Source: Alicyclobacillus kakegawensis NBRC 103104 (GTDB taxonomy: Bacteria > Bacillota > Bacilli > Alicyclobacillales > Alicyclobacillaceae). Taken from it: 64,000 nucleotides of DNA. The stretch's first letter is position 1. Every line of letters begins with the position of its first letter. The position numbers were made by a program, and so were the translations under genes. The notes beneath the pieces were generated by a model, which was not told the origin of the DNA, ran no database searches, and saw nothing but the letters and a program-made list of their open reading frames with translations. Below, piece by piece: positions 1 to 64,000 of the stretch. Location: contig NZ_BCRP01000003.1 of assembly GCF_001552655.1 (NCBI RefSeq), positions 62,001 to 126,000 of the forward strand. The letters run 5' to 3'.

Positions 1-1035
1 CTGCGTCTGCCCCCGCGTGAACAGACCGGAGCCGTGCGCCCGTGGCAACAGTCCCACCTCGCAGGAAATGGGGCGGATTTCGTTCAACTTGCGACCGTCC
101 GGACGGATGCCTTCATAGATGATGGCCCGCCGCACTTCCTCTTTGAGGATGTCGTGCAACACCTCGTCGATGTCCTTCGCCTGCTCTGGGTAGTCTTCCG
201 CCAACTGGGCCTGCACCCGTTCTCCAACTTCGGCGACCGCCGCTTCGCGGGCCTGCTTGTCCGGGTTCCGGATGGCACCTTTGATGTCCTCGGTCGCCAG
301 CTCTCGTACCCGCCTCTCCAGCTCGGGGTCCACAACGTGCAGTTCCACTTCCCGTTTAGGCTTGGCCACGTCCTGTGCAAACGTTTCGATTTCCGCGATG
401 ACCTGCTTCACCGACTCATGCCCGAACAGGATGGCCTCCAGCATCTCCGGCTCCGGAACCTGATTGGCCCCCGCTTCCACCATGACAATCGCGTCCTTGG
501 TGCCGGCCACCGTCAGGTGCATGTCGCTTTGTTCCGCTTCCTGGACCGTAGGGTTGATAACCAGCCGCCCGTCCACCCTGCCGACAATCACGCCCCCAAT
601 CGGCCCGTCAAACGGTATGTCAGAAATCGTCAGGGCGGCCGAGGTCCCAATCATCGCCGCAATCTCGGGGGCGCAATCCTGATCCACGGACAGGACCATG
701 GTCACCACCTGGACCTCGTTGCGAAACCCTTTCGGAAACAGCGGCCGGATGGGACGGTCAATCAAGCGCGCGGCCAGAATCGCCTTCTCGCTCGGGCGTC
801 CCTCGCGCTTGATAAACCCGCCGGGAATCTTCCCCACCGCGTAGAAACGCTCCTCATAGTTGACCGTGAGTGGAAAAAAATCGAGTTCCTTGGGCTCCTG
901 CGAGGCGGTCACCGTGGCGAGCACGACCGTGTCGCCGTAGCGCACCGTCACAGCAGCCGTCGCTTGTTTTGCCAGCTTGCCGGTCTCAAGAACACACTTG
1001 CGGCCGGCAAGCTCAAATTCGTGCTGCTTCACCAT
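1..1035 (-). CDS. pnp: Polyribonucleotide nucleotidyltransferase (PNPase), 3' part cut off by window edge
   Basis: This is the N-terminal 345 residues of PNPase, the phosphorolytic 3'-to-5' exoribonuclease that releases nucleoside diphosphates in the cytoplasmic RNA degradosome. The protein opens [11 protein letters not shown] and shows the first RNase PH-like domain ([23 protein letters not shown]) and the all-alpha linker. It then enters the second RNase PH domain at [13 protein letters not shown] and [17 protein letters not shown]. The reading frame stays open to base 1, so the second catalytic half and the KH and S1 domains lie outside. The ATG at 1035 follows an AAGGGGA-like ribosome site at a rather long spacing. 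It lies downstream of rpsO, separated by a hairpin terminator, which is the usual Bacillota order. Confidence 0.96.
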
Positions 1036-1176
1036 ACCGTTCAAAAATCCCCTTTCGCACCTGCATCGAGCGGTCCATCGGATGAATTCGGCCTTGTCCT
1101 AGCATTTCCTTCCGCTTACGAGACCAAGCCGACTCCTGTCGCCCGGCCGCTTCCGAAAAACATCCATGACCGATAT

Positions 1177-1200
1177 AAACAAGGCGGGCCGAAGCCCGCC
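1177..1200 (-). terminator. Hairpin terminator or processing stem between rpsO and pnp
   Basis: On the minus strand a GGCGGGC-TTCG-GCCCGCC stem-loop (arms 1194-1200 and 1183-1189, TTCG tetraloop) is followed by TTGTTTAT. It starts 11 bases after the rpsO stop. The stable tetraloop stem and T-rich tail fit an intrinsic terminator. Because pnp often is read through from rpsO, it could also be a partial terminator or an RNase cleavage site. Confidence 0.75.
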
Positions 1201-1211
1201 TCAATACCCGC

Positions 1212-1478
1212 TTACCGCCGCAGGCCCAACGCCTGAATCAGTTCACGGTAACGATTGATATCCTTCTTCCGGAGGTAGTTCAACAAATTCCGGCGATGGC
1301 CGATCATCTTGTACAACCCGCGCCGGGAATGATGGTCCTTCTTGTGCACTCGGAAATGCTCGGTCAAGTCGTTGATGCGCTCCGTCAAAAGGGCAATCTG
1401 CACCTCCGGGGAGCCCGTGTCTGACTCATGGGTGCGGAACCGTTCCACAATTTCACGTTTGCGTTCTTGGCTCAACAA
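1212..1478 (-). CDS. rpsO: 30S ribosomal protein S15
   Basis: S15 is a primary 16S rRNA binding protein of the small-subunit platform. The 88-residue product matches the family over its full length: [12 protein letters not shown] at the start, the [16 protein letters not shown] loop, then [15 protein letters not shown] and [12 protein letters not shown]. The start is unusual: two consecutive TTG codons (1478 and 1475) follow GGAGGG, at spacings of about 7 and 10 bases, and no ATG is available. The gene has its own promoter at 1595-1624 and a structured leader, which fits the autoregulation known for S15. A hairpin separates it from pnp. Confidence 0.96.
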
Positions 1479-1594
1479 CCTCTATCCCTCCAAAAGTCTG
1501 CCGCGAGAATCCCTGTTACCGAAGAGAGCGTCTGGAGGCAACGACAGTCCGCGGCACAGTTTATGCGGGCAGATTACATTGGTCATACTGCATT
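1479..1594 (-). promoter_or_regulatory. Structured 5' leader of rpsO, candidate S15 autoregulatory RNA
   Basis: The roughly 110-base leader between the rpsO promoter and its start contains a long-range 7-bp stem (TGCCGCG at 1550-1556 read on the minus strand with CGCGGCA at 1499-1505). It encloses about 44 bases with further pairing, and its 3' arm ends close to the GGAGGG ribosome site. S15 is known to repress its own mRNA through leader structures in several bacterial groups; assignment to a particular S15 leader class is inference. Confidence 0.5.
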
Positions 1595-1624
1595 AGAATA
1601 CCACGAATCCATATCATGTGTAAA
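1595..1624 (-). promoter_or_regulatory. SigA-type promoter for rpsO
   Basis: Minus strand: -35 TTTACA (1619-1624), an 18-base spacer, and -10 TATTCT (1595-1600) preceded by TGG, which gives an extended -10. It lies immediately after the ribF stop, so rpsO can be transcribed independently of the long rimP-ribF operon. Called by eye from hexamers only. Confidence 0.65.
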
Positions 1625-1626
1625 GC

Positions 1627-2589
1627 TCAATTTCCACGGACGCCCAGCATATCCTTGACTTTCGCAACGTCCTGCGCAATCTGCGCGCGCAGTTCCTCCA
1701 GCCCGGCAAACTTCCGCTCCTCCCGCACACGCCTCAGGAAGGACACGGTCAGAATCCGGTCGTACAAATCTTGCCGCACCCCAAACAGGTGCGCTTCCAA
1801 ACGAAACTCCCGGCCATCAACCGTAGGACGGTAGCCTGCGTTCAGCACGCCGAACCAGTTTCTTCTGCGCGTGTGCTCCCGCCGCTCCCGCCCCGACTCG
1901 TCCCATTCGACCGACACCGCGTAGACGCCGGGCGCGGGCAGCACGTATTCATCCAGCAACTCCAAGTTTGCGGTGGGGAAACCGATGGTCCGCCCACGCG
2001 CATCCCCATGCACCACCCGACCTTGGATTCGGTAGGGGCGCCCCAACAAAGCCTCCGCCGCCTCCACCCGGCCGTGGGCCAAGTGCTCGCGAATGTGAGA
2101 GCTGCTCACCTTGAGACCGTTCTCCTCCACGTGGCTCACCACGCTCACGGGGACGCCCAGTTCTTCGCACAGGCGGCGCAGGTCCTCCACATCCGCGCGC
2201 CCGCCTTGACCAAAATGAAAGTCCGATCCCACCACCACGCGGCAGGGGCGCAGCGGACCCAGGTGGTCACGCACAAAAGTTTCGGCCGAGGTCTTGGCGT
2301 AGGTGCGGGAAAACTCCACCATGTACAGCGCATCGACTCCGAGCGCCCTCATTTGCCGCACCTTTTCTGCATACGGCGTCAGGGAAGCCCGGTATTCTTC
2401 CCGACCACCGAGCACCCAGGCGGGATGGGGCCAGAGGCTGTACACGGCCAGTTCCGCCTGCGGCTCAGCCTGTCGGGCGGCCTGCAGAATCGCCTGGTGA
2501 CCGATGTGCACACCGTCAAACTTGCCAATCGCAATCACACACGCCCGGTCGCGTGCCGGGGGCCTGTCCTTGACGTCAATTACTTGCAT
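1627..2589 (-). CDS. ribF: Bifunctional riboflavin kinase / FAD synthetase
   Basis: RibF phosphorylates riboflavin to FMN and adenylates FMN to FAD. The 320-residue protein has the N-terminal nucleotidyltransferase domain (IAIGKFDGVHIGHQAIL near residue 20, SSSHIREHL in the middle) and the C-terminal flavokinase barrel (GRTIGFPTANL, then a YGVLNAG-like strand seen here as FGVLNAGYRPT). The ATG at 2589 overlaps the truB stop by 10 bases and has a GAAGAAGGG ribosome site inside truB. This gives a length close to Bacillus RibC (about 316). It is the last gene of the rimP-nusA-infB operon. Confidence 0.96.
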   Translation of the reverse strand: MQVIDVKDRPPARDRACVIAIGKFDGVHIGHQAILQAARQAEPQAELAVYSLWPHPAWVLGGREEYRASLTPYAEKVRQMRALGVDALYMVEFSRTYAKTSAETFVRDHLGPLRPCRVVVGSDFHFGQGGRADVEDLRRLCEELGVPVSVVSHVEENGLKVSSSHIREHLAHGRVEAAEALLGRPYRIQGRVVHGDARGRTIGFPTANLELLDEYVLPAPGVYAVSVEWDESGRERREHTRRRNWFGVLNAGYRPTVDGREFRLEAHLFGVRQDLYDRILTVSFLRRVREERKFAGLEELRAQIAQDVAKVKDMLGVRGN

Positions 2590-3506
2590 GGCACGCCCTT
2601 CTTCCAGAAAACTTTCCGCGGCCGAATCCAACTACGCCCAGCTTCGCGGTGAACCCGCCCCACTGCCAGCAAACTCCCATCCGCCGCCATGACCGCCACG
2701 TCCCCCGCTGCCTCCGCCGTCCCCACATCCATTCCCGGCGGCAAGGGTACAGCCTGTCCGTGCGCCAGCCGCTGGCACTGCTCATCTCGAAGACGCAGGT
2801 GCGGCAGCGCGGCGACAGCCTCCTCCATCGGCAACAGCGCCCGCGCTGGGTCTGCTGCGTTCTCCCACTCCGAGAGCTGGACCGCCTGCCCCAGATCAAA
2901 CCGCCCTGACCGGGTTCTCCGCAGCGCTCCCATGTGAGCCGGCAGACCAAGGGCCTCGCCCCAGTCTCTGCACAACGAACGGATATACGTACCTGTAGAA
3001 CACACCACACGAAACCACGCGCGCGCCTCATCCCCGGCTGTGAAGGAAACAACCTCCAGATTGGTGATCTGCACGCGCCGCAGCGGCAGCTGCATGGCCT
3101 CGCCCCGCCGCGCCCGCTCGTACGCGCGCTGGCCGTCAATATGTACTGCCGAGTAGGCGGGGACTCGTTGGTCGTAACCCCCGACAAACCGGCGCGCCGC
3201 CGCCTGCACCGCTTCCACCCGCAGATGGCGTGCCGAGGCGGACGTCACCACGCGACCGCTGGCATCGTCGGTATCCGTGGCTCGACCGAACACCACTTCG
3301 CCGTCGTACGCCTTCTCCGCGGCCGAGACGTACTCCAACAGGCGTGTGGCGTCGCCCACGCACAGCACCAATACCCCAGTGGCGTCCGGATCGAGCGTAC
3401 CAGCGTGGCCGATCTTGCGGATTCCGAGCCGCCGTCTTGCCCTGGCCACCACATCATGGGAGGTTATCCCCGCAGGCTTGTCCACCACAAGAATGCCGTG
3501 CACCAT
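2580..3506 (-). CDS. truB: tRNA pseudouridine-55 synthase
   Basis: TruB isomerises U55 in the T-loop of nearly all tRNAs. The 308-residue protein starts MVHGILVVDKPAGITSHDVV and carries the catalytic-aspartate motif GHAGTLDPDATGVL (Asp near residue 39). Further family blocks are VPAYSAVHIDGQRAYERAR and STGTYIRSLCRDWGEALG. The length matches the short Bacillus-type enzyme. It lies 16 bases after nrnA and overlaps ribF, consistent with the conserved rbfA-nrnA-truB-ribF translation cluster. Confidence 0.96.
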   Translation of the reverse strand: MVHGILVVDKPAGITSHDVVARARRRLGIRKIGHAGTLDPDATGVLVLCVGDATRLLEYVSAAEKAYDGEVVFGRATDTDDASGRVVTSASARHLRVEAVQAAARRFVGGYDQRVPAYSAVHIDGQRAYERARRGEAMQLPLRRVQITNLEVVSFTAGDEARAWFRVVCSTGTYIRSLCRDWGEALGLPAHMGALRRTRSGRFDLGQAVQLSEWENAADPARALLPMEEAVAALPHLRLRDEQCQRLAHGQAVPLPPGMDVGTAEAAGDVAVMAADGSLLAVGRVHREAGRSWIRPRKVFWKKGVPCK

Positions 3507-3522
3507 CCGTCCATCATCCCCG

Positions 3523-4518
3523 TCACGCGCGGCCTAACTCGGTGGCGACCGCCACTGTCAGCCTGTTCATCGCCTCAGCCAACGGCAGCCCCAGCGTGCA
3601 GCCGGCAGCCCGGACATGGCCGCCACCGCCAAACTCCTGGGCAATCTTGGCCACATCCACCCGCCGCTTGGAACGCAGGGACACCTTCACCTTGCCGTCC
3701 GGCGTCTCCCGGAACAGCATCCCGACCTCCACCGTGTCGACGCTGCGCGCGAACCCCACCAAACCCTCCGCGTCGTCGTCGTCGGCGCCCGCCTCCGCCA
3801 ACATAGCGCGGGTCACATACAGGGTGGCCAGGCGCCCGTCTTCCTGCAGGCGCAAATTGGCCAGAGCCGACTGCAGCAACCGCATCTGCGGCCAAGTGCG
3901 CGATTCCAGCGCCGGCTCCGCCACATCGTAGGGCTGTACACCGCTGGCCAGCAGTTCGGCCGCAATCTCGTGCACCTCACGGGTCGTGTTGGGCAGCGAG
4001 AAGCCCCCCGTATCGGTTAACAAGCCGGTATAGAGGCAAGTCGCCAACGCCTCGGACAAGGGCAACCCCAGCTGGCGAGCCACGTGATACAGCAGTTCGC
4101 AGGTGGCCGCCGCCTGCGGGTCCACATAGTTGGCGGCACCGTAACGAGGATTCGTCTGGTGGTGATCGATGTTGACCACGAGCGCCTCGTCGGCAATGTA
4201 GGCAGACACGCCCTCGTACCGCCCCTGGTCAGCGCAATCCAGCGCAATCACCTGCTGAAATTGTCGATCCGTCCGTTCCCCGGCCACCTGGGCCTTGGCG
4301 AACCCGGGCAAGTAGGAGAAGCGCCGCGGCATTGGCTCCGCGACGAGCAGCCGCCACGACTTGCCCAGACTGGACAGCATCTCGGCCATCGCGAAGGCGC
4401 TGCCCAAAGCGTCCCCATCGGGCCGCTCGTGGGTGACAATCAGCCAGTCGTCCCGCTTCGCAATCACCTCCGCGACCTGCTGCAAATCGGCCGCTTGACG
4501 CGGGGCCGGATTCCACAT
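3523..4518 (-). CDS. nrnA: DHH-family nanoRNase / pAp phosphatase
   Basis: This DHH-DHHA1 phosphoesterase of 331 residues is expected to degrade 2-5 nt RNAs and to dephosphorylate 3'-phosphoadenosine 5'-phosphate. Visible motifs are ERPDGDALGSAFAM (metal motif I, near residue 31), the IDHHQTNP signature near residue 118, DTGGF in the middle, and the DHHA1 motif GGGHVRAAGC near residue 292. The ATG at 4518 has a strong GGGGAGG site. Its position between rbfA and truB is common in Clostridia-like and many other Bacillota, but not in B. subtilis, where nrnA is elsewhere. Confidence 0.9.
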   Translation of the reverse strand: MWNPAPRQAADLQQVAEVIAKRDDWLIVTHERPDGDALGSAFAMAEMLSSLGKSWRLLVAEPMPRRFSYLPGFAKAQVAGERTDRQFQQVIALDCADQGRYEGVSAYIADEALVVNIDHHQTNPRYGAANYVDPQAAATCELLYHVARQLGLPLSEALATCLYTGLLTDTGGFSLPNTTREVHEIAAELLASGVQPYDVAEPALESRTWPQMRLLQSALANLRLQEDGRLATLYVTRAMLAEAGADDDDAEGLVGFARSVDTVEVGMLFRETPDGKVKVSLRSKRRVDVAKIAQEFGGGGHVRAAGCTLGLPLAEAMNRLTVAVATELGRA

Positions 4519-4522
4519 GCGC

Positions 4523-4882
4523 TCACGCCTCCCCTTGCGAGTCCTTCTTGAGCTCCCGCAGCACGCTCTCTATCCGCGCGCTGTAAGCCCCCGATTCATC
4601 AAGCTTGAACACCAATTCCGGCGTCAGACGGAGATGCAGGCGACGGGCCAACTCCCCACGCAGATAGCCGGTCAACTTGCTGAGGGCGGACAAGGTGTGC
4701 CGTTTCGTCTCCTCGTCTCCCAGCACGCTGACGTACGCCTTCACATGCTGCAGGTCGTTGGCCACCTCCACCCGCGTCAGGGTTGCGAACCCCACGCGCG
4801 GGTCCTTCACCTCCGAACGCATCAAGGCGGCCAGTTCCTTTTTCATCTGTTCAGCCACACGCTGAGCGCGCAGACGAGCCAA
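4523..4882 (-). CDS. rbfA: Ribosome-binding factor A
   Basis: RbfA is a KH-fold factor needed for late 30S maturation and cold adaptation. The protein reads MARLRAQRVAEQMKKEL, then DPRVGFATLTRVEVANDLQH and VSVLGDEE, and ends in a short charged tail. I place the start at the TTG at 4882, because AAGGAGG lies 9 bases before it and because the resulting 119 residues match family length. An ATG at 4942 would add 20 residues without a good ribosome site. It follows infB by 63 bases, which leaves no room for ylxP, the gene usually found here in Bacillus. Confidence 0.93.
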   Translation of the reverse strand: MARLRAQRVAEQMKKELAALMRSEVKDPRVGFATLTRVEVANDLQHVKAYVSVLGDEETKRHTLSALSKLTGYLRGELARRLHLRLTPELVFKLDESGAYSARIESVLRELKKDSQGEA

Positions 4883-4945
4883 TGTCTTCAGCCTCCTTCG
4901 TCCAGGCGACGGACGCACTCCGGCCGCCAAGGGGTTCAACATCGA

Positions 4946-7627
4946 CTAGGCTTTCTTGACCGCCTCCATCTTAAAGGCCTCCACCACGTCGCCAACCTTG
5001 ATGTCATGGAAGCGGTCCAGGGTCAAGCCGCACTCAAAGCCCTGTGCGACCTCGCGCACATCGTCCTTGAACCGTTTCAACGAATCGAGCGCCCCTTCGT
5101 ACACAACAACCCCATCGCGGATGACGCGCGCCTCCGCGTCGCGGGTCATCTTGCCGTCGGTCACGTAGCAGCCGGCCACGGTGCCCACCCGTGAGATCTT
5201 GAACACTTCGCGGACCTCCGCGTGTCCAAGCACGACCTCCTGAAATTCCGGATCCAGCATGCCTTTCATGGCGGCCTCCAGCTCTTCGGTGACATTGTAA
5301 ATCACCCGGTACAGGCGAATGTCCACCTTCTCCGCCTCAGCCACCCGGCGGGCGTTCGCGTCCGGGCGCACGTGGAAGCCGATGATGACCGCGTTCGAGG
5401 CTTTGGCCAGCAAGACGTCGTTTTCGTTGATGGCGCCGGCTCCTTTGTGAATCACCTTGACCCGCACGCCCTCGACGTCAATCTTCTCAATCGCGCCGAC
5501 GACCGCTTCCACCGACCCCTGAACATCGGCCTTCACGACAACGTTCAATTCTTTGACGCCGCCCTCCTGGATCTGCCGATACAAATCGTTCAAGGTGACG
5601 CGAGCGGATTGCTCCATCTGGGCCGCGCGCTCGCGGTTCAAACGCTTTTGCACCAAGGCCCTGGCGGCCCGTTCATCGTCATACACCACAAACCGGTCGC
5701 CGGCGCTCGGAACATCGCCCAAGCCCTGAATTTCCACCGGTGTGGAGGGACCCGCCTCCTTAATCCGCTTGCCGCGGTCATTGACCATCGCCCGTACGCG
5801 GCCATAGGTGGTCCCGGCCACGACGATTTGCCCCACTTTCAGCGTGCCATTTTGCACCAGGACAGTGGCGACCGGGCCCCGGCCTTTATCCAGCTTGGCC
5901 TCAATCACCGTCCCGCGAGGCCTCGCATCCGGATTGGCCTTCAATTCCTGGATGTCGGCCACCAACAGGACCATCTCCAGCAGGGTGTCCAGGCCTTCCT
6001 GTTTGAGCGCGGAGATCTCCACGAAGATGGTGTCGCCGCCCCACTCCTCCGGGACCAACTCGTACTGGGTCAACTCCTGCTTGACCCGGTCCGGATTCGC
6101 CCCCGGCTTATCGATCTTATTCACGGCCACAAGAATCGGCACGTTGGCCGCCTTCGCATGGTTGATGGCTTCTACCGTCTGCGGCATCACTCCGTCGTCC
6201 GCCGCGACCACCAGGATGGTGACGTCGGTCACCTGCGCGCCGCGCGCACGCATGGTGGTAAACGCCTCGTGCCCTGGTGTATCCAGGAACGTGATGCGGC
6301 GACCGTCGATTTCCACCTGGTAGGCCCCGATGTGCTGCGTAATGCCGCCTGACTCCGAAGCGGCAACCCGGCTGTGGCGAATCGCGTCCAAGAGCGTGGT
6401 CTTGCCGTGGTCCACGTGCCCCATGATCGTGACCACCGGCGGCCGCGGGCGCAGATCTTCCGGATTGTCCTCGGTCACCAGCATGTCGATGGCCTCTTCG
6501 TCAGCCGGCTCGACAATCTCCAGCTCCACGCCAAATTCGCCGGCTATTAACTCCATCGCATCGGTGTCGATCTCCTGGTTGATCGTCGCCATGATGCCCA
6601 GGAACAACAATTTTTTGATGATCTCGGAAGCTTCCCGGTGCAGCAGCTTCGCAAAATCCCCGACCGACATCGGCCCTTCAACCGTGACTTTGGTCGGCAG
6701 CGGCTGACGATTCCCATTGCCTTGTCCGCGCCGGCGAGACCCGCTCTGACGCTGCAGAAGCTTCTCCTCGTTGAACTGCTCCTTGCGGTCAAACTGGTCT
6801 TTGTCGGGCCGCTCCTTGTCCTTGCGCCCCGTCACCGGCTTGCTTTGATTCCCCGTGACCGGCGCCGGCGGAATGGGAGTGGGCCGACCAAAACCACCGC
6901 CTGGCCGACCGCCGGGTCGACCTCCCGGCCGGCCGCCACGGCCGCCCCCTGCAGCGCCGCCAGGACGCGGCCCCGCTCCCCGGCGTTCACCTGGCCTATC
7001 GGAGGGACGCCTATCCGACCGCCCTCCGCCGACGCCGTCCGACCGGCGGTCACTGGTACGCTCGTCCCGGCGTCCATCGCCGCCCGGCCGGCCGCCGTAA
7101 TCTCCGGCAGGCCGACCATTGCGGGGGTAACCCCCTGATCGCGCGGGCGCTTGCGCAGCTGAACCGTCCGCGCCCCCCGCCTGCGTCCGGACCGTTCCCG
7201 CCGCACCCTCGGCGCGCGCGGGCTGCCGGCTCCGCTCGTCAAAGGAGCGCCCCCTGTCCCGCTGCGGCATCCCCGATCCCGCGGGATTCCGGCCGTCCCG
7301 GCGAGCCGTCTGCCCTTCCCGGCCATTGTACCGGTTGCGCGTCGAAGCCCCGCCTTGCCGGTCGGAATCGACCTGCGCCTGTTGACGGGCCGCCCGCTCC
7401 CGGTTCCGCTGCTTCTCCCGCAGTTCACGTTCCACTTCGCTGGCGTGCCGCTCAGCCGCCCGCCGCTTGACGTCGCGAAAGAACTGCTCCACCTTCTCCA
7501 CCATGTCGTTGTCCATCACGCTCATGTGATTGGCCACCGGAACATCCAGCCGATTCAATATGGTAATAATTTCCTTGCTCGACATGTTCAACTGCTTCGC
7601 GTATTCATAGACCCTCAGTTTCGTCAA
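4946..7627 (-). CDS. infB: Translation initiation factor IF-2
   Basis: IF-2 is the GTPase that places fMet-tRNA on the 30S subunit and drives subunit joining. The start is a TTG at 7627 behind GGAGGTG (6-base spacing), giving [20 protein letters not shown], the IF2-N subdomain. Residues about 65-300 are a low-complexity linker rich in Gly, Arg, Pro and Asp. A second IF2-N module ([20 protein letters not shown]) precedes the G domain: [12 protein letters not shown] near residue 404, [17 protein letters not shown], and SALKQEG. Domains II-IV complete 893 residues, longer than the Bacillus protein because of the linker. It overlaps ylxQ by 23 bases. Confidence 0.97.
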
Positions 7628-7988
7628 AAGCTTCACCTCCGTAAATTGCCAGCAGAGAGCGCCGCAGCCGCTCGGCAAAGGCTGCATCCAACACGGCCGC
7701 CACGACCACGGCCCTGCGCCCCAGTGCCCGTCCGAACATATCCTTGTCGGGTCCCCGCAGTAATGGCACTTGGTAATACGTACACTTGTCGCGGAATTTC
7801 TTCGCGACGTTCGCCCCCGCGTCCCCCGCCAGCACGACCAATTGCGCCTGCCGCGCCCGAACTGCCGCCAGCGCAGCCTCGGAACCTACCCGCATCCGGC
7901 CGGCCCGCATGGCCAGTCCAAGCCAATTGTTGAGTGTCCGAAGTTCGCTCGCAGCAAGGGCCGGCGTCGGCTCCGTCGGGTCATCCAT
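7605..7988 (-). CDS. ylxQ: L7Ae-family RNA-binding protein YlxQ
   Basis: This is a 127-residue protein of the L7Ae/L30e family, which binds kink-turn RNA in related members. Core family features are visible: [22 protein letters not shown], then [21 protein letters not shown] and [19 protein letters not shown]. The ATG at 7988 follows GGAGGGAACGGCG and overlaps the ylxR stop by 8 bases, and the 3' end overlaps infB. The N-terminal 20 residues are Pro- and Ala-rich and the C-terminal 25 are not conserved. The cellular target in the nusA-infB operon is not known; binding to structured RNA is inferred from the family. Confidence 0.9.
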
Positions 7989-8262
7989 CGCCGTTCCCTC
8001 CCTGCAAGCGAGCTTCCAGGTCATCGTAGATGCCGGCCGGCACCGGGTTCTTCAGCGCGCGCTCCAACGCTTTGCGCTTGCGCGCTTGCCGCAGGCATTC
8101 AGGCCGTCCGCACAGGTACGCCCCCCGACCGTTGCGCTTGCCGGTCGCGTCGAGCACAATCTCCCCTTCTGGAGTCAGCACAACGCGGATGAGCTCGCGC
8201 TTGGGGAACATCTCCTGACATCCGACACACTTGCGCAGGGGCACCTTCCGCTGCCGTTGCAC
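7981..8262 (-). CDS. ylxR: YlxR-family nucleic-acid-binding protein
   Basis: The 93-residue product has the YlxR core: RKVPLRKCVGCQEMFPKREL followed by RNGRGAYLCGRPECLRQARKR. The four conserved cysteines are those of the family. I chose the GTG at 8262 (MQRQRKVPL), because GAGGGAGG lies 6 bases upstream; the ATG at 8268 abuts that site. Homologues (also called RnpM) have been reported to act on RNase P RNA, so regulation of tRNA processing is a reasonable family-based expectation. It sits in the canonical nusA-ylxR-ylxQ-infB order. Confidence 0.92.
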   Translation of the reverse strand: MQRQRKVPLRKCVGCQEMFPKRELIRVVLTPEGEIVLDATGKRNGRGAYLCGRPECLRQARKRKALERALKNPVPAGIYDDLEARLQGGNGDG

Positions 8263-8318
8263 ACGCATCCCTCCCTCGACACTCCATAGCTGTCTATACA
8301 GCAGAAACCACAAACGGA

Positions 8319-9443
8319 TTACGGCTCGTTTAACCAATCCTCGGACAAGGTGCCGATGTCGTCGTCTTCCTCGTCCGCAAAGCTGCCAATCGTCCCGAAC
8401 ATGCCCAATTCAGCCGCCTGAGTCTCGCTCTTGATGTCAATTTTCCATCCGGTCAGTTTGGCCGCCAAGCGAGCGTTCTGTCCCTCCTTGCCAATCGCCA
8501 GAGACAACTGGTGATCCGGAACGACGGCGCGGGCGATGTGCTCGTCCTCCATCACCTGTACCTCGGAAACTTTGGCCGGCGAGAGAGCATTGGCGACAAA
8601 GGTCGCGACATCCTCATCCCACTTTACAATATCGACCTTCTCCCCGTGCAGCTCATTGACCACGGCCTGCACCCGCATGCCTCGCGCGCCGACGCAGGCG
8701 CCAATCGGATCCACCTCCGGATTGCGCGAATGCACGGCGATCTTGGAACGGTATCCGGCCTCACGCGCCACCGCCCGAATCTCGACCACCCCGTCGTAAA
8801 TCTCCGGAACCTCCAGCTCAAACAGGCGCTTTAAGAATCCGGGATGAGTGCGTGACAACGACACCTGCGGCCCCTTGGACGTCCTTTCAACCCGGGCGAT
8901 GAACGCCTTGACGAAGTCCCCCGGCCGCAGAACATCCCCCGGCATCTGCTCGGAAGCCGGCAGCACGGCCTCCGCCTGCCCTACATCCACGTAAGCCGCG
9001 CGCCCATCGGATCGCTGGACGACTCCGGTCACGATTTCCTCCTCACGGTCGGAGAATTTGCTGTAGATGATAGACCGTTCCGCTTCGCGAATCCGCTGGG
9101 TGACCACTTGCTTCGCTGTCTGCGCGGCAATGCGGCCAAAGTCCCGTGGCGTGACCTCAATTTCCACCACGTCGCCGACCTGGTATTTCGGATTCAAATC
9201 CAGTGCCGCGTCCAGCGAGATCTCCAGCCGTGTGTCAGTCACCTCCTCGACCACCGTCTTCCTGGCGTAGACGTGCACCTCGCCCGTCTCCCGTTCAATT
9301 TCGACGCGCACGTTGGCGGCTGAATTAAAATTACGCTTGTAACCGGAAATCAGCGCGGCTTCGATGGCTTCCAGGAGCGTGTCCTTGTCAATTCCCTTTT
9401 CCCTTTGCAGCTGCTCCAACGCGTCGATGAAATCCACATTCAT
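8319..9443 (-). CDS. nusA: Transcription termination/antitermination factor NusA
   Basis: NusA binds RNA polymerase and nascent RNA and controls pausing and termination. The 374-residue protein has the N-terminal polymerase-binding domain ([20 protein letters not shown]), an S1 domain ([22 protein letters not shown] near 135) and two KH domains ([40 protein letters not shown]). As in other Bacillota it lacks the C-terminal acidic repeats of the E. coli protein. The ATG at 9443 follows GGGGGAATCGACGTCCC. It is the second gene after the promoter at 10096-10124. Confidence 0.97.
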
Positions 9444-9479
9444 GGGACGTCGATTCCCCCTTTGGCTGTCGCGACTCGA

Positions 9480-9953
9480 TTACCACTCAAGCGACAGGCG
9501 AGCCGCCGCCACCTTGGAGAACGGCACCAGCACGCGGCGTTCAGCTCCCCCGGCCTGGCGGGTGATGGTCAGCGTCTGCCCATCGAAATCGTCCAGCACC
9601 CCTTCAATCACCTTCTCGCCAGCAAGCGGCTCGTATAATTTCACCCGCACCGCTCGACCCACGGCTCGCTCGTAATCCTCCGGTTTCTTGAGAGGGCGCT
9701 CCGCACCTGGAGAGGACACCTCCAGGATATAGGCGTTCGGGATGGGATCAACCTCATCCAGGCGCTCCGACAACGCCTCGCTGACACGGCTGCAATCGTC
9801 AATGTCCACGCCGCCCGGTTTGTCGATGAACACACGCAGGTACCAGGTGGCTCCTTCCTTTGTGTATTCCACCTCGACCAGATCCACGCCGGACGCCTGG
9901 ACTATCGGTTCCGCCAACGCTTGTACGATGTCGGTCACGGACTGCTTGGGCAC
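9480..9953 (-). CDS. rimP: Ribosome maturation factor RimP
   Basis: RimP assists 30S assembly around protein S12. The 157-residue product has VDLVEVEYTKEGATWYLRVFIDKPGG, then CSRVSEALSERLDE and LEVSSPGAERPLKK, all family hallmarks. A C-terminal SH3-like domain ends in VPFSKVAAARLSLEW. The start is the GTG at 9953, with GGGAGG seven bases upstream. The length equals that of the Bacillus protein YlxS. It is the first gene of the rimP-nusA-ylxR-ylxQ-infB-rbfA-nrnA-truB-ribF operon and is preceded by a strong promoter and a leader hairpin. Confidence 0.95.
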   Translation of the reverse strand: MPKQSVTDIVQALAEPIVQASGVDLVEVEYTKEGATWYLRVFIDKPGGVDIDDCSRVSEALSERLDEVDPIPNAYILEVSSPGAERPLKKPEDYERAVGRAVRVKLYEPLAGEKVIEGVLDDFDGQTLTITRQAGGAERRVLVPFSKVAAARLSLEW

Positions 9954-10037
9954 GAACGTTCCTCCCTCAAAACCCGCTCTGGGTCGTTTGCGGCTTGGCG
10001 CCCATGGCGCGTAACGGGCGTTGACAGCCTCATAAAT

Positions 10038-10064
10038 CGAAGAGTGGGTGAACCCCACTCTTCG
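10038..10064 (-). promoter_or_regulatory. Perfect 11-bp hairpin in the rimP operon leader
   Basis: CGAAGAGTGGG (10038-10048 on the plus strand) pairs perfectly with CCCACTCTTCG (10054-10064) around a 5-base loop. It lies about 85 bases before the rimP start and about 25 bases after the expected transcription start. There is no T-run after it on the minus strand, so it is not a typical terminator. It may be an mRNA-stabilising or antitermination element; the role is inference. Confidence 0.55.
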
Positions 10065-10095
10065 CCGCACAACCTATACGGAGTCTAACAGAGCC

Positions 10096-10124
10096 ATTAT
10101 AGCACCGGTACGCCGCAGTCGCAA
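10096..10124 (-). promoter_or_regulatory. Strong SigA-type promoter for rimP-nusA-infB operon
   Basis: Minus strand: -35 TTGCGA (10119-10124), 17-base spacer, consensus -10 TATAAT (10096-10101) with an upstream TGC giving an extended -10. This is the best promoter seen in the window. Transcripts would start near 10089 and carry a leader of about 135 bases with the hairpin at 10038-10064. Confidence 0.8.
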
Positions 10125-10155
10125 CGCTTGGACGGAGCCCCACTGCGAGCTGCCG

Positions 10156-10184
10156 TTGCAGAGGTCAGGTCCGGGTGGTATTGT
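10156..10184 (+). promoter_or_regulatory. SigA-type promoter for typA
   Basis: Plus strand: -35 TTGCAG (10156-10161), 17-base spacer, -10 TATTGT (10179-10184) preceded by TGG. It is 35 bases before the typA start and its -35 is only 32 bases from the divergent -35 of the rimP operon, so the two promoters are back to back. Confidence 0.65.
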
Positions 10185-10218
10185 GGGATGCAGACCGCGC
10201 AGGAAGGTGGGGATTTTT

Positions 10219-12063
10219 ATGGAAACAATCAGCGGTCTGCGCAACGTCGCCATCATCGCCCACGTCGATCACGGCAAGACGACGTTGGTGGACCAGCTTC
10301 TGCGCCAATCGGGGCTGTTTCAGAGCCATCAGCAGATTGAAGAACGGGCCTTGGATTCCGGCGAGTTGGAGCGGGAACGAGGCATCACGATATTAGCGAA
10401 GACCACAGCCATTCCCTATCAGGGCGTCAAGATCAACATCGTGGACACCCCTGGCCACGCGGATTTCAGCGGCGAAGTCGAGCGGATCGTGAAAATGGTA
10501 GACGCTGTGCTGCTTGTGGTCGACGCCTTTGAAGGAGTCATGCCGCAGACACGGTTTGTATTGGAACGCGCACTGGCGGAGGGGCTACCCGCTATTGTCG
10601 TAATCAACAAAATGGACCGCGACAACGCGCGCCCCCAAGAAGTGGTCGACGAGGTGCTGGACCTGTTCATTGATCTGGGGGCTTCGATGGAGCAGTGCGA
10701 GTTCCCGGTTGTCTACGCGTCTGCGCTGCGTGGCACAGCGAGCCGGCAACCGGATGATCCTGGCACCGACATGCGTCCTCTGTTTGACGCCATCCTGGAA
10801 CATGTCCCGGCCCCGAAGGTGGATGTGACAGCCCCGTTGCAGTGGCAGGTGACCATGCTCGACTACAACGAATACCTGGGACGCATCGGCATTGGCCGCA
10901 TCGCCCGTGGTACGGTGCGAGTCGGCGACGCGGTGGCCATTCTGAAGCGCGACGGCAGCGTGGACAAATCCCGCATCGTCAAGTTGTACGCTTTCGAAGG
11001 ATTGCGCCGCCAGGAAGTGGACAGCGCCAGCGCGGGGGATATCATTGCGATGGCAGGCCTCGGGGACATCACGGTGGGAGAGACGGTTGCGGCCATCGAG
11101 GCGCCGGAGCCGTTGCCGCTGTTGGCCATCGACGAACCAACCCTGGAAATGACGTTCATGGTCAACGACAGCCCCCTGGCAGGGCGTGAAGGTGTACACG
11201 TCACCTCGCGCAAGCTGCGCGAACGGCTGTTCGCGGAGTTGGAGTCGGACGTCAGCCTGCGGGTGGAAGAGACAGAGGAGGCGGACCAGTTCCGCGTCGC
11301 CAGCCGCGGGGAACTGCATCTGTCCATCCTGATTGAAACCATGCGCCGCGAGGGATATGAGCTGCAGGTGTCGAAACCGCGCGTCATCGTGCGCCGCGAG
11401 GACGGACAGGTTTTGGAACCTATCGAACACCTGGTGGTGGACGTCCCGGACGAGTTTGTGGGAGCCGTGGTTGAAGCGCTGGGCATGCGCAAGGGCGAGA
11501 TGCAGTCGATGACGCCAGCGCCGTCCGGAAACACCACACGTATGGAGTTTCTTGTCCCGGCACGCGGCCTGATTGGCTTTCGCGGCGAATTTCTCACGCT
11601 GACCAAGGGTTACGGGACCATGCACCACACCTTCGCCGAATACGGCCCCTGGCGCGGCGATGTGGTCACGCGCCGGCAGGGGGTGCTGATTGCCAGCGAA
11701 GGCGGGACGGCGACCGCCTACAGCCTGCAGGCCCTTGAAGACCGGGGGGTCATGTTCGTCACGCCGGGCACCGTCGTGTATGAAGGCATGATTGTTGGCG
11801 AGCACACCCGGGAAAACGACCTGACCGTGAACGTCACCAAGCAAAAGCACATGAGCAACGTGCGCTCTTCCACCAAGGAGGAGACCACGCGGCTCAAGGC
11901 TCCGCGCATCTTAAGCTTGGAAGAGGCCATCACCTACATCACGGACGACGAGCTGTGCGAAGTGACGCCCCAGAGCATCCGCCTGCGCAAGCGGTATTTG
12001 AACAAAGGAGAGCGGGAGCGCAAAGCGAAGCAAAAGCGCCAGGCCCCGCCCGTGCAAGCCTGA
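10219..12063 (+). CDS. typA: Ribosome-associated GTPase TypA/BipA
   Basis: TypA/BipA is an EF-G-like translational GTPase that assists 50S assembly, mainly under cold or stress. The 614-residue protein starts [22 protein letters not shown] (G1 at residues 14-21), followed by [40 protein letters not shown] and YASALRG. EF-G-like domains III and V and the BipA-specific C-terminal domain follow ([33 protein letters not shown]). The ATG at 10219 follows GGTGGGGA. It is one of only two plus-strand genes and breaks the usual polC-rimP adjacency. Confidence 0.96.
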
Positions 12064-12106
12064 CGCGAGCGTGAGTCAACCGCCACGGCAACGGTTCATC
12101 CCCGGG

Positions 12107-13033
12107 TCACACTTCCGGGTACAGCCCGAGGTGGGCCGCACGGATGCCCATCTCGGCCAACTCGGCCCGCACTTGGCGCCATTTTGGAGCCGCCTCGGGG
12201 TCCCAATCCACATCGACAAAGAAGACGTAGGTGCCCAGCCCTGTGCCGCTGGGCCTGGATTCGATGCGGCTGAGGTTGAATCCCCTGCCGCAAAACACGC
12301 GCAGGGTGTCAACAAGTCCGCCGGGCCGATTCGGTACCCCCTCCAGGACTAACGACCGCTTGCGCCGGCCGCCGTGCCGGCGCACGGCCCGCGGCGTCAG
12401 CATGGGCAGGCCAATCAAGCCAAAGCGGGTTTGATTCCCCTCGCTCGCGGCCAGGCACGTGTAGGCAGCGGCTAATCCCTGAACAGCCGCCGCCTGGGCG
12501 GAGCCGATGGCCGCCCATTGACGCTGTCCTGCCTCGCGTACGTGGCGAGCCGCCTCGGCCGTGCTGGCCACCGCCGTGAGGCGGGCATGGGGCAGATGCT
12601 CGGACAGCCACGATTGGCATTGAGCCAGCGCCTCGGCCTTGGAAAACACCTCTTCAATCTCGTTCAGCTCCACATCCGCACTCACGGTCAACAAGAAGTG
12701 TTCAATGGCCAAGGTGTGGGTGGCGACAATCTGCAGGTCCGCCCAATGTGAGGAAGCTTGGTCCATGGTCCGAAAAGCGATTTGGCCAAGCAAGTCCCAA
12801 CTGGTGGTAACACCGCCGTGAATGGTGTTCTCCAACGGAATGGAGGCAAACGGAGCCTCCCCTTCCCGGCCCGCTTCCACCGCTTCCCGACACTCCCTTT
12901 GCGTCCGCTCAATGACGGCCGCAATGGACGGCAGCGGACAAGCCTCCACCGTTCTGCCCGGCCACAGCTTGATGAAATACGCGGCAGCCTCCTGCGAAAA
13001 GGTTCCCTCCGGCCCCAAGTAGTATAGACGCAC
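12107..13033 (-). CDS. pheA: Prephenate dehydratase
   Basis: PheA converts prephenate to phenylpyruvate in phenylalanine synthesis. The 308-residue protein begins MRLYYLGPEGTFSQEAAAYF and has PLENTIHGGV in the substrate cleft and the catalytic Thr-Arg motif in GNQTRFGLIG. A C-terminal ACT domain for phenylalanine feedback follows (GVPNRPGGLVDTLRVF, then ESRPSGTGLGTYVFFVD). There is no chorismate mutase domain, so it is the monofunctional form. The GTG at 13033 follows GGGGGGATACC. It lies 19 bases behind polC on the same strand, an unusual location for pheA. Confidence 0.95.
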   Translation of the reverse strand: MRLYYLGPEGTFSQEAAAYFIKLWPGRTVEACPLPSIAAVIERTQRECREAVEAGREGEAPFASIPLENTIHGGVTTSWDLLGQIAFRTMDQASSHWADLQIVATHTLAIEHFLLTVSADVELNEIEEVFSKAEALAQCQSWLSEHLPHARLTAVASTAEAARHVREAGQRQWAAIGSAQAAAVQGLAAAYTCLAASEGNQTRFGLIGLPMLTPRAVRRHGGRRKRSLVLEGVPNRPGGLVDTLRVFCGRGFNLSRIESRPSGTGLGTYVFFVDVDWDPEAAPKWRQVRAELAEMGIRAAHLGLYPEV

Positions 13034-13052
13034 GGTATCCCCCCTGCACGAC

Positions 13053-16000
13053 TCAAAATAGAGACAGTTGATTGGTCTCCGGCAACGACTTCAGACACCC
13101 CAGGGAATCCAGGATGTCGATGACGGCACGGGAGACTTTGCTCCGCGCCTGCAGGTCCTCGATGGACAGGAACGCGCCCTGCTGACAGGCTTCATAAAGA
13201 CTGGTGGCGGCGCTCTCCCCCACCCCCGGGATGGCAGCAAACGGCGGCAGCAGGGCGTTTTCAGACTCCACCACCTGGAACCGGGTGGCATGAGACTGGT
13301 ACAAGTCAATCGGAAGGAAGCGATACCCGCGCGCTGTCATCTCCAACGCGACTTCAAGCACGGTCAGGAGGCTTTTTTCCTTCGCGGACGCGGCGTTTCC
13401 CTTGGCCTCCAGCTCCTCGATGCGATTGCGGATGGCTTCCTTGCCGCGAACCATCAATTCCACGTCGAAGTCATCCGCCCGCACCGTAAAGTACGTCGCA
13501 TAAAACGCCAGTGGATGATACACCTTGAACCAGGCGATGCGGACCGCCATCAGGACATATGCGGCAGCATGCGCCTTGGGGAACATGTACTTGATCTTGC
13601 GCCCAGACTCGATGTACCACTCCGGCACGCCGTGCTCACGCATGTATTGGGCGTCTTCTTCCTTGACGCCTTTGCCTTTCCGGATCGACTCCATGATCTT
13701 GAACGCCCGCGCCGGTTCCAAGCCCTTGTAGATCAGATACACCATGATATCGTCGCGCGCACAGATGACCTCGGACAAGGTCGCGATCCCGTTGCGAATC
13801 AGGTCCTGCGCGTTGTTCAGCCACACATCCGTCCCGTGCGACAGGCCGGAAATTCGCACCAGCTCGGAAAACGTCGTCGGCCTCGTGTCCTCGAGCATCT
13901 GCCGGACAAACTTGGTGCCGAATTCGGGAATCGCAAAGGTGCCCGTGGCGGACCGGATCTCTTCGGGAGTCACGCCGAGGCTTTCAGTCCCGCGGAACAG
14001 CTCCAGGACCTTGGGGTCGTCCAACGGTATGGACTTTGGGTCCACACCCGTGAGGTCCTGCAGCATGCGGATCACCGTCGGATCGTCGTGGCCGAGGATA
14101 TCCAGCTTCAGCAGACACCGCTCAAGTCCGGAATGGTAGTCGAAGTGAGTGGTCAAGGTGCCGGTTGTCTTGTCGTCAGCCGGGTATTGCACGGGCGTAA
14201 AATGATAAATGGTCTCGTGCCGGGGCACCACCACCTGTCCGCCCGGGTGCTGGCCGGTCGTGCGCTTGACCCCGGTGCACCCCTCCACCAGCCGCTCCAT
14301 CTCCGCGCTGCGCAGATGCAGCCCCCGTTCCTCGGCGAACTTGCGAACATATCCGTAGGCGGTTTTCTCCGCCACCGCGGAGATGGTCCCGGCTCGGAAC
14401 ACATGGTCCTTGCCGAACAGTTCTTCCGTGTACCGGTGCGCCCGGGGCTGGTACTCCCCGGAGAAGTTCAGGTCGATATCCGGGACCTTGTCGCCGTTGA
14501 AGCCCATGAACGTTTCAAACGGAATGTCCTGACCGTCCTTCACCATCGACGTGCCGCAACGAGGGCAGTCCTTGGCCGGCAGGTCGAATCCGGAGCCGAC
14601 GCTGCCGTCCGTGATGAATTCGCTGTGCCGACAGGACGGACAGCGGTAATGGGGCGGCAGCGGATTGACCTCCGTAATGTCGGTCATCGTGGCCACCAAG
14701 GAGCTTCCGACAGAACCTCGACTGCCGACCAGGTACCCGTCCTGCAGCGACTTGGTGACCAGCTTGTGAGCAATCAGGTAGACCACGGCAAAGCCGTTGT
14801 TGATGATAGAATTCAGTTCCTTTTGCAGCCGTTGCTCGACCAGGTCCGGCAACGGGTCTCCGTACCAGCGCTTGGCCTTGTCATAGGCCAGCTGGCGAAT
14901 TTCGTCTTCCGCTCCGTCGATGACCGGCGTATACAGATCATCCGGTATCGGCTTGACCACCTCGCAGGCGTCCGCGATGGCGCGCGGGTTGTCGATGACC
15001 ACCGCCTTACGGTCCTGCTCCTCCAGGTGTTCAAAGTCGGCCAACATTTCGTCGGTGGTGCGGAAGAACAGCGGCGCCGAACGCGCGTCCTGAGTGCCCG
15101 GTTGAGCCTGCAGGAACACCTCGCGAAAGACCCCGTCCTTGGGATTGAGGAAGTGCACGTCCCCAGTCGCCACCACCGGCTTGTTCAGCCGCTTGCCCAG
15201 TTCGACAATCTGTTTGTGCATGTCGCGGATGCTCTGCAGGCTTTGCACAGTTTCGTCGCGGACCAGGTTTTCATAGTGGCTGGGCGGCTGAATCTCCAGG
15301 AAATCGTAGAATTCGCAGATCTCTTCAATCTCCTCAAGCGATTTGCCGCGCAGAAAGGCTTCCACCAATTCGCCGCGCTGACAGGCGGACCCAATCAACA
15401 GGCCCTCCCGCAGACGCACCAGCTCGCTGCGCGGCAACCTCGGCACACGGTGCAAATAGCGAGTATGGCCGAGCGACACCAGCTCATAGAGATTGCGCAA
15501 TCCTGTCTGGTTGACGACCAGGATGGTGGCGTGAAACGGCCGCACGCGCGACATATCGATGTCCCCGGACAGTTGATTCAACGCCTGGAGATCGCGTATC
15601 CCGCGCTCGCCCAAATCCTTGAGCATGCGCAAAAACAGTTTGGCGGTCGCCTCGGAGTCGGCCAAGGCCCGGTGATGGTTGACCAGTTCGATGTGGAACT
15701 TGTTGGTCAATGTCTTCAGCCGATAATTTTTCTCGCCGGGATACAACAGGCGAGCCAGGGCAAGGGTGTCAATGACCGGCTGCGTCCAGTCCTCCATGCC
15801 AATCCGCTTCGCACACTGATGCAAGAACCCGACGTCAAACTCCGCATTGTGCGCGACCAACACAGCATCGCCCACAAACTCGCGAAAGCGCGCCATGGCT
15901 TCGGGCAGCTTGGGCTGACCCGCCAACATATCCGGCGAAATGCCGGTCAGCTCGGTGATTTTCGCAGACAGCCGGCGTTCGGGATCAACCAGCGTGGTGA

Positions 16001-17492
16001 AGCTATCCACCAACTCGCCATTTTTCACCTTGACGCCCGAGATCTCGATCAAGGTGTCTTCGCGGGCGTTCAACCCCGTCGTCTCCGTGTCGAAGACGAC
16101 ATACTCCCGCGTAGGCTCAAGCGCAATCGGCGCCGGACGATAGACGATAGGGGTGCCGTCGTCGACCACGTACGCTTCCACACCCAAGAGCACCTTGATG
16201 CCGTACTTCTGCCCAAGTTCGTAGGCCTCGGGAAACGCCTGCACCCCACCGTGGTCGGTGACGGCGATGGCGGGGTGTCCCCACTCGGCCGCCTGCTCCA
16301 TCAAGCGCTGCAGAGGCGTCACCGCGTCCAGAGCCGACATCGGGGTATGCAGGTGCAGTTCCACGCGCTTGTCCACCGCCGTGTCGGTCCGCCGCGGCGG
16401 CTCGGCCGGGCGCATGGCGTGAATCATGAGCACCAGCTCTTTTTGGTAGGGATCAAATTGCACTGCACCCATGACGCGCACGTAAGAGCCGGAACGGAGT
16501 GGATCCAGCGCCTCCATTTGGCGGGGCGAATTGGTAAAGTATTTTGCGGTGATGGAATCCTCTTCGTCGGTCAGATTGAATTGGTAGAGTTTGCGCCCAC
16601 TCGGCAGCACCCGGGTCTCCAACTTGAAGACGCGTCCCTCTACGACCACGCTCCTCATCTCGTCCGCGATGTCTTTCATCGGGGTCACGGGGCCATGGAT
16701 GTCGCCCTTCCCTATCGTCAGTTCGGGAATCGGCTCGTCGTCGCGCTCACGACGCCCCCGCCAGGAAGAGGAGGCGTCCGCCCGGGAGGTGTCGACAGCA
16801 GGCGGTTGGGCCTCTGCTGCCTGCCGTTCACGCTGGGCAATCTCGACCACCTCCTGCCGCTGTTGGGCCAGCAGCTCCTGGCGAAGCTGCTCCGCACGCT
16901 CTTTTGCGTCCGCAGCCACATCCAACCGGACAATCAGGCGCAGGCCCAACGCCTGTTCCGCCAGGCGGGCCAACCATTCGCCCGCCCGCTTGCGCTCCAC
17001 CTGTTCCTGCAGGGATGGACTCTCCAACCAAAACCTGGCGTTGACCGTGGCATCGGGCGATACGGATGAATCCTCGACCACCACCTCGCGTCGCGCCCGG
17101 CGGAACAAATTGCCGACCAACGGTTCCACGCCCGCATACGCGTCCAGGAGCGCCTGCACCATGGCCGAAGCCTCTGCTGGCGTGGGCCGCCGCTCCCAGA
17201 CGGGAGACAACAGCTGCAACTCCACGCTGGGCGGAAAGACCTGTTGGCACACCTGGCCCACCAGGCGATGATTTTGCAGGGCTTCCCACGCCTGCCGGTA
17301 CAACTCGTCCGCCGTATCGATAGGATTGGCCGTTGCCGATGGCTCCCCTTGGGGGAACGGCGGCAAGGGTCGAACGACCAAGCGCTTGGCCTGAAGGTGC
17401 AGCTGCACCTGTTCAATCCCGCACAGGGGAAGCTGGAAACTGTCGCTAGATCCGACCGTATCCATTGCCAGCGCGTGCTGCATCTCGCTCAT
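13053..17492 (-). CDS. polC: DNA polymerase III, PolC-type alpha subunit
   Basis: PolC is the replicative polymerase of low-GC-type Gram-positive bacteria, with built-in 3'-to-5' proofreading. The 1479-residue chain has an N-terminal domain and OB fold (residues about 230-370), then a PHP domain (ELHLHTPMSALDAV near 379) split by a DnaQ-like exonuclease (VVFDTETTGLNARED near 464, HNAEFDVGFLH). After the second PHP part come the zinc cysteines (CPSCRHSEF, CPRCGTSM) and the polymerase palm (VPDIDLNFSGEYQPRAH near 1006). The thumb, fingers and C-terminal part follow. The ATG at 17492 follows GGAGGA. In Bacillus, proS normally lies between rseP and polC; here the gap is 26 bases. Confidence 0.98.
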   Translation of the reverse strand: MSEMQHALAMDTVGSSDSFQLPLCGIEQVQLHLQAKRLVVRPLPPFPQGEPSATANPIDTADELYRQAWEALQNHRLVGQVCQQVFPPSVELQLLSPVWERRPTPAEASAMVQALLDAYAGVEPLVGNLFRRARREVVVEDSSVSPDATVNARFWLESPSLQEQVERKRAGEWLARLAEQALGLRLIVRLDVAADAKERAEQLRQELLAQQRQEVVEIAQRERQAAEAQPPAVDTSRADASSSWRGRRERDDEPIPELTIGKGDIHGPVTPMKDIADEMRSVVVEGRVFKLETRVLPSGRKLYQFNLTDEEDSITAKYFTNSPRQMEALDPLRSGSYVRVMGAVQFDPYQKELVLMIHAMRPAEPPRRTDTAVDKRVELHLHTPMSALDAVTPLQRLMEQAAEWGHPAIAVTDHGGVQAFPEAYELGQKYGIKVLLGVEAYVVDDGTPIVYRPAPIALEPTREYVVFDTETTGLNAREDTLIEISGVKVKNGELVDSFTTLVDPERRLSAKITELTGISPDMLAGQPKLPEAMARFREFVGDAVLVAHNAEFDVGFLHQCAKRIGMEDWTQPVIDTLALARLLYPGEKNYRLKTLTNKFHIELVNHHRALADSEATAKLFLRMLKDLGERGIRDLQALNQLSGDIDMSRVRPFHATILVVNQTGLRNLYELVSLGHTRYLHRVPRLPRSELVRLREGLLIGSACQRGELVEAFLRGKSLEEIEEICEFYDFLEIQPPSHYENLVRDETVQSLQSIRDMHKQIVELGKRLNKPVVATGDVHFLNPKDGVFREVFLQAQPGTQDARSAPLFFRTTDEMLADFEHLEEQDRKAVVIDNPRAIADACEVVKPIPDDLYTPVIDGAEDEIRQLAYDKAKRWYGDPLPDLVEQRLQKELNSIINNGFAVVYLIAHKLVTKSLQDGYLVGSRGSVGSSLVATMTDITEVNPLPPHYRCPSCRHSEFITDGSVGSGFDLPAKDCPRCGTSMVKDGQDIPFETFMGFNGDKVPDIDLNFSGEYQPRAHRYTEELFGKDHVFRAGTISAVAEKTAYGYVRKFAEERGLHLRSAEMERLVEGCTGVKRTTGQHPGGQVVVPRHETIYHFTPVQYPADDKTTGTLTTHFDYHSGLERCLLKLDILGHDDPTVIRMLQDLTGVDPKSIPLDDPKVLELFRGTESLGVTPEEIRSATGTFAIPEFGTKFVRQMLEDTRPTTFSELVRISGLSHGTDVWLNNAQDLIRNGIATLSEVICARDDIMVYLIYKGLEPARAFKIMESIRKGKGVKEEDAQYMREHGVPEWYIESGRKIKYMFPKAHAAAYVLMAVRIAWFKVYHPLAFYATYFTVRADDFDVELMVRGKEAIRNRIEELEAKGNAASAKEKSLLTVLEVALEMTARGYRFLPIDLYQSHATRFQVVESENALLPPFAAIPGVGESAATSLYEACQQGAFLSIEDLQARSKVSRAVIDILDSLGCLKSLPETNQLSLF

Positions 17493-17518
17493 TCGTCTTC
17501 CTCCAACTACTCATCCCT

Positions 17519-18796
17519 TTAGAACAGCCTCGTGACATCTCGGTAGGTGATAACCACCGCAAACAACATCAACAGGGCGAACCCAACCAAATGCACGAGC
17601 CCCTCTTTGTTGGGGTCGATGGCGCGGCCGCGCACCGCTTCCACCAGCATAAACAACAATCGGCCGCCATCCAGCGCCGGAATCGGCAGCAGGTTAAACA
17701 GGCCCAGGTTCAAGCTGAGCAGACCCGCTATCATCACCACCTGCCAGAAGCCGCTCTGCGCCTGCTGGCTGATGACGTCCGCTATCCCCACAGGCCCCGC
17801 CAGGTCTTGGAATTGATGATGGACAAGCACATCGCCCAGGGCCGCCAGCATGTTCACGGAACCGAAATAGACCGCGGAGAAGCCACTGGCCACCGTTTGC
17901 ACAGGGTTATGAGTGACTGGGTTGTTCACGCCAATCTGAGGAATCCCGGCGCTGGACAGACGCGGGTGGACCACCACGGTACGCTCCACCCCTCCGCGCT
18001 CAATGTCCATGCGAACGGGCCGTGGGGGATTCCCCTTGTCGGATCGGATCTCTTCGACCATATCCACCCAGGTATTCACTTTTTTGCCGTCAATAGTTAT
18101 CACCTTGTCGCCTTCGCGAAGGCCCGCACTCCAAGCCGGCGATCCAGCGACCACGGCGCCCAAGGTCGGTTGATTCACGGGAAGCCCGGTGTGCGTGTAA
18201 TAAGCTGCGAACAGAACCCCCGCCAACAAAAAGTTCATCACCGGACCCGCCAAGATGATGGCGGCTCGTTGCCACAGGGGTTTGCCTAGGACCTGCTCTT
18301 GTTTCTCCACCAACGGGATGGCATTGCGCGGGCTCGTCTGCAGCTGCGCATAAGGACGCACCTGGTACGTGCGCACCGCCCCGTCCGCCTCAATGGTCAT
18401 CTGCAGCCGATCGACAAGGTCGAGCGCCCGCAGCACCCCGACCTGGCCGCCGCGCATGTCGCGCGGACTGCCCAGCTGCGCAATCCGTCCCTTCTCATCC
18501 AGGCGGAAGGCAATCTCCTCTCCCTTTCGAAAGAGAGCGTCCTGTGGCACCTCACCCGCCAGCTGCACCAAGCCTCCAAGCGGCCACAGGCGAATCGAGA
18601 ACTCCGTGTCGCCCCAATTCCACTTGAGCAGTTTCGTGCCAAACCCCACCGCGAATTGGGGCACCGCCACCCCGCACCGCTTTGCGACGAGGAAATGGCC
18701 AAACTCATGCAGCACGATGCACACCAGAAACACAACCACAATCGCGATGGCCGACTTGAGAACCGTCATCAGCATCGCAGCGCTCAACAGGGTCAC
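17519..18796 (-). CDS. rseP: Site-2 intramembrane zinc metalloprotease RseP/RasP
   Basis: This S2P-family protease cleaves anti-sigma factors and residual signal peptides within the membrane. The 425-residue protein has HEFGH at residues 30-34 in the first membrane helix. One PDZ domain follows (LGAVVAGSPAWSAGLREGDK near 210), then the LDG metal motif in NLLPIPALDGGRLLFMLVE close to the C-terminus, with three more hydrophobic helices. The GTG at 18796 overlaps the dxr stop as GTGA; a downstream TTG is an alternative start. It closes the pyrH-frr-uppS-cdsA-dxr-rseP group. Confidence 0.94.
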   Translation of the reverse strand: MTLLSAAMLMTVLKSAIAIVVVFLVCIVLHEFGHFLVAKRCGVAVPQFAVGFGTKLLKWNWGDTEFSIRLWPLGGLVQLAGEVPQDALFRKGEEIAFRLDEKGRIAQLGSPRDMRGGQVGVLRALDLVDRLQMTIEADGAVRTYQVRPYAQLQTSPRNAIPLVEKQEQVLGKPLWQRAAIILAGPVMNFLLAGVLFAAYYTHTGLPVNQPTLGAVVAGSPAWSAGLREGDKVITIDGKKVNTWVDMVEEIRSDKGNPPRPVRMDIERGGVERTVVVHPRLSSAGIPQIGVNNPVTHNPVQTVASGFSAVYFGSVNMLAALGDVLVHHQFQDLAGPVGIADVISQQAQSGFWQVVMIAGLLSLNLGLFNLLPIPALDGGRLLFMLVEAVRGRAIDPNKEGLVHLVGFALLMLFAVVITYRDVTRLF

Positions 18797-19956
18797 CCAC
18801 TCCTCTCGACCAGCGCGCTCGCCTTGGCCCGCGCCCGGGCATCCGCCTCCAACACCTCCTCGAGACAGGATGCCGCACCTGGCTGCTCGCTTTCCAACAC
18901 CCGCTCCACCAACTCCGGGATCGCCATAAACGGGATGCGTCCGGACAGGAAGGCGGCCACCGCAATCTCATTCGCTGCGTTCAGGATGCATGGGGCCAAA
19001 CCACCCGCACGACCGGCCTGGTAGGCCAAACGCAGACTCGGAAACCGATGCCAATCCGGCTCTTCAAACGATAGCGGCCCGCACTCGGCCAGGTTCAACC
19101 GCGGCCATGCAGAAGAAATCCGCTGCGGGTAGGTCACCGCATATTGAATCGGCATGCGCATGTCCGGCGGGCCCATCTGGGCCACGATGGAACCGTCGCA
19201 GAATTCAACCAGGGAATGCACGATGCTTTGAGGATGTACAACCACTTTTATCTTATCATACGACACCGCGAACAAATGATGCGCCTCAATCACTTCGAGT
19301 CCCTTGTTCATCAGTGTCGCCGAGTCAATCGTGATTTTTTGCCCCATGGACCAATTGGGATGAGCCAAAGCCTGCTCCACGCGCACTGTCTGGAGCTGCT
19401 CCATGGCCCAGGTTCGGAAGGGTCCGCCAGAAGCTGTCAGCCAAATGGCATTCAATTCGGCGGCTCGCCCGGCGCGCAGGCATTGATGGACCGCCGCGTG
19501 TTCACTGTCCACCGGCACGACGACCGCTCCGTTTGCGGCCGCATGCGGCATGACCAAATCCCCCGCAGTGACCAGGGTCTCCTTATTCGCCAACGCCACG
19601 CGGGCTCCTCGTCCAAGCGCACTCCATGTGGGCACAAGCCCTTTGGCCCCCACGATGGCCGATACAGCGATGTCAGTTTCCACCTCGGCCGCTTCACGGA
19701 GTCCTGCGTCCCCCACCACGACACTCGGCTTAGGTGTCCACCCGGCCAGCCGGCTGAGCAGTTCCCGCCCGACGTCGTCGTCGGCTACAGCCACCACTTC
19801 AGGACGCCATCGGCGCACCTGCTCAGCCAGCAGTTGCGCGTTGCGCCCGGCCGCGAGGGCTCGCACCTGATACTCGTCGCCGAGAGCAGCCAGGACCTCC
19901 AACGTCAAGCGACCGATAACCCCTGTAGATCCCAAGACGGTTACCGTCGTTCCCAC
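18793..19956 (-). CDS. dxr: 1-deoxy-D-xylulose 5-phosphate reductoisomerase
   Basis: Dxr converts DXP to MEP with NADPH, the committed step of the MEP isoprenoid pathway that supplies UppS downstream. The 387-residue protein has the Rossmann motif TVLGSTGVIGRLTLEV at the N-terminus, ALANKETLVTAGDLVMP, the metal-binding PVDSEHAAVHQCL and the catalytic loop block LTASGGPFRTW. PNWSMGQKITIDSATLMNKG is also family-typical. The start is the GTG at 19956 after GAGAGGGGG. It overlaps rseP by 4 bases and sits 74 bases after cdsA. Confidence 0.97.
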   Translation of the reverse strand: MGTTVTVLGSTGVIGRLTLEVLAALGDEYQVRALAAGRNAQLLAEQVRRWRPEVVAVADDDVGRELLSRLAGWTPKPSVVVGDAGLREAAEVETDIAVSAIVGAKGLVPTWSALGRGARVALANKETLVTAGDLVMPHAAANGAVVVPVDSEHAAVHQCLRAGRAAELNAIWLTASGGPFRTWAMEQLQTVRVEQALAHPNWSMGQKITIDSATLMNKGLEVIEAHHLFAVSYDKIKVVVHPQSIVHSLVEFCDGSIVAQMGPPDMRMPIQYAVTYPQRISSAWPRLNLAECGPLSFEEPDWHRFPSLRLAYQAGRAGGLAPCILNAANEIAVAAFLSGRIPFMAIPELVERVLESEQPGAASCLEEVLEADARARAKASALVERSG

Positions 19957-20030
19957 TGGGCAAGCCCCCTCTCGTGTTCGCCGTCCGTTTCGCAGCCAGA
20001 GTGGGCTCCGCGGACGGATCCCCTATCCAA

Positions 20031-20819
20031 TCACTGAAACCAATTCGGCAACCGGGAGACCAATAGCAGCGCAAACGGAGCCGCGAAAATTAGGCTGTCC
20101 ACCCGGTCCAGCAGCCCGCCGTGCCCGGGCAGCAGCCGTCCCGAGTCCTTGACGCCAGCCGTCCGCTTGTACGCGGACTCGATGAGATCACCTAATTGGC
20201 CGGCGACAGAGATCGCCGCGCCCAAGACAACATACGCCCACATGTGATGAGACGGGCGCACCAGCCAAGCAAAGACGAGCACACCGACGATAGCCCCCAT
20301 CACGCCTGCGGCGGCGCCGCTCACCGTTTTGGCCGGGCTGATGGCAGGCCACAGTTTGGGGCCGCCTACCCGCCGACCAATCATGTAGGCGGAAGTGTCC
20401 GTCATCCAAATCCCAATCAACAACAGCCAGAGCCATAACCACCCATCCGCCAAACCACGAAGGGCCGCCAGACTCTGGCCACCATAACCTATGTACAGGG
20501 CGCCGACCCACGAACTGGCCGCCTGGGCCAGCGTCACTCGATTGCGCGTCACCACCGGCAGCAGCAAGGTGACCGCCACCATGATTTGCAGCACCCACAG
20601 AGCGTGCCAACCGGACCACCATTCAATCAGGCTGACCACCGCGTAATTGAAAACAGCCAGCGGGCGGTACCAGCGCTCCCCCAGCATCATGGTAAACTCC
20701 GCCGCGCAGAGCAGCGTAGCCAGCCAGACCGTGACTCGCCAAGGGATGTACCCCCAGGCGATCAGCGCGATCACGATAATGATTCCGATCGCTGCTGTCA
20801 CGACCCGTTGCTTCAACAT
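20031..20819 (-). CDS. cdsA: Phosphatidate cytidylyltransferase
   Basis: CdsA makes CDP-diacylglycerol from phosphatidic acid and CTP, the branch point of phospholipid synthesis. The 262-residue protein has about seven hydrophobic helices. It carries the family signature in its last third: SPAKTVSGAAAG, then GDLIESAYKRTAGVKDSG and LLPGHGGLLDRVDSL with the metal-binding aspartates. The ATG at 20819 follows AGGTGA and lies 8 bases behind the uppS stop, consistent with operon translation. Confidence 0.95.
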   Translation of the reverse strand: MLKQRVVTAAIGIIIVIALIAWGYIPWRVTVWLATLLCAAEFTMMLGERWYRPLAVFNYAVVSLIEWWSGWHALWVLQIMVAVTLLLPVVTRNRVTLAQAASSWVGALYIGYGGQSLAALRGLADGWLWLWLLLIGIWMTDTSAYMIGRRVGGPKLWPAISPAKTVSGAAAGVMGAIVGVLVFAWLVRPSHHMWAYVVLGAAISVAGQLGDLIESAYKRTAGVKDSGRLLPGHGGLLDRVDSLIFAAPFALLLVSRLPNWFQ

Positions 20820-20827
20820 TCGGTCAC

Positions 20828-21643
<816 letters not shown>

Positions 21644-21646
21644 GCC

Positions 21647-23007
<1,361 letters not shown>

Positions 23008-23015
23008 TGTTCCGC

Positions 23016-23669
<654 letters not shown>

Positions 23670-23728
23670 GACAACCCCTCCTTGACTTCTCATGCAAACA
23701 TACCACTGGATGAAAAGGGTTGACACAC

Positions 23729-23767
23729 CGATGGGGTGACGAGGCAGAAACTCCCGTCACCCCATCG
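23729..23767 (-). terminator. 13-bp perfect hairpin between rpsB and tsf
   Basis: Arms CGATGGGGTGACG (23755-23767 as read on the minus strand) and CGTCACCCCATCG (23729-23741) pair without mismatch around a 13-base loop, 23 bases after the rpsB stop. The following sequence is GTGTGTCAACCCTTTTC, not a clean T-run. It is probably an attenuator or RNA-stability stem setting the S2 to EF-Ts ratio; the function is inferred. Confidence 0.55.
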
Positions 23768-23790
23768 CCTCCAAACCCTGTCGTTTATGA

Positions 23791-24504
23791 TTAAGCAGTC
23801 GTGATTTCTTCCTCTTCCGGCTCCTGGGGCGCGCCCTCCAACACGGCGTCGGCCATCTTCGAAGTCAACAGGCGAACCGCCCGGATGGCATCGTCGTTGC
23901 CCGGAATCACATAATCAATCTCATCCGGGTCGCAGTTGGTGTCCACGATGGCCACAATCGGAATCCCGAGCTTGCGGCCTTCCGACACCGCGATGCGCTC
24001 CTTGCGCGGGTCAATCACGAACATGGCCGCCGGAAGCTCCGTCATCCCCTTGATTCCGCCCAGAAACTTCTCCAATCGCTCCTGCTCCTTGCGCAGCAGG
24101 ATGACTTCCTTTTTCGGCAGGAGTTCGAAAGTCCCCTCCGCCTCCATCCGCTCAATCTCCAACAGGCGCGCAATCCGCTTCTGAATCGTCTTGAAATTGG
24201 TCAGCGTGCCACCCAACCACCGGTGGTTGACGTAATACATCCCGCAACGTTCCGCCTCTTCGCGCACCGCCTCTTGGGCCTGTTTCTTGGTCCCGACAAA
24301 CAGGATTTTATTGCCTTGCGCCGACAGATCGCGCACGAAGTGGTACGCTTCCTCCACTTTGCGAACCGTCTTCTGCAGGTCGATGATGTAAATCCCGTTC
24401 CGTTCGGTGAAGATGTATTTCGCCATTTTCGGGTTCCACCGACGTGTCTGGTGACCGAAGTGGACACCAGCCTCCAGCAGCTGTTTCATCGAAATGATAG
24501 CCAC
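23791..24504 (-). CDS. rpsB: 30S ribosomal protein S2
   Basis: S2 binds the small-subunit body at the head junction. The 237-residue product starts [21 protein letters not shown], continues [20 protein letters not shown] and has [18 protein letters not shown] and the [20 protein letters not shown] block. It has the acidic C-terminal tail common in this group. The GTG at 24504 is chosen because AGGAGG lies 10 bases upstream; a TTG at 24513 would be too close. It follows a dedicated promoter and leader. Confidence 0.96.
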
Positions 24505-24638
24505 GCTCGACAAACCTCCTAATTTGGTTAGTCCTCCGTCCGCTTCCGCCCGAGAACCAACCGCAATCTGCGCGGCACCGGCTCTCGGTCCACAGACGTG
24601 TGTACTCCACCCGCAGGCGGGCCGTCACACTGTACAGG
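24505..24638 (-). promoter_or_regulatory. Structured leader of rpsB
   Basis: The leader of about 125 bases contains a 9-bp stem, CCGAGAGCC (24580-24588) with GGTTCTCGG (24550-24558), one pair being G-U, around a 21-base loop. A smaller CCCGC-CT-GCGGG stem lies nearer the promoter. S2 represses its own operon in some bacteria, so this may be an S2-responsive leader; that is inference. Confidence 0.4.
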
Positions 24639-24668
24639 AATATATCACAAATTCCCGTCCGCTGGCAA
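24639..24668 (-). promoter_or_regulatory. SigA-type promoter for rpsB-tsf
   Basis: Minus strand: -35 TTGCCA (24663-24668), 18-base spacer, -10 TATATT (24639-24644) with TGA upstream, an extended -10. It overlaps the 3' end of the preceding gene of the flagellar operon, so ribosomal transcription is not dependent on flagellar expression. Confidence 0.65.
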
Positions 24669-25364
24669 TCCGGGCGCCTGGCCTGGCCGACTCGCCTGCC
24701 CCTCGTTTCTGGCTCCTGCTGGTGCGAGCAAAAGCCCCCTCACGCTGGCGATCACAGACGTCTCCACTCCCAGGCGACGAGCCGCCTCTTCGTCCGAGCA
24801 GCCCGCGTACAGCAATTCGAGGGCGCGGTAGGCCGTTGCTTCGTCGCACAATATCGCCCCCGGCGCAGCCCCGTCAGCGCATGCCTTGTCATCGGTCGCG
24901 GCCGTCGTCCCTTCTGCCTTCGTGCTGGCAGTGGCCAAGGCGTCGCCGGCAGACACCCCCGCCGTCAGGCGACCCTGTTGCAGGGTTTGCAGTTCGGCGC
25001 GCAGCTGTTCAATCTGCGCCTCCAGGTGTTCACGCAGTCGGGTCAGCTCGGCCGCCACGTCTTCATAAATACCGCTCAGAATTTTCTCGATTTCCTCCTG
25101 ATCCCAACCCGTGACGGGGGTTGTGGCAGCTGGGAGACGGTCTGGCGACGCACCCGCGCCAACCGCTCCAGCGCCGTCCGGCATCGTGGCCGAAGCGGCG
25201 TTCGGGCGCCGGAAACTGGTCCACAGCCCCGCCCCCAACAGCGGCGCTTGCAGCATGGACGAAGACGGGCCCTTCTTTAGGCGTCTTTGCAGGCGCATGT
25301 AGTACCACCCCAAGCCAACCAACAACACGAGCAAGACCACGTCCCAGAGCAAGGATTCCATCAT
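24645..25364 (-). CDS. Membrane-anchored coiled-coil protein in swrB position
   Basis: This 239-residue protein is not recognised with certainty. It has one N-terminal membrane helix (residues about 5-22), a basic stretch QRRLKKG, a low-complexity linker and a coiled coil (residues about 95-130, DVAAELTRLREHLEAQIEQL). A C-terminal block, LELLYAGCSDEEAARRLGV, resembles a small helix-turn-helix. In B. subtilis the last fla/che gene before rpsB is swrB, a single-pass protein that promotes flagellar export assembly, so a SwrB-like role is inferred from position and topology only. The ATG at 25364 is 6 bases after GGGGGGTG. It is the last gene of the flagellar operon. Confidence 0.6.
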   Translation of the reverse strand: MMESLLWDVVLLVLLVGLGWYYMRLQRRLKKGPSSSMLQAPLLGAGLWTSFRRPNAASATMPDGAGAVGAGASPDRLPAATTPVTGWDQEEIEKILSGIYEDVAAELTRLREHLEAQIEQLRAELQTLQQGRLTAGVSAGDALATASTKAEGTTAATDDKACADGAAPGAILCDEATAYRALELLYAGCSDEEAARRLGVETSVIASVRGLLLAPAGARNEGQASRPGQAPGLPADGNL

Positions 25365-25385
25365 GCCTTGCACCCCCCGCTCGTC

Positions 25386-25880
25386 TCATATCGCGTAGGT
25401 CTGATGGACCGTGCGAATCCACAACTGGTGGGTCACACTGTCGAACTCAATCGTCCTCCCGACCCGCCCCCCGACGTCCTTCGCCACCACCGGCACGCGG
25501 GCGCGTGCCAGCGCGGCCACAACCGACTCCAGATTTCGCTCCCCGATGCGCAGCGCCGGCGAGGCTAGGCGGCCTGTGAACATGTGCGCTCCCCCGGCCA
25601 GCTTGGCCTGCAGCTGCGCCGGTCGGCCGCCCGCGGCGATCACGGCGTCGATTAGCCACAATGTGCCCAGGTCCGCGTATTTTTGCGGTGGGGCGGCCAC
25701 CTTCGTATCCGGTGCCGTTGGCAGCATCACGTGTACCATGCCAGCGACGTCGGCGTGCGGATCGTAAATCACGACCCCGATGCAGGACCCCAGGCCGACC
25801 GTCAACAGGCGGCCCGGACCCTGGATGACTGCGCCGTCCCCGATGCCGATGCGTCGGACCGAGGTGTCCTCACTCGCCAC
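25386..25880 (-). CDS. cheD: Chemoreceptor glutamine deamidase CheD
   Basis: CheD deamidates glutamines in chemoreceptors and also activates the CheY-P phosphatase CheC. The 164-residue protein keeps the catalytic set of the family: Thr27 and Cys33 in LLTVGLGSCIGV and His50 in GMVHVMLP. The later CheD block KLAGGAHMF is also present. The GTG at 25880 overlaps the cheC stop by 11 bases and gives the normal family length. cheC-cheD pairing matches the B. subtilis adaptation module, although cheA and cheB are not nearby. Confidence 0.93.
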   Translation of the reverse strand: MASEDTSVRRIGIGDGAVIQGPGRLLTVGLGSCIGVVIYDPHADVAGMVHVMLPTAPDTKVAAPPQKYADLGTLWLIDAVIAAGGRPAQLQAKLAGGAHMFTGRLASPALRIGERNLESVVAALARARVPVVAKDVGGRVGRTIEFDSVTHQLWIRTVHQTYAI

Positions 25881-26493
25881 GGTCCCAACACCCCACCGCT
25901 CGCAGCAGGACCGCCATCGCGCCCGGATCGGGCAAAAGCACCAGATGAGCGTCCAGATCTTCTGTCCCGCGCTGGATCTCGGTTTGCAACAGCAACGCCT
26001 CCGTGGCCTGAGCCGCACTGTCCAGCAAGGCGATGTCCAACATCGCTCCCATCATGTCCACCGCGATGGCCGGAACAGAGGTATGCACGTTCAGGTGCGT
26101 CAAATTCGTCACCGCTGTCATGTACGACGCACAGAGGATGTTGGCCACCTCGCCGAAGGTGGACAATTCCAGCTCACTCCACTCAACCTTGTCGGCTGTG
26201 GACGCGGCAACCAGTGTATCGAGCAGGCGCCCCGCGCTCTCCAGGTCCATCAGGAAGAGAAAGTTGCCTGCAAAATCTCCGTCAATGCGAATGTAGGCGC
26301 CCGCCATCAATTTGTCCGGGCAGCCCATGGCCTCGGCGATCTCCGCCAACGGCAGAACCGCGGCCGAAGGCATCTTCATGTTGATGGTACTGGAGAGCAG
26401 TTTGGACAGCGCGGTCGCCGCGTGGCTCGCCCCGATATTGCCCATCTCGCGCAACACATCAATCTGTGCGGGTGACAGCTGGAGGGGCCTCAA
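25870..26493 (-). CDS. cheC: CheY-P phosphatase CheC
   Basis: CheC removes phosphate from CheY and forms a feedback complex with CheD. The 207-residue protein shows both phosphatase half-sites with conserved Glu and Asn: VLREMGNIGASHAATAL near residue 13 and TFGEVANILCASYMTA near residue 112. The start is a TTG at 26493 overlapping the cheW stop as TTGA. Length matches Bacillus CheC (209). The C-terminus is followed directly by cheD. Confidence 0.94.
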   Translation of the reverse strand: MRPLQLSPAQIDVLREMGNIGASHAATALSKLLSSTINMKMPSAAVLPLAEIAEAMGCPDKLMAGAYIRIDGDFAGNFLFLMDLESAGRLLDTLVAASTADKVEWSELELSTFGEVANILCASYMTAVTNLTHLNVHTSVPAIAVDMMGAMLDIALLDSAAQATEALLLQTEIQRGTEDLDAHLVLLPDPGAMAVLLRAVGCWDRGE

Positions 26494-26972
26494 CCGCGCA
26501 CACGCTCCTGAACCTGCTTCAATTGGGCGACCTGGACATCACTCAATACCCGCTCCAGATTCATGAGGACCACCGGTTTCTCTGGTCCGCCGACAACCCC
26601 CAACAAATAGCGCGCCTCAACCCCGCCAACCAAATCCGGCGGAGGCACCATTCGCTCGTCATCCAGTTGCACGATGTCAATCACGTCGTCGACCGCGAGC
26701 GCCACTTTGCACCCGTCTGTGTTCACAACCACCAGTTTCGTCTCGGACCGCTCCAATTGGTCCCCGTCCCGGCCGGATACGTAGCCGAATTGCTCGGCCA
26801 AATCAAACACAGGCAGGACCTCGTCCCCACGACTCACCACCCCTTTGATGGAAGGCAAAGTGCCTGGGACCGGCTGCACGGCCGCGCACCGTTCAATCGA
26901 GACCACCTGCCGGGCATCGGCCGCGAATTGATATTCGCCGAGTCGAAACACCACCGCTTGAAAATCGCTCAT
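26490..26972 (-). CDS. cheW: Chemotaxis coupling protein CheW
   Basis: CheW couples receptors to the kinase CheA. The 160-residue SH3-like protein has QAVVFRLGEYQFAADARQV, then LPSIKGVVSRGDEVLPVFDL with the conserved Arg, and LAVDDVIDIVQLD. ATG at 26972 follows GAGGAGG at 8 bases. In B. subtilis the order is cheB-cheA-cheW-cheC-cheD; here cheB and cheA are absent upstream and CheW comes straight after the FlhG-like remnant. Confidence 0.93.
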   Translation of the reverse strand: MSDFQAVVFRLGEYQFAADARQVVSIERCAAVQPVPGTLPSIKGVVSRGDEVLPVFDLAEQFGYVSGRDGDQLERSETKLVVVNTDGCKVALAVDDVIDIVQLDDERMVPPPDLVGGVEARYLLGVVGGPEKPVVLMNLERVLSDVQVAQLKQVQERVRG

Positions 26973-26996
26973 CCTCTCATCCTCCTCAGCTTGTGG

Positions 26997-27530
26997 CTAA
27001 CCGTGCGCCACCCTCCGGATATAATTGAAGGCCGCTTGCTGGACAGCCGCCCAGTAGAGAGACGTGTCGACCTCCCCCACAAGGTAGCCCAACACGTCCA
27101 CCGGCCGGCCGACGTGCTGTTCCAGCAGCACCCGCTGCCCCAGCGCCGCCTGGCGAGCCGGCCGCAGGCCCCCCGGCGCTTCCACGACCATCCACAACCG
27201 CTCGGCGGCCGGTTGTCGGGACAGATGGGACAACCAGTCTGACACTTGCTCTGGCCCCATGGTGCCGTCCAGGTGCACGATGATGTCGTCTACGGGCTGC
27301 TCGGGCCAGGATTCCACAACCATCGGCTGGGGAGCGCGCCCAGCGTCCTGTCGCTCGGGCTCGCCCCCGAGCCGGCGCCGCACCGCCGCCAGGAATTGCT
27401 GGGCAAACCCGGGACTGGCGCCAGGGGCGCGCAGAAACGCCAGGGAGCGCATGGCCCCGGGCATCGCCGCTGCTTGGCCCTGCCGGGCTTTCATCAATGA
27501 GCGCAGGGGAGACGCCTGATCCCCCATCAT
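26997..27530 (-). CDS. FlhG-position protein with FlhF-activator motif but no P-loop ATPase
   Basis: A 177-residue protein replaces flhG between flhF and the che genes. It starts MMGDQASPLRSLMKA, and residues 4-10 (DQASPLR) fit the DQAxxLR activator motif of FlhG N-termini, known to stimulate FlhF GTPase. No KGGVGKT-type Walker A loop, nor any other P-loop, is present anywhere. Residues about 83-177 contain VDDIIVHLDGTMG and LGYLVGEVDTSLYWAAVQQAAF, which faintly recall the D-x-x-G and C-terminal parts of MinD-like proteins. The ATG at 27530 overlaps the flhF stop as ATGA, so the two are translationally coupled. FlhG remnant is my inference; an unrelated protein with a chance motif is the alternative. 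Confidence 0.6.
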   Translation of the reverse strand: MMGDQASPLRSLMKARQGQAAAMPGAMRSLAFLRAPGASPGFAQQFLAAVRRRLGGEPERQDAGRAPQPMVVESWPEQPVDDIIVHLDGTMGPEQVSDWLSHLSRQPAAERLWMVVEAPGGLRPARQAALGQRVLLEQHVGRPVDVLGYLVGEVDTSLYWAAVQQAAFNYIRRVAHG

Positions 27531-28456
27531 GCAGGACCCTCCCCTTGCATCCGCCGCAGCCACTCGGCCAGCGACACCGTGGCGATATCGTCCGGGACGT
27601 TTTGCCCCATGGTCGCGTAAGAAGGCGGCCGCCGACACTCCCAGACCAGGTTGATGACCGATCCGTACGTTCTTGTCTCATCCAGCTTCGTAAACAGAAA
27701 CTTGTCGAAGACGACATCGCGAAAACGCGCCACGATTTCGAACAGGTCTTCGTCTTTGGCGGTAAGCCCCAGTACCAGGTATGTCTCGTCCGGACGTGCC
27801 AGCTCAATTACTCGCCGCGTCTGCTCCGCATGGCGCGGAGCGAGCAGATTGTGGCCCGCCGTGTCAATGAACACGCGGTCGTACCCGGCGAGCGCGGCGA
27901 GCGCCTGCGGCAACTCGGCCACATCCTCCACCACCGTCATCGGGGCGTTCATGATCTGCGCGTACGTGCGCAGCTGCTCCACGGCCGCGATGCGGAACAG
28001 ATCGGTCGTCACCAGCGCCACCCTCTGGCCGGCCAGAACATGCAGCGCGGCCAGCTTGGCGATGGTCGTGGTTTTGCCGACGCCCGTAGGCCCCACAAAC
28101 ACCGCCACCCGCGAAGCGTTGCCAAGGGGACTTGCATCCAACCCACCCAGCCGCTGGCGCAGCAAAAGCTCAATCTGCGCCCAGTCGAGGCCCGGCTTGA
28201 GCAAGGCGGGGACGCGCACGCCGTGGCGCTTCAGACACGCAGCAGGCCCCTGGGCCGATCCGGTCGCTGGCTGTGACACCGGCACGTCGGCTCCGGATGC
28301 AGCCAACACCTCAATGCGCGAACTCCGGACCAGCCCCAGCCAGCGTCGTTCATGAATGCGGCGACTGCTCAAAATCACGGCGTCGTGTCCGAGGTCCCGG
28401 CGGATCTGCGGCAGTGCCTCCGGCATCTCCTTGACGACGTAGCGCTTGACGACCAT
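27527..28456 (-). CDS. flhF: Flagellar SRP-like GTPase FlhF (short form)
   Basis: FlhF is the SRP-family GTPase that sets flagellar position and number. The 309-residue protein has a short N-terminal B region (VVKRYVVKEMPEALPQIRRD, residues 1-60), a reduced N domain, and the NG GTPase. GTPase motifs are [18 protein letters not shown] (G1 near 122), TTDLFRIAAVEQLRTYA, DTAGHN (G3), TKLDE (G4) and GQNVPDDI (G5). SRP GTPases normally have DTAGR at G3, so the His is unusual. It is about 55 residues shorter than the B. subtilis protein. The ATG at 28456 shares one base with the flhA stop. Confidence 0.93.
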   Translation of the reverse strand: MVVKRYVVKEMPEALPQIRRDLGHDAVILSSRRIHERRWLGLVRSSRIEVLAASGADVPVSQPATGSAQGPAACLKRHGVRVPALLKPGLDWAQIELLLRQRLGGLDASPLGNASRVAVFVGPTGVGKTTTIAKLAALHVLAGQRVALVTTDLFRIAAVEQLRTYAQIMNAPMTVVEDVAELPQALAALAGYDRVFIDTAGHNLLAPRHAEQTRRVIELARPDETYLVLGLTAKDEDLFEIVARFRDVVFDKFLFTKLDETRTYGSVINLVWECRRPPSYATMGQNVPDDIATVSLAEWLRRMQGEGPA

Positions 28457-30492
28457 CAGAGATTCACCACCCCGCCACTTTCAATCTCCACGGCCGGATC
28501 GAGTTCACTGTAAGAGAGCACCGTCAAATCCGGCAGAAACCGCGCGAGCCAGCGCCGCACCGGCAGCCGCAGCTGCGGGTGTGTCAGCAGAATCGGTGTC
28601 TTGCCCAGCGCCGTCAGCCGATTCGACTCCTCCTGCAAACGCCGGTAGATTTGCTGGGCCAGGTTCGGATCGACCGCAATCTGCGCACTGCCCTCCTGCA
28701 TCAACAGCGACTGCTGCAGGCGTTCCTCGACGGTCGGGGAAAACGTGATCACCGTCAGCGGCTGCCCGGGCACACGGAACTGGTGACAGATTTGCCGAGA
28801 CAGGGCTTGGCGCACGCGCTCGGTGAGGTAATCGGGGTCTTTGCTCACACTGGCCGCGTCGGCCAAGGTCTCCAAAATCGACACCAAGTCTCGAATCGAT
28901 ACCTTTTCCTGCAGCAGGTTCACGAGGACCTTCTGCACCTGGCCGAGCGACAGGACGCCCGGCACCAGGTCGTCCACCAGGGCCGGCGCCGCTTCCCGCA
29001 CATGGTCCAACAGGGCCTTGGTCTCCTGCCGTCCCAACAGTTCGTGGGCGTGGCGGCGCAGTACCTCGGTCAGATGCGTCGCGATGACGGTGGGCAGGTC
29101 CACCACCGTATAGCCGGCTGCCTCGGCCCGAGCCTTCATGTCCTTATCAACCCACAGCGCGGGCATCCCGAACGCGGGGTCAGTCGTCGCGATGCCTTGA
29201 ACGTTGGGATCCTCAGGCCCGGGGCTCATGGCCAGCCAATGACCCATTTGCAACTGCGCGCCCGCCACCTGAAGACCGCGTATCTTCAACACATACTCGG
29301 AAGGCTTGAGTTGCACATTGTCACGCAGCCGGATGGTGGGGATTACGATGCCCAGTTCCAGCGCCAACTGGCGGCGGATGGCGGCCACACGCTCCAGCAG
29401 GTCTCCCCCTTGTTTGGCGTCCACCAGCGGGATCAACCCATAGCCGAATTCAAACTCCACCGGCTCCACTGTCAGCAGCGACAACACGCTTTCCGGCTTT
29501 TTGGTCTGCTCATGCTGGCTGCGGACACGCTCTTCCGCCTGCTTGGCCTGTTGACGCGACAACTGCTGCTGCCGCTGCCAGGCGAGAAAGGCGGCCAGCA
29601 GGGCAACGGGCAAAGCGCGCATGAGCCCGATGGGAGTCGCCAAGCCCAGCAGGAACACGGCGCCAGCGGCAATGTACAGGGTGCGCGGATTGGAAAACAC
29701 CTGGCCGAGCACGTCCGTACCCAGATTGGTCTCCGAAGCCGCCCGCGTCACCATCAGGCCGGTGGCGGTCGAGAGCAGCAGGGCGGGGATTTGACTGACC
29801 AGCCCGTCGCCGACAGAAAGCAACGTGTACGTTTGAGCGGCTTGCTGCCAATCCATGTGGTTCATCATCATGCCGATGATGAACCCGCCCACCACATTGA
29901 CGGCCACAATCAACAAGGAGGCGATGGCATCGCCCCGGACGAACTTGGACGCGCCGTCCATGGCGCCGTAAAAATCGGCCTCCCGTTCAATCGCCTGGCG
30001 TCGCCTGCGCGCCTCCTCTTCGCTGATGAGGCCGGCGTTCAAATCGGCATCGATGGCAATCTGTTTCCCCGGCATGGCGTCCAGCGTGAAGCGGGCGGCG
30101 ACCTCCGCCACCCGTTCGGCCCCGCGAGTGATGACAATAAACTGGATGATGGCGAGGATGAGGAAGATGATGAAGCCGACCACCAAATTGCCCCGGACCA
30201 CGAAGCTGCCGAAGGTCTGGATGACTTCGCCGGCGTCGTGCTGGGTCAGAATCAGCCGGGTGGAGGACACGTTTAGCGCTAGCCGATACAAGGTGGTGAC
30301 CAAAAGCAGGGACGGGAACACGGAAAACTCCAGCGGTTCGCGCGTGTTCATGGCCACCAGCAGCACCGTCACGGAGACAAACAGATTGATGATAAGGAGC
30401 ACGTCGAGCAGGGTCTTGTTGATAGGCAACACCATCATGGCGACGATGCCAATGACGGCGACCATGACGATGATATCGGACCGTTTTTTCAC
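28456..30492 (-). CDS. flhA: Flagellar export gate protein FlhA
   Basis: FlhA forms the nonameric ring of the type III flagellar export gate, coupling proton flow to export and docking chaperones through its cytoplasmic domain. The 678-residue protein has about eight N-terminal membrane helices (VMVAVIGIVAMMVLPI onwards). The FHIPEP signature loop contains RFTLDAMPGKQIAIDADLNA, and a long C-terminal cytoplasmic domain includes PALWVDKDMKARAEAAGYTV. The GTG at 30492 overlaps the flhB stop as GTGA. Confidence 0.97.
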   Translation of the reverse strand: MKKRSDIIVMVAVIGIVAMMVLPINKTLLDVLLIINLFVSVTVLLVAMNTREPLEFSVFPSLLLVTTLYRLALNVSSTRLILTQHDAGEVIQTFGSFVVRGNLVVGFIIFLILAIIQFIVITRGAERVAEVAARFTLDAMPGKQIAIDADLNAGLISEEEARRRRQAIEREADFYGAMDGASKFVRGDAIASLLIVAVNVVGGFIIGMMMNHMDWQQAAQTYTLLSVGDGLVSQIPALLLSTATGLMVTRAASETNLGTDVLGQVFSNPRTLYIAAGAVFLLGLATPIGLMRALPVALLAAFLAWQRQQQLSRQQAKQAEERVRSQHEQTKKPESVLSLLTVEPVEFEFGYGLIPLVDAKQGGDLLERVAAIRRQLALELGIVIPTIRLRDNVQLKPSEYVLKIRGLQVAGAQLQMGHWLAMSPGPEDPNVQGIATTDPAFGMPALWVDKDMKARAEAAGYTVVDLPTVIATHLTEVLRRHAHELLGRQETKALLDHVREAAPALVDDLVPGVLSLGQVQKVLVNLLQEKVSIRDLVSILETLADAASVSKDPDYLTERVRQALSRQICHQFRVPGQPLTVITFSPTVEERLQQSLLMQEGSAQIAVDPNLAQQIYRRLQEESNRLTALGKTPILLTHPQLRLPVRRWLARFLPDLTVLSYSELDPAVEIESGGVVNL

Positions 30493-31580
30493 GACCGCAC
30501 CCCCATCCTTTCATCCCGCATACGGTACACGTGGGCCAGAACCTGCGCCACCGCCTGGTACAGCTCCTCCGGAATCGGATCGCCGATGTCGACGTTCCGG
30601 TACAGCGCCTGGGCCAACGGCTTCTGCTCCACCACCGGCACGCCATGCTCGCGCGCCAACTGGCGGATGCGCCTGGCCACATCCTCGGCCCCTTTGGCTG
30701 TCACGCAAGGAGCCCGCATCACGTTTGCGTCGTAGCGCAGGGCCACCGCCAAGTGGGTTGGGTTGGTGACGACCACGTCGGCCTTCGGCACCTCCTGCAT
30801 CATGCGCCGCATCGCAAGCGCCCGCCCGCGCTTGCGGATCGTCGATTTGATGAGCGGATCGCCCTCCTCACGCTTCAGCTCATCCTTGATCTCCTGCAGC
30901 GACATGCGAATGCTCCGCTCAAAATCAAACCGCTGGTACAGGTAATCCAGTCCCCCCAGGACCACCATCAAAGCGGCAATGATGACCGCAATCTGGAACA
31001 CCATGTGGCCCACCAGGGCGGGTAGGGCGGCCGGATTGACCCCGCTGAGGCCGGCTAGTCCGACGAGCACTCTGCGGACACCGACATACGCGCCCACGGC
31101 GACCACCAGGAGCTTGAGCAGGGATTTCACACCCTCCATCGCGGTGCGCAGGCTCACCAGCCGTTTCAGTCCGGCCAAGGGGTTGATGCGTTGCAGATCC
31201 GGAACGAGCCGCTTGGGCCAAAAGCCCGGGCCCACCTGGGCGAAGGCGGCTGCCCCAGCCACAGCCAGGACCACGCCGAGCCAGGGCGCCAGCATGCGCA
31301 CAAACACCCACACGCCTTCCCGAAACACCCGGCCGGGATCTAGTGCGGTCGCGTCTAACTCCGCGGCGTGGGCAAAATCGGAGCGTATCAAGCTCTCCCA
31401 CTGGTTCCAAATCCCCGGGCCGAAGACCCGCAATGCAGCCAGAGAGGCCAGCAGCACCAAGGCTGACGTCAACTCCGGGGAACGCACGACGCGCCCTTCC
31501 CGCCGTATTCTGCGCCGCTTGGCGGGCGTGGCTCGTTCCGTCTTCTCGCCGGCGAACCGCTGCAGGTTGAGACGCTGCAC
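30489..31580 (-). CDS. flhB: Flagellar export switch protein FlhB
   Basis: FlhB is the export-gate subunit that autocleaves at NPTH to switch from rod/hook to filament substrates. It begins MQRLNLQRFAGEKTERATPAK, has four membrane helices, and the NPTHLAVALRYD cleavage motif near residue 266, followed by a complete C-terminal domain ending near IPEELYQAVAQVLAHVYRMR. I place the start at the GTG 31580, 8 bases after a G-run ribosome site; this leaves 363 residues. It follows fliR by 5 bases. Confidence 0.96.
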   Translation of the reverse strand: MQRLNLQRFAGEKTERATPAKRRRIRREGRVVRSPELTSALVLLASLAALRVFGPGIWNQWESLIRSDFAHAAELDATALDPGRVFREGVWVFVRMLAPWLGVVLAVAGAAAFAQVGPGFWPKRLVPDLQRINPLAGLKRLVSLRTAMEGVKSLLKLLVVAVGAYVGVRRVLVGLAGLSGVNPAALPALVGHMVFQIAVIIAALMVVLGGLDYLYQRFDFERSIRMSLQEIKDELKREEGDPLIKSTIRKRGRALAMRRMMQEVPKADVVVTNPTHLAVALRYDANVMRAPCVTAKGAEDVARRIRQLAREHGVPVVEQKPLAQALYRNVDIGDPIPEELYQAVAQVLAHVYRMRDERMGVRS

Positions 31581-31585
31581 CGCCG

Positions 31586-32368
31586 TTACCCCCCCAGCCA
31601 CTGTAGTGTCGTGTTGAGTTCTGAGAACAACCAGGAAAACACGCGTCCAAACAGATACACCAGCCCGGGCATGGCCGCGGCCATCACCGCCAATCCGACC
31701 AGCAGTTTCACAGGCAGCCCGACCACGAATACGTTCATCTGCGGCACAGCGCGGGACAGCAAGGCAAACGTGATGTCAGTCAACAAGAGCGCGACCAACA
31801 GGGGGGCTGCCACCTCCAGCGCCACGGCCATCGCCATCGACAAGGCTTCGGTGAGAACGGTCCACGGGTGGGCAGGGACGGCAAACGCACCGACGCCCAC
31901 ATAGCGGTAGCTCTGCAAGATGCACAGCGTCATCCCGTCCAACCCGTCCGCCGCAACAAAATACAGGCTGAACAGGACCTGCAGGAACATACCGCCGATA
32001 GCCGTCTGCGCGCCCGTGGCCAGTCCTTGATCCAGCAGGGTGGCCAGATTGAAACCCACCTGCACGTCGAACATCTGTCCCGCCATGGAAATGACGGAAA
32101 ACACCAAGGTGGCGAGAAACCCCAGCAGCAGACCGACCACCGCCTCTTTCAGCGCCAGCAGCAGATAGCCGCCCGGATCGGCAAACGGGTCGACGGCGCT
32201 TGGCGGCTGGAGCGGAGCCACCCACAGCGCCACAAGCCCTGCCAACCCCACGTTGGCGATGACCGGCCACGCGCGCACCGACAGGAGCGGCGAAGCTACG
32301 AAAAAGGCGGTGACACGCACCATGACCAGGAAGACCAACGGATAGTGACTGATGGCGTAAGTCCACAT
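31586..32368 (-). CDS. fliR: Flagellar export apparatus protein FliR
   Basis: FliR is one of the three core subunits of the export channel with FliP and FliQ. The 260-residue protein has about six hydrophobic helices and the family blocks VFLVMVRVTAFFVASPLLS, PGGYLLLALKEAVVGLLLGF and VGFNLATLLDQ. LLTDITFALLSRAVPQMNVF towards the end is highly typical. The ATG at 32368 directly follows the fliQ stop. Confidence 0.96.
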   Translation of the reverse strand: MWTYAISHYPLVFLVMVRVTAFFVASPLLSVRAWPVIANVGLAGLVALWVAPLQPPSAVDPFADPGGYLLLALKEAVVGLLLGFLATLVFSVISMAGQMFDVQVGFNLATLLDQGLATGAQTAIGGMFLQVLFSLYFVAADGLDGMTLCILQSYRYVGVGAFAVPAHPWTVLTEALSMAMAVALEVAAPLLVALLLTDITFALLSRAVPQMNVFVVGLPVKLLVGLAVMAAAMPGLVYLFGRVFSWLFSELNTTLQWLGG

Positions 32369-32369
32369 G

Positions 32370-32642
32370 TCAGTTCACAAACGACATCAGATTGCCCAGG
32401 ATGCCCCGCGTGAACTCCAGCATGTCGGTCAACATGAACGGACCGAACAGCACCAAAGCCAGTATGACCGCTGCAATCTTCGGAATGAAAGCCAGGGTCT
32501 GCTCCTGGATCTGCGTCGTCGCCTGAAAAATACTGACAATCAAGCCGATGCCGAGACCAAACAGGAGAATTGGGGCGGTGACCTTGATCACCAGCCAGAT
32601 CACCTGTTGACCGAGGCCGAGGATAAAATTGGCGTCCATCAC
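32370..32642 (-). CDS. fliQ: Flagellar export apparatus protein FliQ
   Basis: This 90-residue protein has two membrane helices and the FliQ pattern IWLVIKVTAPILLFGLGIG followed by the loop ATTQIQEQTLAFIPKIAAV. It packs around FliP and FliR in the export gate. It starts at ATG 32642 with a GAGGGAG site and ends one base before fliR. Confidence 0.96.
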   Translation of the reverse strand: MMDANFILGLGQQVIWLVIKVTAPILLFGLGIGLIVSIFQATTQIQEQTLAFIPKIAAVILALVLFGPFMLTDMLEFTRGILGNLMSFVN

Positions 32643-32663
32643 GCACTCCCTCCAGCGGCCGCA

Positions 32664-33440
32664 TCACGTATAGCCGTGCAGCAGCGACCCCACAACGAGA
32701 TTCCAGCCATCGACCATGACAAACAACAGAATCTTGAACGGCAGGGAGATGACCACCGGCGGCAGCATCATCATCCCCATCGACATCAGGATGGTGGAGA
32801 CCACCAGATCAATGACAAGAAACGGGAGATAAATCATAAACCCGATTTCAAACGCCGTCTTGAGTTCACTGATGGTGTAGGCCGGCACCAGCGCGGACAA
32901 GGGAATCTTCGCGACGGATTTGGGCCGGTTCATGTGCCGATACTGCAAAAATAGGTCCAGGTCGGCGTTGCGCGTGTGCTTGGCCATGAACTCCTTGAAC
33001 GGGACCTCCGCCCGCGTCAGCGCCGTCGACTGCGAAATCTGTCCATGCAAGTAAGGTTGCAGCGCGTGTTGATTGACAGCAGACAAGGTCGGCTGCATGA
33101 CGAACAACGTGATGAACAGCGCCAGTCCAATCAACACCTGGTTAGGCGGCGTCTGCTGCAGGGCCAAGGCGTTGCGCGTGAATGACAAAACGACAATGAT
33201 ACGGGTGAAACAGGTCATCAGAATCAAGATTGCCGGCGCCAGGGATAAGACCGTCAACAGCACGACGATCTGCAGCGTCGTCTCCACCGAATTGCGAGAG
33301 CCGCCGCCAATCGACAGGTGGACGCCCGGGAGCACCGTCGTGTCTGCCGCCTCGGCGGGCGTCGCCCACAGGAACGCCCCGATGAGCACCACCACCACGG
33401 TGCCCACCAAGGTCGCGAGGATACGGCGTCTGCGCGTCAT
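32664..33440 (-). CDS. fliP: Flagellar export apparatus protein FliP
   Basis: FliP is the pentameric core of the export gate. The 258-residue protein starts MTRRRRILATLVGTVVVV with a cleavable signal-like helix ending ATPAEAAD. The family blocks are ILILMTCFTRIIVVLSFTRN, ALQQTPPNQVLIGLALFIT, and TAFEIGFMIYLPFLVIDLVV with STILMSMGMMMLPPVVISLP. The ATG at 33440 overlaps the fliO stop as ATGA. Confidence 0.97.
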   Translation of the reverse strand: MTRRRRILATLVGTVVVVLIGAFLWATPAEAADTTVLPGVHLSIGGGSRNSVETTLQIVVLLTVLSLAPAILILMTCFTRIIVVLSFTRNALALQQTPPNQVLIGLALFITLFVMQPTLSAVNQHALQPYLHGQISQSTALTRAEVPFKEFMAKHTRNADLDLFLQYRHMNRPKSVAKIPLSALVPAYTISELKTAFEIGFMIYLPFLVIDLVVSTILMSMGMMMLPPVVISLPFKILLFVMVDGWNLVVGSLLHGYT

Positions 33441-34081
33441 TTGAAGTCCTCCTCGCCAAGTTGCACCCACTCTTTGCTCAAAACCTGCGAAAACGAAGGG
33501 CGTACCGCCGCATCGTCCTTGTGGCCGTGCGCTCGGTGTTCTTGGGCGGCCGCATCGGACCCGGTATTCTCGTCCGCCTCTGGCCGCTCCGTGGGCGCCT
33601 GGGCGCGCCCGCTCTCCAGCAGACGTTTGTTGCGCACCGCCTGCAGCGCCGCCGCCAGCACGGCAACGGGAGAATCCGCCGACGCGGAAACTGCTGTTCC
33701 CCATGCCCCTCCGGGGGCCGGGTAGTCTTCCGTCACGTCCGCCAGGAGACTGACCTGCTCCCCGACACCAATCAGGTAACGCCTGTTCTCCACCTGAATC
33801 ACCTGGACAAACCGGCCCGGCGCAATTTGCCGCGCCGCCAGCACCTCGATGGCGCCTTTAGCGGGCACCCCGCCCTTGCTGCCAAGCCAACGCAGCGTCA
33901 GCAAGACCAAAGCGAGAATCACCCCGAGGGCCAGCAACAGGCGCAGCCCCATCAGCCACGCGTTGCCGGCGGCAGAATCCACCGCCGGCGTCTTTGCCCA
34001 GGCCACGGACAGCCACCCACCCGCCGCCCATCCTAAAGTGGTCGCTCCGAACAGGTTTCGGAGGCGTTGTCTCCAACTCAC
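33437..34081 (-). CDS. fliO: Flagellar biosynthesis protein FliO (FliZ in Bacillus)
   Basis: FliO helps assemble the FliP ring. The 214-residue protein has an N-terminal signal-like segment (TTLGWAAGGWLSVAWA), a membrane helix (LMGLRLLLALGVILALVLLTL) and the FliO domain (AIEVLAARQIAPGRFVQVIQ, RRYLIGVGEQVSLLADV). A variable acidic tail ends it. Start at GTG 34081, seven bases after GGAGG. It is in the cheY-fliO-fliP order of B. subtilis, where the gene is named fliZ. Confidence 0.9.
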   Translation of the reverse strand: MSWRQRLRNLFGATTLGWAAGGWLSVAWAKTPAVDSAAGNAWLMGLRLLLALGVILALVLLTLRWLGSKGGVPAKGAIEVLAARQIAPGRFVQVIQVENRRYLIGVGEQVSLLADVTEDYPAPGGAWGTAVSASADSPVAVLAAALQAVRNKRLLESGRAQAPTERPEADENTGSDAAAQEHRAHGHKDDAAVRPSFSQVLSKEWVQLGEEDFK

Positions 34082-34098
34082 CGCTTGTCCTCCAACCT

Positions 34099-34461
34099 TC
34101 AAGCCAACGCCTTTTGCACAGCTTCCAGCACGCGATCCGCCTGAAACGGCTTGACCACAAAGTCGCGGGCGCCGGCCTGGATCGCGTCGATCACCATGGC
34201 CTGTTGCCCCATCGCCGAACACATGATGACGCGCGCCCCCGGATCCAGCGCGCGGATCTTCTTGAGCGCGCCGATGCCGTCCAACTCCGGCATGGTGATG
34301 TCGAGAGTCACCAAATCCGGGCGCAGTTCCTGGTACTTGTCCACGGCCTCATTGCCGTCGGCAGCCTCGCCGATCACCTGATAGCCGTTTTTGGTCAGGA
34401 TGTCTTTAATCATCATCCGCATGAACGCTGCATCGTCTACCACCAAAATCCGCTTGGACAC
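34099..34461 (-). CDS. cheY: Chemotaxis response regulator CheY
   Basis: This is a 120-residue single-domain receiver that binds the flagellar switch when phosphorylated. The acidic pocket Asp9-Asp10, phospho-acceptor Asp54 in LVTLDITMPELDG, Ser82 and Lys104 in VVKPF are all present. The GTG at 34461 is preferred because AGAGGTGG lies seven bases before it; an ATG at 34479 overlapping the fliY stop is the alternative. Its kinase CheA is not encoded in this operon. Confidence 0.95.
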   Translation of the reverse strand: MSKRILVVDDAAFMRMMIKDILTKNGYQVIGEAADGNEAVDKYQELRPDLVTLDITMPELDGIGALKKIRALDPGARVIMCSAMGQQAMVIDAIQAGARDFVVKPFQADRVLEAVQKALA

Positions 34462-34475
34462 CTTGCATCCACCTC

Positions 34476-35675
34476 TCATTGCAACTTTCGAACCCGGTCC
34501 GACGGGCTGATGATCTCGGTCACGCGCACGCCGAAGTTCTCATCGATGACAACCACTTCCCCGGTTGCGACGCGCTTATTGTTGACGAGGATATCCACCG
34601 GCTCCCCGGCCAGCTTGTCCAGTTCCACGACGGTACCCTGCGTCCAATTCAGGATATCACCAATTTTCTTCTTCGTGCGCCCCAATTCGACCGTCACATG
34701 GAGGGGCACGTCAAGCAACAATGCCAGATTGCGCGGCTCCCCTTCCCGGGCAGCCGTCTCCGCGCTCAGGTCGACAAATTCCGGGCGCACCACCCGAGCC
34801 GGCCGGGCATTCACTTGCGTGGGTCGCGGACCCGCGTAGGCCGCCGCCGTCTCCGCCGCGGCGCCGCGGTCTGACGCTGCCGCAGCGGCCGCTTGCGCCG
34901 CACCCTGGGCTCCCCCGCCGTCCGCCCCCACCGGTTCCGGGGAACTTGGCCCACCGTCTCCCTCCGTCGCCGCACCTTCGTCTGCATCGGAGGAACCATC
35001 CGGCGACCTTACCAAATTGACCATTTCCTTTGCGAAGGACAAGGGCAACCATTGCATAATGGTCGAATCAATCAAAGTGCCCACCCGCATGCGAAACGAC
35101 ACGTTGACAATCGGACCGGAGACCCCGAAATGCCACTCCTCGCTGGAAAGGTCGACAAACTGCACCTCAGGCGGAGAGATGTTGATGGGCCTGCCGAAAA
35201 TCTGGGACATCGCCGTCGCCGCACCGCCCATCATCTGATTCATCGCTTCCGCGACGGCAGACAGGTGCAGTTCATTGAGTTCATCCGGGACGTTCTCCCC
35301 GTTGCCGCCCAGCATGAGATCGGCAATCGTCTTCGCATCATCCAATTGCACCAACAAAACGTTGGTCCCGGTCAAGCCTTCTGTGTATTGCACCCCAACC
35401 ACGACAAACGGCTTAGGAAACTCCCCGCGCAGGTTTTCCGCCTGGTACAGACTGACCGTCGGGGTGGTGATCTCCACCCGCTGCTGCAACAACGTTGACA
35501 GCGACGTGGCGGCAGCACCGAAGCTGATGTTCCCGATTTCCCCAAGCACGTCCATGTCTTCCCCAGTGATGGAGAAGGAGTCGCTCTCGGGCGCGCCGTC
35601 GCCAGTGGAGGCGGTCGACGCCTGTTGCAACAAGGCGTCAATCTCCGCCTGCGACAGCTTCTGGTGGTCCGTCAT
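34476..35675 (-). CDS. fliY: Flagellar motor switch phosphatase FliY
   Basis: FliY forms the C-ring together with FliM and dephosphorylates CheY-P at the motor. The 399-residue protein has an N-terminal CheY-binding peptide (KLSQAEIDALLQQ), a CheC-like domain with two phosphatase half-sites (VLGEIGNISFGAAATSLS and AVAEAMNQMMGGAATAMS), and an acidic/Ala-rich linker. A C-terminal FliN domain ends it (LDVPLHVTVELGRTKKKIGD, GEPVDILVNNKRVATGEVVV). The ATG at 35675 is placed 9 bases after AGAGGTG inside fliM, giving a 38-base overlap. Confidence 0.95.
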   Translation of the reverse strand: MTDHQKLSQAEIDALLQQASTASTGDGAPESDSFSITGEDMDVLGEIGNISFGAAATSLSTLLQQRVEITTPTVSLYQAENLRGEFPKPFVVVGVQYTEGLTGTNVLLVQLDDAKTIADLMLGGNGENVPDELNELHLSAVAEAMNQMMGGAATAMSQIFGRPINISPPEVQFVDLSSEEWHFGVSGPIVNVSFRMRVGTLIDSTIMQWLPLSFAKEMVNLVRSPDGSSDADEGAATEGDGGPSSPEPVGADGGGAQGAAQAAAAAASDRGAAAETAAAYAGPRPTQVNARPARVVRPEFVDLSAETAAREGEPRNLALLLDVPLHVTVELGRTKKKIGDILNWTQGTVVELDKLAGEPVDILVNNKRVATGEVVVIDENFGVRVTEIISPSDRVRKLQ

Positions 35676-36660
35676 CGTCATACACCTCTTTCCACAAGCT
35701 GAGAACCTGCACCGCCATCTTATCCCGGGAGCGGCCCAACCTGGCCGTGAACATCGGAACGCCGTCCACAAACACCCGGATCGGATCGTGAATGCCGGTG
35801 TTCAACGGGATCATGTCGTCGACATTGATGTCGAGCAGTTCCTCCAGGGTCAACTCGGCGGAACCCAGTTCAGCGGTGACCTCCACGTCCACAGCTTGCA
35901 TGTGGCCCGCCAAGGCGGGGCCTGACGAGCCATCCTGTTTCGCCACTGCGGCGTCAAACAGGTACTGGGTGGTCAGCTTGGGTACCAAGGGCTCCACCGT
36001 GACGTATGGAATGCAAATGTTCCACAGACCCGACACCCCGCCTATGCGCGCACTCAGGGTGATCACCAGCACCGTCTCGTTGGGCGTGGCCAACTGCAGG
36101 AACTGGGGATTGCTCTCGAACGTCAACAGGTGCGGATTCAGGTCCGCCACACTCCGCCAGGCCTCGGCAAAGAAATTGCCCATGCCGGATAGCCCGCGCT
36201 CTAATAGCCCCTGTTCGATTTCCGTCAGCTCCCGTTCCCGATACGGTCCCTGCGGCGTCCCCCCCAGCATCCGGTCCAGGAGCGCGAACACCACTTGCGG
36301 GTTCATCTCCACAACCACCTTGCCGGTGAGCGGAGTGAACTCCATCACTTCCATCACCGTAAGTGCGGGAACCGACCGGATGAACTCCTCGTAGGGAACC
36401 TGATCCACCGATTCGACCTGAATCTGGACAATAATCCGCAGCTGCGCCGCCAGCTGCGTGGTCAACAGACGCGCGAAGTGTTCGTGGATGCGCGCGATGA
36501 TGCGCATCTGGTCCTTGGAAAACCGCATCGCCCGGCGGAAATCGTAAACGCGAACCGATTTCTCCTCGGCCGCCTCGCGGATTTCCTCCGCCTTCAATTG
36601 ACCGCTGGTAAGGGCCGACAACAAGGCGTCAATTTCGCTTTGCGACAGAACTTCCGACAC
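35638..36660 (-). CDS. fliM: Flagellar motor switch protein FliM
   Basis: FliM links CheY-P to the rotor. The 340-residue protein begins with the CheY-binding segment VLSQSEIDALLSAL, continues with DFRRAMRFSKDQMRIIARIH, and has the CheC-like middle domain (LLDRMLGGTPQG, ELTEIEQGLLERGL) without phosphatase motifs. A C-terminal SpoA domain with LGSAELTLEELLDINVDDM follows. GTG start at 36660. Its 3' end overlaps fliY. Confidence 0.96.
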   Translation of the reverse strand: MSEVLSQSEIDALLSALTSGQLKAEEIREAAEEKSVRVYDFRRAMRFSKDQMRIIARIHEHFARLLTTQLAAQLRIIVQIQVESVDQVPYEEFIRSVPALTVMEVMEFTPLTGKVVVEMNPQVVFALLDRMLGGTPQGPYRERELTEIEQGLLERGLSGMGNFFAEAWRSVADLNPHLLTFESNPQFLQLATPNETVLVITLSARIGGVSGLWNICIPYVTVEPLVPKLTTQYLFDAAVAKQDGSSGPALAGHMQAVDVEVTAELGSAELTLEELLDINVDDMIPLNTGIHDPIRVFVDGVPMFTARLGRSRDKMAVQVLSLWKEVYDDDGPPEAVAGGD

Positions 36661-36675
36661 AGAGCCCGCCCCTTT

Positions 36676-37110
36676 CTACTGCGTCACAAGGTTAAGAATG
36701 AGTACCTTTTCCACGCGCCCATCGGGGAGCAACTGATTGACTCTATCCAATACGGTCTGTTTCAACTGATTGACCCCCGTGTCCGTGGCCAGTTGGGCGG
36801 CTGTGAACCGACGCATCGTCGCATTCAGAAGGTCCAAAAGCGCCGGCTTCATATCGGACAACTCTTGCTTTGTCGCATCGTCCTGCGGTAGCAACGCGAT
36901 GGTGAACTGAACTAATCCGTCCCCTTTCAAATTTGTCGTGGTTTGCGGCAGTTGAACCAGCAATGCGTGTTGCTGGGCCGGTGACAACGTCTTGTTGTCC
37001 GGCTTTGCCGTGGCCGTCGGCCGCCAATATTTATACCAGCCGACCGCCACGGCAAGGCACACAGCAATCGCTGCAATGGCGGCAGACATGACCAAGAGCA
37101 TCCTCTTCAA
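36676..37110 (-). CDS. fliL: Flagellar basal body-associated protein FliL
   Basis: FliL stabilises the stator around the motor. The 144-residue protein has one membrane helix near the start (RMLLVMSAAIAAIAVCLAVAV), a short linker and a FliL domain with LQVQFTIALLP-like strands seen as DGLVQFTIALLPQDD, then RRFTAAQLATDTGVNQLKQ and EKVLILNLVTQ at the end. I place the start at a TTG at 37110 overlapping the flbD stop as TTGA; an ATG at 37146 would overlap flbD by 40 bases. Confidence 0.85.
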   Translation of the reverse strand: MKRMLLVMSAAIAAIAVCLAVAVGWYKYWRPTATAKPDNKTLSPAQQHALLVQLPQTTTNLKGDGLVQFTIALLPQDDATKQELSDMKPALLDLLNATMRRFTAAQLATDTGVNQLKQTVLDRVNQLLPDGRVEKVLILNLVTQ

Positions 37111-37322
37111 AACTCTCCACTCCCTCGTTGCATTCCACTCATCCAACCGGCGGCTGCCAGAAATTCCACCACCGCCTGCCGAATCTGCTCCGGCGTCTCC
37201 CTGACCACGTACTTGTGGGAGTTCGACAACGTCACCACCGAGTCCGGCGTGCTTTCAATCGATTCAATGAGCAGAGGGTTCAACCACACGGCGCTGCCGT
37301 TCAGGCGTGTCAATTCAATCAC
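37107..37322 (-). CDS. flbD: FlbD/SwrD family flagellar protein
   Basis: This is a 71-residue protein of the FlbD family, called SwrD in B. subtilis, where it raises motor torque. The family pattern MIELTRLNGSAVWLNPLLIE, then TPDSVVTLSNSHKYVVRETP is complete. GTG start at 37322 after GAGGGGGAA. It lies between the hook gene and fliL, as in Bacillus. Confidence 0.9.
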   Translation of the reverse strand: MIELTRLNGSAVWLNPLLIESIESTPDSVVTLSNSHKYVVRETPEQIRQAVVEFLAAAGWMSGMQRGSGEF

Positions 37323-37390
37323 CCAGCGTTCCCCCTCTTCCGGGCGGCCGGGAGTCCCCTGGCCGCCCGCCGGACCAGCGGCCGTCCGGA

Positions 37391-38206
37391 TTAACTGTTC
37401 TTGAGGTTGACGATGTCGTTCAAAATCGCGTTGTCGGTGCCGATGACCTTCGAGTTCGCGTCAAACCCGCGCTGAGCGATAATCATGTTGCTGAACTCCT
37501 GAGTCAGGTCGACGTTGGACATCTCCAGCGCTCCCGATTGAATCAAGCCGGCGCCGTTGGTCTCTGGCTGCGTAAGAGTTGGAGTACCAGAGTTGGGAGC
37601 CACTTGGTACATCGTGTCACCCACCTTCTCCAGCCCGGCCGGGTTGGGGAACATGGCCAACGCTATCTGCCCTATCGTGGTCAGAGTGTTGGTGGCCTTA
37701 TCCGTGGCGGTTACCGTGCCGTCCAGACCGATGCTGATGTCGGTGTACTGGTTTGGATCCACCCGGAGATCCACCAAATTGCCCGTCGCTGCGTCATAAC
37801 CTATCAACTTCGCGCCATTGGGCAAAACGAGATACCCATTGTCATCAACCGTAAAATTGCCTGCCCGCGTGTAATACCGATTGCCGTTCATGTCGACGAC
37901 GAACAACCCGTTCCCCTGAATGGCCAGGTCGGTCGGATTGTTGGTCGTCTCCGGAGCGCCCTGAGTGAACAGCGTGTCGATGGCGCCCACCTTCACCCCG
38001 AGGCCGATCTGTTGCGGATTCGTCCCGCCGAGTCCGCCTGCCGGGGCGGCGCCGGTGTTGATGGTTTGGCTGAGAATATCGCTGAAATCAGCACGGCCGG
38101 CTTTGAAGCCAGGAGTGTCGACATTGGCGATGTTGTTGCTGATGACATCCAGGTCCGTTTGAAACGCCTGCATGCCGGAAATGGCCGAATACATGGAACG
38201 CAGCAT
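37391..38206 (-). CDS. flgE: Flagellar hook protein FlgE (FlgG-like)
   Basis: The 271-residue protein is a hook/rod family member. Its N-terminus MLRSMYSAISGMQAFQTDLD with VISNNIANVDTPGFKAGR is the export and coiled-coil region. Variable domains contain DLAIQGNGLFVVDMNGNRYY and TRAGNFTVDDNGYL, and the C-terminus has EMSNVDLTQEFSNMIIAQRG. Databases often name this Bacillus-type gene flgG, but its position after flgD and its length match the short Gram-positive hook protein. ATG start at 38206 after CAGGGAGTG. Confidence 0.92.
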   Translation of the reverse strand: MLRSMYSAISGMQAFQTDLDVISNNIANVDTPGFKAGRADFSDILSQTINTGAAPAGGLGGTNPQQIGLGVKVGAIDTLFTQGAPETTNNPTDLAIQGNGLFVVDMNGNRYYTRAGNFTVDDNGYLVLPNGAKLIGYDAATGNLVDLRVDPNQYTDISIGLDGTVTATDKATNTLTTIGQIALAMFPNPAGLEKVGDTMYQVAPNSGTPTLTQPETNGAGLIQSGALEMSNVDLTQEFSNMIIAQRGFDANSKVIGTDNAILNDIVNLKNS

Positions 38207-38268
38207 TGTTTCTCACTCCCTGCTTGGAATGCCCGTATCGTTGCCCGCCAGGCGGCCAACGCCTCTCC

Positions 38269-38664
38269 TCAAGCGGAATCGCTCACCTGCTGAAGGGAGC
38301 TGAGCGCATAATTGGTCCCGTTGACCACCAACTCCGGACTGCCGTTGACGTAGCGAACAGCCGTCACCACGCCGGAGACGGTGCTTCCGTCATCCGCCGT
38401 AACGACCACATTGGAACCAAGCAACTGGTGCGCATAAGATGCCTGATAGATACCGGCTAGGGATTGCAAAGTACTGAGCACCGACTGATCCGTCTGGGCC
38501 ACGTTGGTCATTTGCTCGAGCGCGGTGAACTGCGCCAACTGCGAGAGAAACTGTGTATCGTCCATCGGCTCCAGCGGATCCTGGTACTGCATCTCGGTCA
38601 CCATCATCTGCAAAAACGCGTTCTCGTCCAGGTTGCCTCCCGGCGCCGTTACCTGACTCGACAT
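38269..38664 (-). CDS. flgD: Flagellar hook assembly scaffold FlgD (short form)
   Basis: FlgD caps the growing hook. The 131-residue protein has the invariant N-terminal part, NLDENAFLQMMVTEMQYQDP then MDDTQFLSQLAQFTALEQM. After it comes only a brief beta-rich segment (VVVTADDGSTVSGVVTAVR), so the large FlgD Ig/tudor-like region of Gram-negative proteins is missing, as in Bacillus. ATG at 38664 with GGAGGAGGCGAGG upstream. Confidence 0.93.
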   Translation of the reverse strand: MSSQVTAPGGNLDENAFLQMMVTEMQYQDPLEPMDDTQFLSQLAQFTALEQMTNVAQTDQSVLSTLQSLAGIYQASYAHQLLGSNVVVTADDGSTVSGVVTAVRYVNGSPELVVNGTNYALSSLQQVSDSA

Positions 38665-38701
38665 GTGTCCTCGCCTCCTCCGCGGTGAAGATGATTGCCG
38701 G

Positions 38702-40138
38702 TTACGCGCGCGCGACAAAGCCGATGGACTGACCGCTCATCCAGGCCCCGAGTCCGCCGGCGTCAGGGCCTGCCAGCGCTTGCCCCGGCGCGGCGGTCAC
38801 CTCTGCGGCGGTGCGCCACTTGGCCGAACGCTCACGCTCCCGGTCCGATCCCCCACCGGCGCCGCCGGCGCCCGAGCTGGAGCTGTTGCTGCCGAATCCC
38901 ACCTGCAGGCCGGACAACTGGACACCCGCGTCCTGCAGGGCGTGCGTCAGCGCGGCCGATTGCTGGTGCAACCAGCTGACGGTGGCCGGATGCGCAGCCG
39001 TAATCTGCACGGCGACGCCGTTACCTGTCTCGGACACGGTCACCGACAACGGACCTAAACCCTCGGGGCGAACCGAAACCTCTAGGGTGGCCGCACCCTG
39101 AGCAACCTGCCTGTGCACCACCTCGGCCAGCTGTCGAGATGCGAGCGGGTGAGCAAGTTGAACCACAGGTTGGCTCGTCATCTGTGATGGAGCCGCGTCA
39201 ATCCGTCCGGATGCGCTTGGAGACGCATCCAGCTGCCCGCCCAAGGCCGCTGCGAATCCTGCCGCCGACGGACGTCCCGCCGTCGGCGCGGATTGATTGG
39301 ACGGGCCGACCTCGCCATGCGAGCGCGGCGTCAACTGGTCCTCGCCAGTCATGTCGGCGTGCTGGCGTTGGGTCGGTTTACCTGCCGTATCCTTGCCGGA
39401 GCCCCAAGGGGCTGACGTCACGCCCACCCGAGGGCTGTCCACGTGGGAGCGTGCCCCTTGAGCCCAGTCCTGTTCCGCCGGATTCCGCTGTGCGACGGAT
39501 TGCGCAGGTTGCTGCCCGGTCGCCTCCGCGCGCCCCAGGGGCGACTCAGACCGACCATCCTCTTTGGCGGACGCGTTCGCCCGCACGCCCGAGGCGGGTG
39601 TTTCCCTGCCAGCTCCAGCGGTGCCAAGGAGCGAAGGCTCGGCTTCAGGCGCCACCCCACCCGGCCTCGCCAGCGCCTTTGCGCCCGACGGATGTGGCTC
39701 CGTGGCGCCACCGCTTTGTCCGTCCCCAGTGCCGACATCTATGGAACGTTCCCTGGCTACGGACTGCGCGTGAGCTTCCATGGCCCTGCCGGCGTTCCCC
39801 GGACTTGCGCGGGCCTGCGTCCGCCCGATGCTCGTCCCCTCCGGGGACTTGTGCACCGGGCCGTCCTCCACCCGGCTCGGGTTGCCTGCCCCCGCCTGCG
39901 CCAGCAGGAACAGCCAGGCGGAAAAATCGTGCGGGGACGGGGCGGTCTGCTGCCGACTTGTCGGTTCCAACTCGACCTGATGGAAGCCTGCCCGGCGTCT
40001 CCCCGAGGCCTCCCGGAGGGAGGGCTGCCCCTTTGGCGCCACCGCCGACCGCAGCTTCCCTTTGTCCAGGGTTGTCAACGAGGGCGGCGTCCCCGGCGCC
40101 CGCGGGGCCTGCCCCGAGAATGGGAAGCTGTGCATCAC
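38702..40138 (-). CDS. fliK: Flagellar hook-length control protein FliK
   Basis: FliK measures hook length and triggers FlhB switching. The 478-residue protein has a long Pro-, Ala- and Gly-rich disordered N-terminal ruler region (residues about 1-320). The C-terminal switching domain has TLEVSVRPEGLGPLSVTVSE, then GVAVQITAAHPATVSWLHQQ and LTHALQDAGVQLSGLQV. The start is taken as GTG 40138, 8 bases after GGGAGG; the ATG three bases later is equally possible. It lies between the ylxF homologue and flgD. Confidence 0.9.
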   Translation of the reverse strand: MMHSFPFSGQAPRAPGTPPSLTTLDKGKLRSAVAPKGQPSLREASGRRRAGFHQVELEPTSRQQTAPSPHDFSAWLFLLAQAGAGNPSRVEDGPVHKSPEGTSIGRTQARASPGNAGRAMEAHAQSVARERSIDVGTGDGQSGGATEPHPSGAKALARPGGVAPEAEPSLLGTAGAGRETPASGVRANASAKEDGRSESPLGRAEATGQQPAQSVAQRNPAEQDWAQGARSHVDSPRVGVTSAPWGSGKDTAGKPTQRQHADMTGEDQLTPRSHGEVGPSNQSAPTAGRPSAAGFAAALGGQLDASPSASGRIDAAPSQMTSQPVVQLAHPLASRQLAEVVHRQVAQGAATLEVSVRPEGLGPLSVTVSETGNGVAVQITAAHPATVSWLHQQSAALTHALQDAGVQLSGLQVGFGSNSSSSGAGGAGGGSDRERERSAKWRTAAEVTAAPGQALAGPDAGGLGAWMSGQSIGFVARA

Positions 40139-40163
40139 ACCTGTCACCTCCCTTCACGCTGTG

Positions 40164-40895
40164 TCAGCCAACCTGATTTCCGTTTGCTAAACTCTGCCCG
40201 CCAGTTCCATTCGCCGGCATGGCGGTCGCGCCCGTCGCCGCTCCCGCGCCATTGGCCGACCCGTTCGCGGCGCCTTCCGCGGCGGATTTGGCGAGGATCT
40301 TGCTCGCCCGGGCGGCATCCATCTCGGCCAGGATGGCCCCCGAGTCGGCCGCTGACATCTCCGCCACCACCTGAGCAGCTTCATCGATGGACATCTGATC
40401 CAGGACTTTGGCCGCGGCTTGGGGTTCCATGTCTTTTAGCACCTTGGCCTCGGCTTGCGCCTTGGCCTGGGACGCGGCGGCTTCTGTCAATTTCCGCCGC
40501 GCCGCCTGCAGCTGAGAGTCAAGCCGTCGATTGGCCTGCTGTTCGGACTGCAGCTCAGCCTTCAGCTGGGCGTTTTGCTGCTGCAACTGGGTCAACCGAC
40601 TTTTTTGCTGGGCCAGCCTGTACGAAAGCTGGTCCTGCTTGGACGCGGATGACCCAGATGTCTGAGACCCCAGGTGCAGGTCCTGGCGCACGGTCTGCCA
40701 GACGGGAAAACCGAGGTACTGCAGCGCCGCCGCCACCATGACGGCAGCGGCCAAGAGCGGCACCACGATGACCAAGAGGAACCATGCCACTTTCCGGCCG
40801 GCAGAATCGTTGGCCTCCAGCTCCTTCTTCTGGCGCGCTGGCGCAGCCGCTGCCCGTCCTTGACTCTTTGGCTTTCCTGCCTGCACCTCATTCAC
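40164..40895 (-). CDS. ylxF: MotE/YlxF-like membrane protein with MgtE-N-type domain
   Basis: This 243-residue protein has an N-terminal basic segment, one membrane helix (KVAWFLLVIVVPLLAAAVMV), a long coiled coil (residues about 85-150) and a C-terminal helical domain. That domain, MEPQAAAKVLDQMSIDEAAQ with VVAEMSAADSGAILAEMDAA, is the repeat seen in MgtE N-domains and in MotE, a flagellar stator chaperone. The tail is Gly/Ala/Asn-rich. B. subtilis YlxF has the same location between fliJ and fliK. The start may be GTG 40895 or GTG 40886. Confidence 0.85.
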   Translation of the reverse strand: MNEVQAGKPKSQGRAAAAPARQKKELEANDSAGRKVAWFLLVIVVPLLAAAVMVAAALQYLGFPVWQTVRQDLHLGSQTSGSSASKQDQLSYRLAQQKSRLTQLQQQNAQLKAELQSEQQANRRLDSQLQAARRKLTEAAASQAKAQAEAKVLKDMEPQAAAKVLDQMSIDEAAQVVAEMSAADSGAILAEMDAARASKILAKSAAEGAANGSANGAGAATGATAMPANGTGGQSLANGNQVG

Positions 40896-41328
40896 CCGCC
40901 CCGGGCTGCACCCTCATCTGCAGCCCGATTTCATCCAGTTGGCGCTGCTCGCTCCTTTGTCGCTCGGCGGCGATTTGGGACCGACGTTGCCGCAACAGCA
41001 CGTCCCACCGCAGCTGCTCCTGGTGAGCCGCTCGCACTTCCTTGCGCCCCTGCTCCACCGCCGCCTCCAGGCCTTCCACGCGTTCACCGACCCGTTTTCC
41101 AGCGGCTTGCAACGCTTCGGCATACAACTGCCACAGCCACCAATCCCGCCCCGATGGCGCCCGCAGCCGCGCCGCCAACGCGCGTCGGCGCTCTTCGCGC
41201 ACCTGCTCCCACTCTTCCCGAGCGGCGGCCGCCTGCCGTTGCGCCTGGGCCAGGCGGAGCAGCTTCATCTCTTCCAGGCGCACGTTCACTTGATGCATCC
41301 GCTGCGGAACCTGCAGCTTGCGATTCAT
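40888..41328 (-). CDS. fliJ: Flagellar export protein FliJ
   Basis: FliJ is the coiled-coil stalk inserted in the FliI ATPase ring. The 146-residue protein is almost entirely helical and rich in Arg, Glu, Gln and Ala, with heptad patterns such as LRLAQAQRQAAAAREEWEQV and RRSQIAAERQRSEQRQLDEI. Sequence conservation of the family is low, so the call rests on position after fliI, size and composition. It overlaps fliI by four bases and ylxF by 8. Confidence 0.88.
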   Translation of the reverse strand: MNRKLQVPQRMHQVNVRLEEMKLLRLAQAQRQAAAAREEWEQVREERRRALAARLRAPSGRDWWLWQLYAEALQAAGKRVGERVEGLEAAVEQGRKEVRAAHQEQLRWDVLLRQRRSQIAAERQRSEQRQLDEIGLQMRVQPGAGE

Positions 41329-42638
41329 TCACTCACCCCCGCCAACTCGCACAGTCTCGCCACCGTCTCCTCGACCGTGGCGGACTCCTCCTCGCCTTGC
41401 TCCAGGAATCGGCGCAATTCAGGCATCCGAGAGATGGCCACATCGGTCTCCTTATCCAGCCCGGACTGATAAGCCCCTATCCGCAGCAGATCCTCGACCT
41501 CTTTGTAGCGCTGCAGCCAAGCGCGCACCTGGACGGCGGCTTGGCGGTGGCTCGGGCCGGCCAGGCGGGAAAACAGGCGGCTCACACTCGCCAGCACGTC
41601 CACCGCCGGAAATCTCCCTGCATTGGCCAAATCGCGCGACAGGACAATGTGTCCATCCAGGATGCCGCGGACCGCGTCAGCAATCGGATCGTTCAAGTCG
41701 TCCCCGTCCACCAACACGGTGTAAAAGGCCGTGATGCTACCGGTCTCCCCCGCCCCCGCTCGCTCCATCAGGCGCGGCAGGAGCGCGAAAACCGACGGCG
41801 TATAGCCGCGGCTGGTCGGCGGTTCACCGACAGCCAGGCCAATCTCCCGCTGTGCCATGGCAAAACGGGTCACAGAGTCCATCATCAGGTTGACGGCCAA
41901 CCCTTGGTCCCGGAAGTACTCCGCAATCGCGGTCGCCGCAAACGCCGCTTTGAGCCGAATCAGGGCCGGCTGGTCCGATGTGGCGACCACGACGGTACTG
42001 CGCTGCTTGCCTTGTTCGCCCAAATCGTGCTCAAGGAATTCGCGCACCTCTCTGCCGCGTTCCCCAATCAGAGCAATAACGTTCACATCCGCCGAGGTGT
42101 TGCGGGCTATCATCCCCAGCAGGGTGCTCTTGCCGACGCCGCTGCCGGCGAAAATCCCCATCCGCTGGCCGAGGCCGACGGGCAGCAGCGCGTCGATGAC
42201 ACGGACCCCGGTTTGCACCTGGTCCAGAATAGGTCGCCGCGCCAACGGATTGGGCGGCGCCGCGTCCAGCGGCTGCGGCCGGGCATCCAGGATGGGACCC
42301 AAACCGTCCATCGGATAGCCCAGGCCGTCCAGCACACGCCCAAGCAGCCCCGGGCCGCACGGAACCGTCAAACGCTCGCCAAGAGCCAATACTTCCGCAC
42401 CGGGCGCTATCGACGACAACTCCCCCAACGGCATCAGCAACAGCCGTTCGTCGCGGAATCCGACCACTTCGGCCAAACACTGCCTCCCATCTTGAGACAG
42501 GATGGAGCAGATGTCTCCGATGCTGGCGTATGGCCCCTTGGATTCCACGGTCATGCCCGCGACTTTGGCCACCCGACCATACAGCCGGAACCAACGCATG
42601 CTCTGCAATATGGGAGCGTAGGAGGCGGTCTCAGCCAT
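41325..42638 (-). CDS. fliI: Flagellum-specific ATPase FliI
   Basis: FliI is the hexameric F1-beta-like ATPase of the flagellar export apparatus. The 437-residue protein has an N-terminal beta-barrel, Walker A GIFAGSGVGKSTLLGMI near residue 160, NVIALIGERGREVREFLE, Walker B LMMDSVTRFAMAQREIGLAV and GEPPTSRGYTPSVFALLPRL. Start at ATG 42638, overlapping fliH by 8 bases. Confidence 0.97.
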   Translation of the reverse strand: MAETASYAPILQSMRWFRLYGRVAKVAGMTVESKGPYASIGDICSILSQDGRQCLAEVVGFRDERLLLMPLGELSSIAPGAEVLALGERLTVPCGPGLLGRVLDGLGYPMDGLGPILDARPQPLDAAPPNPLARRPILDQVQTGVRVIDALLPVGLGQRMGIFAGSGVGKSTLLGMIARNTSADVNVIALIGERGREVREFLEHDLGEQGKQRSTVVVATSDQPALIRLKAAFAATAIAEYFRDQGLAVNLMMDSVTRFAMAQREIGLAVGEPPTSRGYTPSVFALLPRLMERAGAGETGSITAFYTVLVDGDDLNDPIADAVRGILDGHIVLSRDLANAGRFPAVDVLASVSRLFSRLAGPSHRQAAVQVRAWLQRYKEVEDLLRIGAYQSGLDKETDVAISRMPELRRFLEQGEEESATVEETVARLCELAGVSE

Positions 42639-43422
42639 CCTCTAACCCCCTCTCCAGAAGCTGCGGGAGGACCTGTTCCAACAGCTCCAGCTTCGTCTCA
42701 ATCCGCGCGTCCAAGCGCCCGGCTTCGGATAGGACCTCACAGCCGCCGGGGCTGATGTCCGGATCAGGAACCACGGCGATCTCCCAATCCCCAGGCTTGC
42801 CCAGACGCCAACGAGGCTGGGCCTCGTTCGCCTGCCGGAAGTCGTCCGGGTGGACGCGCACCTCGACGTGGCTCCCCTCCAGCACGTAATCGAGCAGCTC
42901 CTGCACCATCTCCTCAACCTGAGCCGGGGCAAGCGTCAATTCACGGCGCAGGAGGACACGGACCGCCTCCATGGCGACACCGACCAGCAGCGGGCGGGCT
43001 GCCTGCAGGAGCCGCACGCGCTGCGCCTCCGCCTGGGCCACCACGGCCTGGGCCTGCGCAATTCGCTCCCGCCAGGCTTCGCGTGCCTCTGCCTCCCCCT
43101 GTTCCAATCCCTGCTGAAAGCCGGCGGAAAAACCCGCCTCTCTGGCCTGCGCGTGAATCTGCTCCTCTGCCCGCCGCGCGTCCTCCAACACCCGCTGGGC
43201 CTGACGCTGGGCCTCGGAGACGATGTCATCCGCCTGCTGCCGCGCCCGGGCCAGACACTCCTCCAGCCCCATCCGTTCAGCCACTTCGCCGGCCGCCACC
43301 CCGGAAGGCTCGACGTCCACGGCCCTCTGGGCCAGCGCGAGGGCAGGGCCTTCAATGGTGACCGATTCGACGGGGGGCCACGTCTGCGTGTTGGGCTTTA
43401 ACACCTTAGACAATGATGTCAT
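42631..43422 (-). CDS. fliH: Flagellar assembly protein FliH
   Basis: FliH links FliI to the C-ring and resembles the b/delta stator of F-type ATPase. The 263-residue protein has a long acidic/Gln coiled coil (residues about 55-150: ADDIVSEAQRQAQRVLEDAR, GFSAGFQQGLEQGEAEAREA). A C-terminal globular part has LLRRELTLAPAQVEEMVQEL, VEVRVHPDDFRQANE and DPDISPGGCEVLSEAGRLDA with TKLELL-type ending. The ATG at 43422 overlaps fliG by 17 bases; a TTG at 43413 is an alternative. Confidence 0.92.
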   Translation of the reverse strand: MTSLSKVLKPNTQTWPPVESVTIEGPALALAQRAVDVEPSGVAAGEVAERMGLEECLARARQQADDIVSEAQRQAQRVLEDARRAEEQIHAQAREAGFSAGFQQGLEQGEAEAREAWRERIAQAQAVVAQAEAQRVRLLQAARPLLVGVAMEAVRVLLRRELTLAPAQVEEMVQELLDYVLEGSHVEVRVHPDDFRQANEAQPRWRLGKPGDWEIAVVPDPDISPGGCEVLSEAGRLDARIETKLELLEQVLPQLLERGLEDG

Positions 43423-44419
43423 CTCCCCCAGCGCGAGCGACAATGATCTCACCGGCTTCTTCCAGCCTCCGGATCAGGCCGACAATCCGCTGCTGAGCAT
43501 CCTCAACATCGCGCAAGCGGACGGGGCCCATGTATTCCATTTCCTCTTGAAACGACTCGGCCATCCGCTTGGACATGTTGTTGAAGATGACCTCCCGCAC
43601 CTGTTCGCCCGCGACTTTGAGCGCCAGTTGCAGGTCTCTCGGGTCCACATCGCGAATGACCCGCTGAATGGAACGCGCATCCAGATACACGATGTCATCA
43701 AAGGTGAACATCCTCTGCTTGATGTTGTCGACAAGCTCGGGATCCTGCATGGCCAGGGTCTCCAGGATGGATTTCTCCGTCCCCCGGTCCACATTGTTCA
43801 AAATCTTCACCACCGAGTCCACGCCGCCCGTCATCTGGGCGTCCACATTCGTCATCATGGCCAGCTTGTTCTCCAGTACCTGTTCAACCTCAGCCACGAC
43901 ATCGGGAGATGTGCTGTTCATCAAGGCGATTCGCCTTGCCACATCCGCCTGCTGGTCATGCGGCAGCGAGGAGATCACCAGAGCAGCCTGGTCCGGATCA
44001 AGATAAGACAGCACCAACGCCATGGTCTGCGGATGCTCATCCTGCAAAAAGGTGGCCAGCTGCTGCGGGTCGGCCCTGCGAACCTGGTGGAACGGGCGGA
44101 CTTGCAAAGCGGACGTCAGTTTGTGAAACACCCGCTCGGCCTCTTCCCGGCCGAGGGCCCGCTCCAGGACTTCGCGAGCATACTCGATGCCGCCGGTCAA
44201 TATGTACTCTTTGGCCACCGCAATGTCGTGGAACTCCTGCAGCACCCGCTCCTCTAGGTCCGTGTCCACCTGTTGCAAGTTGGAGATCTCATAGGTCAAC
44301 TGTTCAATCTCCTCTTCCGACAACTGTTGATAGACTCGGGCTGCCACTTCAGGGCCAAGGCTGATGAGCAGGATGGCGGCCTTTTGTTTGCCTGTCAATT
44401 CTCGTCTGCGCCGCTGCAC
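43406..44419 (-). CDS. fliG: Flagellar motor switch protein FliG
   Basis: FliG transmits torque from the stator to the rotor. The 337-residue protein has the N-terminal FliF-binding domain (LTGKQKAAILLISLGPEVAA), the middle EHPQ motif DEHPQTMALVLSYLDPDQAA, and the C-terminal charged torque helix with IQRVIRDVDPRDLQLALKVA, then MSKRMAESFQEEMEYMGPVR. GTG start at 44419. It lies 21 bases after fliF. Confidence 0.97.
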   Translation of the reverse strand: MQRRRRELTGKQKAAILLISLGPEVAARVYQQLSEEEIEQLTYEISNLQQVDTDLEERVLQEFHDIAVAKEYILTGGIEYAREVLERALGREEAERVFHKLTSALQVRPFHQVRRADPQQLATFLQDEHPQTMALVLSYLDPDQAALVISSLPHDQQADVARRIALMNSTSPDVVAEVEQVLENKLAMMTNVDAQMTGGVDSVVKILNNVDRGTEKSILETLAMQDPELVDNIKQRMFTFDDIVYLDARSIQRVIRDVDPRDLQLALKVAGEQVREVIFNNMSKRMAESFQEEMEYMGPVRLRDVEDAQQRIVGLIRRLEEAGEIIVARAGGDDIIV

Positions 44420-44440
44420 CGCACCCGCCCCCTTGTACGA

Positions 44441-45970
44441 CTAGTCACTGACAAGCCACGTCCGGATCAGATTGGCGAACTCCTCAGGCCGCTGCTGAGC
44501 CAGCCGCGCCAATTGGCGCTTGATTTGTTCGTCCTCCGTTAAGGACTCAGGCAAAGACTCCTCGCCGGCAGGAAGGCCGACGGGCTCTAGTTCCGCCTCT
44601 TCCTCGTTCTGGCGGCGCCTCCACCACAGCCACAGGCCGCCCGCCAGCAACAAGGCCGCGGCCAAAGCGGCCACCCACCACCAACGCCACGCTGCCGGGG
44701 CCGGCGTGGTAGCCTGTGTTTGGAAGGGAACTTTCATCACCGACACTGAATTCTGCGCATTGGCCCCCGTGGAAGCACCGACCGCATTTTTGACAAACTG
44801 CTGCACCTGCCGCATGACAGCCGGGGTGAGATTGGCACTGGCCGAATTCAGCATCACCCCGACGTCATACCCGTTGATTTGCACGGGGTCGCGCACCGTG
44901 GTGGTGTCGGTGTAGCTGTTGTCGTACGTGGTATTCGTTTCGTCATCTGTGGATTGGGACGTCGAATTGCCTGTGCCGTTTCCGGCGTAAGTGGGAAGTC
45001 CGGGATTGGTCGAAGATTGACCAGCCACGCCGCCGACGCCATTTCCTTGTGAATTGTCCGACTTGTGTATCACCTGTTGACTGGAGGGCAGCCCGGTATC
45101 CTGCCCTGGCACTGGCTGAACCACGTGCGACTTGCTCTGCACGCGATCAAACGTCACATTCGCGTGGACCACCACCACCGCATTCCCTGGTCCGACGATT
45201 TGCTCCAGCCCGGAAGTCAACCTTTGCTGGAGATCCTGCTCTAGCTCTTGCCGCTGGGCCAATTCCGTACCGGCCGTGACAGAGGTTGTGGATGCCGAGT
45301 TAGAGGACAAATCCACACCGTTTTGATCTACAACCGTGACGTTGCTTGCCGACAGCCCCTTGACCGAATGAGCGACCAACTGCTGAATTCCGGCCACCTG
45401 GGCGGAAGACAGCTGTACCCCTGTGCCCAACTGCACAAACACGGACGCTTTGGCCGTGTCCTGGGGCTGCGACACAAACACCTGTTCCTGCGGCATGACA
45501 ATATGTACTTGCGCACTTTCAACGCCGTCGATGCTTTCGATTGTGTGGTTCAAACTCTGCTGGAGGGCATCCAAAACTTGTATGTTAAACTGGTCTTCCG
45601 TCATGCCGAAGGAATTCGAAACTGAACTGTAGCCGATGTATCCAGTGTCCGGGAGACCAGCCGTCGCCAACTGGATGCGGGCTTCATCGGCTTCACGCTG
45701 AGGTACCAGTACCGACGAGCCACTGATTTCGAATGGAATTTTGAGGTCTTCAAGCTTCGACTGGACTTCCCCAAGTGATTTATCGTCCAGTCCGCTCATG
45801 ATTGTGACATAGTGAGGTCTCGACAGGAGCCATGCAGACACAGCGATGCAGGCAATCAACGCAGCAGCGGCAATCGCCAGATTTCGTCTTTGCCGACCGG
45901 ACAAGCTTCCCCAGCGCGAACTCAAACGCGAACTCAGTTGTTGCCACCAACCGCCGAACGATGCGTTCAA
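44441..45970 (-). CDS. fliF: Flagellar MS-ring protein FliF
   Basis: FliF builds the MS-ring and export housing in the membrane. The 509-residue protein has an N-terminal membrane helix (LAIAAAALIACIAVSAWLL), ring-building motifs (YVTIMSGLDDKSLGEVQSKL, QREADEARIQLATAGLPDTG, ALQQSLNHTIESIDGVESAQ), and a Ser/Thr/Gly-rich periplasmic loop. A second helix (WWWVAALAAALLLAGGLWLW) precedes a C-terminal FliG-binding tail. The start is TTG 45970 behind AAGGGTG. A 231-base gap separates it from fliE. Confidence 0.96.
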   Translation of the reverse strand: MNASFGGWWQQLSSRLSSRWGSLSGRQRRNLAIAAAALIACIAVSAWLLSRPHYVTIMSGLDDKSLGEVQSKLEDLKIPFEISGSSVLVPQREADEARIQLATAGLPDTGYIGYSSVSNSFGMTEDQFNIQVLDALQQSLNHTIESIDGVESAQVHIVMPQEQVFVSQPQDTAKASVFVQLGTGVQLSSAQVAGIQQLVAHSVKGLSASNVTVVDQNGVDLSSNSASTTSVTAGTELAQRQELEQDLQQRLTSGLEQIVGPGNAVVVVHANVTFDRVQSKSHVVQPVPGQDTGLPSSQQVIHKSDNSQGNGVGGVAGQSSTNPGLPTYAGNGTGNSTSQSTDDETNTTYDNSYTDTTTVRDPVQINGYDVGVMLNSASANLTPAVMRQVQQFVKNAVGASTGANAQNSVSVMKVPFQTQATTPAPAAWRWWWVAALAAALLLAGGLWLWWRRRQNEEEAELEPVGLPAGEESLPESLTEDEQIKRQLARLAQQRPEEFANLIRTWLVSD

Positions 45971-46201
45971 ACCAGTTCACCCTTACTTACATACTTAAAA
46001 ACCCCTTTTCCCAACACAAAAGTGGTAGACAGGCGACCGCATCGTGTACGGGCACGGGTGCGTCCGGCGCGTCTGACTTGACCATCCTCAGGCGCCGAGC
46101 CAGTCCCCATGTGATTCTCTCTTTATGGCCTTCTATCTCTTTCTCTACGTTGTTTTCCCTCACGAGCGCCTATCTGCCGACGCCACGTCGCCGAGGTCAG
46201 A
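45971..46201 (-). other. Unusually long gap between fliE and fliF
   Basis: Within an otherwise tightly packed operon this 231-base interval encodes no recognisable protein on either strand. On the minus strand it has a purine-rich stretch (around 46118-46158) and an A/T-rich patch just before fliF (around 45990-46020). No clear -35/-10 pair, hairpin terminator or RNA motif was seen. It may hold an internal promoter or an RNA-processing site. Confidence 0.4.
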
Positions 46202-46501
46202 TCACATCTGCATGTTCATCAACGATTGGTAAGCGCTGACCACCCGGTCCCGAGTCTGCACAACCAAATCCAAGGCCAGCGAAGCCTGTTGTTCCGCCAC
46301 CATCAATTGGTCAATCGTCGTTGGCCCGCCGGCAGCATAGGACACCGCCGCCTGATCTGCCTGCTGCAAGATCCCGTTGACGTCATCCAGGGCTTTGCCC
46401 AACACGTCGCTGAACGACATTGTGCTCTTCGCGGACCCGCTCGCTGACGGTGTCAGAGTCGATGCGGACGAAGCCACACCGTTCACGCCTGTGACAGCCA
46501 T
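46202..46501 (-). CDS. fliE: Flagellar hook-basal body protein FliE
   Basis: FliE is the junction between the MS-ring and the rod. The 99-residue product has the family C-terminal part: MSFSDVLGKALDDVNGILQQ, then QLMVAEQQASLALDLVVQTR and VVSAYQSLMNMQM. The ATG at 46501 follows GGAGGAGGAAGG. It comes after flgC in the standard flgB-flgC-fliE order. Confidence 0.95.
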   Translation of the reverse strand: MAVTGVNGVASSASTLTPSASGSAKSTMSFSDVLGKALDDVNGILQQADQAAVSYAAGGPTTIDQLMVAEQQASLALDLVVQTRDRVVSAYQSLMNMQM

Positions 46502-46538
46502 AGACCTTCCTCCTCCATGAGAATCCGCTGCTCGCCGC

Positions 46539-46973
46539 TTATTTGCCCAATGAGATGGCAGCCGTCTCCATCTGTTTAGCGGCGTCAAACGCCGTCACGT
46601 TCGCCTGGTACGCGCGGGCCGCGGAAATCATGTCGACCATTTCGGTGGAAATGTCCACATTGGGCATCTGTACGTATCCATTGACCGCATCCGGATTCCC
46701 CGGATCATAAACAACCCGGAACGGGCTCGGGTCTTGCACAATCCCGACCACCTGAACGCCGGCATCCGGCTCCGTTTCCGATTGCGCCGCCGACAGCGCG
46801 TCCTGAAAGCTGTTCGTTCTGGGCGCCAGAATGACCATCTCTCGACGGTAGGGACCGCCCGTTGGGGTGCGCGTCGTATTCGCGTTGGCGATGTTGTTGG
46901 CGATAACATCCATGCGCACACGTTCAGCGGTCAATCCGGACGCGCTGATGGCCAAATCGCCTAGCCACGACAC
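46539..46973 (-). CDS. flgC: Flagellar proximal rod protein FlgC
   Basis: FlgC is a proximal rod subunit. The 144-residue protein has the rod N-terminus GDLAISASGLTAERVRMDVI with ANNIANANTTRTPTGGPYRR. The C-terminus VDISTEMVDMISAARAYQAN plus VTAFDAAKQM is typical. GTG start at 46973, six bases after flgB. Confidence 0.96.
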   Translation of the reverse strand: MSWLGDLAISASGLTAERVRMDVIANNIANANTTRTPTGGPYRREMVILAPRTNSFQDALSAAQSETEPDAGVQVVGIVQDPSPFRVVYDPGNPDAVNGYVQMPNVDISTEMVDMISAARAYQANVTAFDAAKQMETAAISLGK

Positions 46974-46979
46974 CGGTTA

Positions 46980-47363
46980 TCACTCCCCTTGAATCGCTTC
47001 GCGCAGCCGGAGTATCCGAAGATCCACGTCTTGCACGAGAGCGTTGTAACGGATCTGATTCGCCGCCAATTCGCTCATCTCGGCATCCACATCGACGTTG
47101 TTGCCGTTGTTTTGTACCGCTGTCGATGTGTCAGTGACCACCTGCGGCTGCACGGACACCAACTGATTCAACTCGTCCGTGGTCAGACCGGAGCCATCGG
47201 TCGACGCCAGTTGCTGCTGCAGCATCGATTCAAAAGACACATCCTGGCGCTTGTAACCCGGTGTATCCACATTGGCGATGTTGTTGGCGTATACGCTCTG
47301 ACGCAAATTGGATGCCGCTAACGCGTTTTGCAGGAGTTGAAACGTCCCTGTGTCCAGTGTCAT
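46980..47363 (-). CDS. flgB: Flagellar proximal rod protein FlgB
   Basis: FlgB is the first rod subunit and the first gene of the fla/che operon. The 127-residue protein has LLQNALAASNLRQSVYANNI then ANVDTPGYKRQDVSFESML near the N-terminus and EMSELAANQIRYNALVQDV with LRILREAI-like ending (seen as LRILRLREAIQGE). ATG at 47363. A terminator after hslU lies upstream, so it should have its own promoter in 47364-47490, although none was clear by eye. Confidence 0.96.
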   Translation of the reverse strand: MTLDTGTFQLLQNALAASNLRQSVYANNIANVDTPGYKRQDVSFESMLQQQLASTDGSGLTTDELNQLVSVQPQVVTDTSTAVQNNGNNVDVDAEMSELAANQIRYNALVQDVDLRILRLREAIQGE

Positions 47364-47493
47364 CTTTTCACCCCGTCAACCTCTGCCACAACATGGGCAT
47401 GATTCCTGCGGGCATAACTACTTTCCTAGGGTTACTAATTCGACACCCCGCGGCAGATTCCTGCACACTTCGACACGATTCCCCATGAATGAG

Positions 47494-47518
47494 AAAAAGC
47501 CACCAAACTTTCGGTGGC
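47494..47518 (-). terminator. Intrinsic terminator after hslU
   Basis: Minus strand: GCCACC-GAAAGTTT-GGTGGC hairpin (arms 47513-47518 and 47499-47504) followed directly by TTTTTCTC. It is 26 bases after the hslU stop and separates the topA-trmFO-xerC-hslVU genes from the flagellar operon. Confidence 0.85.
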
Positions 47519-47543
47519 CTAACTTTCTGGTTAACCCGCAGGA

Positions 47544-48932
47544 CTACAGGATGAACTGGCTGAGATCGCGATTGACGACAATCGTCCCCAGCTTCTCCTG
47601 CACATATTCAGGCGTGATGACTACCTCTTCCAGGTGTACTTCTGGAGCCTCGAAGGACAAGTCCTCCAGCAGTTTTTCGACCAGGGTGTGCAGACGGCGC
47701 GCCCCGATGTTCTCGGTCTCCTTGTTCACCTGCACCGCCAGTTCGGCGATGCGACGGATAGCCTCGTCGGTGAAGCGGACTTTCACACCCTCCGTTTCCA
47801 ACAGGGCCGTGTATTGCTTGAGCAAGGCGTGTTGCGGTTCTTTCAGGATCTTTTCAAAATCGTCCGCGGTCAGGCTCGTGAGTTCCACGCGAATCGGGAA
47901 CCGCCCCTGCAGTTCTGGGATCAGGTCAGACGGCTTGGAGATATGAAACGCACCAGCAGCAATGAACAGGATGTGATCCGTCGATACCGGCCCATATTTG
48001 GTCACCACCGTGGAGCCCTCGACAATCGGCAGAATGTCACGCTGCACGCCTTCACGCGAGACATCGCGCGTGTTTTGCTCCCGGCCCGCAATCTTATCCA
48101 TCTCGTCAATGAAAATGATCCCGTGGTTTTCGACGCGCCGGACCGCTTCGGCCGTCACCGCATCCATGTCAATCAGCTTCTGCGCCTCTTCCTGCTCCAG
48201 CACACGCCTGGCCTCGCGCACGGTCAGGCGGCGTTTGCGCAGCCGCTTGGGCAATAAGTTCCCCAGCATCTCCTGGAGATTGCCCATTCCCTCCGCGCCC
48301 ATGCCGGGCAAAAAACCCATCATCGGCGCCGCCTGTTCCTCCACCTCGATTTCAATCTCCTGGTCCTCCAGCTGACCGCTGCGCAATTGCTGACGAACCC
48401 GCCGCCGCTCGCTGCGGACGCTCTCCGACGGTGTCTCCTGTTCACTGGACGCGCCGGGGTTGGCTCCAAACAACATTTCGAATGGATTGCGCATACCCCG
48501 CCTGGCGCTCGGGTCTGGCACCAATGCCTGGACGATCCGTTCGTCAGCGTGTTCTCGAGCCTGATCTTTGACCCGTTCCATGTGTTCCGATTTCACCATG
48601 CGGATGGCGGTCTCCACCAAATCACGCACCATGGATTCCACATCGCGACCGACGTAGCCCACCTCGGTGAACTTGGTCGCCTCCACCTTGATGAAGGGGG
48701 CCCCAACCAGGCGACTCAAGCGGCGGGCAATCTCTGTCTTGCCCACACCTGTCGGACCAATCATAAGAATGTTTTTCGGCGTGACTTCCGCCTGCAGCTC
48801 GGGCGCCAGCTTGGCGCGCCGCATCCGGTTGCGCAGCGCGACGGCCACCGCGCGTTTGGCCGCCTGCTGTCCGACAATGTACCGGTCCAGTTCCTCGACA
48901 ATCTGACGCGGGGTTAATTCCCGATAGGCCAT
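47544..48932 (-). CDS. hslU: ATP-dependent protease ATPase subunit HslU (ClpY)
   Basis: HslU unfolds substrates for the HslV peptidase. The 462-residue AAA+ protein has [20 protein letters not shown], Walker [20 protein letters not shown] near residue 57 and [17 protein letters not shown]. The inserted I-domain (residues about 110-230) contains a Gly/Met-rich stretch [17 protein letters not shown], and Walker B is [16 protein letters not shown] at 48932 after TTGGAGG. A terminator follows; codY, the usual next gene, is absent. Confidence 0.96.
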
Positions 48933-48949
48933 CTTACCGCCTCCAAAAT

Positions 48950-49501
48950 TTAAGCAGGTCCTATGCCCAGTTCTTCGACAACGATATGATCATTCGTGTA
49001 CACGCAGATCTCCGACGCCATCTTCAAAGCTTCGCGGGCGATGTCCGCCACATCCATGGAGGTGTGACGCACCAAGGCGCGCCCGGCCGCCAGGGCATAG
49101 GCCCCGCCCGAACCGATGGCGCACAGGCCGTCATCCGGTTCAATCACCTCGCCGCTGCCCGAGAGAATGAACAGGTGCTGCTCATTCATGACGATGAGCA
49201 TGGCCTCCAGCTTGTGCAGCACTTTGTCGGAACGCCACTCGCGCGCCAGCTCGACGGCGGCCCGCTGCAGGTTGCCGTCAAACTCCTCCAGCCGCGACTC
49301 AAACTTCTCAAACAGCGTGAACGCGTCGGCCACAGAGCCGGCAAATCCGGCAATGACACGTCCTTGGTACAGCCGCCGCACCTTGCGGGCGTTTTGCTTC
49401 ATGATCATGGTGTTTCCCAGCGTCACCTGGCCATCGCCCGCCATCGCCCCGCGGCCGTCGCGCAGGATAGCAAATATGGTGGTCGCGTGCAAGTCCGACA
49501 T
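48950..49501 (-). CDS. hslV: ATP-dependent protease peptidase subunit HslV (ClpQ)
   Basis: HslV is the proteasome-like peptidase of the HslUV complex. The 183-residue protein starts [20 protein letters not shown], with both a penultimate Ser2, as used by B. subtilis CodW, and a Thr at the position of the normal N-terminal nucleophile. Further motifs are [20 protein letters not shown] and [18 protein letters not shown] with [19 protein letters not shown] at 49501 after AAAGGAGGAG. Lies 17 bases before hslU. Confidence 0.96.
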
Positions 49502-49504
49502 GTG

Positions 49505-50431
49505 TTACTCCTCCTTTGTTCCCCCATCGGTGAGCCGCGCCCGCGGGTGCGCCCGGTCATAGACGCGCGCCAGCCGATCCCGGGTCGTATGGGTGTAGAT
49601 TTGCGTGGAGGACAGACTGGCGTGCCCCAGCAATTCTTGCACAGCGCGCAGGTCGGCCCCGCCATCCAACATGTGAGTGGCGAAGCTGTGCCGCAACGCG
49701 TGCGGGCTGATATGGTGCAAACGGCCGACACGTTCGATACACGCATTGAGAATCCGGCGCACGCTGCGGTCAGTCAGGCGGCCCCCGCGCCGGTTGATGA
49801 ACAGGGGCGAATCCCACGAGAGCTCGGGCCCGCGCAACGCCAGGTAGACGCGCACCGCTTGAATGGCGTAAGACCCCATCAACACATACCGCTCCTTGCG
49901 CCCCTTGCCCAGCACGCGGACTATCCCCTGCGCAAGGTCCACATCCCCCACATCCAGCCCGACGCCTTCACTGACGCGGACACCGGTAGCATACAGCAAC
50001 TCCAAAAGCGCCCGGTCGCGTGCCGACCAGATGTCTTGCTGGCCTATCGAATCCAGCAAGACCTTGACCTCTTCCTGATAATAGAAGTCCGGAATCGGCT
50101 TCGGAAGCTTGGGCAACTGAACCGCTCGCGCCGGATTTCCAGTCACGACACCTTCCCTTTCCAGGAAGTCAAAAAAACGCCGGTAACAGGACAACCGCCT
50201 GGCCAGCGTGCGTTTGGCCAGTCCCCGCTGCACCTCCTGCGCCAACAGGGCGCGCAGGTCGGTCAGGGTCACCTGGCCGGGCTCGTCCTTGTGCCGCTCC
50301 CGCAGAAAGTCCTGGAGGATCTGCAGGTCTTGACGGTACGCGACCACGGTGTGGACAGAGGCGCCCCTTTCATCCTGCAGGCGGGTCAAAAACTCCCTCA
50401 CATACGAAGCCAAACAGGACACCCAGGTCAC
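49505..50431 (-). CDS. xerC: Tyrosine recombinase XerC (CodV)
   Basis: XerC, with XerD, resolves chromosome dimers at dif. The 308-residue protein has the N-terminal SAM-like core-binding domain (residues about 1-110) and the catalytic domain with Arg in [16 protein letters not shown], the Lys region [31 protein letters not shown], and the nucleophilic Tyr in [14 protein letters not shown]. The GTG at 50431 overlaps the trmFO stop as GTGA. Confidence 0.95.
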
Positions 50432-51735
50432 ACCTCGATTCTGGCCAGCACGCGCTGCCAGTCCGCCAACGCTCGATCCGCCAGTTTTTGATGGCGCTCG
50501 CGTTTGTCTCGAACCGTCTGGTCGAGTGGCGGAAACAGGCCGAACGTGGCGTTCATCGGTTGAAAATTGTCCGGTGAAGCTTCCGTGATATAGTGGGCCA
50601 AGCTGCCGATGGCGGTGGTTCGCGGCGGCGTGAGGACGCTTTGGCCGACGGCCAGCCGTCCGGCGTTGAGACCAGCTATCAGGCCCGCAGCCGCCGATTC
50701 CACGTACCCTTCGACGCCCGTCATCTGCCCGGCGAAAAACAAGGTGGGACGTGCCCGCGTCTGATATGTCGGCAAAAGGACAGTGGGACTGTTCATATAG
50801 GTGTTGCGGTGCATCACCCCGTATCGCACGAATTCGGCCTGTTCCAGTCCGGGGATCATGCGGAACACCCGCTTTTGCTCACCCCACTTCAGGTGGGTCT
50901 GAAACCCGACGATGTTGTACAGGTTGCCGGCCGCGTTATCCTGACGCAGTTGCACGACCGCATAGGGCCGCCGCCCAGTGCGTGGGTCCTCGAGACCCAC
51001 AGGCTTCATGGGGCCAAACAGCAAGGTTTTCGGGCCCCGTTTGGCCATCACCTCTATCGGCATGCAACCCTCGAAGTACTTTTCCTCCTCAAAGTCGTGC
51101 AGAGGAGCTGTTTCGGCGGTGACCAGCGCCTCGTAGAAAGCCTCAAACTGCTTCTCGTCAAACGGGCAATTCAGGTATGCCGCCTCCCCCTTGCCGTACC
51201 TGGAAGCAGCGAACACCTTCTCCCGGTCAATCGACTCGCTGGTCACAATCGGCGACGCCGCATCGTAGAAGTACAGATGCCGACCTCCGACCAACCTCTC
51301 GATCGCGGCCGAGAGCGCCGGGGAAGTCAAAGGGCCGGTGGCCACCACCACGATTCCGTCCGCCGGAATGTCCCGGACCTCTTCCCGGCGCACGGTGACG
51401 CGTGGGTGTTGCTCCAGGGCGCGTGTCACCGCCTGGGCAAACCCCTCCCTGTCGACTGCCAAAGCGCTGCCTGCGGGCACAGCATGCGCGTCGGCAGCCC
51501 GCATGATGAGGGAGTCAAGCCTCCGCATCTCCTCTTTGAGCAGCCCGACCGCGTTGGTCAGGGCATTGGAGCGCAAAGAATTGGTGCACACCAACTCGGC
51601 AAACCAGGGTGTGTGGTGAGCCGGCGTCTTGACCTGCGGCCGCATTTCGTACAGTGTCACCGAGGCCCCTTGCCGGGCAGCCTGCCAGGCCGCCTCCGAA
51701 CCCGCCAATCCGGCGCCAATCACGGTGACATGCAT
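50428..51735 (-). CDS. trmFO: Methylenetetrahydrofolate-tRNA-(uracil-5-)-methyltransferase TrmFO
   Basis: TrmFO methylates U54 of tRNA using methylene-THF and FADH2. The 435-residue protein starts [20 protein letters not shown] (FAD Rossmann motif) and has the cysteine motif [20 protein letters not shown] near residue 52 and the second Cys in [16 protein letters not shown]. The ATG at 51735 is preferred over 51741 because of its spacing to AGGGGG. It lies just after topA and overlaps xerC, the typical Bacillota order. Confidence 0.96.
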
Positions 51736-51741
51736 CTGCAT

Positions 51742-53874
51742 CTACCCCCTAGCATATGCCCCAGATGTTGCCGGACGTTCCTTCCGCACACCTGCCTCAC
51801 TCCCCTCAGCTTCCGGGTGAGCCGCCTCATTGCTGCAAACGACCACGGTTTCTCCCTTGATTCGCTTTTCGACCATGGGATGACCGCACACCGGGCACAA
51901 AGCCCCGGTCGGACGGTTCCATAACACATACTCGCAATCCGGATAGCCGCTGCAGCCGTAGAAGACCCGCCGCTTCCCGCGGCGCTCGACCAAGGGCTTG
52001 CCGCATTGAGGGCAATTGACCCCGGCTTCCTTGACAATGGGCTTGGTGTTTCGGCACTCTGGAAAGCCCGGACAGGCGAGAAACTTGCCGTAGCGCCCGT
52101 GCTTGTAAACCATCTTGCGACCGCACTTTTCACAGATCACGTCCGATTCCTCGTCGGCAATTTCGACCTGGCCGAGCAGGTCCTCAGCGCGCTGTAGGTG
52201 TTGCTCGAAGGAGTCGTAGAATTCGCCCAACAGCCTGACCCAATCAATTTTCCCTTCCTCGACCAAGTCCAGTTCCTGCTCCAGGTTTGCGGTGAAGTCG
52301 ACATCAATCAACTCATGGAAGTACTGAAGCAGGAGGTCGACCACAATCTCGCCCAACTCGGTCGGGTGGAACCGTTTCTGCTCAAGTACCACATATCCCC
52401 GCTTCAGGATGGTGTCAATGGTCGGCGCATAGGTGCTGGGCCGGCCAATGCCCAGCTCCTCCATGGCCTTCACCAAGCTGGATTCTGAATAGCGCGGTGG
52501 CGGTTGCGTAAAGTGCTGCTCCGGCTGGAGAACAGGCGACTCCAGGGCCTGATGCGGTTCCAGGGGCGGCAGCAGGCGGGTCTGCTCGTCATCTGCCCCG
52601 GCATCGTCGCGGCCCTCTGTATACACGGCCATGAAACCAGGAAAACGCAGAACCGAGCCGCTGGCCCGGAACCACGCCCGCCCCGCCCGAATATCCACCG
52701 TGGTGGTGTCGAGCAGGGCGGAAGCCATCTGACTGGCCATGAACCGTTCCCAAATCAACTTGTACAAGCGGTATTGGTCACGCGAGAGAAAAGGCTTGAC
52801 CGAATCCGGATCGCGTGCCGCGGAGGTCGGCCGAATGGCTTCGTGCGCATCCTGGGCCCCGCCCTTGCTGGCATATTGGCGCGGGGTACCGGGCACATAT
52901 TCGTCGCCGAACCGTTCCCGCAGGTACGAGCGCGCTTCCGCCTGGGCCGACTCGGCAATGCGTGTGGAATCGGTGCGCATGTACGTGATCAGGCCCACGG
53001 CGCCGCCGGCGCCGACGTCCAGGCCCTCGTACAGTTGCTGCGCGACCGCCATCGTTTTGTAAGCGCGAAAGCCCAGTTTGCGGGCGGCCTCCTGCTGCAA
53101 ACTGCTGGTAGTAAATGGAGGGCTCGGATTGCGGCGCCGCTCCGCCTTTTTTACCGACTCGACCACAAACGGCTCACCAGCCACGGCCTGGAGCAATTCG
53201 TCGACCGCCGCTCGATTGGCCAGCGTGGTCTTCTCCTCTCCGTATCCGTGAAAACGAGCAGTAAAGCCCCCCTTTTCGGTCTCAAAACGGGCGTCAACGG
53301 TCCAGTACTCCTCCGGTTGAAAGGCGCGGATCTCCCGCTCCCTGTCGACTATCAACCGCACCGCCACAGACTGGACACGGCCGGCTGACAGGCCCTTTTT
53401 CACCTTTTTCCACAAGAGCGGGCTCAATCGATAACCGACCAACCGGTCCAGGATGCGCCGCGCCTGCTGCGCCTTGACCAGGTCCAAATCCAGCGGCCGC
53501 GGATGCTGAAAGGCTGCCTTGACCGCGTCCTTGGTGATCTCGTGAAACACCACCCGACATGAATCGGACGGATCGACATTCAACAGGTGGGCCAAGTGCC
53601 AGGCTATCGCCTCCCCCTCGCGGTCGGGGTCAGCCGCCAGGAAGATGCGTTTCGCCTTTTTCCCGGCCTCGCGCAGTCCTTTGATGACGTCGCCCTTGCC
53701 ACGGATGGTGATGTATTTGGGCTCAAAGTCGTGCTCGATATCCACTCCCAATTGGCTCTTTGGCAAATCCCGCACGTGTCCCATCGAAGCCTTGACCGTA
53801 TAGCGTTTGCCCAGATATTTGCCAATGGTCTTCGCCTTTGCCGGCGATTCCACGATGACCAAATAATCCGCCAA
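51742..53874 (-). CDS. topA: DNA topoisomerase I
   Basis: TopA relaxes negative supercoils with a type IA mechanism. The 710-residue protein opens with the Toprim domain ([35 protein letters not shown]), has the catalytic Tyr in [16 protein letters not shown] near residue 297, and the [18 protein letters not shown] block. Three C-terminal four-cysteine zinc modules follow (CEKCGRKM with [15 protein letters not shown] with [15 protein letters not shown] with a reduced second half). ATG at 53874 after GAGGGGGA. Confidence 0.97.
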
Positions 53875-53973
53875 TCTGTTTCCCCCTCAATCCCGGCCAG
53901 CGTTCATGGCTATCCCGCGCCTCCGCTCTGCATCGGCCACGCCGGATGCGTCCGGGTCCGGTGGAGGCTCCAC

Positions 53974-54001
53974 AATGAATAGGTATTCCTACCCATTCAT
54001 T
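53974..54001. promoter_or_regulatory. Inverted repeat upstream of topA, possible operator or RNA stem
   Basis: AATGAATAGGTA (53974-53985) and TACCCATTCATT (53990-54001) form 12-base arms with one mismatch around TTCC. It lies about 100 bases before topA. A consensus -35 TTGACA (54014-54019, minus strand) lies just upstream; the hexamer at 17-base spacing, ATGGGT, is a weak -10 inside the repeat. The arrangement looks like an operator over a promoter; the regulator is unknown. Confidence 0.45.
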
Positions 54002-54031
54002 CTCAGAAACCTGTGTCAACCCATGATAGCA

Positions 54032-55132
54032 TCACCGCTTTTTTGATTGCAAACCCACACCCGCCCGATATCCGCCGCCTGGTGCGCGCCCCAGCCAACC
54101 GCCCATTTCCAGCTCCAACAGGCCGGTGTACACCCTGGCCAACGGCCACCCGAGGCTGGATGCCAACTGATCAGGGGAAGCGTGCATCAGCGCCGCTTCG
54201 TACAACGCCTGCCACCGCTCCGGAGGGCGATGGGCCTCGCAGCAGGCCGAGTCCAACGCGCCGCCCAGGTCGGACACCAGGTCGTGCGGATCGATGAGCA
54301 GGCGCGCCCCGTCCTGAAGCAGCCGATTGGAACCGCGGCAATGAATGGAGGTGATGGGCCCTGGGACGGCGTACACGTCCCTGCCCAGCTCCAGCGCCAT
54401 GTCGGCCGTTCTCAGAGCACCGCTGCGTTCTCCGGCCTGGATGACCACAACCACGTGCGACAGGGCTGCCAGAATTCGGTTGCGCTCCGGAAACCGATGA
54501 CGAGCCACGCTTGTGCCCGGAGGATATTCGCTGACAAGCAGGCCGCGCCGCTGAATATATTCGTACAAACTCCGATGGGAAGGGGGATAACAGATGTCGG
54601 TGCCAGAGGCCAACACAGCCACCGTCCACCCGCCAGCCGCGAGGGCAGCCTCCTGAGCCGCGGCGTCGATGCCGAGGGCCATGCCGGACACGACACAAAA
54701 CCCAGCTTGTGCCAGCACCTGTCCGGTCCAGCGGGCTGCCTCCAGTCCATACGCCGACGCCCGGCGCGTGCCCACCACGCCCACGCCGAGCCGGTTCAAC
54801 GCCGCCGTCCGGCCGCTGACAAACAGGCACAGTGGCGGATAGGTCAGATGAAGCAGGGATTTAGGGTAGTCCGGCAGGCCGCGCACGAGGCAATGGACCC
54901 CCCGCTCCGCCAGTTGGGTCTCCAATTGCCGCGGTTGCACGCGGCGGCGCCAATCCTCCAGCCTCCGCACGGTGGCCGGCTGAAGGCGCACGGCTTCCAT
55001 CCACTCCCTCGGGTGTGCCTCCCAAACCCTGGTCGCACTCCCGAGCGCTTCGATCAAGCGCAACAGGCTCATCCGCTCCAATCCTTTGCACATCGCGAGG
55101 GCGATGGAACAAGCCTTTTCATCCTCGACCAC
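54032..55132 (-). CDS. dprA: DNA-processing protein DprA (Smf)
   Basis: DprA loads RecA on incoming single-stranded DNA during transformation. The 366-residue protein has an N-terminal helical SAM-like part (LLRLIEALGSATRVWEAHP). The Rossmann core has VGVVGTRRASAYGLEAARW, VVSGMALGIDAAAQEAAL, TVAVLASGTDICYPPSHRSL and FPERNRILAALSHVVVVIQA. A C-terminal winged-helix-like part follows. GTG at 55132 after GGGGGA. In B. subtilis smf also lies between sucD and topA. Confidence 0.95.
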   Translation of the reverse strand: MVEDEKACSIALAMCKGLERMSLLRLIEALGSATRVWEAHPREWMEAVRLQPATVRRLEDWRRRVQPRQLETQLAERGVHCLVRGLPDYPKSLLHLTYPPLCLFVSGRTAALNRLGVGVVGTRRASAYGLEAARWTGQVLAQAGFCVVSGMALGIDAAAQEAALAAGGWTVAVLASGTDICYPPSHRSLYEYIQRRGLLVSEYPPGTSVARHRFPERNRILAALSHVVVVIQAGERSGALRTADMALELGRDVYAVPGPITSIHCRGSNRLLQDGARLLIDPHDLVSDLGGALDSACCEAHRPPERWQALYEAALMHASPDQLASSLGWPLARVYTGLLELEMGGWLGRAPGGGYRAGVGLQSKKR

Positions 55133-55206
55133 GGTGTTCCCCCATCTCGCAGGGTTTTGACCCTATTGTGGCGGATGTCCACCCTAAGCGTCGATGGCAG
55201 ATAGGA

Positions 55207-55218
55207 GCAAACGTTTGC
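55207..55218. promoter_or_regulatory. Perfect palindrome GCAAACGTTTGC, cre-like site
   Basis: A 12-base perfect palindrome centred on CG lies between the sucD terminator and dprA. Read on the minus strand with flanks, it matches the Bacillus catabolite-responsive element pattern WTGNAANCGNWNNCW at all but one position. LacI/CcpA-type binding is therefore possible. It is downstream of sucCD and about 75 bases before dprA. Confidence 0.35.
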
Positions 55219-55244
55219 CACTGGATGTTAAAACACAATGGAAA

Positions 55245-55272
55245 GCGGCCCTGGCGTGGGGACCAGGGCCGC
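55245..55272 (-). terminator. Strong hairpin after sucD
   Basis: Minus strand: GCGGCCCTGG (55263-55272) pairs perfectly with CCAGGGCCGC (55245-55254) around an 8-base loop, followed by TTTCCATTGTGTTTT. It is 62 bases after the sucD stop and should end the sucCD transcript. Confidence 0.75.
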
Positions 55273-55334
55273 CTGCTCAGCGACTTCCCTCTCATCTGTC
55301 GCGGTGATGTCCGCTCACCCAGCAAGTGCTGGCT

Positions 55335-56240
55335 TCAACGGGCGGTGCGGCAGGACTCGAGCAGCCCGCGATCCTTTAAGTACTGCTCCATCGTCGCCCC
55401 CATGTCGGAAGGCGTCGGCGCCACGCGGATGCCGCACTCCTCAAGCTTCTTGATCTTAGAAGCGGCCGTGCCGCTGCCGCCGGAAATGATGGCGCCGGCG
55501 TGCCCCATGCGGCGTCCCGGAGGCGCGGTGGCGCCGGCGATAAAGCCGACCACCGGCTTGGTCATGTGATCGCGAATCCATTCGGCCGCCTGTTCTTCCG
55601 CGGTACCGCCAATCTCACCGATCATGATGACCGCTTCCGTGTCCGGATCATCATTGAACATCTTCAGCACGTCGATGAATTCCGTCCCTTTGACTGGATC
55701 GCCACCGATGCCGACCGCCGTCGACTGGCCGATGCCGCGCACGGTCAATTGGTAGACCGCCTCGTAGGTAAGGGTGCCGCTGCGGGAGACGACGCCGACT
55801 TTGCCTGGGACATGGATATAACCAGGCATAATGCCGATCTTACAGGCGCCGGGGGTGATCACGCCCGGGCAGTTGGGACCGATGAGCCGGGTGTGGCGGC
55901 CCTCCATGAAGCGCTTGACCTTGACCATGTCCAAGACCGGAATGCCTTCGGTGATGCAAATGACCAGGTCCAACTCGGCGTCGACGGCCTCCATGATGGC
56001 ATCGGCCGCAAACGCGGGCGGAACGTAGATGACCGAGGCGTTCGCCCCCGTCTTCTCGACCGCCTCGCGCACCGTGTTGAACACCGGCACCCCCTCGACA
56101 GTCGTTCCGCCTTTGCCCGGCGTGGTGCCGCCCACGACCTTCGTTCCGTATTCAATCGCTTGTTTTGTATGAAACAGGCCCTGTTTGCCGGTGATTCCCT
56201 GCGTGATGACGCGCGTCTCCTTGCCGACCAAAATACTCAT
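55335..56240 (-). CDS. sucD: Succinyl-CoA synthetase, alpha subunit
   Basis: SucD carries the CoA site and active-site histidine of succinyl-CoA synthetase in the TCA cycle. The 301-residue protein has [21 protein letters not shown], the CoA-binding [27 protein letters not shown], and the phospho-histidine loop [20 protein letters not shown] near residue 245. ATG at 56240 with GGGGGATT upstream. It lies 12 bases after sucC. Confidence 0.97.
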
Positions 56241-56252
56241 CGCAGAATCCCC

Positions 56253-57407
56253 CTATACCAAGGCGACGATGCGCTGAGCGGCGTCCGCCAGCGAGTCTGC
56301 CGCAACAATATTGAGTCCGGACTGGTTCAGGATTTCCTTGCCTTTTTCCACGTTGGTGCCTTCCAAGCGCACGACGAGCGGCTTGTCCAGTCCAATCTGC
56401 CGCGCCGCCGCGACGACCCCGTTGGCCACCACGTCGCACTGCTGGATGCCGCCAAAAATGTTGACCAAGATGCCTTTGACGTTCGGATCGGACAGGATGA
56501 GCTTGAAGGCCGCCGTGACCTTCTCCTCGTTGGCGCCGCCGCCGATGTCGAGGAAGTTGGCCGGCTCCCCGCCGTAGTATTTGATGGTGTCCATCGTCGC
56601 CATCGCCAGACCGGCGCCGTTGACCATGCACCCGATGTTTCCGTCGAGCGCGATGTAATTGAGACCAAACTTCGAGGCTTCAATCTCCTTCGGGTCTTCT
56701 TCGTCCAGGTCACGCAATTCGAGGATGTCGGGGTGGCGGTACAACGCATTGTCATCAAAGTTCAACTTGGCATCCAGAGCCATCACGTCGCCTTCTGCGG
56801 TGACGACGAGCGGGTTGATCTCGGCGACGGAGCAGTCCTTGTCCACAAAACACGCGTACAGACCGGTCATGAATTTGACCGCCTTATTGACCAGGGCATC
56901 GGGAATCTGAATCGCAAACGCGAGGTTGCGCGCCTGGTAGGGCAGCAGGCCCACGGCCGGATCTATCGTTTCCTTGAAAATCTTTTCCGGCGTCTTCGCG
57001 GCCACTTCCTCAATCTCCATGCCGCCCTCGGCCGATGCCATCATGACAACCCTGCCGCTTGCGCGATCCACAACCAAGCCTATGTAGTATTCCTTTTGAA
57101 TATTGGAGAGCTGTTCAATCAACAGACGCTTGACGACCTTGCCCTGCGGGCCGGTTTGATGCGTCACCAACGTCTTGCCGAGCAGTTCACGGGCGTTGGC
57201 CTCGACCTCCGCAAGCGACTTGGAAACCTTCACTCCGCCAGCTTTCCCGCGGCCGCCCGCGTGGATTTGCGCCTTGACGACCGCCTTTCCGCCCAGTTGC
57301 TTGGCATGCTCCACAGCTTCCTCGACCGTGAAAGCGACATGACCTTGCGGCACCGCGACGCCGTACTGCGCGAGCACAGACTTCGCCTGGTATTCGTGAA
57401 TGTTCAT
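56253..57407 (-). CDS. sucC: Succinyl-CoA synthetase, beta subunit (ADP-forming)
   Basis: SucC holds the nucleotide-binding ATP-grasp domain. The 384-residue protein starts [20 protein letters not shown] and has [40 protein letters not shown] and [19 protein letters not shown], with [20 protein letters not shown] near the end. ATG at 57407 after GAAAGGAGTCGGCGC. The sucC-sucD-dprA-topA order is that of B. subtilis, but a comM-yraN insertion separates it from the FlhB-C-like gene. Confidence 0.97.
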
Positions 57408-57510
57408 GCGCCGACTCCTTTCTCGCCACGCCCATACGGCGCGGGCATCCCATGATCCCCGGGGCCATCGGGGACAATCCTTATATAGGATAAATCAGTC
57501 GAGAAGCATT

Positions 57511-57542
57511 TACAAATCAAAAGCCCAGGGACGCATCCCTGG
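57511..57542 (-). terminator. Terminator after small membrane protein gene
   Basis: Minus strand: CCAGGGA-TGCG-TCCCTGG stem (57536-57542 with 57525-57531) followed by GCTTTTGATTTG. It lies about 60 bases after the stop of the 57601-57984 gene and before sucC, isolating the two units. Confidence 0.75.
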
Positions 57543-57600
57543 ACCCGAGAGGAAAGTTGGACATGAATGAGACCTTCTCCGTGGCCGGCACCCTTCACAT

Positions 57601-57984
57601 CTAGGAGCGCACCAGAAAAACGGCCGAGGCCAGCGAGACGGCCATGCAGACCACGAACCCGAGCAACAGCCGCTGCGCCTGCCGGTCCCGCAGCACATGC
57701 AACGCCAGCCCGCAGCCGGCGCCCACGACGGCCAACAGCCAGGTGCAGGCAATCATCTGGGGACGCTGGGCCCAGGGCAGACACGAAGCAATCGCGAGCG
57801 CCACGGCGGCTGCCAACAACACCTTGACCAGGCCGGAGAGGAAGTAGCGCCGCCAGGTCAAAGGACCGCACAGACTGCGCAATCGCTTTTTCCTGCGGAA
57901 GGCGCGCAAATCCACAACGCGGCCCCGGTTCGACGGCCGACTCTTCTGGTTTACCCGCTGCGTGTGTTCCCTGAAGTTCTGCAC
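57601..57984 (-). CDS. Small membrane protein of unknown function
   Basis: Not recognised. The 127-residue protein has a basic N-terminal half (residues 1-50, with RAFRRKKRLRSL) and three predicted membrane helices: YFLSGLVKVLLAAAVALAIA, MIACTWLLAVVGAGCGLALH and LLLGFVVCMAVSLASAVFLV. The GTG at 57984 follows GGGGGAG at 5 bases. It is transcribed alone, divergently from comM, and has its own terminator. The positive-inside rule suggests a cytoplasmic N-terminus. Confidence 0.75.
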   Translation of the reverse strand: MQNFREHTQRVNQKSRPSNRGRVVDLRAFRRKKRLRSLCGPLTWRRYFLSGLVKVLLAAAVALAIASCLPWAQRPQMIACTWLLAVVGAGCGLALHVLRDRQAQRLLLGFVVCMAVSLASAVFLVRS

Positions 57985-58173
57985 GTTGTCTCCCCCGCTC
58001 CCCGCGTTCACTCTTACTTTGATCCTACACGGAAGCCAGCAATTCTGCAATATTAAGACAACGTCTCCCGGACGTCATCGCCAAAGCGTGACATCCGCGG
58101 TATATACAAACTATACGCCAGCCGGACGGGGATGCGCCCCAACGACATGACCCGAATGCGGGAGGGATGGAAC

Positions 58174-59643
58174 GTGCTGGGAATCGCAATGGGCGCAGTC
58201 TTGGACGGGGTCGAGGCCCATGTGGTGCGCGTCGAGGTCGACGTCAGCCGCGGGCTTCCCCAATTTTCCATCGTGGGCCTACCTGATTCCGCAGTCAGCG
58301 AGTCCAAGCTACGCATCCGTTCGGCGGTGCGCAACGCTGGGTTTGAGATGCCGAATCAGCGCATCACCGTCAACCTGTCGCCGGCCAGTGTGAAAAAGCG
58401 CGGCGCCGGTCTCGATTTGGCCATCGCAATGGGCATCCTGCGCGCCAGTGGACAGCTGCCGCCCGCCCGTGCACCCATCGGATTTTGCGCGGAGGTGGGA
58501 CTGTCCGGCGCTCTGCTCACCGTTCCAGGCATGGTCAACCTGGCATTGGCGCTGCGGCGGGCCGGCATCCATAGGGTGGTCGTCGCCTCCGAGGCGCGGG
58601 AGCACTGCATTCCTGTGCCGGAGGTGGATTGGTTTGCGTACGGATCGCTCCAGGAGCTGGCCGCTGATCTGCTCGCCGAGCGCCTGCGCAGCCCGCTGGA
58701 CTTCGCCGGGTCCCCGTTTCTCGACAGCGAACGCGCGGTTTCCCTCGCCGACGTCCATGGCCTGCCAGCCGCGAAGCGCGCCCTCAGCATCGCCGCCATC
58801 GGCCGCCACCACACTCTTTTGGTGGGCCCGCCGGGCACCGGGAAGACCATGCTCGCGGAGCGCCTGGTTACGCTTTTACCGAGACTGTCGGACAGCGCGG
58901 CGTTGGAGGTGTTTGCGATTCACCAGGCGGCGGGTCTGCCCAACCGACCGTCCCACGTGCCGCCGGTGCGTATGCCCCATCACACGGTCACCGCGGCCGG
59001 ATTGGTCGGTGGAGGTACGCCGCTGGCTCCGGGCGAAGTCACGCTGGCCCATCACGGGCTGCTCATTCTCGACGAGCTCCTGGAATTTCGCCGCCACGCG
59101 CTGGAAACGCTGCGAGAGCCGCTGGTGCACGGCCGTGTCAGGCTTGTCCGATCCGGTCACAGCCGCGAACTGCCGGCGGATTTTCAGCTGCTGGCGACGT
59201 TGAATCCGTGCCCCTGCGGACAACGTGGATTCGCCGACTGCCGCTGCACGGACACGGAAGTAAAGCGCTACTGGTCGCGCTTGAGCGGCCCCTTGCTGGA
59301 CCGGGTGGACCTGGTCGTCTCGGTGGCCCCCGTGGATACCCGCGCCCCGGGCGACACCTTCGTACCTCCGACCCCTGAACAAGTGGCGGAGATGCGGGGC
59401 GAGCTCACACGCCGTCAAACTGCGCGGGGCCGCGGCCGGTCCACAGAGGCCAGCGATTTTCAGGCCGACGCCAAGGCGTACTTGGAGCAACTTGGGCAGC
59501 GCTTGCATTTATCCCTGCGGGCTCAGGATTCAGTGCGCCGAGTGGCCCAAAGCGTGAGCGTACTGGAGGGCGAAAGCACCGTCAAATCCGCTCACGTCGA
59601 GGAGGCGCTGATGCTTCACGGCGACCTCGGACGCTGGTTGTGA
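58174..59643 (+). CDS. comM: ComM/YifB-family AAA+ Mg-chelatase-like helicase
   Basis: ComM-type hexameric helicases promote branch migration of incoming DNA during natural transformation. The 489-residue protein has the N-terminal ChlI-like domain (VEAHVVRVEVDVSRGLPQFS, VGLPDSAVSESKLRIRSAV, VNLSPASVKKRGAGLDLAIA) and the AAA+ core. That core shows LVGPPGTGKTMLAERLV near residue 215, LLILDELLEFRRHALETLRE, the cysteine motif NPCPCGQRGFADCRC, and a sensor region with SGPLLDRVDLVV. GTG at 58174, 8 bases after GGGAGG. It may serve competence with dprA nearby. Confidence 0.93.
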   Translation: MLGIAMGAVLDGVEAHVVRVEVDVSRGLPQFSIVGLPDSAVSESKLRIRSAVRNAGFEMPNQRITVNLSPASVKKRGAGLDLAIAMGILRASGQLPPARAPIGFCAEVGLSGALLTVPGMVNLALALRRAGIHRVVVASEAREHCIPVPEVDWFAYGSLQELAADLLAERLRSPLDFAGSPFLDSERAVSLADVHGLPAAKRALSIAAIGRHHTLLVGPPGTGKTMLAERLVTLLPRLSDSAALEVFAIHQAAGLPNRPSHVPPVRMPHHTVTAAGLVGGGTPLAPGEVTLAHHGLLILDELLEFRRHALETLREPLVHGRVRLVRSGHSRELPADFQLLATLNPCPCGQRGFADCRCTDTEVKRYWSRLSGPLLDRVDLVVSVAPVDTRAPGDTFVPPTPEQVAEMRGELTRRQTARGRGRSTEASDFQADAKAYLEQLGQRLHLSLRAQDSVRRVAQSVSVLEGESTVKSAHVEEALMLHGDLGRWL

Positions 59644-59685
59644 TCGTTTTTGGGCGCCCTGCAGCGCTCCCCGCCGCGGGATCCT

Positions 59686-60072
59686 TCACGGCGCTTCCAC
59701 CGCCCACCGGATGTGTTGGACGTCCGTAACGCGGACGCCGTCAAGCATCAGCCCCAGCACGTCAATCCGGATGTCATGGACGAACTGACTGTAGGTGGAA
59801 CTGTTCAAAAGCCAACCGGCAAGTCGCCGCAATCGCCTTTGCTTGTGCACATCGACCGACTCGATGGCCTCCCCGAACGCCAATCCGCGTCGCGTCCGCA
59901 CCTCGACCAACACCAGTTCCCGGCGCGCCCGGGCTATGATGTCAATCTCCCCCAACGGGCAGCGCCAGTTTTGCTCCAGCACAGCCCACCCCAGGGAGCG
60001 CGTCAGGTACTCAACGGCGAATCGCTCACCGATCCGCCCTGTCCAGCGCCTGGTGTCGATGTCGGTAGACAA
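59686..60072 (-). CDS. yraN: YraN (UPF0102) family endonuclease-fold protein
   Basis: The 128-residue protein has the YraN pattern: TGRIGERFAVEYLTRSLGWA with VLEQNWRCPLGEIDIIAR, then ELVLVEVRTRRG and EAIESVDVHKQRRLRRLAGW. The E-x-D...VEV core is a restriction-nuclease-like (PD-(D/E)XK) fold; function is unknown. The TTG at 60072 is 7 bases after GGAGGTG and lies inside the upstream gene, a 47-base overlap. In many bacteria yraN lies next to rnhB, as it nearly does here. Confidence 0.9.
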   Translation of the reverse strand: MSTDIDTRRWTGRIGERFAVEYLTRSLGWAVLEQNWRCPLGEIDIIARARRELVLVEVRTRRGLAFGEAIESVDVHKQRRLRRLAGWLLNSSTYSQFVHDIRIDVLGLMLDGVRVTDVQHIRWAVEAP

Positions 60073-60298
60073 AGGCCAGCACCTCCGCCACGGCTTCGTA
60101 GAGTTCCTCGGGGATTACCGCCTCCACCTCCAGGGACAGCAAGGCGTCGACCACCTGCGGGTGCTGCACCACCGCGACATCGGCTTGCTCGGCCGCCCGC
60201 ACAATCGCCTCCGCCACCTGGCCGCTGCCCTTGGCCACAACCCTAGGCGCCCGTTCACGGGCTTGGTCATAGCGCAGAGCGACCGCCTTCTTCCGCAC
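60026..60298 (-). CDS. ylqH: Free-standing FlhB C-terminal domain protein (YlqH-like)
   Basis: The 90-residue protein matches the cytoplasmic domain of the FlhB in this same window: both have AVALRYD, RAP-V-AKG, IPEELY-AVA-VLA-VYR-R. It starts at the residue corresponding to just after the NPTH cleavage site and has no NPTH itself. The GTG at 60298 follows GAGGGGG at 7 bases. It lies behind a FliK-C-like gene and in front of yraN. B. subtilis has the equivalent ylqG-ylqH pair after rnhB; function is unproven. Confidence 0.88.
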   Translation of the reverse strand: MRKKAVALRYDQARERAPRVVAKGSGQVAEAIVRAAEQADVAVVQHPQVVDALLSLEVEAVIPEELYEAVAEVLAFVYRHRHQALDRADR

Positions 60299-60334
60299 CA
60301 AGACACCCCCTCGCCAGAGTCCGTCCGCCAATCG

Positions 60335-61339
60335 TCAATCACCGTCTGTGTGATGAGCCGCCGTAACGCGCTCCACCTGCCAACCCAGGCGCGACAAGCC
60401 GTGCTTCAGATTGTCGGCCCGGGCCGCCAAACGCTCGCTCACCTGTGCATCGCTGCACCGGATGTGCACCGACAGGCGTGGCCGCTGGGCCAACAGCACG
60501 ACTTCGTAGTCCGCCCCAGCCAAAGAAAATGCGAGTTGGAGACGGTGCACTAGGTGTCCGGCGGAATCGGTCTGCGTCCGCCGTTCCGCCCGCCAGCGGA
60601 TGGTCGGCGGGGAGCCATCCTGGCGCACCTCCCGGTACAGACCGCCACCTGTCACCGGAGCCAGCGGTGAGGCGACGCTCGCCTCCAATCGGTCGAGCAA
60701 GACGGTCCCCTGCAGGTCCGGTGGTAACTCGGCCCACTTCTCGAGATCGCGGATGTCTTGAAACGGAATCAGGCGATCCGCATGCGATGCGCCGGCGTCC
60801 CCGGAACCAGGCGGCGTCTCGCCCATCCCTGGCGAAACCGGGCCCAACCCCTGCCGCCCCTGGGCGGCCTGTTTCGCCAGAGCCTCGAGCAGCCGCCACC
60901 AGGTTTGGACCACAGCCTGCAAGTCCGCGCGCGCGGGCGCATCCTGAGCAGCCTGCTCCCCCGGCACGGCTGCTTGCACCGCCTGCCCGGAGGAAACGGC
61001 CGTTTGCACCTCCCGTTCCCTGGGCGGTGCTGTCCACACCTGTTGCGCCGATGGCGGATCGCTTGCGTCCGCCGCCCAATGTTCCACAAGCAGCGTCCGC
61101 CATGCCCATTCGGCGGCCAACAGGCGGGGGCTCTGCAAGACGGCCAACGGCAGCAACCGCTCCCTCCCGACAGCCAGGCGTTGCCCGAGAACCAGGACAT
61201 CGCCTGCCGCGGGGGCTGAACGCGCAAGCCCCGGGGCCCTTCCGGCGGTGGCCGGAGCCTCGGCCTGACGCCCCTCCCCCCGTTGCACTGGGGCCGCAGG
61301 GTTGGGGGGCGACGTCTGGGTAACACGAAGGTCATCCAT
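60335..61339 (-). CDS. FliK C-terminal-like protein (YlqG-like)
   Basis: The 334-residue protein has a long Ala-, Gln- and Pro-rich N-terminal half. Its C-terminal segment (residues about 260-330: HRLQLAFSLAGADYEVVLLA, RLSVHIRCSDAQVSERLAAR, LKHGLSRLGWQVERVTA) follows the FliK-C pattern of paired strands and a closing helix. Position between rnhB and the FlhB-C-like gene equals B. subtilis ylqG. It starts at ATG 61339, overlapping the rnhB stop by 8 bases. A role in protein export or hook-length-like control is inferred only. Confidence 0.7.
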   Translation of the reverse strand: MDDLRVTQTSPPNPAAPVQRGEGRQAEAPATAGRAPGLARSAPAAGDVLVLGQRLAVGRERLLPLAVLQSPRLLAAEWAWRTLLVEHWAADASDPPSAQQVWTAPPREREVQTAVSSGQAVQAAVPGEQAAQDAPARADLQAVVQTWWRLLEALAKQAAQGRQGLGPVSPGMGETPPGSGDAGASHADRLIPFQDIRDLEKWAELPPDLQGTVLLDRLEASVASPLAPVTGGGLYREVRQDGSPPTIRWRAERRTQTDSAGHLVHRLQLAFSLAGADYEVVLLAQRPRLSVHIRCSDAQVSERLAARADNLKHGLSRLGWQVERVTAAHHTDGD

Positions 61340-62027
61340 CCAAATTCAACCTCACCTGCAGGCACTGGGCCACCGGGGCGAATGATTGGCGGTGCACTGG
61401 CGTCGGACCCAGCCTCGCCAGCGCAGCCCTGTGCTCTCGGGTGCCATAACCCGCGTTGCGATCAAAACCAAAGTCGGGATATGTATGGGCCAGTTCGGCC
61501 ATGCTCCGGTCTCTCGCCACCTTGGCCACGATGGAGGCCGCCGCGATGGACAGACACCTCGCATCCCCGTCCACAATCGGAAAACAGGCCCCGTTCGCCG
61601 GCGCATCCAGGGGCGGGTACAGACCATCGACCAACACCGCATCCGGAGCCACAGCCAGGTTGCGGATAGCCCGGCTCATGGCCAGGCGCGAGGCCTGCAG
61701 GATGTTCAACTCGTCGATTTCGGCGACACTGGCCCATCCAATGCCCACGGCCAGCGCGCGCTCAACAATCCAATCATACAACTCTTCCCGCCTGCGCCGG
61801 CTGAGACGTTTCGAGTCGTCGATACCCGTCCACAGTTCGGCGCTGCCGCCCAACACCACGGCCGCAGCCGTCACGGGTCCCGCGAGACAGCCTCGCCCAG
61901 CCTCGTCCACCCCCGCCACGGTCAAGCCTTCCCGCCAAGCATCACCGATCACCCGGCGCTCCTCCCGCCACAACCGGTACGAGCGGTCCTTTTCATCCCA
62001 TCTTGCTCCTCGGGAACGACTGGGCAT
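61332..62027 (-). CDS. rnhB: Ribonuclease HII
   Basis: RNase HII cuts RNA in RNA-DNA hybrids and starts removal of misincorporated ribonucleotides. The 231-residue protein has VAGVDEAGRGCLAGPVTAAA with two catalytic acids, IDDSKRLSRRRREELYDWIV, VDGLYPPLDAPANGA and AASIVAKVARDRSM, all family blocks. Start at ATG 62027 after GGGGGTG. The upstream 125-base gap to rbgA has no clear promoter. Confidence 0.96.
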   Translation of the reverse strand: MPSRSRGARWDEKDRSYRLWREERRVIGDAWREGLTVAGVDEAGRGCLAGPVTAAAVVLGGSAELWTGIDDSKRLSRRRREELYDWIVERALAVGIGWASVAEIDELNILQASRLAMSRAIRNLAVAPDAVLVDGLYPPLDAPANGACFPIVDGDARCLSIAAASIVAKVARDRSMAELAHTYPDFGFDRNAGYGTREHRAALARLGPTPVHRQSFAPVAQCLQVRLNLDG

Positions 62028-62152
62028 GCAGCCACCCCCAACCCGTTTTGAACCCGTTGCTTGTATCTCTAGTGTAGCGAGAATCCAGGGTTGTGACGAG
62101 ATACAATTTGAAAAAAGAGAGAGCCGATAGAATCCGCGTCCTGAAGTGCCCG

Positions 62153-63040
62153 TCAGACCTCGCTCGGCCACTCGAGACTGATGCGCCCCAGCTTGCCTGT
62201 CTGCAACTCCCGCACTACCAGTTCGCTCACCCGCTCTGTGTCGGGCACCCCCCCGCGCCCCAGAAGCCCGCGCCGCATAGCGATTTGCTCCATCAGCGGC
62301 TGGGCCAGGGTGTAGGCCTCAAGTGGATTCGCCGCGCGCAGATCATCCGGCAGGCTGTCCAACCCGTACCGCTCACACAGACAGTCTGGATAGTGGACGG
62401 CCGCCCAGGTCAAGAAATACGCGCAGAGCTCCTGGATATCCAAAACCGACGACTTGAGGGCCCCGCTCAACGCCAGCCGAGCAGCGGCGTGCGGGTCTTC
62501 CAACTTCGGCCACAGTACGCCAGGGGTGTCCAGCAGCTCCAATCCTGCAACACGAATCCACTGCTGAACCTTGGTGATGCCCGGACGGTCCCCGATGGAG
62601 GTGGCAGCTTTTCCCGCCAAGCGGTTGATCAGCGACGATTTGCCCACGTTGGGGATGCCGACCACCATCGCCTTCACCGCTCGCGGCCGAATGCCTTTAC
62701 GCAAATCGCGTTCCCGCTTGGCTGCGGTTGCTCGCTGCAGCGCCTTGGGTATCTCATCCACCCCGCGCCCGCTGCGGGCATCGACACCGAGCGTCTCCCG
62801 GCCCAACGCCCGGAAGTGGCGGTGCCACTGTTCGGTCACCGAACCATCCGCCAAATCGATGCGCGTCATCACGGTCACACGGGGTTTGCTCCCCATCATC
62901 TGATCCAGCATCGGATTGGCGCTGGCCATCGGCAGACGCGCGTCCACCAACTCAATGACCGCGTCCACTCGCCGCAGGCTTTCCGCCATCTCCCGGCGCG
63001 CCTTTGCCATATGACCTGGAAACCAGTTTATCGAGCGCAT
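62153..63040 (-). CDS. rbgA: Ribosome biogenesis GTPase RbgA (YlqF)
   Basis: RbgA is essential for late 50S assembly in Bacillus. The 295-residue protein starts MRSINWFPGHMAKARREMAE and has the circularly permuted GTPase order: VMTRIDLADGSV (G4), then VGIPNVGKSSLINRLAGKAA (G1) and LLDTPGVLWPK (G3). A C-terminal helical RNA-binding domain follows. ATG at 63040 after a GGGGGA site. It lies between rplS and rnhB, as in B. subtilis. Confidence 0.97.
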   Translation of the reverse strand: MRSINWFPGHMAKARREMAESLRRVDAVIELVDARLPMASANPMLDQMMGSKPRVTVMTRIDLADGSVTEQWHRHFRALGRETLGVDARSGRGVDEIPKALQRATAAKRERDLRKGIRPRAVKAMVVGIPNVGKSSLINRLAGKAATSIGDRPGITKVQQWIRVAGLELLDTPGVLWPKLEDPHAAARLALSGALKSSVLDIQELCAYFLTWAAVHYPDCLCERYGLDSLPDDLRAANPLEAYTLAQPLMEQIAMRRGLLGRGGVPDTERVSELVVRELQTGKLGRISLEWPSEV

Positions 63041-63080
63041 GTTTTCCCCCTGTCCGCTCCGTCAACCCGGGCGTACACGA

Positions 63081-63108
63081 AAAGCGGGAGACACTGGTCC
63101 CCCGCTTT
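63081..63108 (-). terminator. Hairpin after rplS
   Basis: Minus strand: AAAGCGGG (63101-63108) pairs with CCCGCTTT (63081-63088) around a 12-base loop that may pair further, giving a TTTTC end. It sits 42 bases after the rplS stop. It could be a terminator or partial terminator ahead of rbgA. Confidence 0.55.
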
Positions 63109-63149
63109 CGTAGGTTGCCCCCGATTCCACCTGCAGTTTTGACCAACGC

Positions 63150-63500
63150 TTAGGCGTTGTTGCGAATCTCTTTGATTCGCGCAGCCTTGCCGGAACGCCC
63201 ACGCAGATAATACAGCTTCGCGCGGCGCACGCGGCCACGGCGCACAACCTCAATCTTTTCGATGTTCGGCGAATGCAGAGGAAACGTCCGTTCCACGCCG
63301 ACTCCGTACGAAATCTTACGGACCGTGTACGTCTCACTGATACCGCCGCCCCGACGCCGGATGACCACACCTTCGAACACCTGCACGCGTTCACGCTGAC
63401 CTTCACGCACCCGCACATGCACGCGCAAGGTATCGCCCGGGCGAAACTCCGGAATATCGGAACGCAGTTGTTCCTGCGTAATCTCACGCACCAAATCCAT
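63150..63500 (-). CDS. rplS: 50S ribosomal protein L19
   Basis: L19 lies at the 30S-50S interface. The 116-residue product starts [20 protein letters not shown] and has [59 protein letters not shown], and ends [23 protein letters not shown] at 63500, AGGAGG 8 bases upstream. The usual upstream neighbour trmD is not here; the gene has its own promoter and a 60-base leader with small stems. Confidence 0.97.
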
Positions 63501-63569
63501 AGACACGGCCTCCTTCCCGTTCGTGTTCGTACCAGAATGCTGGCAGAGGACCACGTAGTCACGCGCAAC

Positions 63570-63599
63570 AGTGTACCATAAGTCCACAAGCCCCTGCAA
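63570..63599 (-). promoter_or_regulatory. SigA-type promoter for rplS
   Basis: Minus strand: -35 TTGCAG (63594-63599), 18-base spacer, -10 TACACT (63570-63575) with TGG directly upstream, an extended -10. Transcription would start near 63563. The leader contains a short TGCCAG-CATT-CTGGTA stem (around 63529-63544), which may be an L19 leader element. Confidence 0.65.
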
Positions 63600-63704
63600 T
63601 CACTGGTTGTCCGCGCGTCTGAATCGAGTGGGCCAGGTCGGCGACGGCCCCCCATAGCGGACCCTCACCGCCTAGTCATCTCCCATGCCTGGCCATCACA
63701 CACA

Positions 63705-63728
63705 AACGGCGCCGCAAGCGGCGCCGTT
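63705..63728 (-). terminator. Perfect 10-bp hairpin terminator after small ORF
   Basis: AACGGCGCCG (63719-63728 read on the minus strand) pairs with CGGCGCCGTT (63705-63714) around a 4-base loop, 31 bases after the stop of the 49-codon frame. The tail is TGTGTGTG rather than a T-run. It separates this small gene from rplS. Confidence 0.65.
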
Positions 63729-63759
63729 CGAGTACCTAAGGACTATTGAGATGCATGCA

Positions 63760-63909
63760 TCAGGACAAGAGCACGGGCCCCTCCTGATCCAGCGAACTGC
63801 CCGATTCTGTCTCCATTTCCGCATCATCCTTGGTAAAGGGTAGGCGATTGAGCGATCGGACAATCTCCATGTCACGAATCAAGTCTGGCAGCTCCGGCTG
63901 CTTCATCAT
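63760..63909 (-). CDS. Small orphan protein, 49 residues
   Basis: A minus-strand frame starts at ATG 63909 (a second ATG follows at once) behind GGGAGGG with 8-base spacing, and ends TGA at 63760. The product begins MMKQPELPDLIRDMEIVRSL and has NRLPFTKDDAEMETE in the middle and a Ser/Gly-rich, acidic tail. It has no signal peptide or membrane helix and is predicted to be a short helix with an acidic tail. I do not recognise it. The good ribosome site, a hairpin terminator and a 21-base palindrome at the ribosome site support a real small gene. Confidence 0.6.
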   Translation of the reverse strand: MMKQPELPDLIRDMEIVRSLNRLPFTKDDAEMETESGSSLDQEGPVLLS

Positions 63910-63923
63910 GTTTAGGTCCCTCC

Positions 63924-63944
63924 CGATTTCATAGAATGAAATCG
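63924..63944. repeat. Perfect inverted repeat adjoining the small gene's ribosome site
   Basis: CGATTTCAT (63924-63932) and ATGAAATCG (63936-63944) pair perfectly around three bases. On the minus strand the repeat runs directly into GGGAGGG. It could be an operator or an RNA stem that controls translation of the 49-residue product. Confidence 0.5.
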
Positions 63945-63974
63945 CGAGTTCCGCTCATATGGAAGTTCTGCCCA

Positions 63975-63989
63975 TTCGGCTGAGCCGAA
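63975..63989. repeat. Short palindrome TTCGGCT-G-AGCCGAA
   Basis: Seven-base arms with one central base. It lies 66 bases before the small gene's start and close to the window edge. No T-run follows on either strand, so it may be an operator or the base of a longer structure outside the window. Nothing else recognisable is seen in 63945-64000. Confidence 0.35.
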
Positions 63990-64000
63990 GTGGCACTCCT

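Follow-up and report, generated by a model that had tools for sequence, protein, structure and literature searches.

The closest described relative of the protein reported here is FlhG (YlxH/FleN/MinD2; structures 4rz2 and 4rz3), whose canonical forms are about 290-310 residues long. The N-terminal DQAxxLR helix of canonical FlhG supplies a co-catalytic glutamine to the FlhF homodimer, stimulating GTP hydrolysis, and FlhG binds the membrane as an ATP-bound dimer (PMC12826062). In Bacillus subtilis, FlhG Q8A closely resembles an flhG deletion, the ATPase-dead variant D65A leaves hook distribution without discernible change, and that study's authors deduce that stimulating FlhF is the central function of FlhG; binding of FlhG to FliY does not need ATP (PMC12327844). 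Because FlhF activation, C-ring assembly, membrane cycling and GpsB binding are combined in FlhG, it is hard to separate which of its activities sets the flagellation pattern. An FlhG lacking the P-loop is not described in the open-access papers we searched.

Results

A reduced flhG directly behind flhF

The window (the whole 64,000-nt stretch of Alicyclobacillus kakegawensis DNA under analysis) contains flagellar genes in the usual order flhB-flhA-flhF-flhG-cheW-cheC-cheD, with a reduced flhG (26997..27530, minus strand) downstream of flhF. The flanking genes lie on the same strand: flhA upstream, in the same operon (28456..30492), then flhF (27527..28456), and cheW (26490..26972; PF01584) as the next gene downstream. 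FlhF is an SRP-type GTPase of 309 residues (TIGR03499, 184.5 bits against a cut-off of 174.15) with intact G1 (GPTGVGKT), DTAG and TKLD motifs, and is the presumed target of the helix described below. The 177-aa product of the reduced gene opens MMGDQASPLR (MMGDQASPLRSLMKARQ...). Its ATG overlaps the flhF stop codon as ATGA (27527..27530, minus strand) and is preceded by GGGAGG, a good ribosome-binding sequence, in line with the coupling to flhF noted in the original prediction. The Walker A loop reported missing there is indeed absent: neither G-x4-GK[S/T] nor KGGxGK[S/T] is present, and Pfam and NCBIfam scans returned zero matches even at E ≤ 10. A search of a plasmid collection with the 177-aa protein gave no match.

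In the stretch 24645-26972, only cheW, cheC and cheD lie between the reduced flhG and a 242-aa ORF, with no cheA, cheB or sigD; the 242-aa ORF has no Pfam match. In B. subtilis, cheA, cheB and sigD come after flhG.

The FlhF of the window is short compared with the 376-514 residues of most relatives and sits on a long branch in the window genus. Its DTAG motif is followed by histidine (DTAGH) in the three congeners and by arginine (DTAGR) in all relatives with canonical FlhG. A link between short FlhF and the FlhG reduction was rejected, as G024 combines a short FlhF with canonical FlhG.

Homology to FlhG

When built into a profile, the four Alicyclobacillaceae copies of the reduced protein aligned over their whole length with canonical FlhG, represented by a 15-sequence profile (hhalign, probability 98.0%, E 1.8e-13), and the most divergent copy alone, from G016, matched the canonical profile with an E of 4.2e-9. 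The match is not carried by the helix, because the body without it still scores 57.7, through the C-terminal half, compared with a maximum of 20.6 over 60 column shuffles, 16.1 for an FlhF profile and 11.1 for an FlhA profile. In the reverse direction, an HMM of the reduced proteins found the canonical flhG locus as its best match in relatives (lowest E 1.2e-7, in G023). An AlphaFold2 model built from two sequences (pLDDT 73, pTM 0.69) gave GtFlhG first when residues 25-172 were compared by VIA-align (4rz3, Z 11.0; 4rz2, Z 10.8), with flavodoxins within about 1 Z. On the strength of the profile match and the recovery of flhG loci by the HMM, the 177-aa gene is judged from its sequence to be a reduced FlhG, a remnant rather than an unrelated replacement. 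The faint MinD-type likeness that had been noted at the C-terminus thus proves real, and the earlier statement that FlhG had been replaced is right in that the helix is kept and the ATP site gone, but not in implying a helix on a new body, since the C-terminal half of the FlhG domain persists as well.

Retained and lost parts

The helix carrying DQAxxLR (D4, Q5, A6, L9 and R10) spans codons 1-17 (27480..27530, minus strand) and is delimited by conservation, dN/dS and the model, in which residues 8-17 are helical at low confidence (pLDDT about 50). A proline stands at helix position 8 in the window protein and the A. shizuokensis copy. Twenty-six columns are invariant among the four copies, including D4, Q5, A6, L9, R10 and M13, with the helix glutamine present in 4/4. 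The motif is beyond chance, because it opens all four Alicyclobacillaceae copies as well as four copies from a second genus (see below). The other retained part is the C-terminal half of the FlhG/MinD domain, codons 81-177 (27000..27290, minus strand; DDIIV..., VLGYL, QxxxNYxR), as identified by hhalign, dN/dS and structural match to GtFlhG; it contains the invariant residues G148, Y149, L150, Q165, N169, Y170 and R172.

The P-loop would have occupied codons 28-54 (27369..27449, minus strand), as placed by profile alignment and the model, where SLAFLRAPG--ASPGFAQQFLAAV aligns with canonical VIAVASGKGGVGKSNFCVNFALAL; the model has a strand at 30-34 and a helix at 42-54 around this position. Residues 28-80 alone are not detectable as FlhG by profile comparison, so the identity of the stretch rests on register and the model. 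By GtFlhG numbering, related to chain 4rz2 through an offset, 45/45 canonical FlhGs have the two P-loop lysines (K31, K36), the catalytic D60, K177 and F215. P-loop and catalytic aspartate are both gone in the four reduced proteins; the one lysine that aligns with K36, in G016, lies in a stretch with gaps where the alignment is uncertain. About 80 core residues are missing relative to canonical FlhG, and the membrane-targeting tail is absent, with the reduced protein stopping shortly past NYxR and showing no canonical RGLxGFxERL. The original prediction of an FlhF-activating helix kept while the ATP site was dropped is borne out at this level.

Retention of the C-terminal half raises the alternative that the protein mainly serves as an ATP-free adapter of the C-ring or cell wall, still binding FliY or another partner. 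K177, R207 and F215 of GtFlhG, which are needed for FliY binding and affect GpsB binding, mark a surface that lies in the retained half, and the binding of canonical FlhG to FliY is nucleotide-independent (PMC12327844). FliY, the C-ring partner of canonical FlhG, is encoded in the window with its N-terminal segment (34476..35675, minus strand; PF04509 and PF01052), and the C-terminal half is under constraint. However, the contact residues themselves have changed: K177 is replaced by S, S, F and E and F215 by H, H, E and R in the four reduced proteins, and R207 is lost in two of the four. Such an adapter would also leave the retained helix unexplained, and we regard it as unlikely to be the main role.

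Distribution and history in Alicyclobacillaceae

A scan of species genomes returned one close relative, Alicyclobacillus shizuokensis, with 79% identity, and a search of 61 related genomes found the protein in two congeners, G001 (79%) and G002 (30-31%). Reading the gene after flhF across relatives yielded a fourth copy in another genus, G016, with 23% identity. In G001, G002 and G016 the reduced gene again lies directly downstream of flhF and keeps the motif; homologues lacking it, which would have spoken against the original prediction, were not seen. Among 41 Alicyclobacillaceae genomes, only the four copies match the reduced profile strongly. Nearly all other relatives with flhF have canonical FlhG (GKGGVGKS) in the same place, called by an FlhG-level profile score where the fetched stretch was too short. 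The canonical flhG of G032 (L048) is frameshifted at the P-loop, through either sequencing error or real interruption.

FastTree phylogenies of FlhA and of FlhA plus FlhF join the window genus with G016 (support 0.80 and 0.83), and in the joint tree G017, which has canonical FlhG, adjoins this group with a support of 0.96; the grouping is not resolved in the tree of FlhF alone. A single loss in the common ancestor of the window genus and G016 is the simplest reading and has moderate support.

GpsB was rejected as a correlate, since no tested Alicyclobacillaceae genome, with or without canonical FlhG, had a match over the cut-off; G000, G001, G002, G016, G017 and G024 gave only a DivIVA-level match in this search.

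A reverse case is seen in another genus of the family, g10, where FlhG has an intact Walker A and a degenerate DQAxxLR helix (MLEPEEPMRAWE and similar; L041/L124 in G011, L044/L126 in G028, L046/L125 in G022). Proline takes the position of the catalytic glutamine in 3/45 canonical FlhGs.

A canonical FlhG query detected no second FlhG in G000, G001, G002 or G016, where the best match was MinD (30% identity), followed by Soj and Mrp-like proteins. The MinD matches lack the helix, because their alignments start at residue 23 or later. The P-loop proteins examined in the window genome were MinD (L060; TIGR01968, 388.8 bits), Mrp/ApbC and ParA-type proteins, and the assembly completeness is 99.75%. 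A complete flhG elsewhere in the genome, which would have spoken against the original prediction, was not among the proteins found.

Selection on the reduced gene

Between the window and A. shizuokensis, the whole-gene dN/dS is 0.47 (bootstrap interval 0.27-0.79), or 0.45 by NG86, compared with 0.02-0.14 for the neighbours flhA, cheC, cheW, flhF and flhB. The ratio is 0.28 for codons 1-16, 0.86 for codons 28-80 and 0.28 for codons 81-177. Constraint on the reduced flhG is thus present but weaker than on the neighbouring genes, and it falls on the helix and on the C-terminal half.

A second genus with P-loop-less DQAxxLR proteins

We scored a 399-genome sample of the class with the FlhG profile, and about 268 genomes reached an FlhG-level score (count from the score table). 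The 52 genomes whose best score was at MinD level only were searched for FlhF, which was present in 4/52. One of the four, G103 (L148), has a canonical flhG frameshifted into 141 and 174 aa, a split due to sequencing error or real interruption. In G081 and G112 (L149 and L150), flhF is followed directly by cheA, flhG being missing and flhF kept. The fourth, G257, from another Bacilli family, encodes a 144-aa P-loop-less protein that begins MNVRDQAENLRKQM between flhF and cheB (L151 2276-2744, plus strand).

A P-loop-less DQAxxLR protein follows flhF in 4/4 species of the G257 genus (G257, G426, G427 and G428; L152-L155), with a dN/dS of 0.10. The G427 body alone scores 34.8 against the C-terminal half of FlhG, and the group scores 27.5 compared with at most 17.1 in 40 shuffles. 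By this sequence comparison, which is suggestive, not strong, the same two parts seem to be kept in the second genus. Canonical FlhG is present in 16 of the 29 genomes of the G257 family, in other genera, and nine others score only at MinD level. The presence of canonical FlhG in those genera makes an independent origin likely, and the second genus apparently represents an independent case of reduction.

The raised dN/dS relative to neighbouring genes could also be read as the decay of a pseudogene, in which the function of FlhG is disappearing entirely and the helix has survived by chance. Partial decay is possible given the faster evolution of the reduced gene, complete loss of flhG behind flhF does occur in G081 and G112, and the flagellin match is weak in G016. 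Against this stand an ORF that is intact in four species at identities down to 23%, a bootstrap interval below 1 with ratios of 0.28 for both the helix and the C-terminal half, the low dN/dS in the second genus, and strong flagellin matches in the three genomes of the window genus, which together make decay to a pseudogene decidedly improbable.

Fusion of the FlhG helix to an unrelated flavodoxin-like protein is very improbable: Foldseek places unrelated alpha/beta proteins first and FlhG only at rank 10, flavodoxin Z scores come close to those of FlhG, and a phmmer search of PDB sequences hit only a chromate reductase, weakly (E 0.015), which we attribute to chance resemblance to a flavodoxin-like protein, but the body shows profile homology to FlhG without the helix, the order of its elements is the same as in FlhG, and the HMM of the reduced proteins recovers flhG loci.

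Discussion

We consider it likely, with a probability of roughly 0.74, that the reduced FlhG of A. kakegawensis, which has lost the ATP site and kept the helix and the C-terminal half, acts as an ATP-free activator of FlhF. The activity is suggested by the motif together with published work on the B. subtilis and Geobacillus proteins (PMC12826062, PMC12327844), since a helix without an ATPase is what the published reading of Q8A and D65A would allow. That the helix is kept and the ATPase lost suggests that the helix, not the ATPase, is the part these cells still need. The P-loop-less proteins of both lineages are most likely ATP-free FlhF activators.

In the proposed history, an Alicyclobacillaceae ancestor of two neighbouring genera would have had its FlhG stripped of the nucleotide site, the middle of the MinD-like domain and the membrane-targeting helix, leaving the N-terminal DQAxxLR enhancer helix together with the C-terminal half of that domain. 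The helix would insert Q5 into the GTP-bound FlhF homodimer, accelerating GTP hydrolysis and returning FlhF to monomers. The remaining half-domain would serve as a carrier or docking piece, with no cycling between a membrane dimer and a cytosolic monomer; ATP-dependent dimerization and membrane cycling are presumably absent.

Beyond activating FlhF the reduced protein may have further tasks, given that the C-terminal half of the FlhG domain persists under constraint as well. Being constrained and kept in both lineages, this half has a role, and its conservation has a reason beyond what activation by the helix alone explains. It is perhaps a folded carrier, or a docking surface other than the published FliY contact.

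The reduced protein resembles FlhG in its place after flhF, its N-terminal DQAxxLR helix and its C-terminal half, MinD-like by profile and probably by fold. It differs from FlhG in its length of 177 residues, in having no P-loop, catalytic aspartate or membrane-targeting helix, and in the loss of key FliY/GpsB contact residues. Although homologous to FlhG, it lacks the defining ATPase features and does not belong among the FlhG ATPases. The genome's own MinD (L060) is related to the parent family distantly, by fold; its ATPase site is intact and it carries no DQAxxLR helix. SRP RNA acting on Ffh-FtsY likewise contributes a co-catalytic group to a dimer of SRP GTPases, a parallel drawn for FlhG in the literature (PMC12826062), although here the donor is a protein helix and the target an FlhF homodimer, and the comparison is an analogy only.

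Taken across the class, the evidence tilts somewhat towards FlhG having been split into separate functions at least twice, with two unrelated Bacilli lineages reducing it to the helix and the C-terminal half as a constitutive, ATP-independent FlhF activator, and g10 showing the reverse. If this is true, the off-switch of FlhF and the ATPase-driven cycle would be separable modules. Species that still have flagellins and FlhF, yet of FlhG only the activator helix and one half of the domain, apparently constitute a natural experiment, and the same family also offers the opposite arrangement, an ATPase lacking the catalytic glutamine. As the reduced proteins are small and probably constitutive, the question of which FlhG activity sets the flagellation pattern would be directly testable in vitro and by a swap into B. 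subtilis.
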